Origin: Elusimicrobiota bacterium
GTDB taxonomy: Bacteria > Elusimicrobiota > Elusimicrobia > UBA1565 > UBA9628
Reading direction: 5' to 3'
DNA length: 64,000 nucleotides
NCBI GenBank assembly: GCA_016182905.1
Contig: JACPFR010000004.1
Location: 124,001-188,000 of the forward strand
In this document: piece by piece, positions 1 through 64,000 of the stretch
Layout: every line of letters starts with the position of its first letter
Position numbering within the stretch: the stretch's first letter is position 1
Position numbers and translations under genes: made by a program
The notes under the pieces: model-generated
What the model was told of the DNA's origin: nothing
Databases searched by the model: none
The model's input: only the letters and a program-made list of their open reading frames with translations

Positions 1-1474
1 TCTCCGCCACCTCGGGGCGAAGGACCTTGATGGCCACCTTGCGCTTGAGCGCGCGGTCCTCCCCCTCGTAGACGACGCCCATCCCGCCCTGGCCGAGCCG
101 TTCTCCCAGGCTGTAGCCGGCCGGGACCGCCGGCCTCATAGGTGGGGCGCCCCGGTCGGCCGAGGGCACCCGTGATCGCCCCGTGTCCCGGAACTTCGGG
201 AAGAGCGCGAACGAGAAGAACAACAGGGCCGTACCGATAGCGCCGAACCACACCGGCCACGCGCGGCCGCTCTTGCTTGGAACGGCCTTGCCTCCGTTGA
301 GGGCAAGTGCCTCCTCGTAAACGGGGGCGAATTTCGGGTCGAGCGCCGCGGCGCGAGCGAGATCGGACAGGCGTTCCTCGGCGCGGCCGAGCGACCGGAA
401 GGCCTCGGAACGGGCGACGTAGGCCTGGGCATCGTTGTTATCGATGGCCAGCGCGCGCTCAGCCTCGGCCAGGCCTTCCTGCGGACGGCCAAGGTCGGTC
501 AGGTCGCGGGACAGCAGGTGCAGGGACCTCGAGTCGCGGGGGTTTAGGGCGACCGCCTTTCGAGCGTCCTCGGCTGAATCCTGCAATCGGGTCAGCAGGC
601 GCCGGGTCAGCGCGCGCAGATGGAACGCTCCGGCGTCCGACGGGTTCTCCCCGATGCGGCGTGTCAGGACGGCTTCGGCTCCAGCATAGTCCTTGATCGC
701 GATCTTAGTGCTGGCCTCGCGATAGACTGCGTTGGCGTGCAGATCGGGCATGACGGCCCCGGCGGGAATGGTCGCCGGGCCACGAGTGGCGCCGCCGGCC
801 AGCGCACCGAACGAGATGGGCGAGGCGAGTATGGCGCCGTTGCCCGTCCCCTCGTCCTGGCGCATGCCCGCCGCGAGCTCGGCGATGCGGGACTTCACCG
901 TCCTCTGATCCACGCCGGTCTTCACGGGGGCGGTGAGCTTCACGAACGACTGCAAGGCGGGGTCCTCGGGGTGGCGGGCCAGGGCCGCGACGGCGTACTC
1001 GCGGGCGGCGGCGGTGTCGTTCGCGTTCACCAGGCGGGCCACTTCCTGGCGGGACTGCTCGGCCTCCGGGGTCTGCGCCTGAGGGAAGGTGACCGGGGGC
1101 CGGGCCTGGGCTCCGGTCTGCTCGCCGAGGACGCCGGCCGACACGATCCCGCCCACCATCGCCGGGATGTTCGCGTCGACCGTGGTGTCGGAGTCGACGG
1201 CGGTCGGGACGACGCGGCACAACCCGTTGGGAAGCACGCCGTTCGCGCAGGCGTTGCCGGTGGGGTCGTTCTGAACGACGCCGTCCTTGCCGGCGACCTC
1301 GGGACGGGGCTTAGGCTTGACCGCCACGCAGCCGCCATTGCCGTCGCTGGTGGTGCCGGTTTTGCAGGTGACGACAGATGCATCACTGACTTCGTCCTCG
1401 TCGCCTAGAGCAATAGCCGAAGATGCGGCCGAGCAGAGGACGACGGCGAGAAGAAGAAATCGGGAGTGTTTCAT
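1..1474 (-). CDS. Receptor-type Ser/Thr protein kinase with periplasmic TPR region (C-terminus outside window)
   Basis: The frame is open from ATG 1474 to the window edge (about 491 residues). It starts with a signal peptide (MKHSRFLLLAVV.., cut near residue 22), then a Cys-containing low-complexity stretch, a TPR-like helical repeat region (about residues 245-400), and one membrane segment (about 406-426). A Hanks-type kinase domain begins near residue 450: the glycine loop GQGGMGVVYEG and the ATP-binding lysine in VAIKV (about 480) are visible, and the catalytic loop lies outside the window. With a signal peptide and one TM, the TPR region should be outside the cytoplasm and the kinase inside. 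Most bacterial PknB-like kinases have the reverse order (kinase first). A canonical promoter (1491-1519) precedes it. Confidence 0.85.
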   Translation of the reverse strand, partial: MKHSRFLLLAVVLCSAASSAIALGDEDEVSDASVVTCKTGTTSDGNGGCVAVKPKPRPEVAGKDGVVQNDPTGNACANGVLPNGLCRVVPTAVDSDTTVDANIPAMVGGIVSAGVLGEQTGAQARPPVTFPQAQTPEAEQSRQEVARLVNANDTAAAREYAVAALARHPEDPALQSFVKLTAPVKTGVDQRTVKSRIAELAAGMRQDEGTGNGAILASPISFGALAGGATRGPATIPAGAVMPDLHANAVYREASTKIAIKDYAGAEAVLTRRIGENPSDAGAFHLRALTRRLLTRLQDSAEDARKAVALNPRDSRSLHLLSRDLTDLGRPQEGLAEAERALAIDNNDAQAYVARSEAFRSLGRAEERLSDLARAAALDPKFAPVYEEALALNGGKAVPSKSGRAWPVWFGAIGTALLFFSFALFPKFRDTGRSRVPSADRGAPPMRPAVPAGYSLGERLGQGGMGVVYEGEDRALKRKVAIKVLRPEVAE

Positions 1475-1490
1475 AATGAGGGGTACCCGG

Positions 1491-1519
1491 AGTGTAACCC
1501 CGGCCCCGAACTCTGTCAA
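1491..1519 (-). promoter_or_regulatory. Sigma70-type promoter of the kinase gene
   Basis: On the minus strand TTGACA (1519-1514), a 17-nt spacer and TACACT (1496-1491) form a textbook promoter. Transcription would start near 1484, leaving a leader of about 10 nt before the ATG at 1474. Confidence 0.7.
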
Positions 1520-1643
1520 GGTAGGCTTAACCCTCCTTTAATGGCCTAGGCCTACTGGAGCAAGAAGACCTAGGCCGATTACCGGGTCTCACCCGGGACA
1601 TAGGCCTCAGGGAGGGCGCCCATAAGGCGCCTACAATTCGACT

Positions 1644-2321
1644 ATGAGAATAAAGACCCACCCCATCACCGCGGTCCTGACCTCGGCCTACCTTTCGGCC
1701 ATGCTCACCTCGAGCCTCGCCCCCATCCGCAACAACGCCATTTTCGCCGCCGCGGTCGACCCTTCGGCCGCCCAAAAGGCTCTCAAGAACGCCGTCACCG
1801 GTCTCGATGCGTCCGGCTGGGCCGCCGCCGTCGCCGCGACGCCCACGCCCGTCCCGCCGGCGCCCAAGAGCGTCCCCGTCGACCTGATGCCCAAGGCCGA
1901 TCCGATCATCAACGAGGAACTGCTCGCCAGGCTGATCAAGCGTACGCTTGCCTCGAAGAAACCCACCACGTTCGACAAAGATGTCTGCCGAGTCCTCGGC
2001 GGGTGCGACGGCACGACGAACATTCCCGTGCTTCAAGTGTCAGAGCCTCTTCCTGAAGGCAAACACGTCTTCGTCGTTCCGACCGTCGAAGGTTCCAAAG
2101 ATATTTTCATCTGGTTCAGGAATACCGAAAAAACCTACGCGGAATACTATCTGACCGACAAAACCGGAGTCCTGCGCGCCGCCGCAATCGCGGATATCAA
2201 TGGAATCAGATTGATCACCAACGAGCAGGCCGCCGCGAAATACAAGGCCGAGCTGGAGCTCTTCGCCAAGCTCGCCAAGGACCTCCCCCCCGCCGGAACC
2301 GCCGTCGCCGGTAACAGCTAG
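1644..2321 (+). CDS. Secreted protein of unknown function
   Basis: 225 residues. The N-terminus (MRIKTHPITAVLTSAYLSAM..) looks like a signal sequence ending around residues 35-37 (FAAA). A Pro/Ala-rich linker (about 60-75) follows, then a compact domain containing a Cys pair in CRVLGGC (about 117) and an aromatic stretch IFIWFRNTEKTYAEYY. No family is recognised. It is divergent from the kinase gene across 169 nt. A TACAAT hexamer lies at 1632-1637, six nt before the ATG, and there is no clear Shine-Dalgarno, so a very short leader is likely. A strong terminator follows at 2344. Confidence 0.65.
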   Translation: MRIKTHPITAVLTSAYLSAMLTSSLAPIRNNAIFAAAVDPSAAQKALKNAVTGLDASGWAAAVAATPTPVPPAPKSVPVDLMPKADPIINEELLARLIKRTLASKKPTTFDKDVCRVLGGCDGTTNIPVLQVSEPLPEGKHVFVVPTVEGSKDIFIWFRNTEKTYAEYYLTDKTGVLRAAAIADINGIRLITNEQAAAKYKAELELFAKLAKDLPPAGTAVAGNS

Positions 2322-2343
2322 TTTTCATCCCCTTAAAATGGAA

Positions 2344-2375
2344 CGGGCCCGCTCGTCGCGGGCCCGCTTTCTTTT
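2344..2375 (+). terminator. Rho-independent terminator
   Basis: A perfect 9-bp GC stem (CGGGCCCGC 2344-2352 with GCGGGCCCG 2358-2366, 5-nt loop) is followed by TTTCTTTT. It closes the unit of the secreted protein ending at 2321. Confidence 0.85.
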
Positions 2376-2392
2376 CGTCTTCGATCGAAGAT

Positions 2393-2541
2393 TCTGTCTG
2401 GGCCATTAGGGTCTCCCCGCTTCCAGAGCGAAAGACCCTCGTTGAATTACTCATCTTCCAGTATCCTTAGGCTATCAACTCTGTAGCTCGGGGAATCGGC
2501 CCCGGGGTATCCACGATCCGGCCTCAACCGGATGAGTCCAG
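2393..2541 (+). promoter_or_regulatory. Structured 5' leader element, copy 1 (candidate cis-regulatory RNA)
   Basis: This 149-nt stretch matches 5563-5711 without gaps and with 10 mismatches (about 93% identity, counted by eye), although the flanking genes are unrelated. Conserved helices: AGGGTCT 2408-2414 with AGACCCT 2433-2439, enclosing CGCT/AGCG (U-A here, U-G in copy 2); CGGGG 2489-2493 with CCCCG 2500-2504; ATCCGG 2516-2521 with CCGGAT 2528-2533. The 3' half (2474-2541) is nearly invariant. A terminator-like hairpin follows directly, then the ATG at 2591. It matches no riboswitch class I know. A TATCCT hexamer (2462-2467, present in both copies) means a promoter plus leader is also possible. 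Confidence 0.6.
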
Positions 2542-2542
2542 G

Positions 2543-2576
2543 GGAAGCGAGCAATGCTCGCTTCCTCATTTTTATT
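2543..2576 (+). terminator. Terminator-like hairpin at the end of leader copy 1 (possible attenuator)
   Basis: A perfect 10-bp stem (GGAAGCGAGC 2543-2552 with GCTCGCTTCC 2556-2565, 3-nt loop) is followed by TCATTTTTATT. It sits between the conserved leader and the start codon at 2591, where a riboswitch expression platform would be. A Shine-Dalgarno (AAAGGA, near 2580-2585) follows the U-rich run. Confidence 0.6.
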
Positions 2577-2590
2577 GCCAAAGGAATCAA

Positions 2591-3850
2591 ATGAAACGCC
2601 ACTTAGCGATTCTTAGCGCCAGTCTCACTCTCCTCGCAGGTCAAAGCTTCGCGCGTGAACCGCAGGCCCCCCCCTCTCCAATCGCAGAGGGAGCCTCCTC
2701 GCAAACTGGGACCATCCAGACCAGGCCCAATTCCAGCGGCTACGGGGCCGTGACATTGTATGTCGGGAAATACGGCGAGACCATAGAACTCCCCTATTAC
2801 TGGTCCACCATGGTCGAGGTGAAGGGTGAGACGGAGGTCGTGTACTTCCATCGCAATTTTTCCGACGACAAGGGCCTCGCTCCATTCAAACCGAAGCCGT
2901 CGAATTACAAGCTAGATGATTTCGCCCGACTGGAGCTCATGGAACTCATGGTCATTCCCAAAAGGGCTCCCGGCGGCCTCCGTAGCCTAGCGGAGTTGCG
3001 CGCCGCCAAAGACAAAGAGAGCGCGAAAGCCGGCGCCGAGTACCGAATGGTCGATGAAACCAATGAGTACGCATGGCCTCGCGGGACATTCCATGCCAGA
3101 ACCACACGACCTTACCGCGCCGTCCAAACCTACACCGAGTCGCAGCATGAATTCTTTATTCTCACGACCGGCGGCATTCTGAACGAGGGAGATTTCGGTC
3201 TCAGCGCAAAGCGCGCGGAGGATTACAACTACACGCTCGATCGCGCGCTGGAATCGCTTCGAAAACACGTCATTTCCGGTTCACACCCGTCCCAGGAGGA
3301 TTCCTCGTCCGGGAATTTGTTCATTCCCGCCGGCGAGTTGTCCCCGCACTTTTTTTCGAGCTTCAAGGCTTTCCGTTTCGTCATGCTCTTCGGGATTCTC
3401 GGAGGGGCGCTGACGGGCCTCGCCTTTTGGCCGGGGACGAGCGTTCGTGCCCGCCGGACGAGGTACTTCGGCAGAAGCCTGTTCGTCTTCGCGCATCTCG
3501 CCGCGTTGGCCGGATTCATATCCGTCTACCTCCCCATCGCCATCACCGGCGTAAAATGGCGGGTTTCGAACGACGCCACTCTTCTTCCCGTGATGCTTGT
3601 TCCACTGATCAGCGCTTTCGCGGCCCGCCGCCTCGGGAGTGCCCGCGCTGGGCGAGTCCTGGTCGCGACGGGCGCAATCGCTGTGCTTTGGGCTCTCCTG
3701 ACGATCCTGACCCGGGGTCCCGGCGACCGACTGCCCGCCGAATTCGGTGTCTTCGGCAACACCGTGATCCTCTACTTCCTTGGACTGGCGTTCGGAACCG
3801 CATTCGCCCTGTTCATCGACCATTCACTTGACACCGGGGAATCCCGATGA
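2591..3850 (+). CDS. Membrane protein with signal peptide, exported domain and about four C-terminal TM helices
   Basis: 419 residues. A signal peptide (MKRHLAILSASLTLLAGQSFA) precedes an exported domain (about 25-245) with an aromatic-rich core. From about residue 255 there are roughly four or five hydrophobic segments (around FVMLFGILGGALTGLAF, LFVFAHLAALAGFISVYLPI, TLLPVMLVPLISAFAA and VILYFLGLAFGTAFALFI). The exported domain would face the periplasm. It is the first gene of a three-gene operon under leader copy 1, and its stop overlaps the next start (ATGA at 3847-3850). No family is recognised. The block 2.6-8.2 kb uses more A/T-ending codons and lower GC than its neighbours. Confidence 0.65.
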   Translation: MKRHLAILSASLTLLAGQSFAREPQAPPSPIAEGASSQTGTIQTRPNSSGYGAVTLYVGKYGETIELPYYWSTMVEVKGETEVVYFHRNFSDDKGLAPFKPKPSNYKLDDFARLELMELMVIPKRAPGGLRSLAELRAAKDKESAKAGAEYRMVDETNEYAWPRGTFHARTTRPYRAVQTYTESQHEFFILTTGGILNEGDFGLSAKRAEDYNYTLDRALESLRKHVISGSHPSQEDSSSGNLFIPAGELSPHFFSSFKAFRFVMLFGILGGALTGLAFWPGTSVRARRTRYFGRSLFVFAHLAALAGFISVYLPIAITGVKWRVSNDATLLPVMLVPLISAFAARRLGSARAGRVLVATGAIAVLWALLTILTRGPGDRLPAEFGVFGNTVILYFLGLAFGTAFALFIDHSLDTGESR

Positions 3851-5013
3851 AGCCCCTGGTCATCGCGGTCCTGCTGGCGTTCGTGGTCTCCGGGGCTCAT
3901 GCGCAGATGATCAGACCGGACCATCAGGACTTGGCCGGGAGAGTCGCCGATCCGGAACTGCGAGCCATGACCGAGCAGGTGCTGCAGCGGAAGAACCATT
4001 ATTACGTACAAGAGGCGCTCCGGAATCTGGACAAGAAGGGCGAGAACTTCACTTTAATGCGGGTGGAGGTCACCGGCGTCATGTCAAATGACGACACCGG
4101 CGCATACGACAAGAACCTATTCGAGACCCAAATCAAGCCGTCATTCTCCGCCCTCGAAAACATGACGGCCCTGGAAAGGGCCCGCTATAAGTTCCAACGT
4201 CTCATCGACCCAGCTCATACCGGCGAGCTGGTGGGCGATGCCGTCGAATACGCGAACGCGGCGAGGGGCGTGACGACCGAGAATGCACGAAAGAAGCTGG
4301 CGGCTTACCAGGACGCGGAAATCAACGAGCTCGTCGCTCACAGCTGGGGCTGCGAGCTGGTCTATGCCGCGATCTTGAACGGAGACATCCGTCCGCCGAA
4401 GAAGCTGATCGTCGTGGGAGTTCCCGACAACGATCGGAAGAAATGGGCACTCCTCGCGGAGTGGACGGGGACGGAAGTCCACTGGACACGCGCGGAGAAC
4501 GACGCCGTCAGAAACGCGCAGGACCGCGCGGCGCAAATCGGCTTGGACGCGGGTGCCTCGGTCGATTTCAAAGCGAAGTGGGACGCGGTCTGCGCTTCGG
4601 GGACGCCTAATACACGAACCTGCCATCCGCACGAGCGAAAATCCAAGCGGGTGATCATCGAGAAGATCGGCAAGATACCCGGGATGATCGGACATGCCCG
4701 TACGGAGTATTATGATGTCCTGAAGAAGAAGGACGTCCTCAAGCAATCGCACCAACAGCTCCGATCCGCAATGATCGACAGCTACGAAACGGAAACAGAG
4801 CGCGTGAAGAAAAGGGCCCTCGAAGAAGCAGTCGTCGAAGCGCGCGGACTCGTCGCCGAGGCCCGGTCGCAGGCCAACATCGCCCGGCGCGATCACGACG
4901 AACGCCTGAAAAACGCCTACGCCGACCTGGCCCGGCGGTCCTGCGATCACCCGGGAAGCGTGTCTCAGGCGGAATTGGATGCACTCCCAGATCTTACGGA
5001 ACGGACGCGATGA
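3847..5013 (+). CDS. Exported protein with a hydrolase-like nucleophile-elbow motif; unknown
   Basis: 388 residues with a clear signal peptide (MKPLVIAVLLAFVVSGAHAQ). In the middle (about 155-200), ELVAHSWGCELVYAAI followed by KKLIVVGVPD resembles the strand-Gly-X-Ser-X-Gly-helix elbow of alpha/beta hydrolases, but with AHSWG in place of GxSxG. The C-terminal third (about 285-365) is charged, helical and probably coiled coil. A lipase-like or esterase role is only a suggestion; the fold could differ. It overlaps the previous and next genes by 4 nt each (ATGA), so the three are translationally coupled. Confidence 0.6.
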   Translation: MKPLVIAVLLAFVVSGAHAQMIRPDHQDLAGRVADPELRAMTEQVLQRKNHYYVQEALRNLDKKGENFTLMRVEVTGVMSNDDTGAYDKNLFETQIKPSFSALENMTALERARYKFQRLIDPAHTGELVGDAVEYANAARGVTTENARKKLAAYQDAEINELVAHSWGCELVYAAILNGDIRPPKKLIVVGVPDNDRKKWALLAEWTGTEVHWTRAENDAVRNAQDRAAQIGLDAGASVDFKAKWDAVCASGTPNTRTCHPHERKSKRVIIEKIGKIPGMIGHARTEYYDVLKKKDVLKQSHQQLRSAMIDSYETETERVKKRALEEAVVEARGLVAEARSQANIARRDHDERLKNAYADLARRSCDHPGSVSQAELDALPDLTERTR

Positions 5014-5549
5014 ACACCATGCCGCCCGGCCTTGGGGATTGCAGCGGATTGTTGTACGGCATGCTTCTTAAGGGCGCGACCGCGGATCAAATACGCGCGT
5101 GGTCCGAGCGGGAAGACCCCGCACCCGCGAAGCCCGAATCGAACCCGGTTCGAGCCGTTCCGATCATTCCGTGGGATCCCGCGCCGATCCGAGGCACCCC
5201 CATGGGCGTGTTCCCGACTCTATTATCCGCGGCGAGGGACCTTTCCGTCACCGCCTGCGGAACTCCCGACCGCGTCTCTATCGATAGCGTCCTGACCATC
5301 CGGCTCGGCGATACCGCCTTCTCGCGGAACGACGAGCGGATCGCCGACGAATCAGCGCTCGGTCTCGGGCCCTGCGAGAGCCGCCTTTTCCGCCGATTGA
5401 TCGAAGTCATCCGCAACGGGGAAGGACCCGGGATCACCGTCCGCTGGGTGCAAGAGACCGCCGCAGCCTACCGCCCCGCCCCGGTGTATTACCCTCCTCC
5501 GTCGGGAGGACGGTGCGAGGATTACGGAAACCTCCGCTGCCCCCATTAA
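5010..5549 (+). CDS. Unknown protein, last gene of leader-1 operon
   Basis: 179 residues starting MNTMPPGLGDCSGLLYGM; no convincing signal peptide or membrane segment. It has two Cys near the C-terminus (CEDYGNLRC) and a Pro/Tyr-rich tail (YRPAPVYYPPPSGG). The start is set by the 4-nt ATGA overlap with the upstream stop. It could be a cytoplasmic or surface-associated partner of the two upstream envelope proteins. No family is recognised. Confidence 0.5.
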   Translation: MNTMPPGLGDCSGLLYGMLLKGATADQIRAWSEREDPAPAKPESNPVRAVPIIPWDPAPIRGTPMGVFPTLLSAARDLSVTACGTPDRVSIDSVLTIRLGDTAFSRNDERIADESALGLGPCESRLFRRLIEVIRNGEGPGITVRWVQETAAAYRPAPVYYPPPSGGRCEDYGNLRCPH

Positions 5550-5562
5550 AAAAGAAGGAGAC

Positions 5563-5711
5563 TCTGTCTGGGCCAATAGGGTCTCCCCGCTTACAGGGCG
5601 AAAGACCCTCGATGGATTGCTCAACTTCCAGTATCCTTAGACCATCAACTCTGTAGCTCGGGGGATCGGCCCCGGGGTATCCACGATCCGGCCTCAACCG
5701 GATGAGTCCAG
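5563..5711 (+). promoter_or_regulatory. Structured 5' leader element, copy 2
   Basis: This is the second copy of the element at 2393-2541, with a constant offset of 3170 nt and no indels. Helices AGGGTCT/AGACCCT (5578-5584, 5603-5609), CGGGG/CCCCG (5659-5663, 5670-5674) and ATCCGG/CCGGAT (5686-5691, 5698-5703) are kept. Ten substitutions cluster in the first half. Here the last bases GTCCAGA (5706-5712) can also pair with TCTGGAC (5742-5748), enclosing the downstream hairpin. It precedes the lipoprotein gene at 5763. Confidence 0.6.
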
Positions 5712-5712
5712 A

Positions 5713-5740
5713 GAAGCGGTTGAACGCCGCTTCAATTTGA
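5713..5740 (+). promoter_or_regulatory. Hairpin at the end of leader copy 2
   Basis: GAAGCGG (5713-5719) pairs with CCGCTTC (5727-5733) and is followed by AATTTGATT. It holds the same position as the stronger hairpin after copy 1, but with unrelated sequence, so a hairpin seems to be required here. The T-run is weak, so termination is less certain. Confidence 0.45.
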
Positions 5741-5762
5741 TTCTGGACCGAGGCCACAAGAG

Positions 5763-6602
5763 ATGAAGACCGCCGCCCTCGCCGCGCTGCTCACCTTCAT
5801 CGCCGGATGCGGAAAGCCCGAATCCCCGGCGCCAGTGGCGCCGCACGCCCCTGCGCTGGCGATGCCCACGCAGACTAATGAGAAGCACCCAGTCCCCGAT
5901 GAGATCAAGAAGCTCGACGCCCTAGTCGACGCCGACCAAAGGCTCGAAGACAAGAATACGCGCACCATGGTATCACCCGCGCCCGCCGGGTTCACCCCCG
6001 AACCCATCGGGCGAAAGGTTCACCTCAGGCTCGTCCTCGAGAAAACGAAGATCCGCGTCGGAGAGCCCGTTCGATATCGCCTCGAGATGACGAACGTCGG
6101 CCGGGCGCCGATCAATTACATCGAATACGACTCGAGCGTCTTTCGTTGGGGCGGATTGCTTGATTCGCTTCGAACTATCAGGTTCATGCTCACCGACGCC
6201 AAAGGGCGGAGTCATCGCCTCGAGCCCACGCTTGGGGGCAGGACGGAACCGTTAAAGCCGATGTCCGCCCCATTCACTGCCGAACAAATGGCCGAGAGCA
6301 CGGCGAGCACGACTTTCAGGGCCAGAATCGGCCCCGGGGAGACTCTCCGAAGCCTCGGCGACGGGGATTCCCCCTCGGAGCCGTTCCGGACGATGATCGT
6401 CCGAAATGAGTTCAAGACTCCGGGCCGCTATCGCATCCACGTCGAATTCGACGATCGGCCGCGGCCTCTGACGGAAACCTACATCGAGATGGCGCTTCAT
6501 TACAAAACACTCGAAGCGATCAAGAAGGACCACGCGAAATGGGTCGCCGATGCGTTGGGCCCCATTTCCACCGACCCCGTAGAGTTGGAGATTGTGCGAT
6601 GA
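5763..6602 (+). CDS. Putative lipoprotein with Ig-like/beta-sandwich domain
   Basis: 279 residues. MKTAALAALLTFIAGC is a lipobox-type signal (Cys 16), followed by a Pro/Ala linker. From about residue 80, HLRLVLEKTKIRVGEPVRYRLE.. and a later GRYRIHVEFDD give the alternating pattern of an immunoglobulin-like or proteinase-inhibitor-like beta sandwich. Function is unknown. It is the first gene under leader copy 2 and overlaps the next gene by 4 nt (ATGA at 6599-6602). Confidence 0.65.
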   Translation: MKTAALAALLTFIAGCGKPESPAPVAPHAPALAMPTQTNEKHPVPDEIKKLDALVDADQRLEDKNTRTMVSPAPAGFTPEPIGRKVHLRLVLEKTKIRVGEPVRYRLEMTNVGRAPINYIEYDSSVFRWGGLLDSLRTIRFMLTDAKGRSHRLEPTLGGRTEPLKPMSAPFTAEQMAESTASTTFRARIGPGETLRSLGDGDSPSEPFRTMIVRNEFKTPGRYRIHVEFDDRPRPLTETYIEMALHYKTLEAIKKDHAKWVADALGPISTDPVELEIVR

Positions 6603-8236
6603 GGCGCGCGTTCCTAGTCTTCATCTTGACGACGTCGCCAGTACGCGGGTTCGCCGCCCTCTGCTCGGTCGCCAACGCCGGTGTTCCCTGCGCGCCCGAC
6701 CCGGGGCCTGATACGGATGCGGCAAAGCAGAAAATCCTCGATTTGATCACCGCTGCGCAAGTCGCCGAACAAGACATCGCGCCTCTAAGGGCGGCATACA
6801 TCGCCATCCGCGGCACGACGGCTCCGAATACAGACAAGCTCGCGGCCGCCCAAGCGTACCTTGCTGCCTACACGATCCAAGAACAGACATATCAGAAAGC
6901 GATGACTTTGACCGCCGACCTATACCATGTCAAACCTCGACACGATGGCCCATTCGAAATCCAGGCGCCGTCCGAACCAGCGGACGCCTATGTCGCCAAA
7001 CTGACGGCGCGATGGAACCCCCGTGTCACTGAATCCGGTAAAGGGGTGATCCTCGCGGTGAAGATCGACGGGACGGACGGCCGGTCCCACTACAGCGGCA
7101 CGATGGCGATGGACCCGCGCAAACCCCGCGGCCGAATGGCGCTCACCACGGCGGATGGTCGCGTCCTCATCCTCAAGGAAACATTCGCGATCGCCCGGGA
7201 GCGCGACAATCCCGGCTATCTCGCGCGTGTCCTATATCACGAATCCCAGCATTTCGACCGGCTTTCCTGGAAGGATAAAAAAGGGAAACGGCACGGCTGG
7301 CAGCATATCGACAAGGAAGAAATGGCCGCGTATAAATTCGACTTGGATCACATCAGTGCGTTCGGACTCAAGCAGAAGGATGTCGACGAGATTCGACAGA
7401 ATTACATGGACTATGGCGCAGCCGTGCTCAGCGGCGTCCCTCTGGACGACAATACCCTCACCCCCGCGCAAGAAGCCGTCTGGAAGAACCACTATGAGAA
7501 CATCCAGGTCAATATCGAGAAGGAATTCTCGCGACTGGCGGAGAAAGTGGCAGCCGAACGCGCCCGGCAAGAAGCGCTGCAGAAACGGATCGAGGAAGAG
7601 AGGTTGGCCCGCGAACGCCAGGAGGCGGAGCGCAAGGCTCGGGAGGATGCTGAGAGTGAGCGCCAGGCGAAGCAGCGTGCGGAACTCTATGCGCTTCAGG
7701 AAACAGAGAACGAAGTCGCGCGTTGTTGGTATCGGCTCAACTACATTAGCCGCACCGATAGAAGGATAATCGGCTTCAAGGATGAGGACTATTCACATTA
7801 TTTCACGCCGGGCCCCCTTGATTTGCCAGGTCTAAAAACAGTTCTTTTGGTCACGCGGGCGTGCGATCTGGTTCGCGCCGGGATCCCCCCTGAAAAGATC
7901 AAGGCTTGCAATGATTCCGCCGCAAGTCTTCAAAATCCGATGAGCTATCCCCTTCGAGCCAGAATCGACCATGCGAATGAGTTAAGCAATCGAGAATGCG
8001 TCGACTACATCCTGTCTAATTCATCGAATATCTCGGATTCGGGGTCGTTCGACAAAGTGGTCAGGGCATATCAGAAGACCATCATGAAGAAAAATTCGGA
8101 CGCCGCAAAACGGGCCCGGGAAGAATCGGCTCGCGAGGAACGCGAGCGGAAGCGTGCGGGGCGTGGAGAAGGGACTCATCAGCCGCAAGACCCCGGCTGC
8201 TCCGTGGAAAACGGCGTCAATGGCTGTCCAAGATGA
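6599..8236 (+). CDS. Exported putative zinc metalloprotease with coiled coil
   Basis: 546 residues from the ATG at 6599, chosen because it overlaps the upstream stop (ATGA) and starts a signal peptide (MRRAFLVFILTTSPVRGFAA); an in-frame ATG at 6539 would lie inside the previous gene. The HExxH motif HESQH is at about residues 214-218, with a Glu-containing helix (KEEMAAYKFD) about 20 residues on, the spacing expected of a gluzincin third ligand. A long charged coiled coil follows (about 305-365), then a C-terminal domain with several Cys. Protease activity is inferred from the motif only. GC is low: hand counts of two 60-nt lines gave 50% and 57%. Confidence 0.65.
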   Translation: MRRAFLVFILTTSPVRGFAALCSVANAGVPCAPDPGPDTDAAKQKILDLITAAQVAEQDIAPLRAAYIAIRGTTAPNTDKLAAAQAYLAAYTIQEQTYQKAMTLTADLYHVKPRHDGPFEIQAPSEPADAYVAKLTARWNPRVTESGKGVILAVKIDGTDGRSHYSGTMAMDPRKPRGRMALTTADGRVLILKETFAIARERDNPGYLARVLYHESQHFDRLSWKDKKGKRHGWQHIDKEEMAAYKFDLDHISAFGLKQKDVDEIRQNYMDYGAAVLSGVPLDDNTLTPAQEAVWKNHYENIQVNIEKEFSRLAEKVAAERARQEALQKRIEEERLARERQEAERKAREDAESERQAKQRAELYALQETENEVARCWYRLNYISRTDRRIIGFKDEDYSHYFTPGPLDLPGLKTVLLVTRACDLVRAGIPPEKIKACNDSAASLQNPMSYPLRARIDHANELSNRECVDYILSNSSNISDSGSFDKVVRAYQKTIMKKNSDAAKRAREESAREERERKRAGRGEGTHQPQDPGCSVENGVNGCPR

Positions 8237-8384
8237 ACCGTTGCAGGTCTGGCGCCGCATCGATCACATCATTAATCGGTGACCCGATCATTCGCCGCCG
8301 GGTTTGGGGCCCATCGAGCGATCCCGCGTGCTGGCCCGCTTGAGCCATTAACCCCCGCGCCCGATCAGGCGACGCCGCGCTCCT

Positions 8385-9347
8385 TCACCGGTTGAGCAGG
8401 ACGATCTCGGCGCGCTGATCGGAGAACGGCGCCCGCGTCGCGTCGACGCCGATGTGGCGCGTGGCGACCATCAGCTCGCGCAGCAGGACGTCCTGGATGG
8501 CCTTGGCCTGCGAGTCGCCGAGCTCCTTGGTGTTGGCGAACACGCGCACCGAGATCGGGATGCCGGAGTACTTGCGCTTGATGAGATCGACGGCCGAGCG
8601 CAGCAGGTCCTGGCCCGCGGCGGACTGGACCTCGGCGGCGTTCTTGCTCGTGCCGAACAGCGCGGCCGAGTCGAGGCTCAGGTGCAGGCCGGTGTCCTCC
8701 TGGTGGACGATGCCCTTGAACAGCAGGGGCTTGCCGACCGTCGTGCGCGGCGAACCGTCGGGGCTCGTGAAGGTGTAGACGGCGGAATACGAGCGTCCCG
8801 CCCGCACCCACTCGCCCTGCTCGTTCTGGCCGGTCCACAACAACTCCTCGGGCGGATCGCCGGAGCCGGAGTAGTTGTGGAAGACGCGGCCTTCCTCGTC
8901 GGCGATGGTGAGGCTCCAGCCCCACTTGCGGCCTTCCTTGCCCTCGAGCTTGCCGCCGAGGAGCGCCTCGAGCTGCTCCTTGATCTTGAAGCCGATGCCC
9001 GAGCGCTGGCTGAACGTCGTGCGCCAGGGCTGGATGACCCGGTCGTTCATCAGGATCTCGGGATGCGTGCGGCGCCAGGACACGGTGAGCGGCGACACCG
9101 CTAGCAGCAGGTTCTCGTCCGGGGCCAGCGACGGGCGGATCGTCTCGAAGGGGTCCACCTCGATCTTCAGCGGCGGCTTCTGATCCTGGAGCTTGGAGCC
9201 GGCGCCCTCGGCCTTGATCACCACCTCGGCGGGCATCCCCCCCGACGGCGCGGCGGCGGCGGCCGCGGCCGCGGGCGGCGCCGGCGCCTGGGCCGAGGCG
9301 TTCGCGGCGAGCACGGCCATTGCGGCGAGAACAGAGGCGGTTTTCAT
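8385..9347 (-). CDS. Periplasmic protein of the TonB/Exb operon, FlgD-Ig-like and OmpA-like regions
   Basis: 320 residues from the ATG at 9347, which begins a signal peptide (MKTASVLAAMAVLAANASAQA) followed by an Ala/Pro-rich stretch. The middle (GEWVRAGRSYSAVYTF.. PLLFKGIV) resembles the FlgD-type Ig fold. The last 90 residues (SAVDLIKRKYSGIPISVRVF.. DQRAEIVLL) resemble an OmpA-like peptidoglycan-binding domain. It is the last gene of the operon, 2 nt after tonB, so it is likely a periplasmic partner linking the Exb/TonB machine to peptidoglycan. The domain calls are by eye. Confidence 0.65.
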   Translation of the reverse strand: MKTASVLAAMAVLAANASAQAPAPPAAAAAAAAPSGGMPAEVVIKAEGAGSKLQDQKPPLKIEVDPFETIRPSLAPDENLLLAVSPLTVSWRRTHPEILMNDRVIQPWRTTFSQRSGIGFKIKEQLEALLGGKLEGKEGRKWGWSLTIADEEGRVFHNYSGSGDPPEELLWTGQNEQGEWVRAGRSYSAVYTFTSPDGSPRTTVGKPLLFKGIVHQEDTGLHLSLDSAALFGTSKNAAEVQSAAGQDLLRSAVDLIKRKYSGIPISVRVFANTKELGDSQAKAIQDVLLRELMVATRHIGVDATRAPFSDQRAEIVLLNR

Positions 9348-9349
9348 GG

Positions 9350-10414
9350 TCACTCCAGGATGAAGCGGAAGGTGATGACTCCCCATTGCGCGCCGGAACC
9401 CGGCGCGGGGGCGAAGGTCCAATCGCGAAGGCTGTCCATGCAGAGGCGGTCGAGGCGGCCGTAGCCCGACGTGCGTTCGACGCGCATCCCGGGCATCACG
9501 GCGCCCCCGGCGTCGACGTTGAAGCGGATGGCGACCTCGGCCTCCATCATGCCCTGCGTCCGGGCCCACTCGGGGAACTTGGGGATGACGGCCGAGACGA
9601 CCTTGCGGTCCTTGAGCGGGCCCTCGATCTCGACGCCTTTCTTCGGGCCGCCCTCGGTCGCGGCGGCGGCCTGACGGCGCTCGAGCTTCGGGGCGACCGC
9701 GTCGATCTTCTCGAGCCTGGGGGCGATCGCCGTCTCGGGACGCTGCCGCAGCACGAGCTGATCGGGCAGGACGGACAGGCCCTTGCGGGTCGAGACGGGA
9801 GCGGGCGCCTCGGCCTCCTCGAGCTTGGCGGCGGCCATCGCGACCTCGCGGCGGCTCGTCGCGCGCGGGGCCTCGAGCGCTCCGCCCAGCAAGGTCGTCG
9901 CCTCGCGGCGCTTGTCCTCGAGGGCGAGGGCCTCGGGAAGGTTCTTCACGCGGCGCCGCCCGACCTCCTCGAGCTTCGGGAGGGCGGCCAAGGTCTGCGC
10001 GGCGCGGCGGCGGCTCATCGGCTCGGCGTCGATCTTCGCGGCCGAGACGCGGGAGCGGGCGAGATCGAGCGCCTCGAGCTTCGGCGCCAGCCGGCGCGTG
10101 CTCTCCTCGAGCTTCGGAGCCTCCGCGAGCAGCGGCTTGCGCGTCTCCGGGAGCTTGACGTCCACGGCCGCGAGCTCGGCCCGGCGCGGCGCGGCGGGCA
10201 GGGCCATCTTGAGGAAGTCCATCGTGGAGATCACCGGCTTCGGCGTCCCCTCGACGGGGCGAGGGCGGGCGGGCGCGATCAGCAGGTCGACGCCCTCGAC
10301 GATCTGCGCCGCCTGCTTCGGGCCCTCCTTGACGAGGCCCATGAACAGCACGAGGAAGCCCGCGTGGACCGCGAGCGAGATCAGCACCGACGCCGGGACT
10401 CGTGCCTGGTTCAT
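9350..10414 (-). CDS. TonB-family energy transducer
   Basis: 354 residues: an N-terminal anchor (VLISLAVHAGFLVLFMGLV), a long periplasmic linker and a TonB C-terminal domain (about 265-354: VIPKFPEWARTQGMMEAEVAIRF.., GYGRLDRLCMDSLRDWTFAP). The linker is not the usual Pro/Lys type but repeats a short [P/A][K/R]LE motif at least six times. It sits directly after exbB and two exbD genes, so it should transmit proton-motive energy to an outer-membrane or periplasmic partner. Confidence 0.88.
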   Translation of the reverse strand: MNQARVPASVLISLAVHAGFLVLFMGLVKEGPKQAAQIVEGVDLLIAPARPRPVEGTPKPVISTMDFLKMALPAAPRRAELAAVDVKLPETRKPLLAEAPKLEESTRRLAPKLEALDLARSRVSAAKIDAEPMSRRRAAQTLAALPKLEEVGRRRVKNLPEALALEDKRREATTLLGGALEAPRATSRREVAMAAAKLEEAEAPAPVSTRKGLSVLPDQLVLRQRPETAIAPRLEKIDAVAPKLERRQAAAATEGGPKKGVEIEGPLKDRKVVSAVIPKFPEWARTQGMMEAEVAIRFNVDAGGAVMPGMRVERTSGYGRLDRLCMDSLRDWTFAPAPGSGAQWGVITFRFILE

Positions 10415-10432
10415 CCTTCTATGACACCCGCA

Positions 10433-10843
10433 TCATTTCAGCTGTTCCGTCGCGATCGTCAGCGACTGGGCTCCGGCGTCCTTCGCCCGGGCCATCAGGT
10501 CGGTGAGCTGGCCGTGCAGGGCGTCCTTGTCGGCGCGCAGCACGACCATCTTGGATTCCTTCGCCGCCAGCGCGGACTTGAGCGCGTCGCCGAGGAGCTT
10601 GGGGTCGGTGAACTTCTGGGCGTCGATCGCGTATTCCCCGTCCTTGGAGAGCGTGATCGTGATCTTGTCGGCCTCTTCCCCCTCGTGCGTGTGGGCGCTC
10701 GGCAGGTCCACCTTGATCGGCGGGTCGGAGAACATCGGCGCGGTCACCATGAAGATGATGACGAGCACGAGGCACACGTCCACGAGGGGCGTGATGTTGA
10801 TGTCCGTGATCGGATCGTCCGACTCGATGTTCGAACCGGCCAT
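10433..10843 (-). CDS. exbD: ExbD/TolR-family protein (second copy)
   Basis: 136 residues. The N-terminus DINITPLVDVCLVLVIIFM carries the conserved TM helix with its proton-carrying Asp, followed by a periplasmic domain. It overlaps the upstream exbD by 1 nt. It differs from the first copy in the periplasmic part (it has a His-containing HTHEGEEAD stretch), so the two probably form a heteromeric set, as in AglS/AglQ-like or TolR-like systems. Confidence 0.88.
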   Translation of the reverse strand: MAGSNIESDDPITDINITPLVDVCLVLVIIFMVTAPMFSDPPIKVDLPSAHTHEGEEADKITITLSKDGEYAIDAQKFTDPKLLGDALKSALAAKESKMVVLRADKDALHGQLTDLMARAKDAGAQSLTIATEQLK

Positions 10844-11271
10844 CAGCCCCCTTCCTCCCCCTTCATATCGGCCTTCATCACCGCGAGCTTGAGGGCGCCC
10901 GCCTGCTTCGACGCGTCGAGCACCTCGACGACGAGGCCGACCTTGTTCGTCGCGTCGGCGGTCACGATCACCATCTTGTCCTTGCTCGAGGCGAGCGCGG
11001 CGGACAGCACCCCGCGGAAGGTGACGCCGTCGGTCTTCGTGCCGTTGACGGTGATGGCGCCGTCCGGCGTGATCCTGATGTTGACGTTCTCGTCGACGGA
11101 GGCCTTGCCCTCGGCGTTGGAGCGCCGGGTCTCGAGGACCTTGATGCCGAGCGTGACGGCCATGGGCGCGACGGCCATGAAGATGATGACGAGCACGAGG
11201 CAGACGTCCACCAGCGGGGTGACGTTGATCTGCGTGATCGGTTCGTCTTCTTTCTGGCTGGCTCCGGCCAT
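10843..11271 (-). CDS. exbD: ExbD/TolR-family protein (first copy)
   Basis: 142 residues, with QINVTPLVDVCLVLVIIFM as the TM segment including the conserved Asp. The periplasmic domain includes IRITPDGAITVNG, the usual ExbD strand pattern. It lies 10 nt downstream of exbB. Role: stator subunit that uses proton flow with ExbB to drive TonB. Confidence 0.9.
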   Translation of the reverse strand: MAGASQKEDEPITQINVTPLVDVCLVLVIIFMAVAPMAVTLGIKVLETRRSNAEGKASVDENVNIRITPDGAITVNGTKTDGVTFRGVLSAALASSKDKMVIVTADATNKVGLVVEVLDASKQAGALKLAVMKADMKGEEGG

Positions 11272-11281
11272 GGGTCCCCTC

Positions 11282-11896
11282 TTACTTCGCCCCGAGCATC
11301 ACGAGCAGGCGCGCGGAGGCGATCTCCATGTCCACGGTGATCACCTTCAGGCGCCGCATGAAGTAGTTGTACAGGATCGAGGCCGGGATGGCGACGAGCA
11401 GGCCCGCCGCCGTGGCGACGAGAGCCTCGGCGATGCCGCGGGCGACGACCGCGGGGCCGCCGGTGCCGGAGGAGGCGAGGTCGCGGAAGGCCTTGATGAT
11501 GCCGACGACCGTGCCGAACAGCCCGATGAAGGGCGAGATGTTGCCGAGCGTGCCGAGGACGCCGAGGAAGCGCTCGAGCTTGACGCGCTCCTCCTTGAGC
11601 TTGGTCAGCATCAGCTCCTCGAGGTCCTTGCGCGAGCGGGCGGCGTGCAGGAGCCCGTAGTGGACGACCTGGGCGACCGCGGACGGGTGCTTCTGGCAGT
11701 AGGCCGCGGCGGCGTCGGTCTTGCCCCCCTCGAGGCTCTTGCGCACGTGGCTGAGCACGTCGTCGGGGCTCGCCTGCGCCGACCGGAAGTACCACCAGCG
11801 CTCGAGCGCGAAGGTGACCGACAGGATGGAGCAGAACAGCATGATGACGAGGGTGAAGCTCTCGCGGAACAGCGCCAGGATGTGGATTTCGCCCAT
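11282..11896 (-). CDS. exbB: MotA/TolQ/ExbB proton channel protein
   Basis: 204 residues with three TM segments: near residue 10-30, then LGTLGNISPFIGLFGTVVGI and LVATAAGLLVAIPASILYNY. The last two carry the family's TM2/TM3 signature (LGTVVGI, EALVATAAGLLVAIPA). It lies between the TPR protein gene (18 nt upstream) and exbD. It should form the ExbB pentamer around ExbD. Confidence 0.92.
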   Translation of the reverse strand: MGEIHILALFRESFTLVIMLFCSILSVTFALERWWYFRSAQASPDDVLSHVRKSLEGGKTDAAAAYCQKHPSAVAQVVHYGLLHAARSRKDLEELMLTKLKEERVKLERFLGVLGTLGNISPFIGLFGTVVGIIKAFRDLASSGTGGPAVVARGIAEALVATAAGLLVAIPASILYNYFMRRLKVITVDMEIASARLLVMLGAK

Positions 11897-11914
11897 CTCT
11901 TTGTCTCCTCGGGA

Positions 11915-14900
11915 CTACTGGATATCTTCGGCCGCCGGCATGCCCGGCAGGTTCGGCTCGGACGGGGCTTCCCCGCCGCGGCGGCCCTTGGCGCCGGACT
12001 TCGCGGGCTTCTTGCCGGCGGGCTTCTTCGCCGGGGCCTCGTCGGCGGGCATCACCATCGTGCCGCCGCCGTCCGGGGCGACCTGCTCGTCCACGTCGGG
12101 GGTCGCCTTCGGCGCCGCCTTGCGGGGCTTCGCCCCGCCGGCGGACTTGCGCAGCAGCGCGGCGCGGGCCGCGGCCTTCTGCGCGAGGTCCTTCGGCGCC
12201 GCGCGCGCGTAGTCCTCGTACACGTCGGCGGCGGAGGCCGAGTCGCCCGCCTTCTCATAGGCCTCGCCGAGCTTGGCCAGCGCCTGGAGGCGGAACGCGG
12301 AGTTCAGCGGCTTCATCGTCCGCATCTTCTCCCAGGTCGCCTGGGCCTCGTCGGGGCGGCCGGCGGCCGTGTTCACCTCCGAAATACGATACATCACCTC
12401 GAGCGCGAGCTCCCCGTCCGCCTTGCCCGAGTTCTTGATCGTCTCGAGCGTGGCGACCGCGCCGTCGAAGTCCTTGCGGTCGCGCTGGATCTGATACGTC
12501 TCCCACAAGGCGTTCTGCGCCTGCGCGTCGCCGGGCTTGGCGGCCGCGACGTACTTCTGGTAGGCGTACTGCGCCATGTCGAGCTTGCCCAGCTTCTTGT
12601 ACGCGAGCGCCAGGTTGAACTGGGCGGGCGCCACGTACGGCGAGGACGGGTACTCCTCGATCAAGCGGGAGTAATGGCGCGTCGCCTCGTCGAACTTTTC
12701 CAGGTTATAGTACGCGCTCGCCAGATGGAACACCGCGAGGGGCGTGTCCTCGGACTTCTCGAAGTTGCCGAGCAGCCGCTCGTAAGCCGGGATGGAATCC
12801 TGCCACTTGCTCTGGTTGAAGTAGCTCTCGCCCAGGTAGAACTGAGCCTTCGGCAGCTCGGGATGGTTCGTGAAGTCCACGGAGAACTTCTGGAAGTCGA
12901 CGGCGGCCGCCGCCCAGTCCTTGGACTCGAAGGCGCGGCGCGCGAGGCGGAACTGCGCCTCGCCGCCGATCGGGGTGCCGGGCTGGGAGGCGACGATCTG
13001 CCGCAGGCTCGCCTTGTAGTCGAGGCCGCGGTTGCGGTCGAAGACGCCCTCGAGGATGTCGAGGCCGTCGTTGGACTCCGGCGCCGCCGGGAAGGCGGCG
13101 ACGAGCTCCTGGACCTGCTTGATCGCGGCCGCGTCGTCCTTGGCGTTGAAGGCGGCCTGGGCGATGCGCAGGTGCGCGATCGGCGCGCCGGCGCCCTTCG
13201 GGTCCGCGGCCAGGATCTCGCGATAAGCCGCGATGGCCTCGCCGTACTTCTGCGCGCGGAACAAGGTGTCGGCGATCTGGGAGCGGGCGAGGGTCGCGTC
13301 CTTCGCGCTCGGGTACTCGGCGACGAGCTTGCGCCACAGGTCGATGGCCTGCGTGTAGAAGCGCTGGTGGTAGGAGCTCATCGCGGCGCGATAGAGCGCG
13401 GACGGCGCCTCGGGAGCCTTCGGGTTCTCGCGGGCGAACTTCTCGTAGAGCTGGTAGGAGTCCTCGTAGTTCTTCTGGTTGAACATCGAGTCGGCGATGC
13501 CGAGCTCGTTGAGGCCGGTGAAGGAGAACGAGGAGGTGGCCACCGCCATCATGTCCTTGAGCTTCTGGCGCGCCTCGAGGGCGAGCGTGTCCTCGCCCTT
13601 GTAGGAGTGGCACCAGGCCAGGCCGTCCTGCGCGTAGAAGGCCGCGGGATCGTCGGGATACACCTTCAGGATCATCTCGTAGATGACCGCGGCCTCGTCG
13701 ACCTGGTTCATGCCCAGGTAGGCCTCGGCCGCGTACAGGTAGCTCATCGAGCGCCACTTGGATTTCGAGGGCGGGAGATGCCGGAAGATGAACTGATAGG
13801 AGGTCAGGATCGAGTTGAACGCCTTCTGGTCGTACTGGTTCTTGAGGATGGAGAAGAGAGCCTGCTCGGCGATGTCGGAGGACGGGGCCAGGTCGATGAT
13901 GCGCTGCAGCGACGACGTCGCCTCGACGTAGCGCTTCAGCGCGATCTGGGAGTTGGCCATGATCAGGTAGATATTTTTAGCGAGGACGTGATTCGGGTAC
14001 TGAGCGACGAAGTTCGACCCCGTCTGGATCGCCTGCATGTAGTCGCCGACCTGGTGCTGGCACCAGGAGAGCTTGAAGTACGCGAGCGGCGTGATCTTCA
14101 CCGCGTCGGGGTACTGCGTGATCACCTTCGTGTAGGCGAACAGGGCCTCGCGCGTCTGGCCGGCGACGAGGTGCGACTCGGCGATGAAGAACTGCGCCAG
14201 CGGCGCGAAGAAGTCCTTCGGGTAGCGGTCGAGCACGGCCTGGAAATTGGCGCGCGCCTCGACGTAGTCCTTCTTCTGGAAGTAGGACGAGCCGATGCGG
14301 AACAGCGCGGACACGCGCAGGGGGCTCTCGGGGTAGATCGCGATGAAGGCCTGGTACTTGGAGATCGCGCCGTTGTAGTCCTCGGCGAGGAAGAACGAGT
14401 CGCCGATGAAGAATTGAGCCTCTTCTTTCAGATCGGAGTCCTTATAATCGCGGATCAGGTTCTCGAAGGCGGCGGCGGCGAGATAGGCGCGCTTGGACAG
14501 CAGGAAGGTCTTGCCGAGGTAGTACTGCGCCTCGGCGGTCTTCACCTGCTTGAGCGCGCGCTCGGCGCTCGCGTAATCGCCCTTGTGCAGGGCCACGATG
14601 CCCTGCGCGTACAGCACGACGGGCTCCTTCAGGAAGGTCGGGAACGTCTCGCCGAGAAGGAACAGGTTGGCCTCGGCCTGGGAGAACTGCTCGAGCGCCA
14701 GGTCGGCGTAGATGATCCCCATCAGCGCCTCGGGGTTGATGTAGGCCTTCGGGAAGCGGCGGTCGACCTCCTTGAACTCGGCGACGGCCTTCTCCCAGTC
14801 CTTCTCGTTGTAGGCGACCTCGCCGAGGCGGTACTGCGCCGAGGCGCCGAGACCGGATTTCTTGTCGCCGACCACGGACTCGTAGGCCTTGCGGGCGTCC

Positions 14901-15253
14901 TGCAGGGCCTTCACCGCGGCGGGATTCTTGGGGGCGAGCAGCCGGGCCGAGGATGTCTTCTTGGCGGAGGCCTCCGCCTTCAATATCGACAGCGCGTGCT
15001 GCATGTACGCCTCGCCGCGGAGGAAGTCCGCGTCGGCGACGCGCGGGGAGCGCGGGAACTGGGCGGTGAAGTTCTCGAAGGCCGAGACGACGGCGAGCTT
15101 GTCGCGGCCCGTCTCCTGGAACATCTGCGTCGCGGCGTTGAACCCGGCCTCCTCGGCGGCGGCGTCGAAATCCGGCTTGGCCGCACGGACGGATTCCGTG
15201 GCCGTACCGACGGCGACTATCGAGAGGGTCACGGCGATCAGCAGTGTCTTCAT
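11915..15253 (-). CDS. Giant periplasmic TPR protein
   Basis: 1112 residues. The start at 15253 is chosen because it opens a signal peptide (MKTLLIAVTLSIVAVGTA). Nearly the whole protein is tandem TPR/Sel1-like helical hairpins of about 35 residues with the A-x(n)-F/Y-x-x-A/G-E-S pattern of the CpoB/BamD class (e.g. AQFFIGDSFFLAEDYNGAIS, AQFYLGESYFNQSKWQDSI). The C-terminus is Lys/Ala-rich. It starts 2 nt after thrS and precedes exbB, so it is probably the scaffold through which the Exb/TonB motor acts on other envelope components. Confidence 0.88.
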   Translation of the reverse strand: MKTLLIAVTLSIVAVGTATESVRAAKPDFDAAAEEAGFNAATQMFQETGRDKLAVVSAFENFTAQFPRSPRVADADFLRGEAYMQHALSILKAEASAKKTSSARLLAPKNPAAVKALQDARKAYESVVGDKKSGLGASAQYRLGEVAYNEKDWEKAVAEFKEVDRRFPKAYINPEALMGIIYADLALEQFSQAEANLFLLGETFPTFLKEPVVLYAQGIVALHKGDYASAERALKQVKTAEAQYYLGKTFLLSKRAYLAAAAFENLIRDYKDSDLKEEAQFFIGDSFFLAEDYNGAISKYQAFIAIYPESPLRVSALFRIGSSYFQKKDYVEARANFQAVLDRYPKDFFAPLAQFFIAESHLVAGQTREALFAYTKVITQYPDAVKITPLAYFKLSWCQHQVGDYMQAIQTGSNFVAQYPNHVLAKNIYLIMANSQIALKRYVEATSSLQRIIDLAPSSDIAEQALFSILKNQYDQKAFNSILTSYQFIFRHLPPSKSKWRSMSYLYAAEAYLGMNQVDEAAVIYEMILKVYPDDPAAFYAQDGLAWCHSYKGEDTLALEARQKLKDMMAVATSSFSFTGLNELGIADSMFNQKNYEDSYQLYEKFARENPKAPEAPSALYRAAMSSYHQRFYTQAIDLWRKLVAEYPSAKDATLARSQIADTLFRAQKYGEAIAAYREILAADPKGAGAPIAHLRIAQAAFNAKDDAAAIKQVQELVAAFPAAPESNDGLDILEGVFDRNRGLDYKASLRQIVASQPGTPIGGEAQFRLARRAFESKDWAAAAVDFQKFSVDFTNHPELPKAQFYLGESYFNQSKWQDSIPAYERLLGNFEKSEDTPLAVFHLASAYYNLEKFDEATRHYSRLIEEYPSSPYVAPAQFNLALAYKKLGKLDMAQYAYQKYVAAAKPGDAQAQNALWETYQIQRDRKDFDGAVATLETIKNSGKADGELALEVMYRISEVNTAAGRPDEAQATWEKMRTMKPLNSAFRLQALAKLGEAYEKAGDSASAADVYEDYARAAPKDLAQKAAARAALLRKSAGGAKPRKAAPKATPDVDEQVAPDGGGTMVMPADEAPAKKPAGKKPAKSGAKGRRGGEAPSEPNLPGMPAAEDIQ

Positions 15254-15255
15254 TC

Positions 15256-17067
15256 TTATCCTTGGGCCGGCGCCTGCGCCGGCCAATCCGAGGCCGTGCG
15301 CTTCTCGTCGGCCTCCGTCTTGATTTTCGCGATGAACTCGTCCGCCGTCTGGCCGTTGAACTGGCGGCCGTCCTTGAGGCGCACGGAGATCGTGTTCGAG
15401 GCCACGTCGTTCGGGCCGATGATCACCATGTACGGGACCTTCTCGAGCGTCGTCTCGCGGATCTTGTGGCCGATGCGCTCGCGGCGCAGGTCGGCCTCGA
15501 CGCGGAAGCCCGCGGCCTCCAGCTTCTTGCGGAGGGCCTCGGCGGACGCGTCCTGCTCCTCGGTCAGGGTCAGGATCTTGACCTGGACCGGAGCGAGCCA
15601 CAGCGGGAAGTTCCCCGCGTAGTGCTCGACGAGTATGCCGAAGAAGCGCTCGATCGAGCCGTACAGCGCGCGGTGCACCATCAGAGGCCGGTGCCGGTTG
15701 CCGTCGGAGCCGACGTACTCCATCTCGAAGCGCTTGGGGAGGTTGAAGTCGAACTGCACCGTGGACAGCTGCCACGGGCGGCCGATGGCGTCGATGAGCT
15801 TGACGTCGATCTTGGGGCCGTAGAAGGCGGCCTCGCCCTTGCACAGCTTGTAGGGCGTGCCGCGGCGCTCGAGCACGTCGATGAGCGCCTTCGTCGCCCG
15901 CTCCCACTCCTCGGCCTCGCCGACGTAGTCGCCGGGCTTCTCGGGGTCCCAGGTCGAGACCTCCATCTTGTACTCCTTGAAGCCGAACACCTCGAAGACC
16001 TTGAGCGCGAAGTCGAGGCAGCCCTCGATCTCGGATTCAATTTGGTCCGGAGTACAAAAGATATGCGCGTCGTCCTGGGTGAACCCGCGCACCCGCATCA
16101 GCCCGTGCAGCACGCCCGAGCGCTCGTAGCGGTACACCGTGCCGAGCTCGGCCAGGCGCATCGGCAGCTGCTTGTAGCTGCGCAGCCCGCCCTTGTAGAT
16201 GAGGATGTGGCAGGGGCAGTTCATCGGCTTGAGCATGTAGTCGGCCTTCTCGACCTCGATCTCGCCGAACATGTTCTGGCGGTAGAAGCCGGTATGGCCG
16301 GAGACGTTCCAGAGGTCCTTGTTGGCGATGTGCGGCGTGTAGACCATCTGATAGCCGCGCTTGAGCGCCTCGGCGCGCAGCCAGTCCTCCATGATGAGGC
16401 GCATGCGGCCGCCCTTCGGGTGCCAGAAGATGAGGCCCGGGCCGGCGAGCTCCTCGATGGAGAACAGGCCGAGCGCGGGGCCGAGCTTGCGGTGGTCCCT
16501 CTTCTTGGCCTCCTCGAGCATCTTGAGGTGCTGCTGGAGCTGCTCCTTGGTGGGCCACGCCGTCCCGTAGATGCGCTGGAGCATCGCGTTCTTCTCGTCG
16601 CCGCGCCAGTAGGCGCCGGCCACGGTCAGCAGCTTGAAATGGCGGATCTGCTTCGTGCTCGGCGTGTGGCCGCCGCGGCACAGGTCGGTGAAGGTCGAGT
16701 GCGTGTAGTGCGTGAGCTTCTGGTCCTTGAACTGCTCGAGGAGCTCGAGCTTGTACTTCTCGCCGCGGCCCTCCCAGTACTTCTTGGACTGCTCGTAGGT
16801 GACTTCCTCGCCCTTGAACTCGTGGTTGCCCTCGACGATCTGCAGCATCCTGCGCTCGATCGCCTTGAAGTCGGTCTCCGCGAAGCGGTGCTCGGAGTCG
16901 AAGTCGTAGTAGAACCCGTGCTCGATGGCGGGCCCGATGGTGATCTTCGTGCCGGGGAACAGCTCCTGCACGGCTTGGGCCATGACGTGCGCGCACGAGT
17001 GGCGCAGGGCGTCGAGGGCCTCCTGGGAGTTCGGATCGGCGGCGCGCACGATGTCGGCTGCGGGCAT
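15256..17067 (-). CDS. thrS: Threonine--tRNA ligase lacking the TGS domain
   Basis: 603 residues. It charges tRNA-Thr. Visible parts: the editing domain (HSCAH near residue 24, CRGGH near 150), the class II catalytic core (motif 2 RYERSGVLHGLMRVRGF, zinc Cys in MNCPCH, motif 3 region HRALYGSIERF) and the anticodon-binding C-terminus. The N-terminal TGS domain of about 60 residues found in E. coli ThrS is absent; the tRNA gene just upstream leaves no room for an extension. AGGAG precedes the ATG. It heads the operon with the TPR/Exb/TonB genes. Confidence 0.95.
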   Translation of the reverse strand: MPAADIVRAADPNSQEALDALRHSCAHVMAQAVQELFPGTKITIGPAIEHGFYYDFDSEHRFAETDFKAIERRMLQIVEGNHEFKGEEVTYEQSKKYWEGRGEKYKLELLEQFKDQKLTHYTHSTFTDLCRGGHTPSTKQIRHFKLLTVAGAYWRGDEKNAMLQRIYGTAWPTKEQLQQHLKMLEEAKKRDHRKLGPALGLFSIEELAGPGLIFWHPKGGRMRLIMEDWLRAEALKRGYQMVYTPHIANKDLWNVSGHTGFYRQNMFGEIEVEKADYMLKPMNCPCHILIYKGGLRSYKQLPMRLAELGTVYRYERSGVLHGLMRVRGFTQDDAHIFCTPDQIESEIEGCLDFALKVFEVFGFKEYKMEVSTWDPEKPGDYVGEAEEWERATKALIDVLERRGTPYKLCKGEAAFYGPKIDVKLIDAIGRPWQLSTVQFDFNLPKRFEMEYVGSDGNRHRPLMVHRALYGSIERFFGILVEHYAGNFPLWLAPVQVKILTLTEEQDASAEALRKKLEAAGFRVEADLRRERIGHKIRETTLEKVPYMVIIGPNDVASNTISVRLKDGRQFNGQTADEFIAKIKTEADEKRTASDWPAQAPAQG

Positions 17068-17095
17068 GTTCAGCGGGGCTCCTGGGGCAAAAAAA

Positions 17096-17172
17096 TGGTG
17101 CCCAGTATAGGATTTGAACCTATGACCTCTCCCATGTCAAGGGAGCGCGCTACCACTGCGCCAACTGGGCAC
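17096..17172 (-). tRNA. tRNA-Val (GAC anticodon), CCA encoded
   Basis: On the minus strand GTGCCCA (17172-17166) pairs with TGGGCAC, followed by A and an encoded CCA (17098-17096). The anticodon stem CTCCC/GGGAG encloses the loop TTGACAT, giving anticodon GAC. The T-arm contains GGTTCAAATCC. It lies 28 nt upstream of thrS and is probably cotranscribed with it. Confidence 0.93.
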
Positions 17173-17305
17173 GAAAAACGGAACAAAGAGCGGGACGACG
17201 GCGTTGATATTATCATGTCAGGGGGCGGGGAAGCAACTTATGACTAATTTAGCGCTATCGTGTTACGGTTTCAAGGCATATACGGAAGTGTTACCTTATA
17301 GTCCT

Positions 17306-17419
17306 ATGACGAGCGCATGGGTCTGGGTCGATTTGGCAGGTTTGTTGGAGGTCGCGCGCCTGGCCTGCCTCGGGCTGATCCTCACCGGGATCGTCGGCCT
17401 CAAGCTCTGCGGGGACTGA
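17306..17419 (+). pseudogene. Internally deleted SMR-family (SugE/Gdx-like) exporter remnant
   Basis: The frame from the ATG at 17306 encodes 37 residues. Its first part (SAWVWVDLAGLLEV) resembles the N-terminus of SugE-type small multidrug/guanidinium exporters. Its second part (ARLACLGLILTGIVGLKL) matches their C-terminal helix (E. coli SugE ends RLASLALIVLGIIGLKL). The roughly 65-70 residues between are missing, in frame. The DNA upstream (17230-17305) is AT-richer than its surroundings. An alternative is an unrelated small membrane peptide. Confidence 0.45.
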
Positions 17420-17428
17420 GCGGAGACC

Positions 17429-18808
17429 TTACTGGACGCGCAGGTGCAGGTGATTGTCGTGGCCGGGCCAGTGCGACATCAGCGCGGCGGCGCGCGCACG
17501 GTCCGGGGAGTCGCCCGCGGCGGCGAGGACCGCGCCCTCGAGGTGCTTGGCGATGAAGATGTGGGTCGGCTTGAACTCGGGGTCGGGGTTGGCGAGGATG
17601 GCCTGGATCAGCATCCAGTTGCGCTCGGCGTCGAAGCGCACCGCCCGCCCGCCGTAGCTGCCCGTGAGCCCGTCGCGCCCGCCGGCGAAGCGCACGAAGT
17701 TCATCGCGTCCACGGCCCTGCCGCTGCCCGCCTCCGTCATGTAGAACCCGATGTCCACGTCGCGGCCCGTCTGATGCGACGCGTGGCCGCCGAGCCGGCC
17801 GCCGCCGGCGCTCGAGATGTCGCCGACGGCGAGGTCGGTCTCCGCCTTGCCGGTTCCGCGCATGTACGCCGCGATCATGCGCAGGCCGTCGACGAGGGGC
17901 TTCGTCCCCCAGTTCGTCGAGCGTCCGGCGTGGATGAACTTGTAGCCGAAGCCCTGGATCATCTCGATGCCGCTGTAGAAGCGGTTGCGCACGGAGCGCG
18001 CGACGCCGCCGACCCACTGGCCGGCCGTCGCGATGCCCTCGGAGACGTACGCCGTCGTCGCGTCGTACGCGTTCGAGATCCGCTGGGTGAAGGTCGGCGC
18101 CGAATAAGCGGCCGGCTGGGGCGGAGAGACGGAGAGGGCCCCGCGGTACTGGACCGGGAGCTGGCGCTCGGGGGCGTAGGCGGCCGGGCGGATGTGCGCG
18201 TCCGGCGAGGCCGACGGAGCGGCCGCCGAGACCGAGCTCTCGACCTTCGGCGCGAACATCGAGCCGGACGACCCGCCGTCGAACAGGCCGTTCGCCAGCG
18301 AGGCGTCGGACGAGTTCCTGCGCAGGTTCTCGGGGATCAGCGCGTCGCGGCGGCGGCGCACCTCGGCCACGCGCTCCTCGGTCGTCGGCTCGAAGGAGAC
18401 GCGTCCCGGGAAATCGCGGCGCAGGCGCTCGAGCTTGGCGCGGCACTGGGTCTTCGTGGTCCGGCCGCGCTTCCACGACAAGGTCTGGCCGGACTCGTCG
18501 GCCTCGCCCTCGACTCCGGCCCCGAGGCGGTTGGCGGCGGCCTGCGCCTCCTTTTCCCGCTTGGGCGAAGGGACGGGAGCCTTCCCCCCCTCGGCGGGAG
18601 CGGCGGCGGGATCGGACAGGCGGACGGCGACCGCCGGGGCGTCGCAGGCGTTCTTGATCTGCTCGGCGGGCTTGACCGGGACCGCCTTGACCGGCTCGAC
18701 CTTCGGCGCCGAGCCCGAGGGCTCGCCTTCCTCGGCGCGCACGGGCGCGGAGGCTCCGAGGAGGAGCGCCGCCAGGAGGACGCGGGCCGCGGGGCCGGGA
18801 GGGGTCAT
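17429..18808 (-). CDS. MepA-like penicillin-insensitive murein endopeptidase (M74)
   Basis: 459 residues: signal peptide, a long Pro/Ala-rich region, and the M74 domain in the last 210 residues. The zinc-site motifs GGRLGGHASHQTGRDVDIGF and HDNHLHLRV are intact. It should cleave D-Ala-meso-DAP crosslinks in periplasmic peptidoglycan. E. coli MepA is about 270 residues, so the extra N-terminal 200 residues are unusual. A TATCCT hexamer at 18821-18816 (minus strand) lies 7 nt before the ATG, and the repeat at 18848-18885 is just upstream. Confidence 0.85.
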   Translation of the reverse strand: MTPPGPAARVLLAALLLGASAPVRAEEGEPSGSAPKVEPVKAVPVKPAEQIKNACDAPAVAVRLSDPAAAPAEGGKAPVPSPKREKEAQAAANRLGAGVEGEADESGQTLSWKRGRTTKTQCRAKLERLRRDFPGRVSFEPTTEERVAEVRRRRDALIPENLRRNSSDASLANGLFDGGSSGSMFAPKVESSVSAAAPSASPDAHIRPAAYAPERQLPVQYRGALSVSPPQPAAYSAPTFTQRISNAYDATTAYVSEGIATAGQWVGGVARSVRNRFYSGIEMIQGFGYKFIHAGRSTNWGTKPLVDGLRMIAAYMRGTGKAETDLAVGDISSAGGGRLGGHASHQTGRDVDIGFYMTEAGSGRAVDAMNFVRFAGGRDGLTGSYGGRAVRFDAERNWMLIQAILANPDPEFKPTHIFIAKHLEGAVLAAAGDSPDRARAAALMSHWPGHDNHLHLRVQ

Positions 18809-18847
18809 CTCCGGGAGGATAGCCGATGAACCCGTTCCGCGCCAGCC

Positions 18848-18885
18848 CTTAAGACCCAGGCGTCAATGGGCCTTAAGGCCTAGGC
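18848..18885. repeat. Short intergenic repeat (copy A)
   Basis: CTTAAGACCCAGGCGTCAAT followed by a GGCCTTAAGGCC palindrome. It aligns on the same strand with 27529-27562. It lies just upstream of the putative -35 region of the MepA-like gene and between two minus-strand genes. Confidence 0.5.
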
Positions 18886-18888
18886 GGC

Positions 18889-20544
18889 TCAGCGCCGGCG
18901 GCGGAACAGCGCCAGAGGCCCCGCCTTCGGCGAGAAGTCGCGGAACAGCGGGTCGGGGTTGTTCTGCCACAGCAGGCGCGGCGCCGAGACGAGGACGGGC
19001 TCGTAGGCCGCGCTCGTCGCGAGGGCGGCGAGCTCGATCGACGCCTGGGGATCGAGACGCAGCCACGGCGAGATCAGCAGCCAATCGGGCTTGAGGAACT
19101 CGAGCTCCTCTTTATAGACCGGCTTGACGCCGGCGGCGAACATCAGCGACAGGTGGTCGGCGTCGGAGTAGGCCGTCTCCCCCCCGCGCTCCCGGATCGC
19201 CCGCGCGGCGGACTCGACGTAGCCCTCGGGCCCGCGGACGAGCTCGCCGGCGAAGCGCGCGAGGTCGGAGCGCGGACCGGCGTCGCGCAGACGCTGGCGC
19301 ATCATCCCCGACACGGTCTCGGCCGGAGCCGCCGGCGCGGCCAGCAGCGCGGCCGCCTTCAGCGGCAGCCAGCCCGCCCAGTTCACCGCCGCCAGCGCGG
19401 CCGCCAGGGCGAGCGCGGGCGCGGGGCGGCCGCCGGCGAGCTCGGAGACCCAGCGCCCGCCGAGATAGGCGAGGGCCGGGAGCGCGCCCATCAGATACCG
19501 CCCGTAAGGCTCCGCCGCGAAGACGCACAGCAGGCCGAGCGTCGCGGCGAGCCAGAGCCAGGCCAGCCTTTCCATGTCCCGGGAGCGGACGGCGTTGACC
19601 GCGAGCCAGACGAAGGCGAGCGCCGCCGCGACGCGCGAGGACGCCCCCTCCGCGACGAGGCCGCAGAGAAGGACGAAGCCCGCCGCGACGAGCCACCACT
19701 CCCGGCGCTTGGCCGCGACGGCCGCGGGAAGGAGCGGCGCGGCGGCGAACAGCGCGATCCACATCAGGAACGTCTTGAGGAACTCGAGCGCCTCGACCGG
19801 CGCGTAGAGGTGGTTGCCGGGACGGTCCCAGACGCGGAAGTACCAGATCGCCGGCAGGGCGAGCGCCGCGGTCGCCGCCGCCGCGGCCTGGAACCGCCGC
19901 CCGAGGCACTCGCGCCCGCGCAGGGCCGCGTCCGCGGCGAGGGCCAGCGCCGCGATCGCGAAGAAGGCGAACAGGGAGTGCAGCAGCAGGAGCAGCGCGA
20001 GCGCGAGGCTGGCCGCACCGCCCTTCTTTCCGGCGAGCAGGCGGCGCCACGCCAGCATCGTCAGGACCGAGCCGAGCGCGGTCAGCGCGTAATAGCGGGA
20101 CTGGCGCGCGAAGAGGAGGAAGGCCGGCGACAGCGTCAGCAGGACGGCCCCCGCCTCCGCGGCCCAGGGGCGGTCGCCGTCGTCCTCGAACAGGCGCGGC
20201 AGCAGCCATAAAGTCAGCAGGGCGGCCAGCGCGAAGGGCAGGCGCGCGGCGAAAGGGGTGGGCCCGAAGACGAGGAACGAGGCCGCGGTCAGGTACACCG
20301 AGAGCCAGGTGTTCCAGACCCAGACGCCGGAGGAGTTCCCCTCGAAACGGGCGAGCGTCGGCTGGGTGGTCACCAGCGCGCCGTCGAGGGCCATGCGGGG
20401 GACGCCCGCCTCCCGCACGGTCGCGGCGCGCAGCGCGGTCTCGGCCTCGTCCTGCCAGAGCGCGGGGCGGCCCAGGCGGAACAGCAGCAGCAGCGCCCCG
20501 GCGGCGAGGAGCCCGGCCCGCAGCCGCCGATCCGCGGGGATCAA
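18889..20544 (-). CDS. GT39/PMT-like membrane glycosyltransferase
   Basis: 551 residues with about a dozen TM helices. The first extracytoplasmic loop has LGRPALWQDEAETALRA, matching the Asp-Glu motif of GT-C enzymes (ArnT/PMT family) that use lipid-linked sugar donors. The start is taken as the TTG at 20544, whose TTGA overlaps the queF stop; longer frames run inside queF. It is the last gene of a four-gene unit. The substrate is unknown; lipid or protein glycosylation in the envelope is likely. Confidence 0.8.
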   Translation of the reverse strand: MIPADRRLRAGLLAAGALLLLFRLGRPALWQDEAETALRAATVREAGVPRMALDGALVTTQPTLARFEGNSSGVWVWNTWLSVYLTAASFLVFGPTPFAARLPFALAALLTLWLLPRLFEDDGDRPWAAEAGAVLLTLSPAFLLFARQSRYYALTALGSVLTMLAWRRLLAGKKGGAASLALALLLLLHSLFAFFAIAALALAADAALRGRECLGRRFQAAAAATAALALPAIWYFRVWDRPGNHLYAPVEALEFLKTFLMWIALFAAAPLLPAAVAAKRREWWLVAAGFVLLCGLVAEGASSRVAAALAFVWLAVNAVRSRDMERLAWLWLAATLGLLCVFAAEPYGRYLMGALPALAYLGGRWVSELAGGRPAPALALAAALAAVNWAGWLPLKAAALLAAPAAPAETVSGMMRQRLRDAGPRSDLARFAGELVRGPEGYVESAARAIRERGGETAYSDADHLSLMFAAGVKPVYKEELEFLKPDWLLISPWLRLDPQASIELAALATSAAYEPVLVSAPRLLWQNNPDPLFRDFSPKAGPLALFRRRR

Positions 20545-20960
20545 CGCGGCCCGAACGCCTTGCGCGGCCAGCGGGCGGTGATCGTGGACTGCATGCCGCC
20601 GCGCGGCGTGAACTTGCCGACGACCTCGAGCCAGACGGGCTTCGTCGCCTTCGCGACGTCGTCGCAGATCCGGTTGACGGCGTTCTCGTAGAAGATGCCC
20701 ATGTTGCGGTAGCCGAGCATGTAATACTTGAAGCTCTTCAGCTCGAGGCATTCCTTGTTCGGCAGGTAGCGCACCGTGATCGCGCCGAAGTCGGGCAGCT
20801 TGGTCTTCGGGCACACCGAGGTGAACTCGGGGACCTCGATCTTGATCTCGTAGCCCTTGTACTGGTTGGGCCAGGTCTCGATCGGCGGCAGGGGCGCGTC
20901 GGCGCCGGACAGCGACAGGTCGGGGTTGTAGCCGTAGATCAGGGGCTTCTTATTGGACAT
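20541..20960 (-). CDS. queF: NADPH-dependent 7-cyano-7-deazaguanine reductase
   Basis: 139 residues, the short single-domain type. It reduces preQ0 to preQ1 in queuosine synthesis. The catalytic Cys 50 and Asp 57 lie in [16 protein letters not shown], and the family strand [21 protein letters not shown] follows. It overlaps copA by 11 nt and the glycosyltransferase by 4 nt. No other queuosine gene is in the window. Confidence 0.93.
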
Positions 20961-23166
20961 CTCGTCTCCTCAGTCTCAGGGAATTCAAAGCGACGGAAAT
21001 CGAGCTCAAGGCCATCGCCGCGCCGGCGTACTCCGGGCGGAGCAGGACGCCGAACCGCGGGTACAGCGCGCCGGCGGCCACGGGGATGAGCAGGAGGTTA
21101 TAGACGAACGCCCAGGCCAGGTTCTCGCGGATCACGCGGCGGATGCGGCGGCTGAGCTTGATCGCGCGCGCCAGGGTCATCAGGTCGGGGTTGAGCAAGG
21201 TCATGTCGGCCGACTCGATCGCGACGTCGGTGCCGGTGGCCAGCGCCACGCCGACGTCGGCGTGGGACAGGGCGGGGGCGTCGTTGAAGCCCTCGCCGAC
21301 CATGGCGACCTTCTTGCCCTCGGTCTGGAAGCGGCGCACGATGCCGGCCTTTTCCTCGGGTCTTATCTCCGCGAAGACGGTGCCGATGCCGCACAGCTCG
21401 GCCGCCCGGTAGGCGGCGGCGTTGCGGTCGCCGGAGACGAGGTAGACCTCGAGGCCCATGTCCTTGAGCGCGGCGACGGCGGCCGGGGCGGACGGGCGCA
21501 GGGCGTCCTCCATCTGGAACGCGCCCAGGAGGTCGGACCCGAGGGCGACGCCGAGCAAAGAGCCGAACTCGGAGAAGCGCATGGCCTGGTCGGCGGGGAT
21601 CGAGACGCCTTCCTCCTTGAGCCACGGCAGGCTGCCCGCGCGCACCTTCAGTCCCCCGGAGGTCACGAGCACGCCGCGGCCGGGCAGCGCCTCGAAGGAG
21701 TCCACCTTCGGGGCCGCGACCTTGCGCTCCTTGGCGAGCGCGACGATCGCGGCCGCGAACGGATGCTCGGAGCGCTCCTCGCAGGCCAGCGCCCAGGAGA
21801 GCATCTCGCTCTCGGTCCCGCGCAAGGTGATCGCGCCGGCCGCGCGCGGCCGGCCCTCGGTGAGCGTGCCGGTCTTGTCGAAGAGGACGACGTCGAGCTT
21901 GCCGACCTCTTCCAGGATCTCGGCGTTCCTCAAGAAGACGCCCATTTCCGCCGCGCGCCCGATGCCCGCGACCACGGCGAGCGGCGTCGCCAGGCCCAGC
22001 GCGCAGGGGCAGGCCGAGACGAGCACCGACACCGCGCACGTCATCGCGAGCAGGAAGCGGGGCTCCGGCCCCCACCGCATCCACAGGACGGCCGTCAGGA
22101 TGGAGAGGCCGATGACCACCGGCACGAACCAGGCGGCGATCTTGTCGACGTAGCGCTGGATCTTAGGCTTGGTGGCCTGGCTCTCGCGGACCGCCTCGAC
22201 GATGCGCGCCAGCGCCGACTCGTCCCCGGGACGGACCACGCGGACCTCGAGGGCTCCGCCCTTGTTGAGCGTGCCGCCCCAGACGCGCGAGCCGACCGTC
22301 TTCTCGACGGGCTGGCTCTCGCCCGTCAGCATCGACTCGTCGAGCGTCGAGCTCCCGGCGACGACCTCGCCGTCGGTGCCGATCTGCTCGCCGGGGCGGA
22401 CGCGGACGGTCTCGCCGACCTCGACCTCGGCCAGGGGCACGACGACCTCCTCCCCGCCGCGCAGGACGCGGGCGGTCTTGGGCGCCAGGCGCATGAGCTT
22501 GGCCACGGCCTCGCTCGTCTTGCCGCGCGTGCGCGACTCGAGCCAGCGGCCCAAGGTCACGAACACGATCAGGCCGCTGACGGCGTCCCACTGGGTGACG
22601 CGGGCCGCGGGCGGAAGGGTCTCGGGGAACAACACGACGTAGGCGCTGTAGAGGAACGCGGCCCACGTGGACACGGAGACCAAGGTGTCCATGTCGGCGC
22701 GGCGGCGGAGCAGCGCGCGGGAGAAGCCCTGGTGGAAGTGCCAGCCGCCCCACAGCTGCACGGGCACGGCGAGGAACAGCGCGGTGTAGGGAGATAGCCC
22801 CAGCATGTGCGCCGTCATCAGCGGGATGGAGAAGACGACCGCGACCTGCAGCCGCGTCATCAGCGCGCGCTGCTCGGCCTGCTGGGAGAGCAGGCTCATG
22901 GACTCGGCCTGCGTGCGGGACTCGCTCTCGCCGAGCACGTCGTAGCCGGCCTTCTCGATCGCGCGCCGCAGCGAGCGGACCTCGAGCTTGCCCGGGATCG
23001 GCGTGAAGTCGACGGCGACCGTGCGCGAGGGCAGGTCCACCGACACCGCCTTCACGCCCTCGAGCTTCGTCAGAGCGCCCTCGACCTTCGCCACGCAGGA
23101 CGCGCAGTGCATGCCGCGCACGGGCAGCACGACGCGGCGGGCTCCGGCGGCGGGGGCGGTCTTCAT
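20950..23166 (-). CDS. copA: Copper-type P1B ATPase
   Basis: 738 residues from the ATG at 23166, which overlaps the upstream stop by 4 nt. It has one N-terminal metal-binding domain (GMHCASC, Cys 21/24), the transmembrane metal site SACPCALG, the phosphorylation site DKTGTLTEG and the nucleotide-binding EHPFAAAI. The family is Cu(I) export to the periplasm. The hinge motif is [10 protein letters not shown], where GDGxNDxP is nearly universal; the nucleotide sequence confirms GAG for the Glu (about 21289-21291). Confidence 0.9.
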
Positions 23167-23993
23167 TGCAGGCTCCTCTTCCAGTCCCGCTCGAGCTCCT
23201 CGAGCGTCCGCCACGAGCCGGGAAAGCCCTCGGCGACGGCCTGATCCAGGTTCTTGTCGTAGCGCAGCGCGCCCAGGAACTGGGAGAAGCCGATGCGTCC
23301 GCCGCGCTCGATCATGAAGCGGACCATGCTCTCCGCCTGCGCGTACCAGAGGCTGACCTCGTAGGCGCGCTCGGTGGCGGGCACCAGGCGGATCATCTGG
23401 TCCATCGGGATCGTCTGCGAGCGCATGGTCCCGCGCACCGACGAGAACAGGTCGCCCTGGCCGCGGGAGCCCACGGCCTTGTTCTCCTGGAAGACCGCCA
23501 GGCCCTCGTTGACCCAGCGGTGGTCCGGGTTGACGCGGCCCATGTACTCGAACCAGATCAGGTGGGTGATCTCGTGGGACAGCACGGCGTCGACGCGCGC
23601 CGACGAATAGGTGTAGATCGCGTTGCCGACCGCCACGCCGCCGGACCAGTCGGGCTGTCCGGTCTTCTTGCGGTACTCGTCCTGCGTGCCGTAGACGACG
23701 ATCTGATACAGGCCGCGCGGCATGAACGAGTTGAGGCCGGTGTCGGTCATGATCCGCGTGTAGGCGGCCTCGGCCTGGTTCGAGACGCCGAGCACGGTGT
23801 CCTGACCGTAGGCCTTCACCTTGAAGTGCAGGCTCGAGTTCTCCTGCGCGCCCGCCTCGAGGCCGGGATAGACGCCCTCCATGACCCCGGAGTAGGAGCG
23901 CCCGCGCCCGTCGTCCGGCAGCTCCCCGGGATAGGGGATGCAGCCGGCGGCCAGCGCGAACGCGGCCGACGCGAGCGTCAAGGAGCGGATCAC
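23163..23993 (-). CDS. Lipoprotein with MA-clan metallopeptidase motif
   Basis: 276 residues, GTG start. A lipobox signal (LAAGC, Cys 18) anchors it. [12 protein letters not shown] followed by WVNEGLAVF is the HExxH...NEGxA pattern of gluzincins (peptidase MA family), so zinc protease activity is likely. It heads the unit with copA, queF and the glycosyltransferase. It is divergent from the PAP2-like gene across 78 nt. Confidence 0.8.
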
Positions 23994-24071
23994 GAGGCCA
24001 TTCTATAAAATTAAGGCAGACGACTCATCCCCGCAATGTCCTCGGAGAGCCTTGCTTGGTTATAATGCGCC

Positions 24072-24698
24072 ATGCGGCGACCCGCCCTTCGATGGCTCGG
24101 CTGGACCGGCTTCGGCCTGTTCCTCATCGCCGCCGCGTACGCGCTGCTGGCGATCCTCTGCCGCTATCGCGCGGGCCAGCCGTTCCCTCCGGGCCTCGAC
24201 CCGTTCTGCGCCGTCCTGCCGCTCAAGGACTGGACCGGCTTCCTCTCCGGCGGCTACCTCCTCTTCTTAGCCGCGTTCTATTCGTACTGGCTCGCGCGCG
24301 GGCCCGGCCGGGTGCCCTACCTGGTCGTCGCGACGGGCGTGCTGATGCTCGTGCGCGATCTGTTCCTCCTGCTCACGCCGGTCGGGGCGCTGCCCGGGCT
24401 GATGCCGCTGTATCGAGGCGGCGTGGCCTCGGGCATCCACGGCACCTTGCTCTTCGACCAGGAGCTGTTCTTCTCCGGCCATACCGGCGTGCCGTTCCTG
24501 TATTTCCTGCTGAGCCGCGACCGCAAGCCGGTCGCCCTGGCGTGCCTCGCCGTCTCGCTGCTCAACGCCGCCGGGGTCCTGCTCACGCGCAACCATTACT
24601 CGCTCGACGTGCTGGGCGCGTTCTTCATCGTGCCGACGATCGGCGCGATCACGCGGCGCCTGTTCGGCGCCCTGGACCCCGAGGCCGCTAAAGCTTGA
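24072..24698 (+). CDS. PAP2/sphingomyelin-synthase-like membrane phosphatase
   Basis: 208 residues with about six TM helices. ELFFSGHTGVPFLYFLL and LLTRNHYSLDVLGAFF are the SGHxG and HYSxDV motifs of the C-terminal PAP2 family, where the two His and the Asp are catalytic. It probably acts on a lipid phosphate or phosphodiester in the membrane. TATAAT (24061-24066) is only 5 nt before the ATG, so the mRNA may be nearly leaderless. It overlaps gabT tail to tail by 11 nt. Confidence 0.75.
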   Translation: MRRPALRWLGWTGFGLFLIAAAYALLAILCRYRAGQPFPPGLDPFCAVLPLKDWTGFLSGGYLLFLAAFYSYWLARGPGRVPYLVVATGVLMLVRDLFLLLTPVGALPGLMPLYRGGVASGIHGTLLFDQELFFSGHTGVPFLYFLLSRDRKPVALACLAVSLLNAAGVLLTRNHYSLDVLGAFFIVPTIGAITRRLFGALDPEAAKA

Positions 24699-26028
24699 AG
24701 GCGTCGAACGCGTCGGCCAGGATGTCGAGGCCGCGGTTCAGGTCGGCGTCGGAGATGACCAGCGGCATCAAGGTGCGGATCACGTTGTCGTGGACGCCGG
24801 CCTTGATGACGATGAGGCCGCGGTCCTCGCAGCCGTGCAGGATCTCCTTGACGCGCGCGGGCGCCAGAGGCGCCTTCGTCTTCTTGTCGGCGACGAGCTC
24901 GACGGCGCGCATCGCGCCCAGGCCGCGGGAGTCCCCGACGAAAGGGTACTTGTCGCGGAAGCCGTCGAAGCGCTTCTTGACCGTCTCGCCGATGCGGCGC
25001 CCCGCCGCGACGAGCTTCTGCTCCTTGACGATCCCGAACACCGCGAGCGCGGCGGCGCAGGACATCGGGTTGCCGCCGTAGGTGCCGCCGACTGCACCGG
25101 TCGCGACGGAGTCCATGACGTCGGCCCGGCCGACGACGCCCGAGAGCGGCATGCCGCCGCACAGCGACTTCGCGACGACCATGAGGTCGGGCGCGATCCC
25201 GTCGTGCTCGATGGCGAACATCTCGCCGGTGCGCCCGAAGCCGGTCTGGACCTCGTCGACGATCAGCACGATGCCGTGCTTGTCGCAGACGGCCCGAAGG
25301 CCTTTCAGGAAGCCGGGCGTCGGGACGATGAAGCCGCCCTCGCCCTGAACCGGCTCGACGACGATCGCGGCCACGTCCTCGGCGGCGCAGTCGACGAGGA
25401 AGAACTTCTCGAGCTCCGACAGACAGTACGCGGTCAGGTCCTCCGCCTTCAGGCCGTGGGGCGGGCGGTAGGCGTAGGGATAGCGCGCGTGGAAGATCTC
25501 CGGCGGGACGGGGCCGAGGCCCTGGCGCAGCGGCTTGTACTTGCCGTCGAGCGCCAGGCACAGCAGGGTCCGCCCGTGGAACGCGTTGTCGAAGCTGATC
25601 ACGGCCTTGCGCTTGGTGTAGGCCTTGGCGTACTTGACCGCGTTCTCGATCGCCTCGGAGCCGCTGTTGAACAGGATCGCCTTCTTGGGCCCCTTCCAGG
25701 GCGCCGCGGCGATCAGCTCGCGGCAGACGTCGAGGTAGCCCTCGTAGGCCGCCACGTGGAAGCTCGTGTGAAGGAGCTTGCCCGCCTGCTCGCGGAGCGC
25801 TTCGACGACCTTCGGGTGGCAGTGCCCGACGTTGAGCGCGCCGATGCCGCCGGCGAAGTCGAGGTACTCCTTGCCGTCGACGTCCCAGACCTTGGCGCCG
25901 AGCCCCCGCTCCAGGACGAGGGAGGTGTAGGCGGCGGTGCCGCTCGAGACGAGGCGGGCGCGCTCGTCCCACAGGGCGGCGTTGCGGCCGGGCTTCTTCA
26001 CGGCGGAGGAGGAGGCTTTGGCGGTCAT
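24688..26028 (-). CDS. gabT: Class III aminotransferase, 4-aminobutyrate transaminase type
   Basis: 446 residues, the family length. The PLP enzyme signature is IVLIVDEVQTGFGRTGEMFA, with the Schiff-base Lys in MVVAKSLCGGMPLSG. Other conserved parts are SGSEAIENAVKYAK, FHGRT and VGGTYGGNP. It transfers amino groups from GABA or a related omega-amino acid to 2-oxoglutarate; an ornithine- or lysine-type substrate cannot be excluded. The promoter region shares the palindrome at 26070-26089 with rlmD. Confidence 0.85.
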   Translation of the reverse strand: MTAKASSSAVKKPGRNAALWDERARLVSSGTAAYTSLVLERGLGAKVWDVDGKEYLDFAGGIGALNVGHCHPKVVEALREQAGKLLHTSFHVAAYEGYLDVCRELIAAAPWKGPKKAILFNSGSEAIENAVKYAKAYTKRKAVISFDNAFHGRTLLCLALDGKYKPLRQGLGPVPPEIFHARYPYAYRPPHGLKAEDLTAYCLSELEKFFLVDCAAEDVAAIVVEPVQGEGGFIVPTPGFLKGLRAVCDKHGIVLIVDEVQTGFGRTGEMFAIEHDGIAPDLMVVAKSLCGGMPLSGVVGRADVMDSVATGAVGGTYGGNPMSCAAALAVFGIVKEQKLVAAGRRIGETVKKRFDGFRDKYPFVGDSRGLGAMRAVELVADKKTKAPLAPARVKEILHGCEDRGLIVIKAGVHDNVIRTLMPLVISDADLNRGLDILADAFDAFKL

Positions 26029-26069
26029 GACGGGATTCTATGAAATCGCCGGACGTTCTCGACAGGCCG

Positions 26070-26089
26070 AGCTGTTTCCGGAAACAGCT
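26070..26089. promoter_or_regulatory. 20-bp perfect palindrome between gabT and rlmD (candidate operator)
   Basis: AGCTGTTTCCGGAAACAGCT is fully self-complementary. Its last 18 bases recur exactly at 61967-61984, also between divergent genes. It occupies the expected -35 region of rlmD (TATCAT at 26105-26110) and lies 41 nt upstream of the gabT start. It probably binds a dimeric regulator. Confidence 0.65.
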
Positions 26090-26116
26090 GCCCCCTTAGT
26101 TTGGTATCATCTCGTC

Positions 26117-27526
26117 GTGGAACAACGAACCGCCTCCCCCTCGATCGGCGAGATCCTGACGGTCAAGGTGGACCGCATGGCCCCCGCCGGCGACGGCCTC
26201 GCGAAGGCAGAGGGCTCCAACCGCGTCGTGTTCGTGCCCGGCGCCGCCCCGGGCGACCGCCTCGAGGTCGAGGTGTTCGACGCGAAGTCCAACTTCGCCC
26301 GCGCCCGCGTCAAGAAGGTCCTGTCCTCGGGCCCCGAGCGCATCGATCCCCCGTGCCAGCACCACGCCGCCCCCTCGCGCCCCGGCCCGTCCTGCGGCGG
26401 CTGCGACTGGCAGCACCTCGCCTACGAGAGCCAGCTCAAGCACAAGCGGGAGATCGTCGCGGACTGCGTCTCCCGCATCGGGAAGTTCCCCGAGGCCGAC
26501 AAGCTCGTCCTCCCGACCTTGCGCGCGCCCAAGCCCTTCGGCTACCGCAACAAGGTCCAGATCCCTTTCATGCCCGGCCCGAGCGGCCCGCGCATGGGCT
26601 TCTTCTCCGCGGGCTCCCGCGAGATCGTGGACATGAAGGAATGCCCGATCCAGCCGGAACTGTCGGCCCGCATCGCCTTCACGGTCAAGGCCATGGCCAT
26701 CGCCCGCGGCTGGACCTACTTCGACGGCAAGACCGGCCGCGGCTGGCTGCGCCACCTCTACATCCGCACCAACGCCGAGGGCCAGGCCCTCGTCGGCCTC
26801 GTCACCACGCATCAGGAGTTCCCCGACCGGGAGGTGTTCGCCGCCGAGCTGCGCGCCAACCACCCCGAGATCGTCGGCATCCACCAGAACATCAACCCCG
26901 AGCGCACCTCCGTCGTCCTCGGCCCCGTGTGGCGCCGTCTCTGGGGCCAGCGCGAGCTCGAGGAGACCTTGGGGCGCTTCCACTTCTCGGCCTCCCCGGG
27001 CGCCTTCCTCCAGGTCAACACGCCGGCCGCCGAGGTCCTCTACGACGCGGCCAAAGACGCCGCCAAGGAAGGCGGCAAGAAGTTCCCCGTCGGCCTCGAC
27101 CTGTACTGCGGCGTCGGCACCCTCACGCTGTGGCTGGCCGACGCCTTCCCCAAGGTCCTCGGCGTCGAGGAGAACAAGGACGCGATCAACGACGCCTACC
27201 GCAACGCCGAGCGCAACCGCGTGCGCAACGCCCGCTTCAAGGCCGGCCGCGCCGAGTCCGTGCTGCCGAAGCTCGCCAACGAGCTTCCCGACAACACCTG
27301 CGTCGTCGTCGACCCTCCCCGCGTCGGGCTCTCCCAGCCCGTACGCCGCTTCCTGACCGATAAGAAGATCAAGCGCCTCGTCTACGTCTCCTGCGACCCC
27401 GCGACCTTCGCCCGCGACGCCGGCTTCCTGTCCCACTCCGGCTACGTCCTGCGCCGGGTGCAGCCCGTCGACCTTTTCCCGCAGACCAGCCATGTCGAGC
27501 TCGTGGCGCTGATGGACCGAAAGTAG
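26117..27526 (+). CDS. rlmD: 23S rRNA (uracil-C5) methyltransferase, RlmD/RumA family
   Basis: 469 residues from the GTG at 26117. An N-terminal TRAM domain (IGEILTVKV.. PGDRLEVEVF) is followed by the Fe-S ligands (Cys in DPPC, CGGC and ECPIQ), the SAM-binding GLDLYCGVGTLTLWLA and the nucleophile YVSCDPATFARD. It methylates a uridine of 23S rRNA, or possibly tRNA since RlmCD/TrmA relatives are close. TATCAT lies 6 nt before the GTG. There is no ATG nearby, and an upstream in-frame extension would run into the gabT coding region. Confidence 0.88.
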   Translation: MEQRTASPSIGEILTVKVDRMAPAGDGLAKAEGSNRVVFVPGAAPGDRLEVEVFDAKSNFARARVKKVLSSGPERIDPPCQHHAAPSRPGPSCGGCDWQHLAYESQLKHKREIVADCVSRIGKFPEADKLVLPTLRAPKPFGYRNKVQIPFMPGPSGPRMGFFSAGSREIVDMKECPIQPELSARIAFTVKAMAIARGWTYFDGKTGRGWLRHLYIRTNAEGQALVGLVTTHQEFPDREVFAAELRANHPEIVGIHQNINPERTSVVLGPVWRRLWGQRELEETLGRFHFSASPGAFLQVNTPAAEVLYDAAKDAAKEGGKKFPVGLDLYCGVGTLTLWLADAFPKVLGVEENKDAINDAYRNAERNRVRNARFKAGRAESVLPKLANELPDNTCVVVDPPRVGLSQPVRRFLTDKKIKRLVYVSCDPATFARDAGFLSHSGYVLRRVQPVDLFPQTSHVELVALMDRK

Positions 27527-27528
27527 GC

Positions 27529-27562
27529 CTTTAGACCCAGACGTTTCGGGGGCCAAAAGGCC
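27529..27562. repeat. Short intergenic repeat (copy B)
   Basis: CTTTAGACCCAGACGTTTCG followed by GGGGCCAAAAGGCC. It aligns with copy A at 18848. It starts 3 nt after the rlmD stop and ends exactly where the -35 of the next gene begins. Confidence 0.5.
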
Positions 27563-27591
27563 TTGCGTTTTGGCGGTTTTGGGCTTATATT
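27563..27591 (+). promoter_or_regulatory. Promoter of the 874-residue secreted protein
   Basis: TTGCGT (27563-27568), 17-nt spacer, TATATT (27586-27591). This unit has a leader of about 33 nt and a Shine-Dalgarno (GAGGA, 9 nt before the ATG at 27631), unlike most first genes here. Confidence 0.55.
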
Positions 27592-27630
27592 CACTCCAGC
27601 GTTCCCTAATAGGCATTCAATGAGGACCCC

Positions 27631-30255
27631 ATGAAAACCCCTCGCGCCCTCCTCGCCGCTCTGCTCGCCCTGACCGCGTCCGCCGCGCGCGCCGGCGATC
27701 CGACCATCATCTTCCCCCAGAACAACAGGGGCGTCACCGACTTCTCGCGGCTCCAGAACGCCGCCGATTGGAAGATCCTGCACATCGAGCGGAACCCGTC
27801 GGACGTCTCCCTCATCCGCCTGGCGCCCCGGGGCGCGACCAAGGGCGACCCGATCACCGTGGTCAATCCCTACGACGAGTATTTCATCGTCCCGGCCGGC
27901 AGCGTCCTGTTCGGCGGGATGGCGACGGTCCTCAGCGTGTCCAAGGACCCGTACCCCGGCGCGATGCGCGGCGAGCCGGTCCGCCTCCTCGGGCCCGGAG
28001 GCCAGCCCACCGGCCCCCAGCTCTGGATGCCGAGCCGCAACAGCGCCGACATCACCGACCAGCTGAGGTACTGGCCGACGCTGCCCGCCGACAACACCCG
28101 GGTGGACCGCTCGCGCGTGATCGTCCTCCCCCGCGAGCGCTCCCTCGCGGACAACGGCCTTCAGTCCGGCGGCCTGCCCAACTGGTTCACCTTGCCCGGC
28201 CAGAAGCCCCGCGACGTCCTGAGCCCCCTGCTCGGCGGTCAGGACCTGAGCTCGACCTTGCTCGGCTTCCCCGGCGGCACTCCGCCCACCTATTACACCG
28301 CCCTCACCAACTACCGCTACGACGAGAGGAACAAGAAGCTGATCGGCCCCGACGGCGCGGCGAAGACCGTGACGGTGATGGCGATGCCCGCCGGCACCTT
28401 CTACCTGGCTCCCCCGGCGATCCCCCACGACATCCGCATCCCCGGCGTCACCTTGGTCAACTCGAGCGGCGCGAAGGTGGACCCGAAGAAGGGCGCGCAG
28501 CCGCCGAAGTCCGACGGGATCAAGCGCGAGTTCAAGAAGACGGCCTGGGCCGGGAACTGGAAGGACAAGGTCACGCACATCCACCGCTGGCACGCCGTCG
28601 AGACCACCCAGGCGCCGATCCCGATGGCGCCCACGCCGATGATGACGTTCTATTGCTATCACGAGGCGGAGGACGGGCATAAGAACATCTCCGGCCACCT
28701 CAAGAGCAACTACGACGTCGTCGAGTGCGTCGACTGGATCGTCCCCGCCGACGACAAGGTGGAGAAGGCGGACGGCAAGGAGTACCGCGTCCGCAACAAC
28801 CGCGTCGTCATCGACGTCGTCTACAAGGACCACGCGCTGCGCCGCGTCGACGCGGGCGGCGCCAACCTCGTCCTCAAGGACAAGCCCCTCTCCCACGCCG
28901 CCATCGGAGGCCAGGATTGGGTCAAGGTGACCGCCGCCAAGGCCCCCGACGCGCCCGCCGCCGCCTCGCTCGCCCTGATCGCGGAGACGGAGACGCGCTG
29001 GCTCACCAAGGTCCAGGCCGCGGCCTACGCCGCCGCGCGCAAGGACGCCAAGGACGACGCCGCGCGCAAGGCCCTCGACGACAAGTACCGGGCCCTCCTC
29101 GAGGCCCAGATCCGCCCCGAGGCGCTGGCCGGGTACAAGGCCGCCCGCGCCTTGCCCGCCGCCCAGGCCGAGGCCAAGATCAAGGACGCCATCGGCAAGA
29201 CCGAGATGTGGGGCGGCAAGGACGCCAAGGACGTCAAGGCCGTCATCGCTCCCTTCCAGGAGACCGCCAGCCCGGACACGGCCAAGATGCTGGAGATCCA
29301 GCTCTCGAAGGCGGACTGGGACCTGCTCACGAAGAAGGGCGACGATCTGCTGAGGTACAACCAGGCCAGGCACGGGGCGGACGGCGTGGCCACGCAAGGC
29401 ACGGGCTTCGCCCCGGCCAACGTCGATCCCGTGGCCCTGCGCCTCGCCGTGACGGCCGCGCGCGCGGCCGTCGGCTCCGCCGAGGGCAAGCCTCCGGTCG
29501 CGACCACCCCCGAGAAGCCCCCCCGATCCATCCTGACGCCGGAGGAGATCGCGCTCCTGACGCCCAAGGAGAAGGAGATGTACGACGGCTACCTCAAGCG
29601 CGCGACGAAGGACGGCAAGCTCGATCCGACGGAAAACAACCTGCTGACGAACGCGGAGCTCCTGCGCAACCGGATGAACAACGAGGTGCCTCCGCGCTCT
29701 AAGGTCCCGGCGGCCCCCGCGTCGGACGACATGACGGCGGAGCAGTTCGCGAAGCTGCCGCTGTTCCAGCAACGGCAGTTCTGCAAGGATTACCCGCCGG
29801 ATCCCGCGACAATCCAGGGCGACACGAGAGCTCCGGTGATCGATACCGACAACCCCGACGCGCTGAAGGGCGCCCAGAATTCGGTGCCGGACGCGGTGCC
29901 GCAGACGAAGCCGGCGGAGTCGAATACGCAGACGCGGGACACGAAGTGGCCGCGGAAGGCCCGCCAGGACGCCTGCAAAAATCTTCCCGATGAGATTCCC
30001 GGCCGGATCGACGGCACGGCGGGCACCGGCGGAAAGCCCGCCGTCGGCGCCAACGTCCCGGTGCCTACAGGCTCGGACGTGGAGAACAAGGAGAAGGAGA
30101 AGAGCAAGTGGCTCACCTCGGACCTGCTCACCAGCGCCGCGAAGGGCGCGATGGTCGGGCTCCTCGTCGGGTCCCTGTTCGGGCCGGCGGGCCTCGTCTT
30201 AGGGCCGCTGCTCGGCGGCGCCCTGTTCTACGGCCTGACCAAGATCACGAGCTGA
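27631..30255 (+). CDS. Large secreted protein with C-terminal glycine zipper; unknown
   Basis: 874 residues. A signal peptide (MKTPRALLAALLALTASAARA) is followed by a beta-rich N-terminal domain (about 22-290), an Ala/Lys/Asp-rich helical middle (about 430-560) and Pro-rich linkers. The last 50 residues (SAAKGAMVGLLVGSLFGPAG..) form a glycine-zipper hydrophobic tail. The tail is 57% identical over 49 positions (28 matches, by eye) to that of the next gene. It may insert in or bridge to the outer membrane. No family is recognised. Confidence 0.7.
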   Translation: MKTPRALLAALLALTASAARAGDPTIIFPQNNRGVTDFSRLQNAADWKILHIERNPSDVSLIRLAPRGATKGDPITVVNPYDEYFIVPAGSVLFGGMATVLSVSKDPYPGAMRGEPVRLLGPGGQPTGPQLWMPSRNSADITDQLRYWPTLPADNTRVDRSRVIVLPRERSLADNGLQSGGLPNWFTLPGQKPRDVLSPLLGGQDLSSTLLGFPGGTPPTYYTALTNYRYDERNKKLIGPDGAAKTVTVMAMPAGTFYLAPPAIPHDIRIPGVTLVNSSGAKVDPKKGAQPPKSDGIKREFKKTAWAGNWKDKVTHIHRWHAVETTQAPIPMAPTPMMTFYCYHEAEDGHKNISGHLKSNYDVVECVDWIVPADDKVEKADGKEYRVRNNRVVIDVVYKDHALRRVDAGGANLVLKDKPLSHAAIGGQDWVKVTAAKAPDAPAAASLALIAETETRWLTKVQAAAYAAARKDAKDDAARKALDDKYRALLEAQIRPEALAGYKAARALPAAQAEAKIKDAIGKTEMWGGKDAKDVKAVIAPFQETASPDTAKMLEIQLSKADWDLLTKKGDDLLRYNQARHGADGVATQGTGFAPANVDPVALRLAVTAARAAVGSAEGKPPVATTPEKPPRSILTPEEIALLTPKEKEMYDGYLKRATKDGKLDPTENNLLTNAELLRNRMNNEVPPRSKVPAAPASDDMTAEQFAKLPLFQQRQFCKDYPPDPATIQGDTRAPVIDTDNPDALKGAQNSVPDAVPQTKPAESNTQTRDTKWPRKARQDACKNLPDEIPGRIDGTAGTGGKPAVGANVPVPTGSDVENKEKEKSKWLTSDLLTSAAKGAMVGLLVGSLFGPAGLVLGPLLGGALFYGLTKITS

Positions 30256-30291
30256 CGGCTTAGGCCGAAAGGCCCAGGCCGGGAAGGACCG

Positions 30292-30315
30292 AACGCCCCT
30301 TACGGGGCGTTTCGC
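30292..30315 (+). terminator. Probable terminator after the 874-residue protein gene
   Basis: AACGCCCC (30292-30299), loop TTAC, GGGGCGTT (30304-30311), then TCGCTT. It is a strong stem with a short T-tract. A smaller GGCC-GAAA-GGCC hairpin precedes it (30262-30273). Confidence 0.55.
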
Positions 30316-30334
30316 TTGGCGCTATCCTATGGGC

Positions 30335-30757
30335 ATGAGAGTCCTGGTCCTGCCCATGCTGCTCGCCGCCGCCTTCGCCGTCCCGGCCCGTGCCGCCGGG
30401 CCCGCGGCGAACCTCGAGGCGCCGAACTTCGACGGCGCGCGCGCCCGGCCCGAGGGAGACCTCGTGCGGGCGGGCGCCTCGACCGACGGCCGCACGGCGG
30501 AGCAGATCGCGAAGGACGAGCAGGTCAAGGCCGACGCGCGCGCGCGCGCGGATCTCAAGACGCCGACCCCCGGCCCGGACAAGGAGATCGAGCCCCCCAA
30601 GCCCAACGAGTGGCTCAAGTCGGACCACATCATCAGCGGCGTCAAGGGCGCCATGATCGGGCTGCTCGTCGGCTCCTTGTGGGGCTTCGCCGGCATGGGC
30701 GTCGGCGTGCTGATCGGCGGCCTGATCGGCTACGGCCTGTCCAAGCTCACGGCTTAG
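30335..30757 (+). CDS. Small secreted glycine-zipper protein, paralogous in its tail to the upstream protein
   Basis: 140 residues from the ATG at 30335; an in-frame ATG at 30329 is possible but would lie 0 nt from the TATCCT hexamer (30323-30328). Signal peptide MRVLVLPMLLAAAFAVPARA, a charged helical middle, then GVKGAMIGLLVGSLWGFAGM.., the same glycine-zipper tail as the 874-residue protein. Tandem genes with a shared tail suggest a common membrane-associated assembly. It overlaps lspA tail to tail. Confidence 0.65.
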   Translation: MRVLVLPMLLAAAFAVPARAAGPAANLEAPNFDGARARPEGDLVRAGASTDGRTAEQIAKDEQVKADARARADLKTPTPGPDKEIEPPKPNEWLKSDHIISGVKGAMIGLLVGSLWGFAGMGVGVLIGGLIGYGLSKLTA

Positions 30758-31193
30758 ACGGTCCTTCGTCCCTCATCCCCCACGCCAGCATGCAGGCTCC
30801 GATCGTGATGCACGAGTCGGCCACGTTGAACACGGGCCAATGGTGCAGGTGCAGGAAATCCACGACGAAGCCGAACGCCAGGCGGTCGTACAGGTTGCCC
30901 ACCGCCCCGGCCGTCACGAGCAGGGCCCCCCACTGCAGCCAAAGGTCGTCCTTCGGCCAGCGCCGCCGGACGACCTGCAGCGCGACGACCAGCCCGATGG
31001 AGACCGCGGTCAGGAGCTTGTTGGCGCCGCGGCCCATGCCGAACGCCGCGCCCGTGTTCTCGACGTAGGTCAGGTCGAAGAACGGGAGGAGCGGGATCGT
31101 GCCGGCGGCCTTGAGCGAGCCGGCGGCCCAGATCTTGGTCGCGCGGTCGAGCGCGAGGAGGGCGACTACAGCTGCCGCGCGCAGCGTCCGCAT
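30747..31193 (-). CDS. lspA: Lipoprotein signal peptidase (signal peptidase II)
   Basis: 148 residues, four TM helices. The aspartic protease motifs are present: [25 protein letters not shown] and [11 protein letters not shown]. It cleaves signal peptides of diacylglyceryl-modified prolipoproteins, such as those encoded at 5763 and 23163. The start at 31193 lies 28 nt inside the end of ileS; the ileS-lspA pairing is common in bacteria. Confidence 0.93.
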
Positions 31194-33934
31194 AGCTCCG
31201 GGGCCGACGGGTCCGAGCCGAGGTCGGTCTGCCAGCGCCAGCAGCGCGGGCATTTCGCGCCGTCGGCGTGGACGACGGAGATGTCCGACACCGCGCCCCA
31301 GGACACCTGGGAGACGATGAACAGCTCCTCGAGGTCGAGACGCTTGAACTCCACGGCGTCCCCGGGGAGCGTGACCCGCGCGTCGAGCGACTTGCCGATC
31401 AGCTTGGCCGTCCGGGCCTCCTCGATCTTCTTCATGACGCGCTCGCGCAGCTCGAGCGCCTTGGCCCACCGCGCCGCGAGGGCCTCGTCGGTCCAACGCA
31501 CGTCGGTCTCCGGGAGGTCCCACAGGAAGACGCTGGCGGAAGGACGCGCGGGCCAGAAGCGCCAGGCCTCCTCGGCCGTGAAGGAGAGGATCGGGGACAG
31601 CAAGGAGCACAGGCGCGCGAAGGTCTCGGCCATGACGGTCTGGGCCGCGAGGCGCTCGGGCGAGCCGGCCTTGAAGGTGTAGAGGCGGTCCTTGGTCCCG
31701 TCGAGGTACAGCGCCGAAAGGTCGAAGGCGCAGAAGTCCACGAGGCGGCGCGCGGCGTCGCGGTAGCGGTACGCGCGGTAGTCCTCGAGCACGGCCTTCT
31801 GGAGCGCGGCCAGGCGATGCAGGAGGTAGCGCTCCATCTCCGGGAGCTCGCCGTAAGCGACCGTCTTGGACGAGTCGAACCCGTCGAGGCTCCCGAGGAG
31901 GTACTTGAAGGTGTTGCGCACGCGCCGGTACGAGTCGGCGGGGCCCTCGAGGAGCTTGTCGGAGATGCGCACGTCGTCGTTGTAGTCGCACAGCGCGACC
32001 CAGAGCCGCAGGAGGTCGGCGCCCCATTTGGAGATGACCTCCTGGGGCGCGACCACGTTGCCGGTCGACTTGTGCATCGCGCGGCCCTTCTCGTCGAGGA
32101 CGAAACCGTGCGTCAGCACCGCCTTGTACGGGGCCTTGCCGCGCAGGGCCGTGGACATGACGAGCGAGCTCTGGAACCAGCCGCGGTGCTGGTCGGAGCC
32201 CTCCAGGTACAGGTCGGCGACGGCGTCCTCGCCCAGCACCGAGAGCCAGGAGACGCCGGAGTCGAGCCACACGTCGAGGATGTCCGACTCGCGGCGGAAG
32301 CCGTCGGCCAAAGCGGGATGATCCGGCAGGAAGCCCCAGTCCTTGCGCGTCAGGACCTCGCCCCACCTCTCGAACCAGAAGTCGGTGCCGTTGGTCGCGG
32401 CGTGGCGCTCGATGGCCTGGAGCACGGCGTCGTCGAGGATCGCCTCGCCGGTCTTGACCGAGTACAGCACGGTGATCGGCGTGCCCCACACGCGCTGGCG
32501 CGACAGGCACCAGTCGGGTCGGTTGGTCACCATCGCGGCGATGCGGTTGCGGCCCTCGGCGGGGACCCACTGCGTCTTGTCGATCTCGGCCAGCAGGTGC
32601 CCGCGCAGGGCCTCCGAGAGCTTCAAGAACCACTGCTCGGTGGTGCGGAAGATGACCGGGTTCTTGCAGCGCCAGCAGTGCGGATAGGAGTGGGAGATGT
32701 CCTTCTTGGCCAGGAGCAGGCCCCGCTCGGCGAGGTCGGCCACGATCTCGGGGTTGCCTTCCTTGAAGATGTTCTTCCCCTTCCACTGGGGAGCCTTGTC
32801 GGTGAACACGCCGGAGTTGTCGACGGGGTTCAATATCTGGAGGCCGTACTTGATGCCGGTGTGAAAGTCGTCCTCGCCGTGGCCGGGAGCCGTGTGGACG
32901 ATGCCCGTGCCGTCCTCGGCGGTCACGTAGTCGGCCACGACCGTACGGCCGCTGTGGTCCGCGGCGGAGGGCGGGAACGGCAGAGCGTAGGTGATCGAGG
33001 GGTCGTCGAAGTAGGACCCGTCCCAGGACTTGACCTCCTCCCAGGCCGTCGCGCCGACGATCGCCTTGACCGCCTCGAGCCGGTCGCGTCCGACGAGGAG
33101 AGAGCGCTTGACCCCGCCGATCTCGGCGGCGACCAAGGTGTACTTGAGCAGCGGGTTGAAGGCGGCGGCCCGGTTGGCCGGCAAGGTCCAGGGCGTCGTC
33201 GTCCAGACCACGAGCTCGGCGCCGTCGAGCAGCTGCTTGTCGCTCTTGGCGGCCTCGGCCTTGAAAGGCCGGAGCTTGAGCGCGACGTACACCGAGGGAG
33301 AGGTCTTGTCCTTGTACTCGACCTCGGCGTCGGCGAGCGCGGTCTCGCACGTCGGGCACCAGAGCACGGGCTTGAGGCCCCGGTAGACGTGGCCCTTCTG
33401 CACGAGCAGGCGGAAGGCGCGCAGTATCTTCGCCTCGTACCCGCGGGACATCGTCTTGTAGGGGTTCTCCCAGTCGCCGAGCAGGCCGAGGCGCTTGAAC
33501 TCCGAGCGCTGCAGGCCGATGAAGCGCTCCGCGAAGGCGGCGGCGTCACGGCGGAACTTGGGGATGTCGGTGACCCCGCGCTTACTCATCTTCATCTCCT
33601 TGAGCAAGGCGGTCTCGATCGGCAGGCCGTGGCAGTCCCACCCGGGGACGTAGGGCGCGGAGTGGCCCATCAGCGCGCGGGCCTTCACGGTCATGTCCTT
33701 GAGCGTCTTGTTCAGGGCGTGGCCGATGTGGATGCTGCCGTTGGCGTACGGGGGCCCGTCGTGGAGGACGAAGGCGGGCCGGCCCTCCTGGCGCGCCCGC
33801 ATCTTCTGATAGAGTCCCTCCTCCTCCCAGACTTTCAGGAGCTCCGGCTCGCGCCTGGCGAGGTCCCCCTTCATGGGGAAATCGGTCTTCGGCAGGTTGA
33901 TGGTCGCCGACCAGTCGGTGCGCGCTTCGGGCAT
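31166..33934 (-). CDS. ileS: Isoleucine--tRNA ligase
   Basis: 922 residues from the ATG at 33934 (AGGA about 9-12 nt upstream; an ATG at 33943 is the alternative). Class I synthetase: [15 protein letters not shown] carries HIGH, the CP1 editing domain follows ([16 protein letters not shown]), and the second signature reads [10 protein letters not shown] in place of KMSKS. A C-terminal zinc-binding motif (CPRCW..CGRC) is present. It charges tRNA-Ile in the cytoplasm and is translationally coupled to lspA. Confidence 0.95.
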
Positions 33935-33970
33935 GATGGGCATCCTACAATTTTTGATAGTATCCCCTCC

Positions 33971-34201
33971 ATGGACACCTTCATCGCCGTCTGCCTGGCC
34001 CTGATCGTCGTCGAGCTCGCCGTGATGGTCGGCGTCTTCGTCGTCGTGATGCTGCGCGTCAAGGACGCCGCCGCCGCCGTCGAGGTCGCCGCGTACCGCG
34101 TCGACCAGGAGGTCCTGTCCGTGGGAGAGACCTTCCGCTCCGGCTGGGGCGGCGCGCTGAGGACGGTCATCTCCGCCGGCTTGTCGTTCCTCCGCCGCTG
34201 A
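33971..34201 (+). CDS. Small single-pass membrane protein
   Basis: 76 residues: [23 protein letters not shown].. is one TM helix, followed by an amphipathic tail ending in FLRR. The layout resembles small DUF948-like proteins, but the match is weak. It ends 1 nt before the CNBD gene, so it opens a three-gene unit. TAGTAT (33957-33962) is 8 nt before the ATG. Confidence 0.55.
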
Positions 34202-34202
34202 C

Positions 34203-34709
34203 ATGTCCGCGCTGAGATCGATCAAGCGCTGGTTCGTCGACCCCCAGTTCGCGCGCAAGAAGGAGTTCCTGCGCTCGCTGGAGATCTTCAAGGACCTCCG
34301 GGACCGGGAGCTCGGCTACCTCGTCTCGGCCCTGCATTCCCGCACCTACCGCGAGGGGGAGATCGTCTTCGTCGAGGGCGACATCGGCCGCGCCCTGTTC
34401 GTGCTCGAGTCCGGCGCCGTCGAGCTGACCCGGCCGTCGCCGGGCGAGACGCCCGTGCTCCTTTATAGGCTCAAGCCGGGCGACTTCTTCGGGGAGATGG
34501 CCCTGCTCGAGTCCCTGCCCCGCACCGCCACCGCCACGGCGACGGAGAAGACCCGCCTGCACCTGCTCTACAAGAGCAAGCTCGATTCCCTCCTGCAGTC
34601 CGAGCCGCGCATCGGCGTGACCATCATGCGCCACCTGGCGCGGCTGCTCTCCGCGCGCCTGCGCCGCATGAACGCGGACCCCAAAAGCGTCATCGGCAAG
34701 AATGACTGA
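34203..34709 (+). CDS. Cyclic nucleotide-binding domain protein without HTH
   Basis: 168 residues. A CNBD/CAP-like beta-barrel spans about 28-140 ([20 protein letters not shown].., [20 protein letters not shown]). The phosphate-binding cassette [16 protein letters not shown] is intact, with the Arg replaced in context by PRTAT. There is no DNA-binding helix-turn-helix, so it is not a CRP-type regulator; it may gate a partner. It overlaps the downstream permease gene by 8 nt, suggesting control of that transporter. Confidence 0.82.
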
Positions 34710-35781
34710 GCGGCCCCGCGAGTTCCCCGTCCTCACCGCGTTCGTCGTCGGGGGAGCGCTGCTGTACGCGTTCTCCCGGCTGCACCACGCGCTCGCGCCC
34801 TTCGTCCTCGCCGCCGCCTTCGCGTACGTGCTCAACCCGATCGTCAGCTACTTCGAGGCGCGCGGCCTGCGCCGCTCCCAGCTCGTCGTCTGCGGCTACC
34901 TCGCCGCCGCGGCCCTCGCCTTCGTCGCCTACGCGGGGCTCAAGTCGATGATCCTGTCCGAGACCGAGCTGCTGCAGACCCGCGCTCCGGCCTACCTCAG
35001 CGAGATCCAGAAGACGATCTACGCCCAGCAGGCGGCGCTGACGAAGAAGCTGCCCCTGCCCCCGAAGGTGGCCGAGCACGCGCTCGAGTCCGCCCTCGGA
35101 GGGGTCATGCACGTCCTGCAGGACCTCCCCTCCCACGTCCTCGCGATGATCCCCCTCCTCGCGCACGCCCTGCTCGTGCCCTTCATCGGCTTCTTCTTCC
35201 TGCTCGACGCCCCGGACGGGGTCGAGGGAGGGATCCAGATGTGCCCGAGCCGCTACGTCGAGCAGGCGATCCACCTGCTCAGCGAGGTCGACACGGTCCT
35301 CGGGAACTACCTGCGCGGCCTCATCATCGTCGTGACGGCGATCTTCATCGTCTCGTTCCTGGGCCTGCTGGCGCTCGGCGTCGACAACGCCCTGATCATC
35401 GCCGCGATCTCAGGCGTCAGCTCGGTGGTGCCCTATTTCGGCCTCGCCATGGGCATCCTCGTCGGCGGGGCGATGGCCGTCTATCAGTACGGCACGATCG
35501 TCGCCGGGGTGAAGGTCGCCGCGCTGTTCGTGGGCATCCGCCTGCTCGAGGAGATGCTGATCCAGCCCATCATCGCGCGCCACTCCCTGCACATGCACGC
35601 GATGACCAACCTGCTCGCGCTCATCGTCGGGGGCGCCACCTTCGGCTTCCTCGGCCTGGTCTTCGCCGTGCCCGCCGCCGGCATCATCAAGGCCCTCGTC
35701 TCGGTGACCTGGTCCTGGTACACGAGCGAGCGCGGACTGACGCTCGGCTCGGCCGAGGGCGTCGGCGTTCCCTACACCTAG
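34702..35781 (+). CDS. AI-2E family (TqsA/PerM) permease
   Basis: 359 residues with about eight TM helices: paired N-terminal helices, a soluble segment (about 90-150) and the C-terminal cluster AAISGVSSVVPYFGLAMGILVGGAM.., typical of PF01594. The family covers autoinducer-2 export and Na+/H+ antiport; the substrate here is unknown. It is coupled to the upstream CNBD gene. It meets the FGE-like gene tail to tail at a CTAG (35778-35781) that supplies both stops. Confidence 0.85.
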   Translation: MTERPREFPVLTAFVVGGALLYAFSRLHHALAPFVLAAAFAYVLNPIVSYFEARGLRRSQLVVCGYLAAAALAFVAYAGLKSMILSETELLQTRAPAYLSEIQKTIYAQQAALTKKLPLPPKVAEHALESALGGVMHVLQDLPSHVLAMIPLLAHALLVPFIGFFFLLDAPDGVEGGIQMCPSRYVEQAIHLLSEVDTVLGNYLRGLIIVVTAIFIVSFLGLLALGVDNALIIAAISGVSSVVPYFGLAMGILVGGAMAVYQYGTIVAGVKVAALFVGIRLLEEMLIQPIIARHSLHMHAMTNLLALIVGGATFGFLGLVFAVPAAGIIKALVSVTWSWYTSERGLTLGSAEGVGVPYT

Positions 35782-36497
35782 GGCGCCTTCGCGTCGCGCG
35801 CGACGCGGAAGCCCGTGCCCCGCTCGCCGCGGATCTCCGGGTCCTCGCTGTCGCGGTTGAACACCCGCAGGTTGTGCGCGTCCCCGTCCCACTGCCCGCC
35901 GCGGTCGGAGCGATAGGAGCCGGTCGACTTCACGAGCCAGGCCGAGCCGTCGGACGGGGCGCCGTCGTAGGAGTCGTGGTACCAGTCCTCGGTCCACTCC
36001 CAGACGTTTCCTCCCATGTCGCACAGGCCCTGGGGCGTGTTGCCCGCCGGCTTGGAGCACACCGGCCAGGTCGCGTCCCGCCCGCAGCCGAGCTTGTCCG
36101 GCCGCTCGCCGAAGACGGCGCGGCGGCAGGTCGGAGGCGCGTTCCCCCACGCGTAGCGGACCTCGCGGCCGGCGCCGCGGGCGGCGTACTCCCACTCCGC
36201 CTCGCTGGGCAGTCGCCCCCCGACCCAGGCGGCGAACGCGCGCGCCTGCGCCCAGGGGACGCACACCACCGGCTGCTCGGGGCCGCGGAACGCGGGCGAG
36301 AGGCAGTCCATGTCGAGCGGCGCGCAGGCGCCCGCCTTCACGCAGGCCTGGTACTGGCGGTTGGTGACCTCGGTGCGGCCGAGCTCGAAGGCCTTGACCG
36401 TCACGCGATGGACGGGGCGCTCCTGAGGGAACTCGTCGGAGCCCATCAGGAAGCTCCCGCCGGGGATGAGCACCCAGACGATCAGCGCTGACTTCAA
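35778..36497 (-). CDS. FGE-sulfatase (formylglycine-generating enzyme-like) domain protein
   Basis: 239 residues. VLIPGGSFLMGSDEFPQERPVHRV opens the domain, with GGRLPSEAEWEYAARGA, GNVWEWTEDWY and RGERGTGFRVAR all typical of the family. True FGEs oxidise Cys to formylglycine in sulfatases; many relatives (ergothioneine-, hydroxylase- or kinase-linked) do other chemistry, and no sulfatase is in the window. The start is taken as TTG 36497, whose TTGA overlaps the upstream stop. There are several Cys (disulfides likely) but no clear signal peptide. Confidence 0.82.
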   Translation of the reverse strand: MKSALIVWVLIPGGSFLMGSDEFPQERPVHRVTVKAFELGRTEVTNRQYQACVKAGACAPLDMDCLSPAFRGPEQPVVCVPWAQARAFAAWVGGRLPSEAEWEYAARGAGREVRYAWGNAPPTCRRAVFGERPDKLGCGRDATWPVCSKPAGNTPQGLCDMGGNVWEWTEDWYHDSYDGAPSDGSAWLVKSTGSYRSDRGGQWDGDAHNLRVFNRDSEDPEIRGERGTGFRVARDAKAP

Positions 36498-37402
36498 GGC
36501 TGGACGTACGGCGCGAGCAGCACGCGCAGGTCGGCGGGCACGCGAGCGGGGCGCCACAGGTCGGTCACGATCGCGTGCCGCGAGCGGACGCGCGCGACGA
36601 CCTTGCCGCCGAGCTCGCCGTCGACGACCTCGCACGCGAACGAGATGCTCGCGCGCCCGAGCTCCGAGATCCAGGTCCGGATCGTCAGCAGGTCGTCGTA
36701 GCGGCTCGGGGCCAGGTACTCGCAGTCCGCCGACACGGCCGGCAGGAAGAGCTTGCGCTGGACCTCGAGGTCCCGGTAGCGCACGCCGAGCGAGCGCAGC
36801 AGCTCGGTGCGCCCCTGCTCGAGGTACTTCAGGTAGTTCGCGTAGTAGATGATCCCGGCCTTGTCGGTGTCGGCGTAGGTCACGCGCACCTGGAACTCAT
36901 GGAACTTCGCCTTTCGCGCGGGCGCGGCCGCCGGCGCGGCCTTCGGCTCCGGTTTAGGCTCCGGCGCCTTGGCCGCGGGCGGAGGCGGCGTGCCCGTCGT
37001 ATTGGGCAAGGTCACCTTCGCGAACGCCTGACGGTCCTCGCCGAGGACCTGGTTGACCACCGAGAGGATGCCTGAGAACCCGACCGGCTTGCGCAGGAAG
37101 AAGGTCTTCGCGCCCGGCTTGATCTTTCCCTTGAGCTCCTCGAGCGTCAGGCCCGTCGAGAAGATCACGGGGGTCGAGCTCGTCAGCGGCGAGGAGCGCA
37201 GGCGCTCGTACGCCGCCCCGCCGTCCACGCCGGGCATGTAGAAGTCGAGGATGATGAGGTCCGGCCGGAGCTCCTGGGCGAGCAGGATGCCCTGAGCGGC
37301 GTCGAAGGCGACGGCGACGCGGTAGCCCGCCGACTCGAGGCCGTCCTTGAGCGGGGCGACCAGAGTGACGTCGTCGTCGACGACTAGGATGGTCCGGGAC
37401 AT
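36494..37402 (-). CDS. Response-regulator receiver fused to YbgC-like hotdog thioesterase
   Basis: 302 residues. Residues 1-120 are a CheY-like receiver with all phosphorylation residues (DDD at 9-11, Asp 53 in LIILDFYMPG, Thr/Ser 82-83, Lys 105 in LRKP). A Pro/Ala-rich linker (about 135-165) leads to an acyl-CoA thioesterase domain (about 167-300) with the YbgC signature VRVTYADTDKAGIIYYANYL. Phosphorylation might control thioester cleavage. YbgC relatives sit in Tol-Pal operons and bind ACP. The frame is continuous with no stop between domains. It lies between mscL and the FGE-like gene. Confidence 0.85.
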   Translation of the reverse strand: MSRTILVVDDDVTLVAPLKDGLESAGYRVAVAFDAAQGILLAQELRPDLIILDFYMPGVDGGAAYERLRSSPLTSSTPVIFSTGLTLEELKGKIKPGAKTFFLRKPVGFSGILSVVNQVLGEDRQAFAKVTLPNTTGTPPPPAAKAPEPKPEPKAAPAAAPARKAKFHEFQVRVTYADTDKAGIIYYANYLKYLEQGRTELLRSLGVRYRDLEVQRKLFLPAVSADCEYLAPSRYDDLLTIRTWISELGRASISFACEVVDGELGGKVVARVRSRHAIVTDLWRPARVPADLRVLLAPYVQP

Positions 37403-37408
37403 ATCCGG

Positions 37409-37834
37409 TCAGGAGGGCTGGGGCTGGGAGCAATGCCCGCAGCGCTTGGCCCGGATCGGGATGTTGAGCAGGCACTCGGCGCACTGCTTCTCGGTCGGGG
37501 CGGGCGGAGCGGCGGGCTCGGCCCGCTTGAGGGCGTTGACGCCCTTCACCGCGGCGAACACGGCCCCGGCGATGATGACGAAGTCGACGACGTTCGTGAC
37601 GAAGGCGCCGTAGTTCAAGGTCACCGCCTTAGCGGTCCCCTCCGCGGCCTTGAGCACGATGGTCTTGTCCGTGAAGTCCACTCCGCCCATGAGCATCCCG
37701 AGAGGCGGCATCACCACGTCGTTGAGGAAGGAGCTGACGATCTTGCCGAACGCCCCGCCGATGATGACGCCGACGGCCATGTCCATGACGTTGCCCTTGA
37801 GGGCGAACTCCTTGAACTCTTTGACCATGCTCAT
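37409..37834 (-). CDS. mscL: Large-conductance mechanosensitive channel with zinc-ribbon tail
   Basis: 141 residues. N-terminal helix and TM1 ([28 protein letters not shown]) and TM2 ([19 protein letters not shown]) are standard MscL. After a Pro/Ala linker the C-terminus carries CAEC, an 11-residue gap and CGHC, a zinc-ribbon-like addition of about 25 residues. It releases solutes on hypo-osmotic shock. TAGTAT lies 6 nt before the ATG. Confidence 0.9.
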
Positions 37835-37874
37835 GTCCGGATACTATCTTAAGTATAATGGCCCGGGCAACTAA

Positions 37875-39059
37875 ATGAGATTCACGGACTTCCGGGCCAA
37901 GAGCCGCTTCAGCCGCGACGAGATCCTCGACTTCGTCGCCGGCCGGCTCCTCGAGGACGCCCCCGCCGGCCTGCCCGCGCTGCCCGGCTCCTTGCTCGTC
38001 CCGTTTCATGAGGTGACCGAGATCTCCTGGGACGCCGCCTCCGGGACCGGCCGCGTCGAGGCCGTCCGGTACAACAAGCTCGACGATTGGTTCTACCCCT
38101 GCCACTTCAACGGCGATCCCGTGATGCCCGGCTGCTGGGGCGTGGACGCGGCCTGGCAGTGCCTGCGCTTCTTCGCCGCCTGGCGCGGCCTGAAGGGCTG
38201 CGGCAAGACCATGGGCATGGAGAACGTGTCCTTCTTCGGGCAGATACGGCCCTACGACAAGAAGATCGTCTATGCGATCGACGTGCTCTCCGAAGAGACC
38301 TCCGACGGGGAGACTTTACTGACCGGCAAGGCGACCGTCTCCGTGGACGGCACCCTCGTGTACACCATCGGGAGCGTCTCCGTCGCGACGGCCTACTGGA
38401 CCGAGGAGTCTCCCTCGAAGCCGGCCCCCGCGCCTCCCGCCGAGGACGCGCCGATCCGCAAGCTCGCGTACGACGAGTTCGCCGCGAAGTCGAGGCTCAA
38501 CCACGCCGAGATCGTCGCCCTGTCGCAGGGAACCTTGATCGACGCCCCCGGGCTCGAGGTCGGCCTCCTCCCCTCGTCGCTGATGCTCGAGGTCGGCGCG
38601 ATCGACCGGATCGTCTTCGACGAGGCCACGGGCGAGGGCTCGATCTCGGCGACGCGCTCCAACGGCCCGCTCGAGTGGTTCTACCCGATGACGCCGGGCA
38701 TCAAGCCCACGGTGCTCTCCATCGACGCGGTGTGGCAGCTGATGGGGCTGTTCCTCACCTGGCGGCGGAACCCCGGCACCGGCCGGGCGCTCGGCTTCGA
38801 GCGCGTCGAGGTCTTCGGCGAGATCCTTCCGGAAGATGAGCTGATCCGCTACGAGATCGTCATCGTGCGCTTCTCGCGCGCGCCGAACGGCGACGCCTTC
38901 GTGCGCGCGGACGCGAAAGTGCACGCCGGCGGCCGCCTGATCCTCTCAGCAACGAACCTGAACGTGGGTTGTCATAAGAACATCCGCTACGCCGGCTATC
39001 CGCTCCCGAGCGAGATGGCCCTCGGCGGCAAGCTCAAGATACGCGAGGAGGCCGCTTGA
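37875..39059 (+). CDS. Tandem FabA-like hotdog dehydratase, second domain degenerate
   Basis: 394 residues, two FabA-type repeats (about 1-180 and 200-390). The first keeps the active site CHFNGDPVMPGCWGVDAAWQ (His 77, Asp 91), close to E. coli FabA. The second reads WFYPMTPGIKPTVLSIDAVW: three residues shorter, the His lost and the Asp kept. It should dehydrate a 3-hydroxyacyl thioester with one active site per chain. The arrangement recalls the DH didomains of PUFA synthases (PfaC), but stands alone. TATAAT (37854-37859) precedes it, and its stop overlaps the next gene (TTGA). Confidence 0.85.
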   Translation: MRFTDFRAKSRFSRDEILDFVAGRLLEDAPAGLPALPGSLLVPFHEVTEISWDAASGTGRVEAVRYNKLDDWFYPCHFNGDPVMPGCWGVDAAWQCLRFFAAWRGLKGCGKTMGMENVSFFGQIRPYDKKIVYAIDVLSEETSDGETLLTGKATVSVDGTLVYTIGSVSVATAYWTEESPSKPAPAPPAEDAPIRKLAYDEFAAKSRLNHAEIVALSQGTLIDAPGLEVGLLPSSLMLEVGAIDRIVFDEATGEGSISATRSNGPLEWFYPMTPGIKPTVLSIDAVWQLMGLFLTWRRNPGTGRALGFERVEVFGEILPEDELIRYEIVIVRFSRAPNGDAFVRADAKVHAGGRLILSATNLNVGCHKNIRYAGYPLPSEMALGGKLKIREEAA

Positions 39060-39547
39060 CCGTCCTGACGCCCGAGCAGGTGCTGGCCCTCGTCCCGCAG
39101 CAGCGGCCGATGCGGTTCATCGACGAGATCGTCGAGATCGACGCCGACCACATCGTCGGCAACTACACCTGGAAGCCCGAGGATTGCGCGGGCTACACCC
39201 CGGACGGCACTTTGGCGCCGCCGTTCAAGATGATCGAGATGGCCGCGCAGATCGGCAGCGTGGCCTGGTGCATCTACCACATGACGCTGAAGATGACCCC
39301 CGAGGAGATCGCCCTGCTGGTCGGCTTCTTCACCCAGGTCGACGGCGTCGAGTTCTTCGAGACCGTGCGCGCGGGCGACAAGGTCGCCTGCCTGGCCAGC
39401 TTCGAGCCCGAGGGCTACTTCCGCGAGGGCAAGATGGTCGCCTGCGTCGAGTTCCAGTTCGACGGCGGACCCAAGGACGGGAAGACCATCATGACCGGGC
39501 TCGTCGGCGGGATGTGGGTTCCCAAGACCTCCCCCACTCTCGGATAA
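39056..39547 (+). CDS. FabZ-like hotdog protein lacking the catalytic His
   Basis: 163 residues, TTG start overlapping the upstream stop. QQRPMRFIDEIVEIDADHIVGNY is a FabZ-type N-terminus. The usual HFPxxPxxPG is replaced by AGYTPDGTLAPPFKMIEMAAQIG, so the dehydratase His is absent while the Glu-containing helix is kept. It may be a structural or thioester-binding partner of the tandem FabA-like protein, or a thioesterase-type hotdog. Confidence 0.75.
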   Translation: MTVLTPEQVLALVPQQRPMRFIDEIVEIDADHIVGNYTWKPEDCAGYTPDGTLAPPFKMIEMAAQIGSVAWCIYHMTLKMTPEEIALLVGFFTQVDGVEFFETVRAGDKVACLASFEPEGYFREGKMVACVEFQFDGGPKDGKTIMTGLVGGMWVPKTSPTLG

Positions 39548-39609
39548 ACGGCGCAATTTAAGGCCTTTTTCGTTGGCCTTTATGTTGCTTACGTGGGCGT
39601 TGAGGACCT

Positions 39610-43158
<3,549 letters not shown>

Positions 43159-43162
43159 GCGC

Positions 43163-44164
43163 ATGAGCATGGACCTGAGCACCACCTACCTGGGCCTGAA
43201 GCTGCGCACGCCGCTCGTGGTCTCGGCGAGCCCCCTCTCCGAGACCCTCGACGGCATCCGCCGCATGGAGGACGCCGGGGCCTCGGCCGTCGTGCTGAGC
43301 TCGCTCTTCGAGGAGCAGCTGACGCGCGACCGCGACGAGCTGATCACGCGCCTGACCGACAACACCAACGCCTTCGCCGAGGCCCAGAGCTTCTTCCCCG
43401 CCGTCGGCGGCTTCCACTGGGGCCCGGAGAGCTACCTCAACCACATCCGCAAGGCGAAGGCGGCCTCGAAGATGCCGATCATCGCCAGCCTCAACGGGAC
43501 CTCCTTGGGCGGCTGGACGAGCTACGCCAAGGACATCCAAAGCGCCGGAGCGGACGCCCTCGAGCTCAACATCTACTACATACCCACCGACCCCGGCGTC
43601 CCGGGCATCGAGGTGGAGAACACCCACGTCGACATCCTGACCGCCGTGCGCTCCGTCGTGAGCATCCCGGTCGCCGTCAAGCTCGCCCCCTTCTTCAGCA
43701 ACCTGGCGAGCATGGCCAAGCGCCTCGACGACGCCGGGGCCAAAGGCCTGGTCCTCTTCAACCGTTTTTACCAGCCCGACTTCGACCTCGACAAGCTCGA
43801 GGTGCGCCCCAACCTCCTGCTCAGCACGCCCCAGGCCCTGCGCCTGCCTCTGCACTGGACGGCGGTGCTCTCCGGCCGCGTCAAGGCGGACCTCGCCGCG
43901 ACGAGCGGCATCCACACGGCGATGGACGCGCTCAAGCTCCTGATGGCCGGCGCCACGACGACGATGTTGTGCTCGGCGCTGTTCAAGTTCGGCATCGAGC
44001 ACATCCGCGTCATCGAGACCGAGCTCGCGCGCTGGATGACCGAGCGCGAGTACAAGTCCGTCTCCCAGCTGCGCGGCAGCATGAGCCAGCGCAACTGCGC
44101 CGACCCCAGCGCCTTCGAGCGCCAGCAGTACATCCGCACGCTGACCACCTACAAAGGCCTATAA
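43163..44164 (+). CDS. Dihydroorotate dehydrogenase-like flavoprotein
   Basis: 333 residues, FMN-binding TIM barrel (LGLKLRTPLVVSASPL.., MPIIASLNG, ALELNIYYIPTDP, VAVKLAPFF). It matches the 'dihydroorotate dehydrogenase-like' family often found next to nifJ and distinct from PyrD; the true substrate is not established. Being 4 nt from nifJ implies cotranscription and a redox role linked to ferredoxin. Confidence 0.85.
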   Translation: MSMDLSTTYLGLKLRTPLVVSASPLSETLDGIRRMEDAGASAVVLSSLFEEQLTRDRDELITRLTDNTNAFAEAQSFFPAVGGFHWGPESYLNHIRKAKAASKMPIIASLNGTSLGGWTSYAKDIQSAGADALELNIYYIPTDPGVPGIEVENTHVDILTAVRSVVSIPVAVKLAPFFSNLASMAKRLDDAGAKGLVLFNRFYQPDFDLDKLEVRPNLLLSTPQALRLPLHWTAVLSGRVKADLAATSGIHTAMDALKLLMAGATTTMLCSALFKFGIEHIRVIETELARWMTEREYKSVSQLRGSMSQRNCADPSAFERQQYIRTLTTYKGL

Positions 44165-44168
44165 CGTC

Positions 44169-44208
44169 GGGGTCAGACCTCCCGTGTTGCGTTGTTGGGG
44201 TCAAACCC
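44169..44208. repeat. Diverged REP-like repeat after the DHODH-like gene
   Basis: GGGGTCAGACC (44169-44179, continuing TCCC) and GGGGTCAAACCC (44197-44208). The core CAGACCTCCC matches CAGGCCTCCC in the inverted repeat at 49484-49563, so both may belong to one intergenic family. Confidence 0.4.
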
Positions 44209-44222
44209 TTCGGTGTCCGAGG

Positions 44223-44477
44223 CTAGGATAGGATGTGGGTGATGCGCCGTCGCGCGGCGAAGCGCTTCACGACCTCGGCGGGGTCATCGGATTTGAGATG
44301 CCAGGCGCTCGGATGCGCCCTTAAAGGACCGCTCCACGCCGCGGGGTAGAGATGGACGACGCTGAGCGGCGCCTTCAACTTCTCCGCCAGCCGGGCCGCC
44401 TCGGCCATGACCTCGGCGGCCTTCCGCTCATCGAGGGTCAGGCAGGCGAGAACGGCGAACTCCGCGGAAGTCTGCAT
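44223..44477 (-). CDS. Orphan USP-like domain resembling the KdpD UspA segment (possible remnant)
   Basis: 84 residues from the ATG at 44477 (a longer frame up to 44573 is possible). FAVLACLTLDERKAAEVMAE.. and RLAEKLKAPLSVVHL match the universal-stress-protein domain inside KdpD sensors. It ends at RITHILS, just where KdpD would continue with the GxSxxSR nucleotide-binding end, so it is short. It lies downstream of kdpE. The kdpD here lacks this domain, so it may be a detached piece. Confidence 0.5.
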   Translation of the reverse strand: MQTSAEFAVLACLTLDERKAAEVMAEAARLAEKLKAPLSVVHLYPAAWSGPLRAHPSAWHLKSDDPAEVVKRFAARRRITHILS

Positions 44478-44625
44478 GCCCTCATGGTAGCCCCGGACAC
44501 CGTTGAGACTCCATTTCAGGCCCGTTATCGCGGCGTTGTCATCGACGCCGGTGGCGTCGGCCTTTTCCCCCAATGGGACTGTCGTTGACGACAGTTGATC
44601 GGTGGATAGCGTGGATAACGCGGGA

Positions 44626-45324
44626 CTATTCGTCCTGCGCTTCGAGGCGGTAGCCGACGGCGGGCTCGGTCTTGAGGTGGCGGGGCCGCACCGGTTCTTT
44701 CTCGATGCGGTGGCGCGTCTGGTGGACGAGGATGCGCAGGGCCTCGGGCGTGCTCCCCCCCTCCGGCCAGAGCTCCTTCATGAGCTGCTTCTGGGAGACG
44801 ACCCGGCCCGCGTCCCGGACCAAAGCGGCGAGCAGGGTGTACTGCAGCGGCGACAGGCGAACCTCCTTCTTCGAAAGCCACACGCGGCGCAAGGTCAGGT
44901 CGATCTTGAGATCGCCGTGCTCGTACACCGGCTCGGAGTCGCGCGCCGCGCCCTCGGCGTGGCGCAGGGCGACGCGGATGCGGGCCAGCAGCTCCTCGAC
45001 GCCGAAGGGCTTGGTCAGGTAGTCGTCGGCGCCGCGGTCGAGGCCCGCGATCTTGTCGGTCTCCTGGCCGCGCGCGGACACGACGATGACGGGCGCCGAG
45101 CTCCACTCGCGCAGGCGCTTGAGCACGTCCAGACCGTCCATGTCCGGCAGGCTCAGGTCGAGGAGGACGACGTCGGGCTTCTTGGCGACGACGAGGTCGA
45201 GCGCCGCCCTGCCGGTGGAGGCCTCCAGGACGGCGAAGCCGTTCGCCTCGAGCGACGGCCTGAGGAAGCGCTGGATCGCGCGCTCGTCGTCGACGACGAG
45301 GACGGTCGGCTTGCGCGCGCTCAC
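44626..45324 (-). CDS. kdpE: OmpR-family response regulator, KdpE-like
   Basis: 232 residues, GTG start overlapping the kdpD stop (GTGA). Receiver domain with DDE and the phospho-acceptor Asp in VVLLDLSLPDMDG, then a winged-helix DNA-binding domain (VRLSPLQYTLLAALVRDAGRV.. TLEALRILVHQTRHRIE-type end). KdpE-type regulators activate potassium uptake genes. It is the last clear gene of the unit with the KimA-like importer, the porin and kdpD. Confidence 0.88.
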   Translation of the reverse strand: MSARKPTVLVVDDERAIQRFLRPSLEANGFAVLEASTGRAALDLVVAKKPDVVLLDLSLPDMDGLDVLKRLREWSSAPVIVVSARGQETDKIAGLDRGADDYLTKPFGVEELLARIRVALRHAEGAARDSEPVYEHGDLKIDLTLRRVWLSKKEVRLSPLQYTLLAALVRDAGRVVSQKQLMKELWPEGGSTPEALRILVHQTRHRIEKEPVRPRHLKTEPAVGYRLEAQDE

Positions 45325-46340
45325 TTGGCGTTCCTCCGGGGCAAGGTCAGCAGAAAGATCGCCCCGCCGCCCGGGCGATTCTCTGCCCGTATCGTCCCGC
45401 CGTGCGCCTCCACCACCGCCTTGCAGATCGCCAGCCCCAGCCCCGCGCCAGGCGCGGCGCTCGCGCGGTAGAACTTCTCGAAGACCCGCTCGAGCTCCTC
45501 GGGCTTGAGCCCCGGGCCCCGGTCGGCGACCGACACCTCGAGGAAGTCCATGCGCTCGCGGGCGACGATGTCGAGCGCGCCTTCCGGCGCGTGACGCACG
45601 GCGTTCTCGATCAGGTTCACGAACACGAGTTCCATCAAGACCGGATCGACCGGAACGAGGGGCAGGTTCTCGGGCAGGTCGGACTCGACATGCCGCCCGG
45701 CGAGGAGCTTCTCGACCCGCTCGAGCGCCGTGCCGATCACGTCCTCGATCGGATAGAGCTCCTTCTTGAGGGCGGCGCCCGAGTCGAGGCGGGTGGTCTC
45801 GATGAGGTTATGCACGAGCCGCGTCAGCCGGTCGGCCTCGTCGCGTATGTTGACGAGGAGGTCCCGCGACGACTTTCCCCCGCCGTGGCCCGTCTGCAGC
45901 AAGGTGCTCGCCGAGCCGATGATCGCGGCCAACGGCGTGCGCAGCTCGTGCGAGACGGCGCTCAGCAGGGAACTGCGCAAGCGCTCGGCCTCGGCCACGA
46001 CCTCGGCGCGCTTGGCCGCGTCGGACTGGGTCCGCACACGCACCGCGAGGTGGCTGATGATCAGAGCCACGGCGAACATGACCGCGAAGGTGACCACGAA
46101 CTGGGTGTGTTCGACGTGGAACGTGAAGCGGGGCGGCACGAAGAAGAAGTTGAAGCACAGCACGCCCAGCAGCGAGGAGAACAGGGCCGGGCCGCGCCAG
46201 CCGCGCAGCGCCACCACCAGGGTCCCCACGAGATACACCATGACGAGGTCGGTGAGCGACACCAGAGGGAACAGCGCGAAGCCCGCGGCCGTGCACAGGG
46301 CCGCCGCGGCGACGGCCAGACCATATTCCCGGTAGGGCAT
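45321..46340 (-). CDS. kdpD: Short KdpD-type sensor histidine kinase
   Basis: 339 residues. Four TM helices of the KdpD type (DUF4118: ALFPLVSLTDLVMVYLVGTL.., LGVLCFNFFFVPPRFTF), a dimerisation/phosphoacceptor helix (AVSHELRTPLAAIIGSAS, His in SHELR) and an HATPase domain (NLIENAVRHAPEG, DRGPGLKPEE, GAGLGLAICKAVV). The N-terminal KdpD and USP domains (about 400 residues in E. coli) are absent. It should sense low potassium or turgor and phosphorylate KdpE. Confidence 0.88.
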   Translation of the reverse strand: MPYREYGLAVAAAALCTAAGFALFPLVSLTDLVMVYLVGTLVVALRGWRGPALFSSLLGVLCFNFFFVPPRFTFHVEHTQFVVTFAVMFAVALIISHLAVRVRTQSDAAKRAEVVAEAERLRSSLLSAVSHELRTPLAAIIGSASTLLQTGHGGGKSSRDLLVNIRDEADRLTRLVHNLIETTRLDSGAALKKELYPIEDVIGTALERVEKLLAGRHVESDLPENLPLVPVDPVLMELVFVNLIENAVRHAPEGALDIVARERMDFLEVSVADRGPGLKPEELERVFEKFYRASAAPGAGLGLAICKAVVEAHGGTIRAENRPGGGAIFLLTLPRRNAK

Positions 46341-46394
46341 GTTTCTATGTTACCGCTTTCATGCGTCGGCCCGAAAGCGTGCTCAGTCCCATCG

Positions 46395-47474
46395 TCAGAA
46401 GGTCAGCGCCAACGAAGTCGAGACGACCCCGTCCCGCTCGGCGTAGCCGCCTCTCGTCGGATACACCGGGTTCTCGGACCAAAAATGCCTCGCCTCCAGC
46501 CGCCACAAAAGCTGCTTATGGAGGAGCTTATCCAGGTTGACCGACGCGCCGGTGGTCCGGAACGCTCCCTGGCCGCCGGTGTTGACGATCACCTGGTCCT
46601 GGTCGACGTAGCGCTCCACGCGCGCGGCGACCGCGACGCGTTCGTCGAACTTCCACCGGCCGATCAAGGCCGCCGCGTACCACCGCGAGAAATCCCCGCC
46701 GCCGGGCTTGCGCTGGATCCCGTAGTCCGCCGAGGCCGCGAGCTGGAGCCGGCCGAACGGGGGCGTCTTGACGATCAGGTCGTTGAAGAAGCGCCCCTGA
46801 TTGCCGACCTCCTGGCCCCAGAAGTTGTTGTAAGTCGCCGTCCAGCCGGACGGCCCGGTCCAGGAGAGCTGGCCGCCCAAGGCCTTGTTGTCGTTGTTCT
46901 CCGAGATGTTCTGCCAGCCGTTGAGCACGTGCAGCTGGCCGGACCACGCCTCGTCGATCCGGTAGCTCGCCTTCACGCCCGATTGGTAATAAGGCGAGAA
47001 ATCGCCCATCAGCGAGCGGCCGCAGGTCCAATTGTCCCGCGAGATCCAGCTCTCGAGGCCGATGTGCGAGAAGAATATCCCGCCGTCGATCCAGAGCTCG
47101 TCGGCGACTTTATAACCGACCACGGCTTCCTGTATGTGGCGCGCCAAGTCCGAGCCGCTCACGGTCCCCACGCGGGGCTCCCCCGCGTAGTTGGCCTGCA
47201 CGGAGTTTCCCGCCTGCAGCGCGAGCCGCCCCCGCACCCGTTCGCCGTCGACCGTCGCGTCGACGAAGGCCAGATTGACGTTGAATTCGTCGTGCCGTGC
47301 CGGCTGGGTCGTGAAAGCCCGGTCCCGGGCCGGCGGCCGACGCGCGTCGTAGGCGTAATAGACGTCCACGAACCCGCCGAACCTCACGGGCAAGGGCGCA
47401 TCCCACGGCGCCGAAGCGGCCGTGCCAGGCGCGCTCAGCTTCAACGGAATGAGGACGAGCAGCGCCTTCTTCAT
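46395..47474 (-). CDS. Outer-membrane beta-barrel porin (OmpL/BBP2-like)
   Basis: 359 residues. Signal peptide from the ATG at 47474, then RFGGFVDVYYAYD.. and many alternating amphipathic strands with aromatic girdles, ending in the C-terminal Phe (STSLALTF) typical of barrels. It resembles the beta-barrel porin-2 family, members of which occur beside kdp genes in other diderms. It lies 14 nt after the importer gene and probably supplies potassium across the outer membrane. Confidence 0.8.
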   Translation of the reverse strand: MKKALLVLIPLKLSAPGTAASAPWDAPLPVRFGGFVDVYYAYDARRPPARDRAFTTQPARHDEFNVNLAFVDATVDGERVRGRLALQAGNSVQANYAGEPRVGTVSGSDLARHIQEAVVGYKVADELWIDGGIFFSHIGLESWISRDNWTCGRSLMGDFSPYYQSGVKASYRIDEAWSGQLHVLNGWQNISENNDNKALGGQLSWTGPSGWTATYNNFWGQEVGNQGRFFNDLIVKTPPFGRLQLAASADYGIQRKPGGGDFSRWYAAALIGRWKFDERVAVAARVERYVDQDQVIVNTGGQGAFRTTGASVNLDKLLHKQLLWRLEARHFWSENPVYPTRGGYAERDGVVSTSLALTF

Positions 47475-47488
47475 GCCGATCCGCCCGT

Positions 47489-49438
47489 TCAATAGACCCG
47501 CACCGGCAGCACGACGACCTGCACGCCGTTGAACTGCAGGCGGCGCTGGATCGCGTTGGCCGTCTCGCTGTGCAGGTACGGCTGGTACCAGCGCTCCTGA
47601 CGGAAGATGAGCTTGCCGGTGAACACGATCATGCGCGGGAACTCCCGCGACAGCTCGACGATCGACTTCTCCAGCGTCTCGATCGTCTCCGTGCCGAGCG
47701 CCAGGCGGGAGTCCGCCTCGAGGCCGTTCTGGCGGCACCAGGCCACGTACTTCGCCAGATGCGCGCGCTTCTCCTTCTCGAGCTGGCCGACGGCCTCGCT
47801 GCCCTTGAAGTTCCCCGAGTCGAGCACGCCGACGGAGACGAAGATGAAGTTCTTGAAGTAGCCCGGGAGCAGGCGCTGGATGGCGAGTATGTGGTGCAGG
47901 CCGTAGCCGGAGAAGTCGGAGACGGTGAGCACGGCGGTCGGCGCCTTGGGATCGAGCCTGCTCGGACCGGCCGGTTCGCCGGCGAGCGGCGAGGCCTCGA
48001 GAATCTTCTCGAGACCCTTGAGGCTGGAGGAGACCTCCCGGTAGTGGCGGCGGATCCAGAAGCAGGCGGCGATGGTCAAGGTCGTGATGACGGCGGTGAC
48101 CCAGCCTCCCTCGAGGAACTTCTCGAACAGCGTGACGCAGAGTATGCTGACGCACATCACGAGGCCGGTGCCGTGGATGGCCAGCTGGCTTTTCCAGCGG
48201 GGCTCCTTGGCCCGATGCGTGATCCAGTACTTCGACATGCCGAGCTCGGTCAGCGAGAAGGTCAGGAAGACGTTGATCGAGTACATCACGACGAGCGTCG
48301 TGATGTTCCCCTTCGTATAGATCAAGGTCCCCATCGCCGCCGCGCCCATCAGGAACACGCCGTTCTGCGTGACCAGGCGGTCGGACAACTGGGAGAAGCT
48401 GTGCGGCACCCAGGAGTCGAGGGCCATGTTGGAGAGCACGCGCGGGCCGTCGAGGAAGCCCGCCTGCGCGGCGACGACGAGCAGGGCCGCCTCGGCGAAC
48501 AGGGTCGCGACGATCATCGCGCGCCCGACGGCGCCCCAGCCGCCGTAGAGGTTCTCGAGCAGGACCGCGTTCATGGTCTTGCCCGCCTCCGGCACGGCGT
48601 TGACCAGCAGGTAGCCGAGCAGGATGCCGCCCGCGGTGAAGGCCAGCGAGGTCGACATCAGGAGCATCGTGCGCTTGCCGGTCTGCACGCGCGGCTCCTG
48701 GAGCATCGCGACCCCGTTGGAGACCGCCTCGATGCCGGTGTAGGTGCCGCCGCCCATCGAGTAGGCGCGCAGGAGGACGAAGGCGACCGGCGCGAAGCCG
48801 AGCGTCGAGACGGACGCGCTCAGGTCCGTCCCGGCGCCCTTGAACACCTCGGGCAGGACCGGCAGGTGGCTGAACACGGCGTAGAGGATCATGCCGACGT
48901 GCGAGACGACGAAGAACAGGAATATGGGCGCCAGGAAGGTGACGGACTCCTTCACCCCGCGCAGGTTCAGCACGAGCAGGATGAGGAGCATCAGCGCCGC
49001 GCCGACCAATTTGGTCCCCGCCCAATGCGGCGGCAGGAAGGAGTACAGCGCGTCGCAGGCCGCGGCGACCGACACCGAGATGGTCAGCACGTAGTCCACG
49101 AGCAAAGCGCAGCCGGAGACGACCCCCGCCTTCTCGCCGAGGAGCTTGGTGGCGACGAGGTAGCCGCCGCCGCCGCCCGGGAAGTGCTCGATGAGGTTCG
49201 AGTAGGCGATCGAGATCACGAAGATCGTCACGGCCATCATGACGACGAGGATCAGGGCCAGGTGGGTGTGCCCGGCCAAGGCGCGGTAGGCCTCGTCGGG
49301 GCCGTAGGCCGAGGAGGACAGGCCGTCGGCCCCCAGCCCCACCCAGGCGAGGAAGGCCGCCAGCGAGATCTTGTGATAGACGTTCGGATCGCGGATGTCC
49401 CGCGGCTTGCCCAGCAGCAGCTTCTTGACTCGTTCCAT
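47489..49438 (-). CDS. APC-superfamily permease, KimA-like potassium importer
   Basis: 649 residues with 12 TM helices (about 25-450). ISLAAFLAWVGLGADGLSSSAYGPDEAY and the following GGGGGYLVATKLLGEKAG fit the KimA (YdaO) branch of the APC superfamily. A soluble C-terminal domain (about 500-649) follows, as in KimA. KimA proteins are high-affinity K+/H+ symporters; amino-acid transport is the alternative. Its place upstream of a porin, kdpD and kdpE, with no kdpFABC, supports potassium. TATCGT lies 6 nt before the ATG, with a second TATAAT at 49479-49474 (minus strand). Confidence 0.75.
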   Translation of the reverse strand: MERVKKLLLGKPRDIRDPNVYHKISLAAFLAWVGLGADGLSSSAYGPDEAYRALAGHTHLALILVVMMAVTIFVISIAYSNLIEHFPGGGGGYLVATKLLGEKAGVVSGCALLVDYVLTISVSVAAACDALYSFLPPHWAGTKLVGAALMLLILLVLNLRGVKESVTFLAPIFLFFVVSHVGMILYAVFSHLPVLPEVFKGAGTDLSASVSTLGFAPVAFVLLRAYSMGGGTYTGIEAVSNGVAMLQEPRVQTGKRTMLLMSTSLAFTAGGILLGYLLVNAVPEAGKTMNAVLLENLYGGWGAVGRAMIVATLFAEAALLVVAAQAGFLDGPRVLSNMALDSWVPHSFSQLSDRLVTQNGVFLMGAAAMGTLIYTKGNITTLVVMYSINVFLTFSLTELGMSKYWITHRAKEPRWKSQLAIHGTGLVMCVSILCVTLFEKFLEGGWVTAVITTLTIAACFWIRRHYREVSSSLKGLEKILEASPLAGEPAGPSRLDPKAPTAVLTVSDFSGYGLHHILAIQRLLPGYFKNFIFVSVGVLDSGNFKGSEAVGQLEKEKRAHLAKYVAWCRQNGLEADSRLALGTETIETLEKSIVELSREFPRMIVFTGKLIFRQERWYQPYLHSETANAIQRRLQFNGVQVVVLPVRVY

Positions 49439-49483
49439 GCCCTCACGATAGCTCCCGAGGGCGTTATGAATCCATTATAACGA

Positions 49484-49563
49484 TGGTGCCAGGCCTCCCA
49501 TTATCCCATTACTCCCGGGATTCCCTCCGGCGGAGTAATGGGATAATGGGAGGCCTGGCACCA
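49484..49563. repeat. Perfect 32-bp inverted repeat (REP/BIME-like hairpin)
   Basis: Left arm 49484-49515 (TGGTGCCAGGCCTCCCATTA..) and right arm 49532-49563 are exact reverse complements, separated by 16 nt. The arms start TGGTGCCAGGC and end GCCTGGCACCA. It lies between the KimA-like gene and tRNA-Leu. No transposase is nearby. It is likely a REP-type or MITE-type element that folds into a long hairpin. Confidence 0.8.
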
Positions 49564-49584
49564 ATTTGATAAGATGGGCTTGTA

Positions 49585-49667
49585 GGCGGCGTGGCGGAAT
49601 GGCAGACGCAATCGACTCAAAATCGATCGGGTTCACGCCCTTGTGGGTTCGAGTCCCACCGCCGCTA
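49585..49667 (+). tRNA. tRNA-Leu (CAA anticodon)
   Basis: Acceptor GGCGGCG (49585-49591) pairs with CGCCGCT (49660-49666), discriminator A at 49667, CCA not encoded. Anticodon stem ATCGA/TCGAT around CTCAAAA gives CAA. A variable arm (GGGTTCACGCCC) and T-arm GGGTTCGAGTCCC are present. It ends 11 nt before the next ATG. Confidence 0.92.
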
Positions 49668-49678
49668 CGATTTCCCCC

Positions 49679-50350
49679 ATGAGACGACCACAGACCTTCG
49701 TCCTCGCCGCCCTGGCGGCCCTCGCGGCCTCGCCGCTGCTCGCCGGGCCGCGGCTGTGCCCCAACGGCCAGCCTCCCTCCCTTTCCGGGGACCTGTTCGC
49801 CCCGGCCGAGTGCTCGACGACGACCAAGCCGACGGCCCTCCTCCCGGGGTTGCCGGTCGCGCCCGCGGGCAAGGACGCCAAGACCGGCCTGAAGGACCTC
49901 GACGGGCGCTGGGAAGGCTCTTTGATCCACGCCCTCGGCCGCTACGAGGTCCTGCTGACGGTCAAGACCGGCTGGGGCGGGAAGGCCGCGCTGACCTTGG
50001 ACCTCAAGGAGCTCCAGTTCCGGGACCGCCTGACGGACCGGCTCTCTCTGGTCCCGGGCAAACCGCGCGGCGTCTACGAGGCCGTGCTGACCACGACGGT
50101 GGCCCCCGACGCGGAGTTGAAGGGCGGGGCGATCGTGGGCACGGCGGCGCCGCCCGAGCCCCTGGACGGCAAGCCGGCCGCGCCGGAACGGCAGATCGAC
50201 GTCACCTTCGTCAACGGCGCCGTCCATCGCGCCTACTTCGCCCTCGAGGACAAGACCGTGCTGCGCGTGCGCGCGTTCTCCGGCGTGCCCGGCGCGCCTC
50301 TCCAGAAGTTCGAGCTGGAGCTGAAGAAGACGAAACGCGAAGCGCTTTGA
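49679..50350 (+). CDS. Secreted protein of unknown function
   Basis: 223 residues from the ATG at 49679, which begins a signal peptide (MRRPQTFVLAALAALAASPLLAG). The mature part holds a predicted beta-barrel or lipocalin-like pattern (GRWEGSLIHALGRYEVLLTVKTGWGGKAALTLDLKE is strand-rich). It follows tRNA-Leu by 11 nt and may be transcribed with it. It overlaps the next gene by 4 nt (TTGA). No family is recognised. Confidence 0.65.
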   Translation: MRRPQTFVLAALAALAASPLLAGPRLCPNGQPPSLSGDLFAPAECSTTTKPTALLPGLPVAPAGKDAKTGLKDLDGRWEGSLIHALGRYEVLLTVKTGWGGKAALTLDLKELQFRDRLTDRLSLVPGKPRGVYEAVLTTTVAPDAELKGGAIVGTAAPPEPLDGKPAAPERQIDVTFVNGAVHRAYFALEDKTVLRVRAFSGVPGAPLQKFELELKKTKREAL

Positions 50351-51204
50351 GCCTCCTCGCGGCCGTCCTGCTGACCGCCCTCGCGGCGCCGCCCCTCCGG
50401 GCCGCCCCCGCGGTGCCCGCGGCGTGCCCCCCCGGGAAGCTCCTGCCCGAATGCCGCATCGTCAGCTATTACGGAAACCCCCTGTCGAAGCGGATGGGCA
50501 TACTCGGAGAGATCCCCGTCGACGAGATGCTCGAACGCCTGGACAAGCAGGCCGCGGAGTGGCGGAAGGCCGATCCCGCGACGCCGGTCCTGCCCGCGCT
50601 CGAGCTGGTGGCCACGGTCGCCTCCCCGACGCCGGGGCCCGACGGCCGCTACAACAACCGCATGCCCGACGCGCTCATCGAGAAGGTCATCGGCTGGGCC
50701 GCGCGCCGGGGCTGGCTCGTGATCCTCGACGTGCAGATCGGCCACAGCACGGTGAGAGCGGAGGTCGAGCGGCTGCGCCCGTTCCTGTCGCGGCCGCACG
50801 TGCACCTGGCCCTCGACCCCGAGTTCGACATGCCGAGGACGGTGCGTCCGGGCAAGCGGATCGGCACGAGCGACGGGGAGGACGTCAACGTCGCGTCCAT
50901 CCTGCTCTCCACAATCGCCGCGAACGGGGGCCTGCCGCCGAAGCTCCTGATCGTCCACCGCTTCACCGAGGAGATGCTCATGCGCCGCGAGCGCATCCGC
51001 CTCGACCCGCGCGTGCAGATCGCCGTCGTCATGGACGGCTTCGGCTCCCCCGCGCTCAAGCGGCGGGTCTACCGCGTCACGGTCAAGAACGAGCCCGTCC
51101 AGCACGCCGGGATCAAGCTGTTCTACAAGAACGACAAGCCGCTGATGACGCCGCGGGAGCTCCTCGAGCTCGAGCCGAAGCCGTCAGTCGTCATCTACCA
51201 GTAG
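50347..51204 (+). CDS. Secreted protein, possible TIM-barrel or lipase-like fold
   Basis: 285 residues from the TTG at 50347 (TTGA overlap with the upstream stop); the N-terminus (LLAAVLLTALAAPPLRAA) is a signal peptide. The body has strand/helix alternation (RIVSYYGNPLSKRMGILGE, GWLVILDVQIGHSTV, VHLALDPEFDMP, KLLIVHRFTEEML, VQIAVVMDGFGSP), suggesting a barrel with acidic residues at strand ends, as in glycoside-hydrolase-like proteins. Activity is unproven. Confidence 0.65.
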   Translation: MSLLAAVLLTALAAPPLRAAPAVPAACPPGKLLPECRIVSYYGNPLSKRMGILGEIPVDEMLERLDKQAAEWRKADPATPVLPALELVATVASPTPGPDGRYNNRMPDALIEKVIGWAARRGWLVILDVQIGHSTVRAEVERLRPFLSRPHVHLALDPEFDMPRTVRPGKRIGTSDGEDVNVASILLSTIAANGGLPPKLLIVHRFTEEMLMRRERIRLDPRVQIAVVMDGFGSPALKRRVYRVTVKNEPVQHAGIKLFYKNDKPLMTPRELLELEPKPSVVIYQ

Positions 51205-51213
51205 CGGCCCGCC

Positions 51214-51939
51214 TCAGCGGGCGAGGGCGGACGCCTTCACGAACACCACGCCGTCCTTCTCGTGCTTCGGCATCTCTTCCTTGAGGCAGTCGAACGTCGA
51301 CCGGAAGTAGTGATGGCCGATCGCGATCGCCGAGCCGTGCTTGCGGGCGCGCGCGACGGCCTGGCGCAGCATCTTCGCGCAGAAGGCCTGCGTGTGAAGC
51401 TCGGCCGTGTCGAGGAAGACGTCGTTCGTCGCCGCGGGGATGCCGGCCGCCGCGGCCTCCGCGTGCGCGACGCTCTTCTCGGAGACCTTCGAGTCGAGGA
51501 AGTACATCCCCGTGGGCTTGAGCTGGGCCATGAAGGCGCGCATCAGGGGCCGGTTCTTCGTCGCTTTGTAGGAACGGTGGTTGTTGAGGCCCTTCGCGTT
51601 CGGAATCTGCTTCATCGCCTTGTCGAGGAGCGCGGCGGTCTTGAGGGCGTCCTCGGGGTCCACGGCGTCCTTGGCCAGCTTCAGGGACTGGAACGGGTCG
51701 AACGGGTAGTGGATCATCAACTCCTTCGACGCGGCGGCGGAGACGAGCGGCGAGACTTTCTTCGTGCGCGGCGACTCGGGCATCACGGCGAAGGTCATCG
51801 CGCCGGGCAGGGCCAGCCACTCCTCGTCGGGCGGGGTCTTCTTGTAGTTCAGGCCGAAGTCGTCGATCACGACCGCGACTTGAGGCGCGGCGGAGGCCGG
51901 CGACGCGAACAGAAGGACGGCAAAGAGGATCTTATTCAT
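51214..51939 (-). CDS. Divergent polysaccharide deacetylase (YibQ-like)
   Basis: 241 residues. Signal peptide (MNKILFAVLLFASPASA), then QVAVVIDDFGLN, MIHYPFDPF, GLNNHRSYKAT and MYFLDSKVSEKSVA, the motifs of the divergent (DUF610) deacetylase family related to carbohydrate esterase 4. It likely acts on peptidoglycan or another periplasmic polysaccharide. It is the last gene of the seven-gene envelope operon, overlapping the permease gene by 8 nt. Confidence 0.82.
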   Translation of the reverse strand: MNKILFAVLLFASPASAAPQVAVVIDDFGLNYKKTPPDEEWLALPGAMTFAVMPESPRTKKVSPLVSAAASKELMIHYPFDPFQSLKLAKDAVDPEDALKTAALLDKAMKQIPNAKGLNNHRSYKATKNRPLMRAFMAQLKPTGMYFLDSKVSEKSVAHAEAAAAGIPAATNDVFLDTAELHTQAFCAKMLRQAVARARKHGSAIAIGHHYFRSTFDCLKEEMPKHEKDGVVFVKASALAR

Positions 51940-53587
51940 GGTTCTCCAACGCCCGGCGGCCGAGCGTCCAGGGCGCTATCATAGCAACGGCGTTCAGCGC
52001 CAGCCACCCGGCGCCGGAGTAGAGCGCGACGCGCGAGTTCCAGACGCCCGTCCCGAAGCGCTCCGCGAAGTGCATCTGCATCGGCGCGGCGAGCACGGCG
52101 ATGGTGAAGCCGACGTAGAAAAGGCAGGCGGCCATGTAGACGAAGCCTCCCACCGACGACTCGATCTGATGGATGTTCTCGACGGTGAAGTTCGGGAACA
52201 GCGCGCCGAAGCCCACGCCCATCACGCAGACGGCGAGGCCCACGGTGAGCAGCGCGCCGAAGGAGAGGATCGACGTGAAGCGGTCCGCCGCGAGGAGCCA
52301 GTTCGTCATCAGGGCCAGGATCGCCGAGATGCTCAGGATCGGGATCGCGGAGAAGAGGAGCTTCTCGCGCATCACCAGGCCGACGTCGATCGGGGCGCTG
52401 CGCAGGACCCACCAGGACTTCCCCTCGAGGCTGATCGCCGGGAAGGTGAAGCGCAGGCCCAGCGCGGCGAGGACGAAGCCTGCGGTGCCCACGTTGAGGA
52501 AGGAGACGAGGCTCTTCAGCTCGGCGGAATCCAGCGGCAGGCGCTGGATGCTGAACAGGTACACGAACACCAGTCCTATGATCAGAAGGATCTGGGACCA
52601 GTGCTTGACGTCGCGAAAGAACGTCGTTCGTTCCTTCCAGAGGAGCACGGCCGCGGAACGAGTCCCCAAGATCCGTTGTTCAGGAAGGAGTTTGAAGTCG
52701 TGGACGCGCTTGCGCAGCGCCCCCTCCTGCGCTCCGCTGTACCCGATGAAGTACACCTTCCCGGCGAGGGCGACCAACAATCCGTACACCAGGAACGCCG
52801 CCGCCCACAGCCCGATCGCCCGGACGGCGTAGCCGCGCCAGGCGCCCTCCGCCGCCATGCGCAGCGCCTCGGCCAGCCACCACGACGGGAGGTACGGCGC
52901 GGTCGGGGCTTGGAGGAAGTTGAGGTACTCGGCGACGACCTTGAGGGCGTCGGGACGGATGAGCTTCTCGGGCTGGGCGAAGCGGACCAGACCGTAGGTG
53001 ACCGTCAAAGACAGGCTGGAAAAGACCCAGACCACGTCGCGGGTGCGGGACGACGGGAACAGATACAGGAGCAGGAGCGTGAAGCCTATCCCGAAGGAGG
53101 CCGCCAGAAGAAGGAACGGGGGCACGGCGACGAGGAACGCCGCGAGGAACCCCATGCCCAGGTGCTGAACGCGCATGATGGCGGCGACGTACGGGACGAG
53201 GATCAGGCCGATCATCCAGGAGGCGAAGAACGCGCTCTCCAGGGACTTGTCGAGGAACACCGAGCGCAGGCTGACGGGGGCCTTCATCAGGAACTTCAGG
53301 TCGTAGGAGTAGAACAAGGTCGTCAGCGCGGTCAGCAGGCTCGAGACGACGACCATGGACAAGGTCATGAGCAGCAGCATCGCGGTGAGCTTCCAGGTCA
53401 GCAGGAGGCCGATCAGCTCGACCGTGGACAGGTATTTGAGGAGGCGATAGAAGCCGTAGTGCAGGCCGAACAAAAGCCCGAAGCCCGCCGAGCCGAACGC
53501 CGCGTTGCGCAGCCACTCGTAGCCGGTCCAGGCGCCGATCGTGTTGACGAAGGTCCGCGCGCGGCGGCGCAGCAAGGTGCCGAGCAT
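51932..53587 (-). CDS. ABC transporter permease (putative exporter)
   Basis: 551 residues, about 12 hydrophobic segments (e.g. LTWKLTAMLLLMTLSMVVVS, LGMGFLAAFLVAVPPFLLLA). No substrate-binding motif is seen. It lies 1 nt from the ATPase gene, forming an export-type pair. It resembles the large ABC-2-like 'putative ABC exporter' membrane subunits. Cargo is unknown. Confidence 0.75.
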   Translation of the reverse strand: MLGTLLRRRARTFVNTIGAWTGYEWLRNAAFGSAGFGLLFGLHYGFYRLLKYLSTVELIGLLLTWKLTAMLLLMTLSMVVVSSLLTALTTLFYSYDLKFLMKAPVSLRSVFLDKSLESAFFASWMIGLILVPYVAAIMRVQHLGMGFLAAFLVAVPPFLLLAASFGIGFTLLLLYLFPSSRTRDVVWVFSSLSLTVTYGLVRFAQPEKLIRPDALKVVAEYLNFLQAPTAPYLPSWWLAEALRMAAEGAWRGYAVRAIGLWAAAFLVYGLLVALAGKVYFIGYSGAQEGALRKRVHDFKLLPEQRILGTRSAAVLLWKERTTFFRDVKHWSQILLIIGLVFVYLFSIQRLPLDSAELKSLVSFLNVGTAGFVLAALGLRFTFPAISLEGKSWWVLRSAPIDVGLVMREKLLFSAIPILSISAILALMTNWLLAADRFTSILSFGALLTVGLAVCVMGVGFGALFPNFTVENIHQIESSVGGFVYMAACLFYVGFTIAVLAAPMQMHFAERFGTGVWNSRVALYSGAGWLALNAVAMIAPWTLGRRALENHE

Positions 53588-53588
53588 C

Positions 53589-54337
<749 letters not shown>

Positions 54338-54341
<4 letters not shown>

Positions 54342-55288
54342 GCCGCGACGGCGCGCCGGGCCTTCAGGAACTCGTCCGCGCGGGGGATCGTCATGCGCTC
54401 CGCGAGGTCGTGGAAGCGCTCGTCGATGACGTCGCGCTCCAGGTCCTCGATGTTCTTCGTCGAGAAGTCCTGGACGTTGAACGAGGCCATCGTCGTGCCG
54501 TAGGCCATCGCGCGCTTGAGATGCGAGACATCCTCGTACGAAGCCGAGGAAGCCAGGTAGCCGAGGAACCCGCCCGCGAACGTATCGCCCGCGCCCGTCG
54601 GGTCCTTGATGCGCGCCAGCGGGTAGGCGGGGTACACGAAGAACTTGCTGCCGACCTTCATCAAAGCCCCGTGCTCGCCTTTTTTTATGACGATGACCGA
54701 AGGCCCCCAATCGGCGAGGACCTCGGCGGCCTGCAGCGCGTTCGGCGCGCCGGTCAGCCGCATCGCCTCCTGGTCGTTCGAGAAGAAGATGTCCACCTTG
54801 GCGAGGAGCTTCTTGATCGCGGCGGGCTTCGACTCGATCCAGTAGTTCATCGTGTCGCAGGCGACGAGCGCGGGGCCCTTCATCTGCGCCAGCACCTCGG
54901 ACTGGAGCTCGGGATCGATGTTCGCGAGGAACACGACCGGCGCCTTGCGCTGGGCCTCGTTGAGGACCGGCTTGAACTCCTTGAAGACGTTGAGGTGCGT
55001 CGCCAAGGTCTCGGCGACGGCCGCGTCCTTGCCGTACTTGCCGGACCAGCGGAAGGTCTTGCCCTTCGCGGCCTTCAGGCCCTCGAGGTCCACGCTGCGG
55101 CGCTTGAGCGTGCGGCGGTGCTCGGCCGGGAAGTCCTCGCCGACGACGCCGACGAGGGCGACCGACGAGAAATAGCTCGCGGAGAGCGCGAAATAGGTGG
55201 CCGAGCCGCCGAGGGCCTCGACGGACTTGCCCGCGGAGGTCTTGACGGAGTCGAGCGCGACGGAGCCGACGACGAGTATGTCGCTCAC
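54338..55288 (-). CDS. PfkB-family sugar or nucleoside kinase
   Basis: 316 residues. N-terminal ILVVGSVALDSVKT and GGSATYFALSASYF, and the C-terminal ATP/catalytic motif DPTGAGDTFAGGFLGYLA with the catalytic Asp. The substrate may be ribose, a nucleoside or another sugar. The start overlaps the SurA-like stop (ATGA). It is an unusual metabolic enzyme inside an envelope operon. Confidence 0.88.
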
Positions 55289-56001
55289 GAGTTCGCCCCC
55301 GAGTCGACGCGGTCGAACCAGATCTGATGCTCGACGCGCGCGGAGAGCTGCTTGAGGCAGTGGTTGATCAGCTCGACGGCGCGCTGCTGCTGGAGGTTCT
55401 GCGCGACCGCCTCCTTGGTGATCTTGGCCAGGTCCTTCTTCGGCGCGGTCTTCATGACCTGCGCGTAGGCGGCGTCCACCTCGGAGGCCGGGACCTTCGC
55501 CACCCGGTAGATCAGCTGCTTCAGGCGGCCGCTCTTGATGGCCTTGCGGCGGTTGCGCTCGTACTCCTGGGGGTTCTCGCGGAAGATCGCGCGCACCTGG
55601 CGAAAGTAGACGTCCTGGTCGAACCGGCCGTCGCGCTGGAAGGCCGGCGTCGCGCGGATATCGCGAGAAAGCTCGTCATTGGTGACCTTCAGGCCGAGCT
55701 CGTCGGCCTTCAGCGCCATCATCTCCTCGATCATCATGTCGTTGAGCATCTCGCGCTTGAGGCGGGACATCATCGCGTCGTCGACCTCGGTCCCCTTCTG
55801 GCGGAGGGCGTCGGCGTACTGGTTGACGCGCAGCAGCAGGCGCTGGGCCGGGATCTTGCTCTCGCCGATCCGGGCCACGGCGCCGTCGTTGTCGCGGCTC
55901 GTGAAGTAGAAGCCGCCGAGGCCGACGAAGCTGCCGGACAGGAAGACGGAGATGGTCGCGACGAAGATGCTTTTCTGATGGCGGCGCAGGAATGAGATCA
56001 T
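55285..56001 (-). CDS. SurA/PpiD N-terminal-like membrane-anchored chaperone
   Basis: 238 residues: an N-terminal TM anchor (SIFVATISVFLSGSFVGLGGFYF), then the SurA_N pattern VARIGESKIPAQRLLLRVNQ.. LKREMLNDMMIEEMMALKADELGLKVTNDEL and FQRDGRFDQDVYFRQV. The parvulin PPIase domain of SurA/PpiD is absent. It probably acts as a periplasmic chaperone without isomerase activity. Confidence 0.82.
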   Translation of the reverse strand: MISFLRRHQKSIFVATISVFLSGSFVGLGGFYFTSRDNDGAVARIGESKIPAQRLLLRVNQYADALRQKGTEVDDAMMSRLKREMLNDMMIEEMMALKADELGLKVTNDELSRDIRATPAFQRDGRFDQDVYFRQVRAIFRENPQEYERNRRKAIKSGRLKQLIYRVAKVPASEVDAAYAQVMKTAPKKDLAKITKEAVAQNLQQQRAVELINHCLKQLSARVEHQIWFDRVDSGANS

Positions 56002-56045
56002 GGGACTCCTTGGTTTTGGGCGGGGGCCTAGGTCAATCTTAACAT

Positions 56046-56468
56046 CTAGGAGACGGGGTCCGCAGGCTGGGACGCGTCGGTCTCGGCGCGCGAGCGGCGC
56101 CGGCGGGACTTGCCTTCGTCGGAGCCCATGGAGCAGGCGCCCTCATAGAAGGCCCCGTCGTCGATCTTCAGCTTCGGGGCGCGGATGTCGCCGGTCACGC
56201 GGCCGCCCGGAAGGATCTCCAGGGAGCGCGCCGCGACGATGTCGCCGACGACCTCGCCGGCGATCACGACGGTCTCGGCCGCGAGGTTGCCGATCACGCG
56301 GCCCTTCGCGCCCACCTCGACGTCCACCGCGTCGGAGATGTCTCCCTCGAAGGCGCCCTCGACGCGCAGCGAGCCCTTGACGACGAGCGTCCCGTGGAAG
56401 AAGGCGTCCTCGCTGATCAAGGTCATGCCTTCGCGCGCGTCTCCGCGTCCGCTCTTCTCGCCGAACAT
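56046..56468 (-). CDS. Bactofilin
   Basis: 140 residues: DAFFHGTLVVKGSLRVEGAFEGDI and repeated short strands (GRVIGNLAAETVVIAGEVVGDI) form the polymerising beta-helix core, with a Lys/Arg-rich tail. Bactofilins make cytoskeletal filaments that position cell-wall enzymes. The start overlaps the M23 peptidase stop (TGATG), the same pairing known from bactofilin-peptidase modules in other bacteria. Confidence 0.92.
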   Translation of the reverse strand: MFGEKSGRGDAREGMTLISEDAFFHGTLVVKGSLRVEGAFEGDISDAVDVEVGAKGRVIGNLAAETVVIAGEVVGDIVAARSLEILPGGRVTGDIRAPKLKIDDGAFYEGACSMGSDEGKSRRRRSRAETDASQPADPVS

Positions 56469-57466
56469 CAGGACCGGGCCTTCGGGGCGCGGGGAAGGTA
56501 GCCGAGGAGCTCGGGTCCGGGGCCGACCTTCAGGTAGGTCCAGGGATTGATGGGCCGGCCCTGGCGCCACACCTCGTAGTGCAGGTGCGCGCCGGTCGAG
56601 CGGCCGGTGGTGCCCATGTAGCCGAGCACCTGGCCGCGCACCACGCGGTCGCCGATCTTCACCAAGGTCTTGGAGGTGTGCCCGTATAAGGTGCTCAGGC
56701 CGTAGCCGTGGTCGATGACGACCATGTTCCCGTAGCCGTGGGACCAGCCCGAGAAGCGGACGGTGCCGTCGGCGGTCGCCTGCACCAAGGTGTCGGCGGC
56801 GTTGGCGATGTCGATGCCGGCGTGGAACTCGCCGTTGTCGCCGGCCTCGCCCTGGCTCTCGCCGCGGCGCATCGGGGAGAACCGGTAGCCGAACCCCGAG
56901 GTGACCACGCCCTTGGTGGGCCACAGGGTCGGCGTCGCGTTGCGCAGGCTCTTCTGGTTGCCCACGTACCAGCCGATCTCCTGGAAGCTCGCCAGCCGTC
57001 CTTCGGCGTCGTGGCGGATGCGCTCGATCTCGCGGTGCCAGTCGGCCTGGCGGATGGCGGAGGCCCCGCCGTTGAGCATCTTGCCCAGGCTCAGCCGGTC
57101 GGCCAAGGTCGGCCCGCCGACGCCGGTGGCGGCCTCGATCGGGTCGCGGTTGTTGGCCATCGAGAGCAGGCCGCGCAGCTGGCGGTCCGTGCCCCGGGCC
57201 TGGTCGAGCGCGTAGCGGGCGCGGTCCATCTCCTGGGCCAGGCGGGTCATCTTGGTGAGCATGACCTGGTTGTCGGCCTTGGTGATCCAATAGTCGACGT
57301 GACGGCCGGCCACCACGCCCGCCCCGATGGTCATGGCCGACCAAAGGCCCAACCAGAACAGGAAAAAGCCGGTGGAGCACTGCCAGCGCCAGGGTTTCAT
57401 CTGCGTCTGGGGGATGATGAGGACCGTGAGGCGGCGGGCCAGTACGTCGAGGATTTTCTTGCGCAT
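56468..57466 (-). CDS. M23 (LytM-type) peptidoglycan endopeptidase with membrane anchor
   Basis: 332 residues. One TM segment (about 30-55, FFLFWLGLWSAMTIGAGVV), a coiled coil (about 60-115) and an M23 domain (about 195-320) with zinc ligands in HAGIDIAN and GAHLHYEVW, so likely active. It cleaves peptide crosslinks. It is the first gene of the operon, with a canonical promoter at 57488-57516 and a ~15-nt leader. Confidence 0.92.
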   Translation of the reverse strand: MRKKILDVLARRLTVLIIPQTQMKPWRWQCSTGFFLFWLGLWSAMTIGAGVVAGRHVDYWITKADNQVMLTKMTRLAQEMDRARYALDQARGTDRQLRGLLSMANNRDPIEAATGVGGPTLADRLSLGKMLNGGASAIRQADWHREIERIRHDAEGRLASFQEIGWYVGNQKSLRNATPTLWPTKGVVTSGFGYRFSPMRRGESQGEAGDNGEFHAGIDIANAADTLVQATADGTVRFSGWSHGYGNMVVIDHGYGLSTLYGHTSKTLVKIGDRVVRGQVLGYMGTTGRSTGAHLHYEVWRQGRPINPWTYLKVGPGPELLGYLPRAPKARS

Positions 57467-57487
57467 GCGTGTTCTTCCGTCGGTGAT

Positions 57488-57516
57488 GTTATAACAGACT
57501 GATTCAGGCCTGTCAA
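57488..57516 (-). promoter_or_regulatory. Promoter of the M23/bactofilin operon
   Basis: On the minus strand TTGACA (57516-57511), 17-nt spacer, TATAAC (57493-57488). It is divergent from the promoter at 57549. Confidence 0.7.
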
Positions 57517-57548
57517 CGAAATCTTATTAAAACTGTTTCCCGGACCCC

Positions 57549-57577
57549 TTGACAGGGCCCCGAACCGGGTCTACACT
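57549..57577 (+). promoter_or_regulatory. Promoter of the secreted HD protein gene, predicted leaderless
   Basis: TTGACA (57549-57554), 17-nt spacer, TACACT (57572-57577). The ATG at 57584 lies 7 nt beyond the -10, at the expected transcription start, so the mRNA should be leaderless. A CTGTTTCC half-site like the 26070 operator lies just upstream (57533-57540). Confidence 0.7.
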
Positions 57578-57583
57578 CCCGGA

Positions 57584-59512
57584 ATGCGGCCCACTCTTAC
57601 CCTCCCGCTGATTCTTACCTTAATTGCATGGCCCCTCCCGGCCGGCGCCCAGATCAAGACCAACGCCGGGGCCGACGCCGCGGCCGGCACCTCGGGCACG
57701 GTCGGAACCTCCCTCAACGCCGGGGGCGTGGCTCCGATCGGCCTCCAGAACGGGAGCGTGCTCACCCCCCTGTCTCTCTCCGGCGCCCTGGCGCCGGCCT
57801 TGGCGGCGCCGGCCGTCTCCCTTAATCAGGGACTGGCCCCCTCCGCTTTGGCCCAGTCCCCGGCTCCCGCGGCCGCCGCCGCGGAAAAGCCCGGCTCCAA
57901 GCCCGCTCAGGCGGCCGCCGCGCCGCCGGGAACGCCTCCCAAGAACGACCCCGCGGCCGCCCCCGCCGGGCCGCCCGCGGGCCCCCCGGTCTACTTCCTC
58001 CTGGAGCTGGGCAAGCTCGGGGTCCCGCAAGGCCTGCTCGCCCGGCTCTACGATTTCCTGGGGACGCGCCATCCGGGGAATCAGAGCTCGATCTACCACG
58101 GCCTCGGCCACACCCGCGAGGTGGCGAACCTCACCGCGCGCATCCTGTCCGGCCGGAACCTCCCCGCCGAGAAGAAGATCCTCCTGATACTCGCCGCGGC
58201 CCTCCACGACGTGGACCCCGCGAGGGCCGAGAACACTCCCGCCCGGGTGGCGGCCACGCTCGAGCACCTGGACCAGGACGACGAGGCCCGGGCCCTGCTG
58301 CTGGACTTCGGCGGCGGCTTCGGCTTCACCGCCGCCCAGGTCAAGGCCCTGATCATGGCCACGGACTTCGACATGGACCCGGCGAAGCTGCAGGCCAAGC
58401 AGGACGCCTTCGCCAAGGCCGCCGCCGAGGCCTTCCCGGGCGAGGGCGATTGGGCCGTGGCCTGGGGAAAGAACCTCGCCTTCGCCGATCAGTCCTCCAC
58501 CTACGTGGGCTCCCTCGCCGACGCGCGCAAGCGCGTCGAGGGCCTCGCCGTCGAGATCCGGGCTCAGCTCCAGGCCATCGGCAAGGGCCCCGGCCCGACC
58601 GACGAGATGATGCTCGCGGGCAGCTTCAAGTTCCTGAGCGTCCTCAAGCAGAACCCGCTGTTCGCCCTGCTCCCGCCCGAGGAGAGCAAGAACTTCGACG
58701 CGGTGCTGAGCTACTTCCAGGCCCGGCAGACTCCCGAGGCCTGGCAGGCCGAGTCCGCGCCCGTCCCGGCGCGCGCGCCCCCCGTCAACCCCGATCTCGC
58801 CGCCGCGCGGCGCTTCATCAAGGGCATCATGGGCGGGATGCGCGCCCCCACCGAGCGCGAGGCGGACTCCCTCCTCGGCGACTGGCTCGACGAGAACGGC
58901 ATCCCGCGGGACTCCCCGCGCGCCGCCTCCGTGCGGCGGGAGCTCGTCCCCGGCAAGGCCGCGGCCGACGAGCGCGTCGCCGCCGAGCTCGATCCCAAGC
59001 TGCGCCGTCACGCCGCCTTGCTGATCCGCCTCGCCGCCGAGTACGGCGTCACCGTTCCCCACGTCGAGGCCGTGATGGCCAAGCGCGGGCTGATCCGGAA
59101 CCTCGACGCCATCCCGGACGCGAGCCTCGAGAACCAGGTCGAGATGGCTCTGACCAACGACGAGCTCGAGCGCGCGGTCGCCAAGTATCCCGACAACGCC
59201 CAGGGCGACTTGATGCGAGGCGTCGCCGGAGCCATGGGGGTCAAAGGCGGCAAGTCGGTCGAGGAAGTCTCCCGCGACGGCGTCTTCCTGTACGCCGACT
59301 TCAACGGCCGCCAGTTCCTTCGCGGCTACGCCAACCGCGACCCCGACATCCAGAGCCACACCATCGCCTTCTACGTCACCCGCCGGGACGGCAAGTGGCG
59401 GATCGACGGCTATCGCCAGAAGAAGTCCAGCCGGATCTCCGACGCCTCCTACATCGACGCGCTGAAGACCTGGCTGCGCGCCGGCGGCATCCCCTCCTCC
59501 GACTTCAAGTAA
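57584..59512 (+). CDS. Secreted protein with HD/cyclic-nucleotide-phosphodiesterase-like domain
   Basis: 642 residues. Signal peptide (MRPTLTLPLILTLIAWPLPAGA), a low-complexity Ala/Pro stretch (about 25-135), then an HD domain (about 140-330): IYHGLGHTREVANL, LAAALHDVDPARAEN and later ATDFDMD give the H...HD...D metal site of class I PDE-like enzymes. A second helical region (about 410-540) and a small C-terminal beta domain follow. HD phosphohydrolases are normally cytoplasmic, so an exported one is unusual. The substrate is unknown. Confidence 0.7.
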   Translation: MRPTLTLPLILTLIAWPLPAGAQIKTNAGADAAAGTSGTVGTSLNAGGVAPIGLQNGSVLTPLSLSGALAPALAAPAVSLNQGLAPSALAQSPAPAAAAAEKPGSKPAQAAAAPPGTPPKNDPAAAPAGPPAGPPVYFLLELGKLGVPQGLLARLYDFLGTRHPGNQSSIYHGLGHTREVANLTARILSGRNLPAEKKILLILAAALHDVDPARAENTPARVAATLEHLDQDDEARALLLDFGGGFGFTAAQVKALIMATDFDMDPAKLQAKQDAFAKAAAEAFPGEGDWAVAWGKNLAFADQSSTYVGSLADARKRVEGLAVEIRAQLQAIGKGPGPTDEMMLAGSFKFLSVLKQNPLFALLPPEESKNFDAVLSYFQARQTPEAWQAESAPVPARAPPVNPDLAAARRFIKGIMGGMRAPTEREADSLLGDWLDENGIPRDSPRAASVRRELVPGKAAADERVAAELDPKLRRHAALLIRLAAEYGVTVPHVEAVMAKRGLIRNLDAIPDASLENQVEMALTNDELERAVAKYPDNAQGDLMRGVAGAMGVKGGKSVEEVSRDGVFLYADFNGRQFLRGYANRDPDIQSHTIAFYVTRRDGKWRIDGYRQKKSSRISDASYIDALKTWLRAGGIPSSDFK

Positions 59513-59521
59513 GCGGCGGCC

Positions 59522-60019
59522 TTATCGCCCGTGGCACTTCTTGAACTTCTTGCCGGAGCCGCAGTGGCAGGGCTCGTTGCGGCCGACGTCGGGGCCGGTG
59601 TTGACGTGGGTCTCGGGCTTCGGGGACTTGCCGTCGACGAAGAGCCAGTTGGAGCCTTCCTTGCGGAAGGTCGCGATCTCGTGATGCTCGTAGTCCTGTC
59701 CGTTCTGGGAGAAGCCGGCGATGAAGCTGACGATGCCGGTCTTGTCCTCCGGTCCGCCGTCCTTGGTGGCGACGACGGCGAGCCCGCGCCAGGTCGAGTC
59801 CTTCGCCCATTTCTCCGACGCCTTGCGGTCGAAGTCGGCGCGGCTCTCGGGCGCGTGGGTCTTCTCGATGAAGTCGATCTTGCCCGTCGCGTAGCTCGTG
59901 TAGCGGGCGCGCATCAGCGCTTCGGCGGTCGGGGCGGCGGCTTTGCCGGTGATGTACGGCTCGCAGCACGAGGAGAAGGGCTTCTTGCTCTGGCAGGGGC
60001 AGTCGGTGGTCGCGGTCAT
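59522..60019 (-). CDS. YchJ-family SEC-C protein
   Basis: 165 residues. An N-terminal [13 protein letters not shown] and a C-terminal SEC-C zinc motif ([19 protein letters not shown]) flank the YchJ fold ([22 protein letters not shown]). The function of the family is not established. It is the last of a three-gene unit with the flavoprotein and the hydrolase, 26 nt after the former. Confidence 0.9.
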
Positions 60020-60044
60020 GCCGGGATTTTAACACATCCGAAGT

Positions 60045-61229
60045 TCACAGAGCGTCGCCCGCGGCTTTCCCGGACGCCCAGGCCCACTGGTAGTTGAAGC
60101 CGCCGAGCCAGCCGGTGACATCGACGACCTCGCCGATGAAATAAAGGCCCGGCGCCTTGCGGGCCTCCATGGTCTTCGACGAGAGCTCGGAGGTGTCGAC
60201 GCCGCCGCGGGTGACCTCGGCCTTGCCGTAGCCGACGGTCCCGGCGGGGACGAAGCGCCAATCCTGGAGCTTCTCGCAGAACGCGGCGAGCTCCTTCTTC
60301 GGGTAGTTGCCCATGTCGAGCGCGTCGGGCAGGCAGAGATCGCAGAAGCGCTCGGCCAGGCGCTTGGGCACGAGGGCGGCCATCTGGTTCTTGATCTCGA
60401 GCTTGTTGCCCTTGCGCGAGGCGAACCACTCCATCAGTCCCTCGCGGGACAGGCCCGGGATGAAGTCGACGCGGACCTCGCCGCCCGGCCTCCAATGCAG
60501 GGACGCCTGCAGCGCGACCGGGCCGCTGAAGCCGGCGTGGGTGAACAGCAGGTTCTCGCGGAACACGACGCCGTTCGTCGCCATCGCCGCGTCGAGAGCG
60601 ATGCCCGAGAAGCCCTCGAGGCGGACGCGGTCGGCGCCGCTGAAGACGAAGCCGTCGAGCGCGGGGGCGCGCGGGACGAGCTTCAGGCCGAACTGCTCGG
60701 CGATGTCGTAGCCGACCGGCGTCGCGCCGAACTTCGGGAACGACAGGCCGCCGGTGGCGACGACGAGCTTGCTCGCCGTGAAGACGCCCATGTCCGTCGC
60801 GACGGAATAAAAATCCCCGTTCCTTTCGACGGACATCACCTTGTGCCTTTGAAAAAGCTCGGCGCCCGCTTCGCGGGCGCTTTTCACCAGCATGTCGATG
60901 ATCCGCTGCGCGGAGCCGTCGCAGAAGAGCTGGCCGTGCCTGCGCTCGTGATAGGCGATGCCGTGCGCCTCCACCATCGCGATGAAGTCCTCGGGGGTGA
61001 AGCGGGACAAGGCCGACTTGGCGAAGTGCCTGTTCTCCGACACGAAGTTGTCCGCGCTCACCTCGCGGTTCGTGAAGTTGCAGCGGCCGCCGCCGGAGAT
61101 GATGAGCTTGCCGCCGGGTTTGGCCGCGTGGTCGAGGACGGCGACCTTCCGCCCGCGCTTGGCCGCGGTCAACGCGCACATCAGGCCCGCGCCGCCCGAG
61201 CCGAGTATGACCGCGTCGTAGGCGCTCAC
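60045..61229 (-). CDS. HI0933/BaiN-like NAD(P)/FAD flavoprotein
   Basis: 394 residues from the GTG at 61229 (GTGA overlap). Dinucleotide-binding AVILGSGGAGLMCALTAAKRG, followed by KLIISGGGRCNFTN, VVATGGLSFPKFGATPVGY and the C-terminal FIGEVVDVTGWLGGFNYQWA, all typical of the family. Suggested roles include flavin-dependent oxidation of bile acids or other hydroxy compounds; the substrate here is unknown. Confidence 0.88.
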   Translation of the reverse strand: MSAYDAVILGSGGAGLMCALTAAKRGRKVAVLDHAAKPGGKLIISGGGRCNFTNREVSADNFVSENRHFAKSALSRFTPEDFIAMVEAHGIAYHERRHGQLFCDGSAQRIIDMLVKSAREAGAELFQRHKVMSVERNGDFYSVATDMGVFTASKLVVATGGLSFPKFGATPVGYDIAEQFGLKLVPRAPALDGFVFSGADRVRLEGFSGIALDAAMATNGVVFRENLLFTHAGFSGPVALQASLHWRPGGEVRVDFIPGLSREGLMEWFASRKGNKLEIKNQMAALVPKRLAERFCDLCLPDALDMGNYPKKELAAFCEKLQDWRFVPAGTVGYGKAEVTRGGVDTSELSSKTMEARKAPGLYFIGEVVDVTGWLGGFNYQWAWASGKAAGDAL

Positions 61230-61954
61230 GCCCCGAGCCGTTCGCGCAGGTACGAGGTCAACTCGCCCCAGACGCGCGTCCGCTCGTCCGGGCTCATGTC
61301 CTTGAAGTGCAGGGTCAGCACCGAATGGCGCGCGCCCGGGACCACGACCTCCCGGAAGCGCTCGCCGAAGCCGTCGCGCAGCGCGTCGAAGCGCGCGGCG
61401 CGGCACAGGGAGTCGCCCGCGAAGCGCATGCCGAGGACGGGGATGTTCTCCTCGCGGGAGCGCTTCACCGCGTTGTCCCACTCGGCCTCGGGGATGCCCA
61501 TCGCCGACTCGCTATAGGAGGAAGAGGGCTGGCACAGCACCGGCGCGATCAGCTCCTTGTCCATCATCAGCGAGAGCGCGAAGCGCCCGGTGAAGCACAT
61601 GCCGATCGCGGCCACGCCCCTGCCGCCGCGCTCCGCGAACGCCTTGCGCGACAGCGCGCGCAGCCAGTCGGCGGCGGGGCTCTTGCCGTGCGTGCTCAGC
61701 ACGCTGAACTCCTTCCACACGCACGCCCAGAGGACGGGCTTGACCCCGTAGTTCTGCATCGGCGCGCCGAACAGCAGCGGCATGTACACCGTGTAGCCCT
61801 CGGCGGCGACCTTGCGGCCGAGCTCGACGCACTCGGGGACCATGCCGGGCAGCTCATGGATGAGGACGACGGCGGGGCCGGACCCCGCGCGGTAGACGGG
61901 CTTGGAGACGCCGCCGGCGGTGAAGTCGAAACGCTCGAAGCCGTCCAATTCCAT
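61226..61954 (-). CDS. Dienelactone hydrolase family protein
   Basis: 242 residues, alpha/beta hydrolase. PAVVLIHELPGMVPE carries the oxyanion region, GVAAIGMCFTGRFALSL the Cys nucleophile (GxCxG), and the C-terminal PGARHSVL the His. It heads the unit with the flavoprotein and YchJ. Its promoter region is shared with alaS and holds the palindrome; TATAAT (61965-61960, minus) is 5 nt before the ATG. Confidence 0.85.
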   Translation of the reverse strand: MELDGFERFDFTAGGVSKPVYRAGSGPAVVLIHELPGMVPECVELGRKVAAEGYTVYMPLLFGAPMQNYGVKPVLWACVWKEFSVLSTHGKSPAADWLRALSRKAFAERGGRGVAAIGMCFTGRFALSLMMDKELIAPVLCQPSSSYSESAMGIPEAEWDNAVKRSREENIPVLGMRFAGDSLCRAARFDALRDGFGERFREVVVPGARHSVLTLHFKDMSPDERTRVWGELTSYLRERLGA

Positions 61955-61958
61955 GAGC

Positions 61959-61990
61959 GATTATAACTGTTTCCGGAAACAGCTATAATC
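61959..61990. promoter_or_regulatory. 32-bp near-perfect palindrome between dienelactone hydrolase and alaS
   Basis: The core CTGTTTCCGGAAACAG (61967-61982) is identical to the site at 26070-26089. Here the symmetry extends outward with one mismatch, so that TATAAT occurs on both strands (61984-61989 plus; 61965-61960 minus). A dimeric regulator bound here would cover both promoters. Confidence 0.65.
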
Positions 61991-62000
61991 ATCATCCCCC

Positions 62001-64000
62001 ATGAAGACCAGCTCCCAGCTCCGCTCCGGCTATCTCGATTTCTTCGTCAAGAACGGCCACACGCTCAAGGCCTCCGCGCCGATCGTCCCCCAGGGGGACG
62101 CGACGCTCATGTTCAACTCCGCCGGCATGGTCCCGTTCAAGCCCTATTACCTCGGGCTCAAGACCGACCTCAAGCGCGCGACGTCGTCCCAGAAGTGTTT
62201 CAGAACGACAGACATAGAGCGAGTCGGGACGACCCTGCGGCACATGACGTTCTTCGAGATGCTGGGCAACTTCTCGTTCGGCGACTATTTCAAGCAGGAA
62301 GCCGTTTTCTGGGCCTGGGAGTACCTGACCAAGGACGTCGGCCTGGATCCCAAGCGTCTGTACCCTACCGTTTATAAAGAAGACGACGAGGCCGTCGAGC
62401 TGTGGCGCAAGGTCGGCGCCCCGAACGCCGCCGTGCGCCTCGGCGAGGACACCAACTTCTGGAACATGGGACCGACGGGCCCCTGCGGGCCGTGCTCCGA
62501 GATCTACTACGACCTCGGGCCCGAGTTCGCGACGGGCAAGGACGACGTCGTCGGCGGCGACGGGGACCGCTACATCGAGATATGGAACCTCGTGTTCACC
62601 GGCTTCGACCGCCAGCCCGACGGGAGCCTCAAGCCGCTGGCGCGGCCGTGCATCGACACCGGCATGGGCCTCGAGCGCCTCGCGTTCTGCGCGCAGGGCA
62701 CCAAGTCCCCCTTCCACACCGACCTGTTCGCGCCGATCGTGTCTAAAGCAGCCGAGATCCTCGGAACAGACCCTCAAGACCCGAAGCATGCCCTTGGATT
62801 CAGGGTCATCGCCGACCACGCGCGCGCCGCGACCATGCTGATGAGCGAGGGCATCATCCCCTCGAACGTCGAGCGCGGCTACGTCCTGCGCCGCCTCGTG
62901 CGCCGCGCGGCGCGCTACGGCCAGCTGATGGGCTTCGACCGCCCGTTCCTGCACCTCCTCGTCCCCGAGGCGATCGAGATCTTCGCGCCGGGCTATCCCG
63001 AGCTGCGCGCCGCCTCCGAGCAGGTCCAGGCCGTGATGAAGACCGAGGAGGCCAAGTTCCTCGAGACCCTGCACGCCGGCGAGGCAGAGCTGACCAAGGC
63101 GCTGCAGAAGTCCGGCAAGCACCTGTCGGGCGAGGCCGCGTTCCGCCTGTACGAGACCTTCGGCTTCCCCCTCGAGCTGACCAAGGAGATATGCGCGTCG
63201 CAGGGCGTCGCCGTCGACGAGCCCGGCTTCAAGGCCGCCTCCGAGAAGGCCTCCGAGATCGCGCGCGCGTCCTGGAAGGGCTCCGGAGAGAACGACCTCG
63301 CGGCCATCGCCGCCGGCGCGGCCCGCACCGAGTTCGTGGGCTACGTCGCGCAGGAGTGCACGGCGACGGTGATCGCCTCGTCCCCGGGCCTCATCGTGCT
63401 CGACCGCACCCCGTTCTACGCCGAGGGCGGCGGGCAGGTCGGCGACACGGGAGACCTGATCGCGGCGGACGGCTCGCGCGTGCTCGCGCGCGTGGCCGAC
63501 ACGCAGAAGCACGGCGCCGTGTTCGTCCACCTCGTCGAGATGGGCGCGCGCCTGCTCGTCGGCACCGAGGTCCGCGCCAGGGTGGACGCCGAGCGCCGCG
63601 CGCGCATCAAGCCCCACCACACGGCGACCCACCTGATGAACGAGGCGCTCAAGCGCGTGCTCGGCGGGAGCATCCGCCAGGCCGGCTCCTACGTCGGCCC
63701 GGACAAGCTGCGCTTCGACTTCACCTATCCGAAGGCGATCACGCCCGACGAGCTCAAGAGGATCGAGGACATCGTCAACGCCGAGATCAAGGCCGCGCAC
63801 CCCGTCGTCGCGCAGTGCCATCCCGTCGCCCGGGTCGCCGAGTTCGGCGCGACCACTTTGCTCGGGGAGGACTATGGCGCCGAGCCCCGCTTCCTGCTGA
63901 TCGGCCCCAAGGCCTGGGCGGAGCCGAAGAACCGCTTCAGCCTCGAGCTGTGCGGCGGAGTGCACGTGGACAACACCGCCGAGATCGTCGCCTTCAAGAT
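62001..64000 (+). CDS. alaS: Alanine--tRNA ligase, N-terminal part (runs off window)
   Basis: 666 residues visible of about 870-900. Class II core (MFNSAGMVPFKPYYLG, FFEMLGNFSFGDYF, motif 3 GMGLERLA), the helical tRNA domain (HARAATMLMSEG.., NVERGYVLRRLVRRAARYG) and the editing domain (HHTATHLMNEALKRVLG, zinc-site CGGVHV at the edge) are intact. It charges tRNA-Ala. TATAAT is 11 nt upstream of the ATG, so the leader is about 5 nt or none. The 3' end is outside the window. Confidence 0.95.
   Translation, partial: MKTSSQLRSGYLDFFVKNGHTLKASAPIVPQGDATLMFNSAGMVPFKPYYLGLKTDLKRATSSQKCFRTTDIERVGTTLRHMTFFEMLGNFSFGDYFKQEAVFWAWEYLTKDVGLDPKRLYPTVYKEDDEAVELWRKVGAPNAAVRLGEDTNFWNMGPTGPCGPCSEIYYDLGPEFATGKDDVVGGDGDRYIEIWNLVFTGFDRQPDGSLKPLARPCIDTGMGLERLAFCAQGTKSPFHTDLFAPIVSKAAEILGTDPQDPKHALGFRVIADHARAATMLMSEGIIPSNVERGYVLRRLVRRAARYGQLMGFDRPFLHLLVPEAIEIFAPGYPELRAASEQVQAVMKTEEAKFLETLHAGEAELTKALQKSGKHLSGEAAFRLYETFGFPLELTKEICASQGVAVDEPGFKAASEKASEIARASWKGSGENDLAAIAAGAARTEFVGYVAQECTATVIASSPGLIVLDRTPFYAEGGGQVGDTGDLIAADGSRVLARVADTQKHGAVFVHLVEMGARLLVGTEVRARVDAERRARIKPHHTATHLMNEALKRVLGGSIRQAGSYVGPDKLRFDFTYPKAITPDELKRIEDIVNAEIKAAHPVVAQCHPVARVAEFGATTLLGEDYGAEPRFLLIGPKAWAEPKNRFSLELCGGVHVDNTAEIVAFK

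Follow-up and report, generated by a model that had tools for sequence, protein, structure and literature searches.

Within the window, the whole 64,000-nt stretch of Elusimicrobiota DNA that was analyzed, sequence comparison identified a gapless direct repeat of 153 nt (2389-2541 versus 5559-5711) with 93% identity, which breaks off sharply at both flanks. Both copies lie on the plus strand and end approximately 50 nt 5′ of the start codons at 2591 and 5763. The initial annotation had described two near-identical, gapless copies of a 149-nt structured leader; the copies were confirmed and their extent was enlarged. Its two proposals, an aptamer plus expression platform or a promoter/leader cassette, both hold: the repeat is an operator/promoter cassette, followed by an RF03165 aptamer with expression platform. 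The features of the locus are as follows (operators are given without strand).

2389-2541, plus strand: repeat copy 1, comprising operator, promoter and most of the aptamer
2399-2414: distal 16-bp operator, copy 1 (TGGGCCATTAGGGTCT), with a degenerate 3′ half-site, 25 bp 5′ of the proximal site (PWM from 148 loci)
2424-2439: proximal 16-bp operator, copy 1 (CAGAGCGAAAGACCCT), centre near -42
2462-2467, plus strand: -10 box TATCCT, copy 1, starting 30 nt past the proximal operator centre; predicted transcription start at ~2474
2476-2546, plus strand: 2′-dG-II aptamer, copy 1 (RF03165, 77.8 bits, model positions 1-71 of 71; P1 2479-2483/2539-2543)
2541-2576, plus strand: intrinsic terminator, copy 1, stem GGGGAAGCGAGC/GCTCGCTTCCTC followed by ATTTTTATT
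2591-3850, plus strand: operon 1 gene 1, a 419-aa protein of no Pfam family with a signal-like N terminus and a transmembrane region at its C-terminal end
3847-5013, plus strand: operon 1 gene 2, a 388-aa protein of no Pfam family that is predicted to be secreted
5010-5549, plus strand: operon 1 gene 3, 179 aa, no Pfam family
5559-5711, plus strand: repeat copy 2
5569-5584: distal operator, copy 2 (TGGGCCAATAGGGTCT)
5594-5609: proximal operator, copy 2 (CAGGGCGAAAGACCCT), whose core GGGCGAAAGACC is the exact consensus core
5632-5637, plus strand: -10 box TATCCT, copy 2; predicted transcription start at ~5644
5646-5716, plus strand: 2′-dG-II aptamer, copy 2 (RF03165, 81 bits, model positions 1-71 of 71; P1 5649-5653/5709-5713)
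5713-5742, plus strand: hairpin, copy 2 (GAAGCGG/CCGCTTC), weak U tract
5763-6602, plus strand: operon 2 gene 1, a 279-aa protein of no Pfam family with a lipoprotein-like N terminus
6539-8236, plus strand: operon 2 ORF 2, 565 aa, HExxH-like motif (HESQH), metallopeptidase match below threshold only
27524-27564: third tandem operator, core match 27526-27562, aptamer absent

Both window aptamers matched the Rfam covariance model RF03165 over its full length with scores well above the gathering threshold of 60 bits, and by this score they belong to the 2′-dG-II class. The earlier statement that the leader matches no known class is thereby overturned, and a novel RNA class was ruled out. The A-to-G change noted earlier as preserving a U-G pair was recovered in P1 (CUCUG/CAGAG in copy 2, CUCUG/CAGGG in copy 1). 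The covariation check proposed with the initial annotation gave a strong signal across the aptamers of relatives: 99.5% of cells were paired in a set of 68 distinct aptamers, 14 of 20 pairs had changed on both sides, and the covariation score was 0.54 compared with 0.21 for shuffled and at most 0.19 for slid alignments, which backs the P1-P3 three-way junction. The GG/CC kissing-loop pairs between L2 and L3, a feature of the known class, and the CCAC core of the junction are conserved across aptamers.

The published criteria for 2′-dG-II specificity are a C, not a U, at the position equivalent to purine-51 in J2/3 and a G-C pair at the junction-proximal end of P1 (PMC8872408). With this position mapped to RF03165 in the present analysis, the C was found in 130 of 132 aptamers, including both window copies, and the G8-C64 pair in all 132. 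The predicted ligand is 2′-deoxyguanosine. That guanosine or another guanine nucleoside is the natural ligand appears unlikely: riboguanosine is also bound by 2′-dG-II aptamers (PMC8872408) and the downstream genes are unlike those of purine metabolism, but a preference for 2′-deoxyguanosine is reported for the class, and the specificity-type C is retained here.

The genome holds four aptamer copies, two in the window and two elsewhere. Three of them consist of operator plus aptamer, and the fourth (contig C48) is an aptamer without operator. At least one RF03165 match was found in 97 of 341 Elusimicrobiota genomes, 88 of which exceed the Rfam cut-off; the aptamer loci compared below were defined by covariance-model coordinates. 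The presence of four copies, two of them just 3.2 kb apart, could suggest a dispersed mobile repeat, the finding that the initial annotation had named as fatal to its proposal. The chance of this is close to nil, as all four copies lie ~43-46 nt 5′ of a start codon and none in coding or random sequence, and its counterparts in other species stand before homologous genes. Moreover, the upstream gene 1644 is a paralogue of the gene preceding the copy on contig C11, which points to segmental duplication.

A Pfam search of the proteins encoded by the window operons gave no match above the cut-off. Homologues of operon 1 gene 1 lie behind 2′-dG-II aptamers in the same genome and in others, and those of operon 2 gene 1 behind such aptamers in other genomes. 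Most first genes behind the cassettes encode either secreted proteins or radical-SAM/YcaO enzymes; the latter follow short ORFs whose start is constant and whose end varies, and these sets are probable modified-peptide (RiPP-like) pathways. ComEC-like metallo-beta-lactamases are also among the targets.

Folding against shuffled sequences separated the two halves of the repeat. The 3′ 71 nt alone form a structured RNA (z = -4.8 for the copy 1 leader from 2470; z = -2.8 for the copy 2 leader from 5640), whereas the folding energy of the 5′ 83 nt was no better than that of shuffles (z = -1.0 and -0.75 for the two copies). The designation as structured leader therefore stands for the 3′ part and fails for the 5′ half, which is promoter DNA and probably lies outside the transcript of its own promoter, since the -10 boxes place the starts at ~2474 and ~5644. 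A single RNA of 149 nt, combining a structured 5′ domain with the purine aptamer as a composite or tandem riboswitch, is highly improbable. The window copies agree almost as closely in the 5′ half as in the 3′ half, and the 5′ half is able to form a GGGUCU/AGACCC hairpin, but besides its shuffle-like fold, what is conserved in it across species is palindromic DNA sites with constant spacing to the -10 box, and these sites also occur without aptamer.

The promoter half contains two 16-bp palindromes (TRGGYCYWWNGRCCYW) 25 bp apart. The operator PWM scored above 8 bits upstream of 95% of 148 distinct aptamer loci compared with 3% of shuffled upstream sequences, and the two best sites were spaced by 24 bp in 66 loci, 25 bp in seven, and 23 bp in five. 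In 86 of 144 loci (~3 when shuffled), a TANNNT motif lay exactly 30 nt past the proximal centre, and no conserved -35 element was found across these loci. An operator near -42, a fixed distance to the -10 box, and a weak -35 region are the arrangement of class-II activator promoters. The third tandem operator of the window has a -10 box (TATATT, 27586-27591) and precedes an 874-aa ORF (27631-30255); with no aptamer present, it shows that operator and riboswitch can be separated. Perfect tandem palindromes without aptamer also occur, exclusively in this class of Elusimicrobiota, and tandem operators were nearly absent with a reversed-pattern control. Scanning viral contigs for the exact consensus, a strict pattern that makes this weak evidence regarding phage carriage, gave no match.

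Inverted repeats of 16 bp with 7-2-7 symmetry are typical of NarL-type regulators, and a centre at ~-42, with a second site in tandem upstream and the -35 not conserved, is typical of class-II activation. The best candidate, and most likely the activator, is a conserved response regulator of the NarL/FixJ family. All eight operator-rich genomes encode it at 62-88% identity, as do 21 of the 22 other genomes having at least two operators; the match comprises phylogeny-confounded co-occurrence at the family level plus the 7-2-7 symmetry. CRP-type and OmpR-type helix-turn-helix proteins are disfavoured as common binder, both being absent from one operator-rich genome (G020). The site resembles NarL/FixJ class-II promoters such as those with NarL 7-2-7 sites in its tandem 16-bp inverted repeats with the proximal one near -42; it differs in the half-site (TRGGYCY, not the NarL heptamer), in the putative nature of the regulator, and in feeding a riboswitch. 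Binding of a repressor, or of an activator from another family, is somewhat unlikely: the operator is known from sequence alone and a genome with nine operators (G113) gave no NarL-type match in the regulator search, but the class-II spacing, the 7-2-7 symmetry, and the lack of CRP and OmpR types in G020 argue against it.

Downstream of the aptamer, the first hairpin is a good terminator, in line with the initial annotation, with a 12-bp stem followed by the U tract; its overlap with the 3′ strand of P1 is 3 nt long (2541-2543). The copy 2 hairpin overlaps P1 by 1 nt and has a poor U tract (AATTTGATT), whereas a related species with the same leader end (L053) has a full T7 tract. The two hairpins had been called unrelated, which is in part incorrect, as GAAGCG is present in both 5′ arms. 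Terminators were found at 106 of 150 aptamer loci, in 89 of them with a 5′ arm overlapping P1 by at least 2 nt; the remaining 44 were without clear terminator by the criterion used. In free folds of copy 1 and the C11 copy, the full terminator was preferred to P1, and with P1 forced in copy 1 a 9-bp hairpin was still left. Because P1 comprises only 5 bp in the window copies and the overlaps are so short, switching could be weak there.

The geometry suggests an ON switch. An OFF switch, or mainly translational control, seems quite unlikely. It would accommodate the 44 loci without clear terminator, the weak U tract of copy 2, and a copy 2 fold that allows pairing of the 5′ P1 strand close to the putative ribosome site, and copy 2 may act partly at translation; however, bases common to P1 and terminator in 89 of 106 terminator-bearing loci are the ON geometry, the free folds agree with it, and ON control has been described for the related 2′-dG-III and xanthine variants (PMC9295807). 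These variants share the guanine-family scaffold and the aptamer-overlapping terminator, but are separate classes with purine hydrolysis or salvage genes, not secreted proteins, as reported targets (PMC9295807).

The class of the aptamer, the operator, its spacing, and the overlap of P1 with the terminator are directly evident from the sequence. A two-stage cassette of an activator-driven promoter and a 2′-dG-II ON switch is very probable. At the DNA stage, a dimeric activator would bind the two palindromes, and from the proximal site would bring RNA polymerase to the -10 promoter that has no conserved -35. At the RNA stage, the transcript would begin within ~2 nt of the aptamer. Without ligand, the P1 3′ strand would join the terminator base and transcription would stop; with 2′-deoxyguanosine bound, P1 would be locked, the terminator would lack its basal pairs, and the operon would be expressed. 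As the targets are mostly secreted, the cassette would control a set of exported proteins, switched on by an active activator together with a high level of deoxyguanosine, for example from DNA breakdown, the presumed physiological signal.

The 2′-dG-II class was assigned to Bacteroidetes, and the genes reported behind it (receiver domain, phospholipase D, ComEC, endonuclease I) formed no clear pathway (PMC8872408). In Elusimicrobiota the class is present in multiple copies and is tied to a common operator-promoter, and the genes behind the window copies are without Pfam family. The riboswitch class itself has been described before; the literature searched held no account of its spread in Elusimicrobiota, of the common operator-promoter, or of the RiPP-like targets. 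With many copies in one phylum, a shared operator, a candidate regulator, and a target list, the physiological role of 2′-dG-II becomes directly testable. We tentatively propose, as a possibility with less than even chances, that in the tested Elusimicrobiota class 2′-dG-II has been added to part of the regulon of one response regulator, forming a gate with two inputs, the phospho-regulator and deoxyguanosine, through which secreted proteins and radical-SAM/YcaO peptide products would be released during breakdown of DNA from dead or lysed cells. If true, this gate would give the little-understood 2′-dG-II class a role in scavenging or competition.

The two repeat copies in the window align without gaps over 153 nt at 93% identity between unrelated flanks, which bears out the pair described in the initial annotation at slightly greater length (149 nt there). 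The structured leader proposed there stands for the 3′ half, which in both copies gives a full-length match to Rfam family RF03165 above the gathering score of 60 (Rfam 15), so that its description as matching no known class had to be abandoned; the 5′ half folds no better than shuffled sequence. The 3′ half is, by this match, an aptamer of the 2′-dG-II purine riboswitches, a known class. The features of the two copies are as follows.

2389-2541, + strand: repeat copy 1, just 5′ of the start codon at 2591
2399-2414 and 2424-2439: distal and proximal operators of copy 1, from the palindrome comparison
2462-2467, + strand: predicted −10 box of copy 1, from the spacing to the proximal operator
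2476-2546, + strand: 2′-dG-II aptamer of copy 1, RF03165 full length, 77.8 bits
5559-5711, + strand: repeat copy 2, just 5′ of the start codon at 5763
copy 1 coordinates plus 3170: operators and −10 box of copy 2
5646-5716, + strand: 2′-dG-II aptamer of copy 2, RF03165 full length, 81 bits

At 49475-49572, just upstream of a tRNA gene (49585-49667), the window also carries a 41-nt inverted repeat with 90% complementary arms 16 nt apart.

Comparison of 148 distinct upstream regions revealed a 16-bp palindrome (TRGGYCYWWNGRCCYW), with a site above 8 bits in 95% of the loci versus 3% of shuffled sequences and usually two sites 24 bp apart. A TANNNT box begins exactly 30 nt past the proximal operator centre at 86 of 144 loci (approximately 3 in shuffled sequence), and no conserved −35 element was found at these 144 aptamer-locus promoters. 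If the −10 box and +1 are spaced as usual, the proximal operator is predicted to be centred near −42 and transcription to start just before helix P1. Because the 5′ half folds no better than shuffled sequence, the palindromes keep a set distance from the −10 box, and the predicted start lies just before P1, the conserved block reads as a promoter followed by an aptamer rather than as one RNA. Both options of the initial annotation, aptamer plus expression platform or promoter/leader cassette, thus apply.

Across 68 distinct aptamers, pairing is kept in 99.5% of cases for helices P1, P2, P3 and the kissing-loop pairs, and 14 of the 20 pairs vary on both sides; shuffled and slid controls fall far below this. 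The class-specific features used as criterion (PMC8872408) are kept in both window copies, including the C where guanine riboswitches have U. At two loci (L113 and L127), U replaces this C at the J2/3 specificity position, and these aptamers may prefer guanine. Two further copies lie on contigs C48 and C11 of the host genome. Elusimicrobiota MAGs were recovered with a DNA pattern derived from the element; RF03165 matches occur in 97 of 341 phylum genomes, some of which carry seven to nine copies.

An intrinsic terminator was found at 106/150 loci by our own criterion, and its 5′ arm overlaps the P1 3′ strand by at least 2 nt in 89 of the 106. Folded without constraints, copy 1 formed all 12 bp of the terminator and lacked P1; with P1 imposed, the terminator lost its basal pairs. 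This overlap suggests an ON geometry, in which ligand-bound P1 would weaken the terminator, as reported for related guanine-variant riboswitches (PMC9295807). Since P1 has only 5 bp in the window copies, the overlap is small (3 nt in copy 1, 1 nt in copy 2), and the U tract of copy 2 is poor (seven Ts in the matching leader of a relative, L053), the switching effect here may be modest.

Signal-like or N-terminal membrane stretches, called by a simple hydropathy test, were present in 80/117 first genes versus 4/20 ORFs of a small upstream background. Among 114 scanned first genes, radical SAM (21), ComEC-like metallo-beta-lactamase (15), extracellular peptide-binding SBP_bac_5 (8), tyrosine/dual-specificity phosphatase (3), YcaO (2) and CAAX protease (2) families were identified. 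The window's operon genes matched no Pfam family; their homologues occur behind 2′-dG-II aptamers elsewhere. A simple ORF and ribosome-site search found a 61-70 aa ORF between aptamer and enzyme at 15 of 19 radical-SAM loci (L008, L010, L012, L013, L014, L016, L024, L031, L090, L093, L095, L105, L108, L109, L116), 80-95 nt past the aptamer, immediately 3′ of the riboswitch and before the radical-SAM gene; its signal-like start (MTNKDKIIAAFLVSLGLFS...) is constant, its C-terminus variable. Comparable short ORFs lie ahead of YcaO-cluster genes (L018, L027, L113), and both sets are candidate RiPP precursors.

The perfect tandem operator occurs 2 to 20 times per genome in 19 genomes of the genus, where a reversed-pattern control gave almost no matches. 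Across 341 genomes of the phylum it was found in 172, all from the window's own class, and in none from other classes. A 7-2-7 inverted repeat suits NarL-type binding. Three common activator families were surveyed in 24 genomes. The NarL/FixJ type (GerE domain) was the only one present in 8/8 operator-rich genomes; G020, an operator-rich genome with ten perfect tandem operators, lacks CRP-type and OmpR-type regulators. One GerE ortholog group occurs in all eight (62-88% identity), with best matches of 56% or less in the fetched operator-poor genomes. In a second genome set, the ortholog is present in 21/22 genomes carrying two or more operators (G113 is the one exception); where a family lacks it, its genomes contain at most one operator. 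This co-occurrence, confounded by phylogeny, makes the NarL-type response regulator a candidate binder of the operator. In the host genome, a PAS-GGDEF diguanylate cyclase gene directly 3′ of a tandem operator (L177:3119-4084, contig C19) possibly ties the regulon to c-di-GMP.

Many operator-bearing genomes have no aptamer. In the window, a tandem operator without aptamer (27524-27564, −10 TATATT) precedes an ORF (27631-30255) for an 874-aa predicted secreted protein. A 1.4-Mb relative (G198, L183-L194) has 20 perfect tandem operators and no 2′-dG-II match, and represents, by these matches, the regulon without the riboswitch. The C48 copy (L002) keeps aptamer and terminator and lacks the upstream operator-promoter. 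Because operators occur without aptamer and the C48 aptamer without operator, the two elements are evidently separable. We infer the ligand (2′-deoxyguanosine, by class), the regulator and the polarity from sequence. The aptamer looks like an addition to a subset of the regulon; the riboswitch class is known, and its pairing with this promoter and its set of targets are unexpected.
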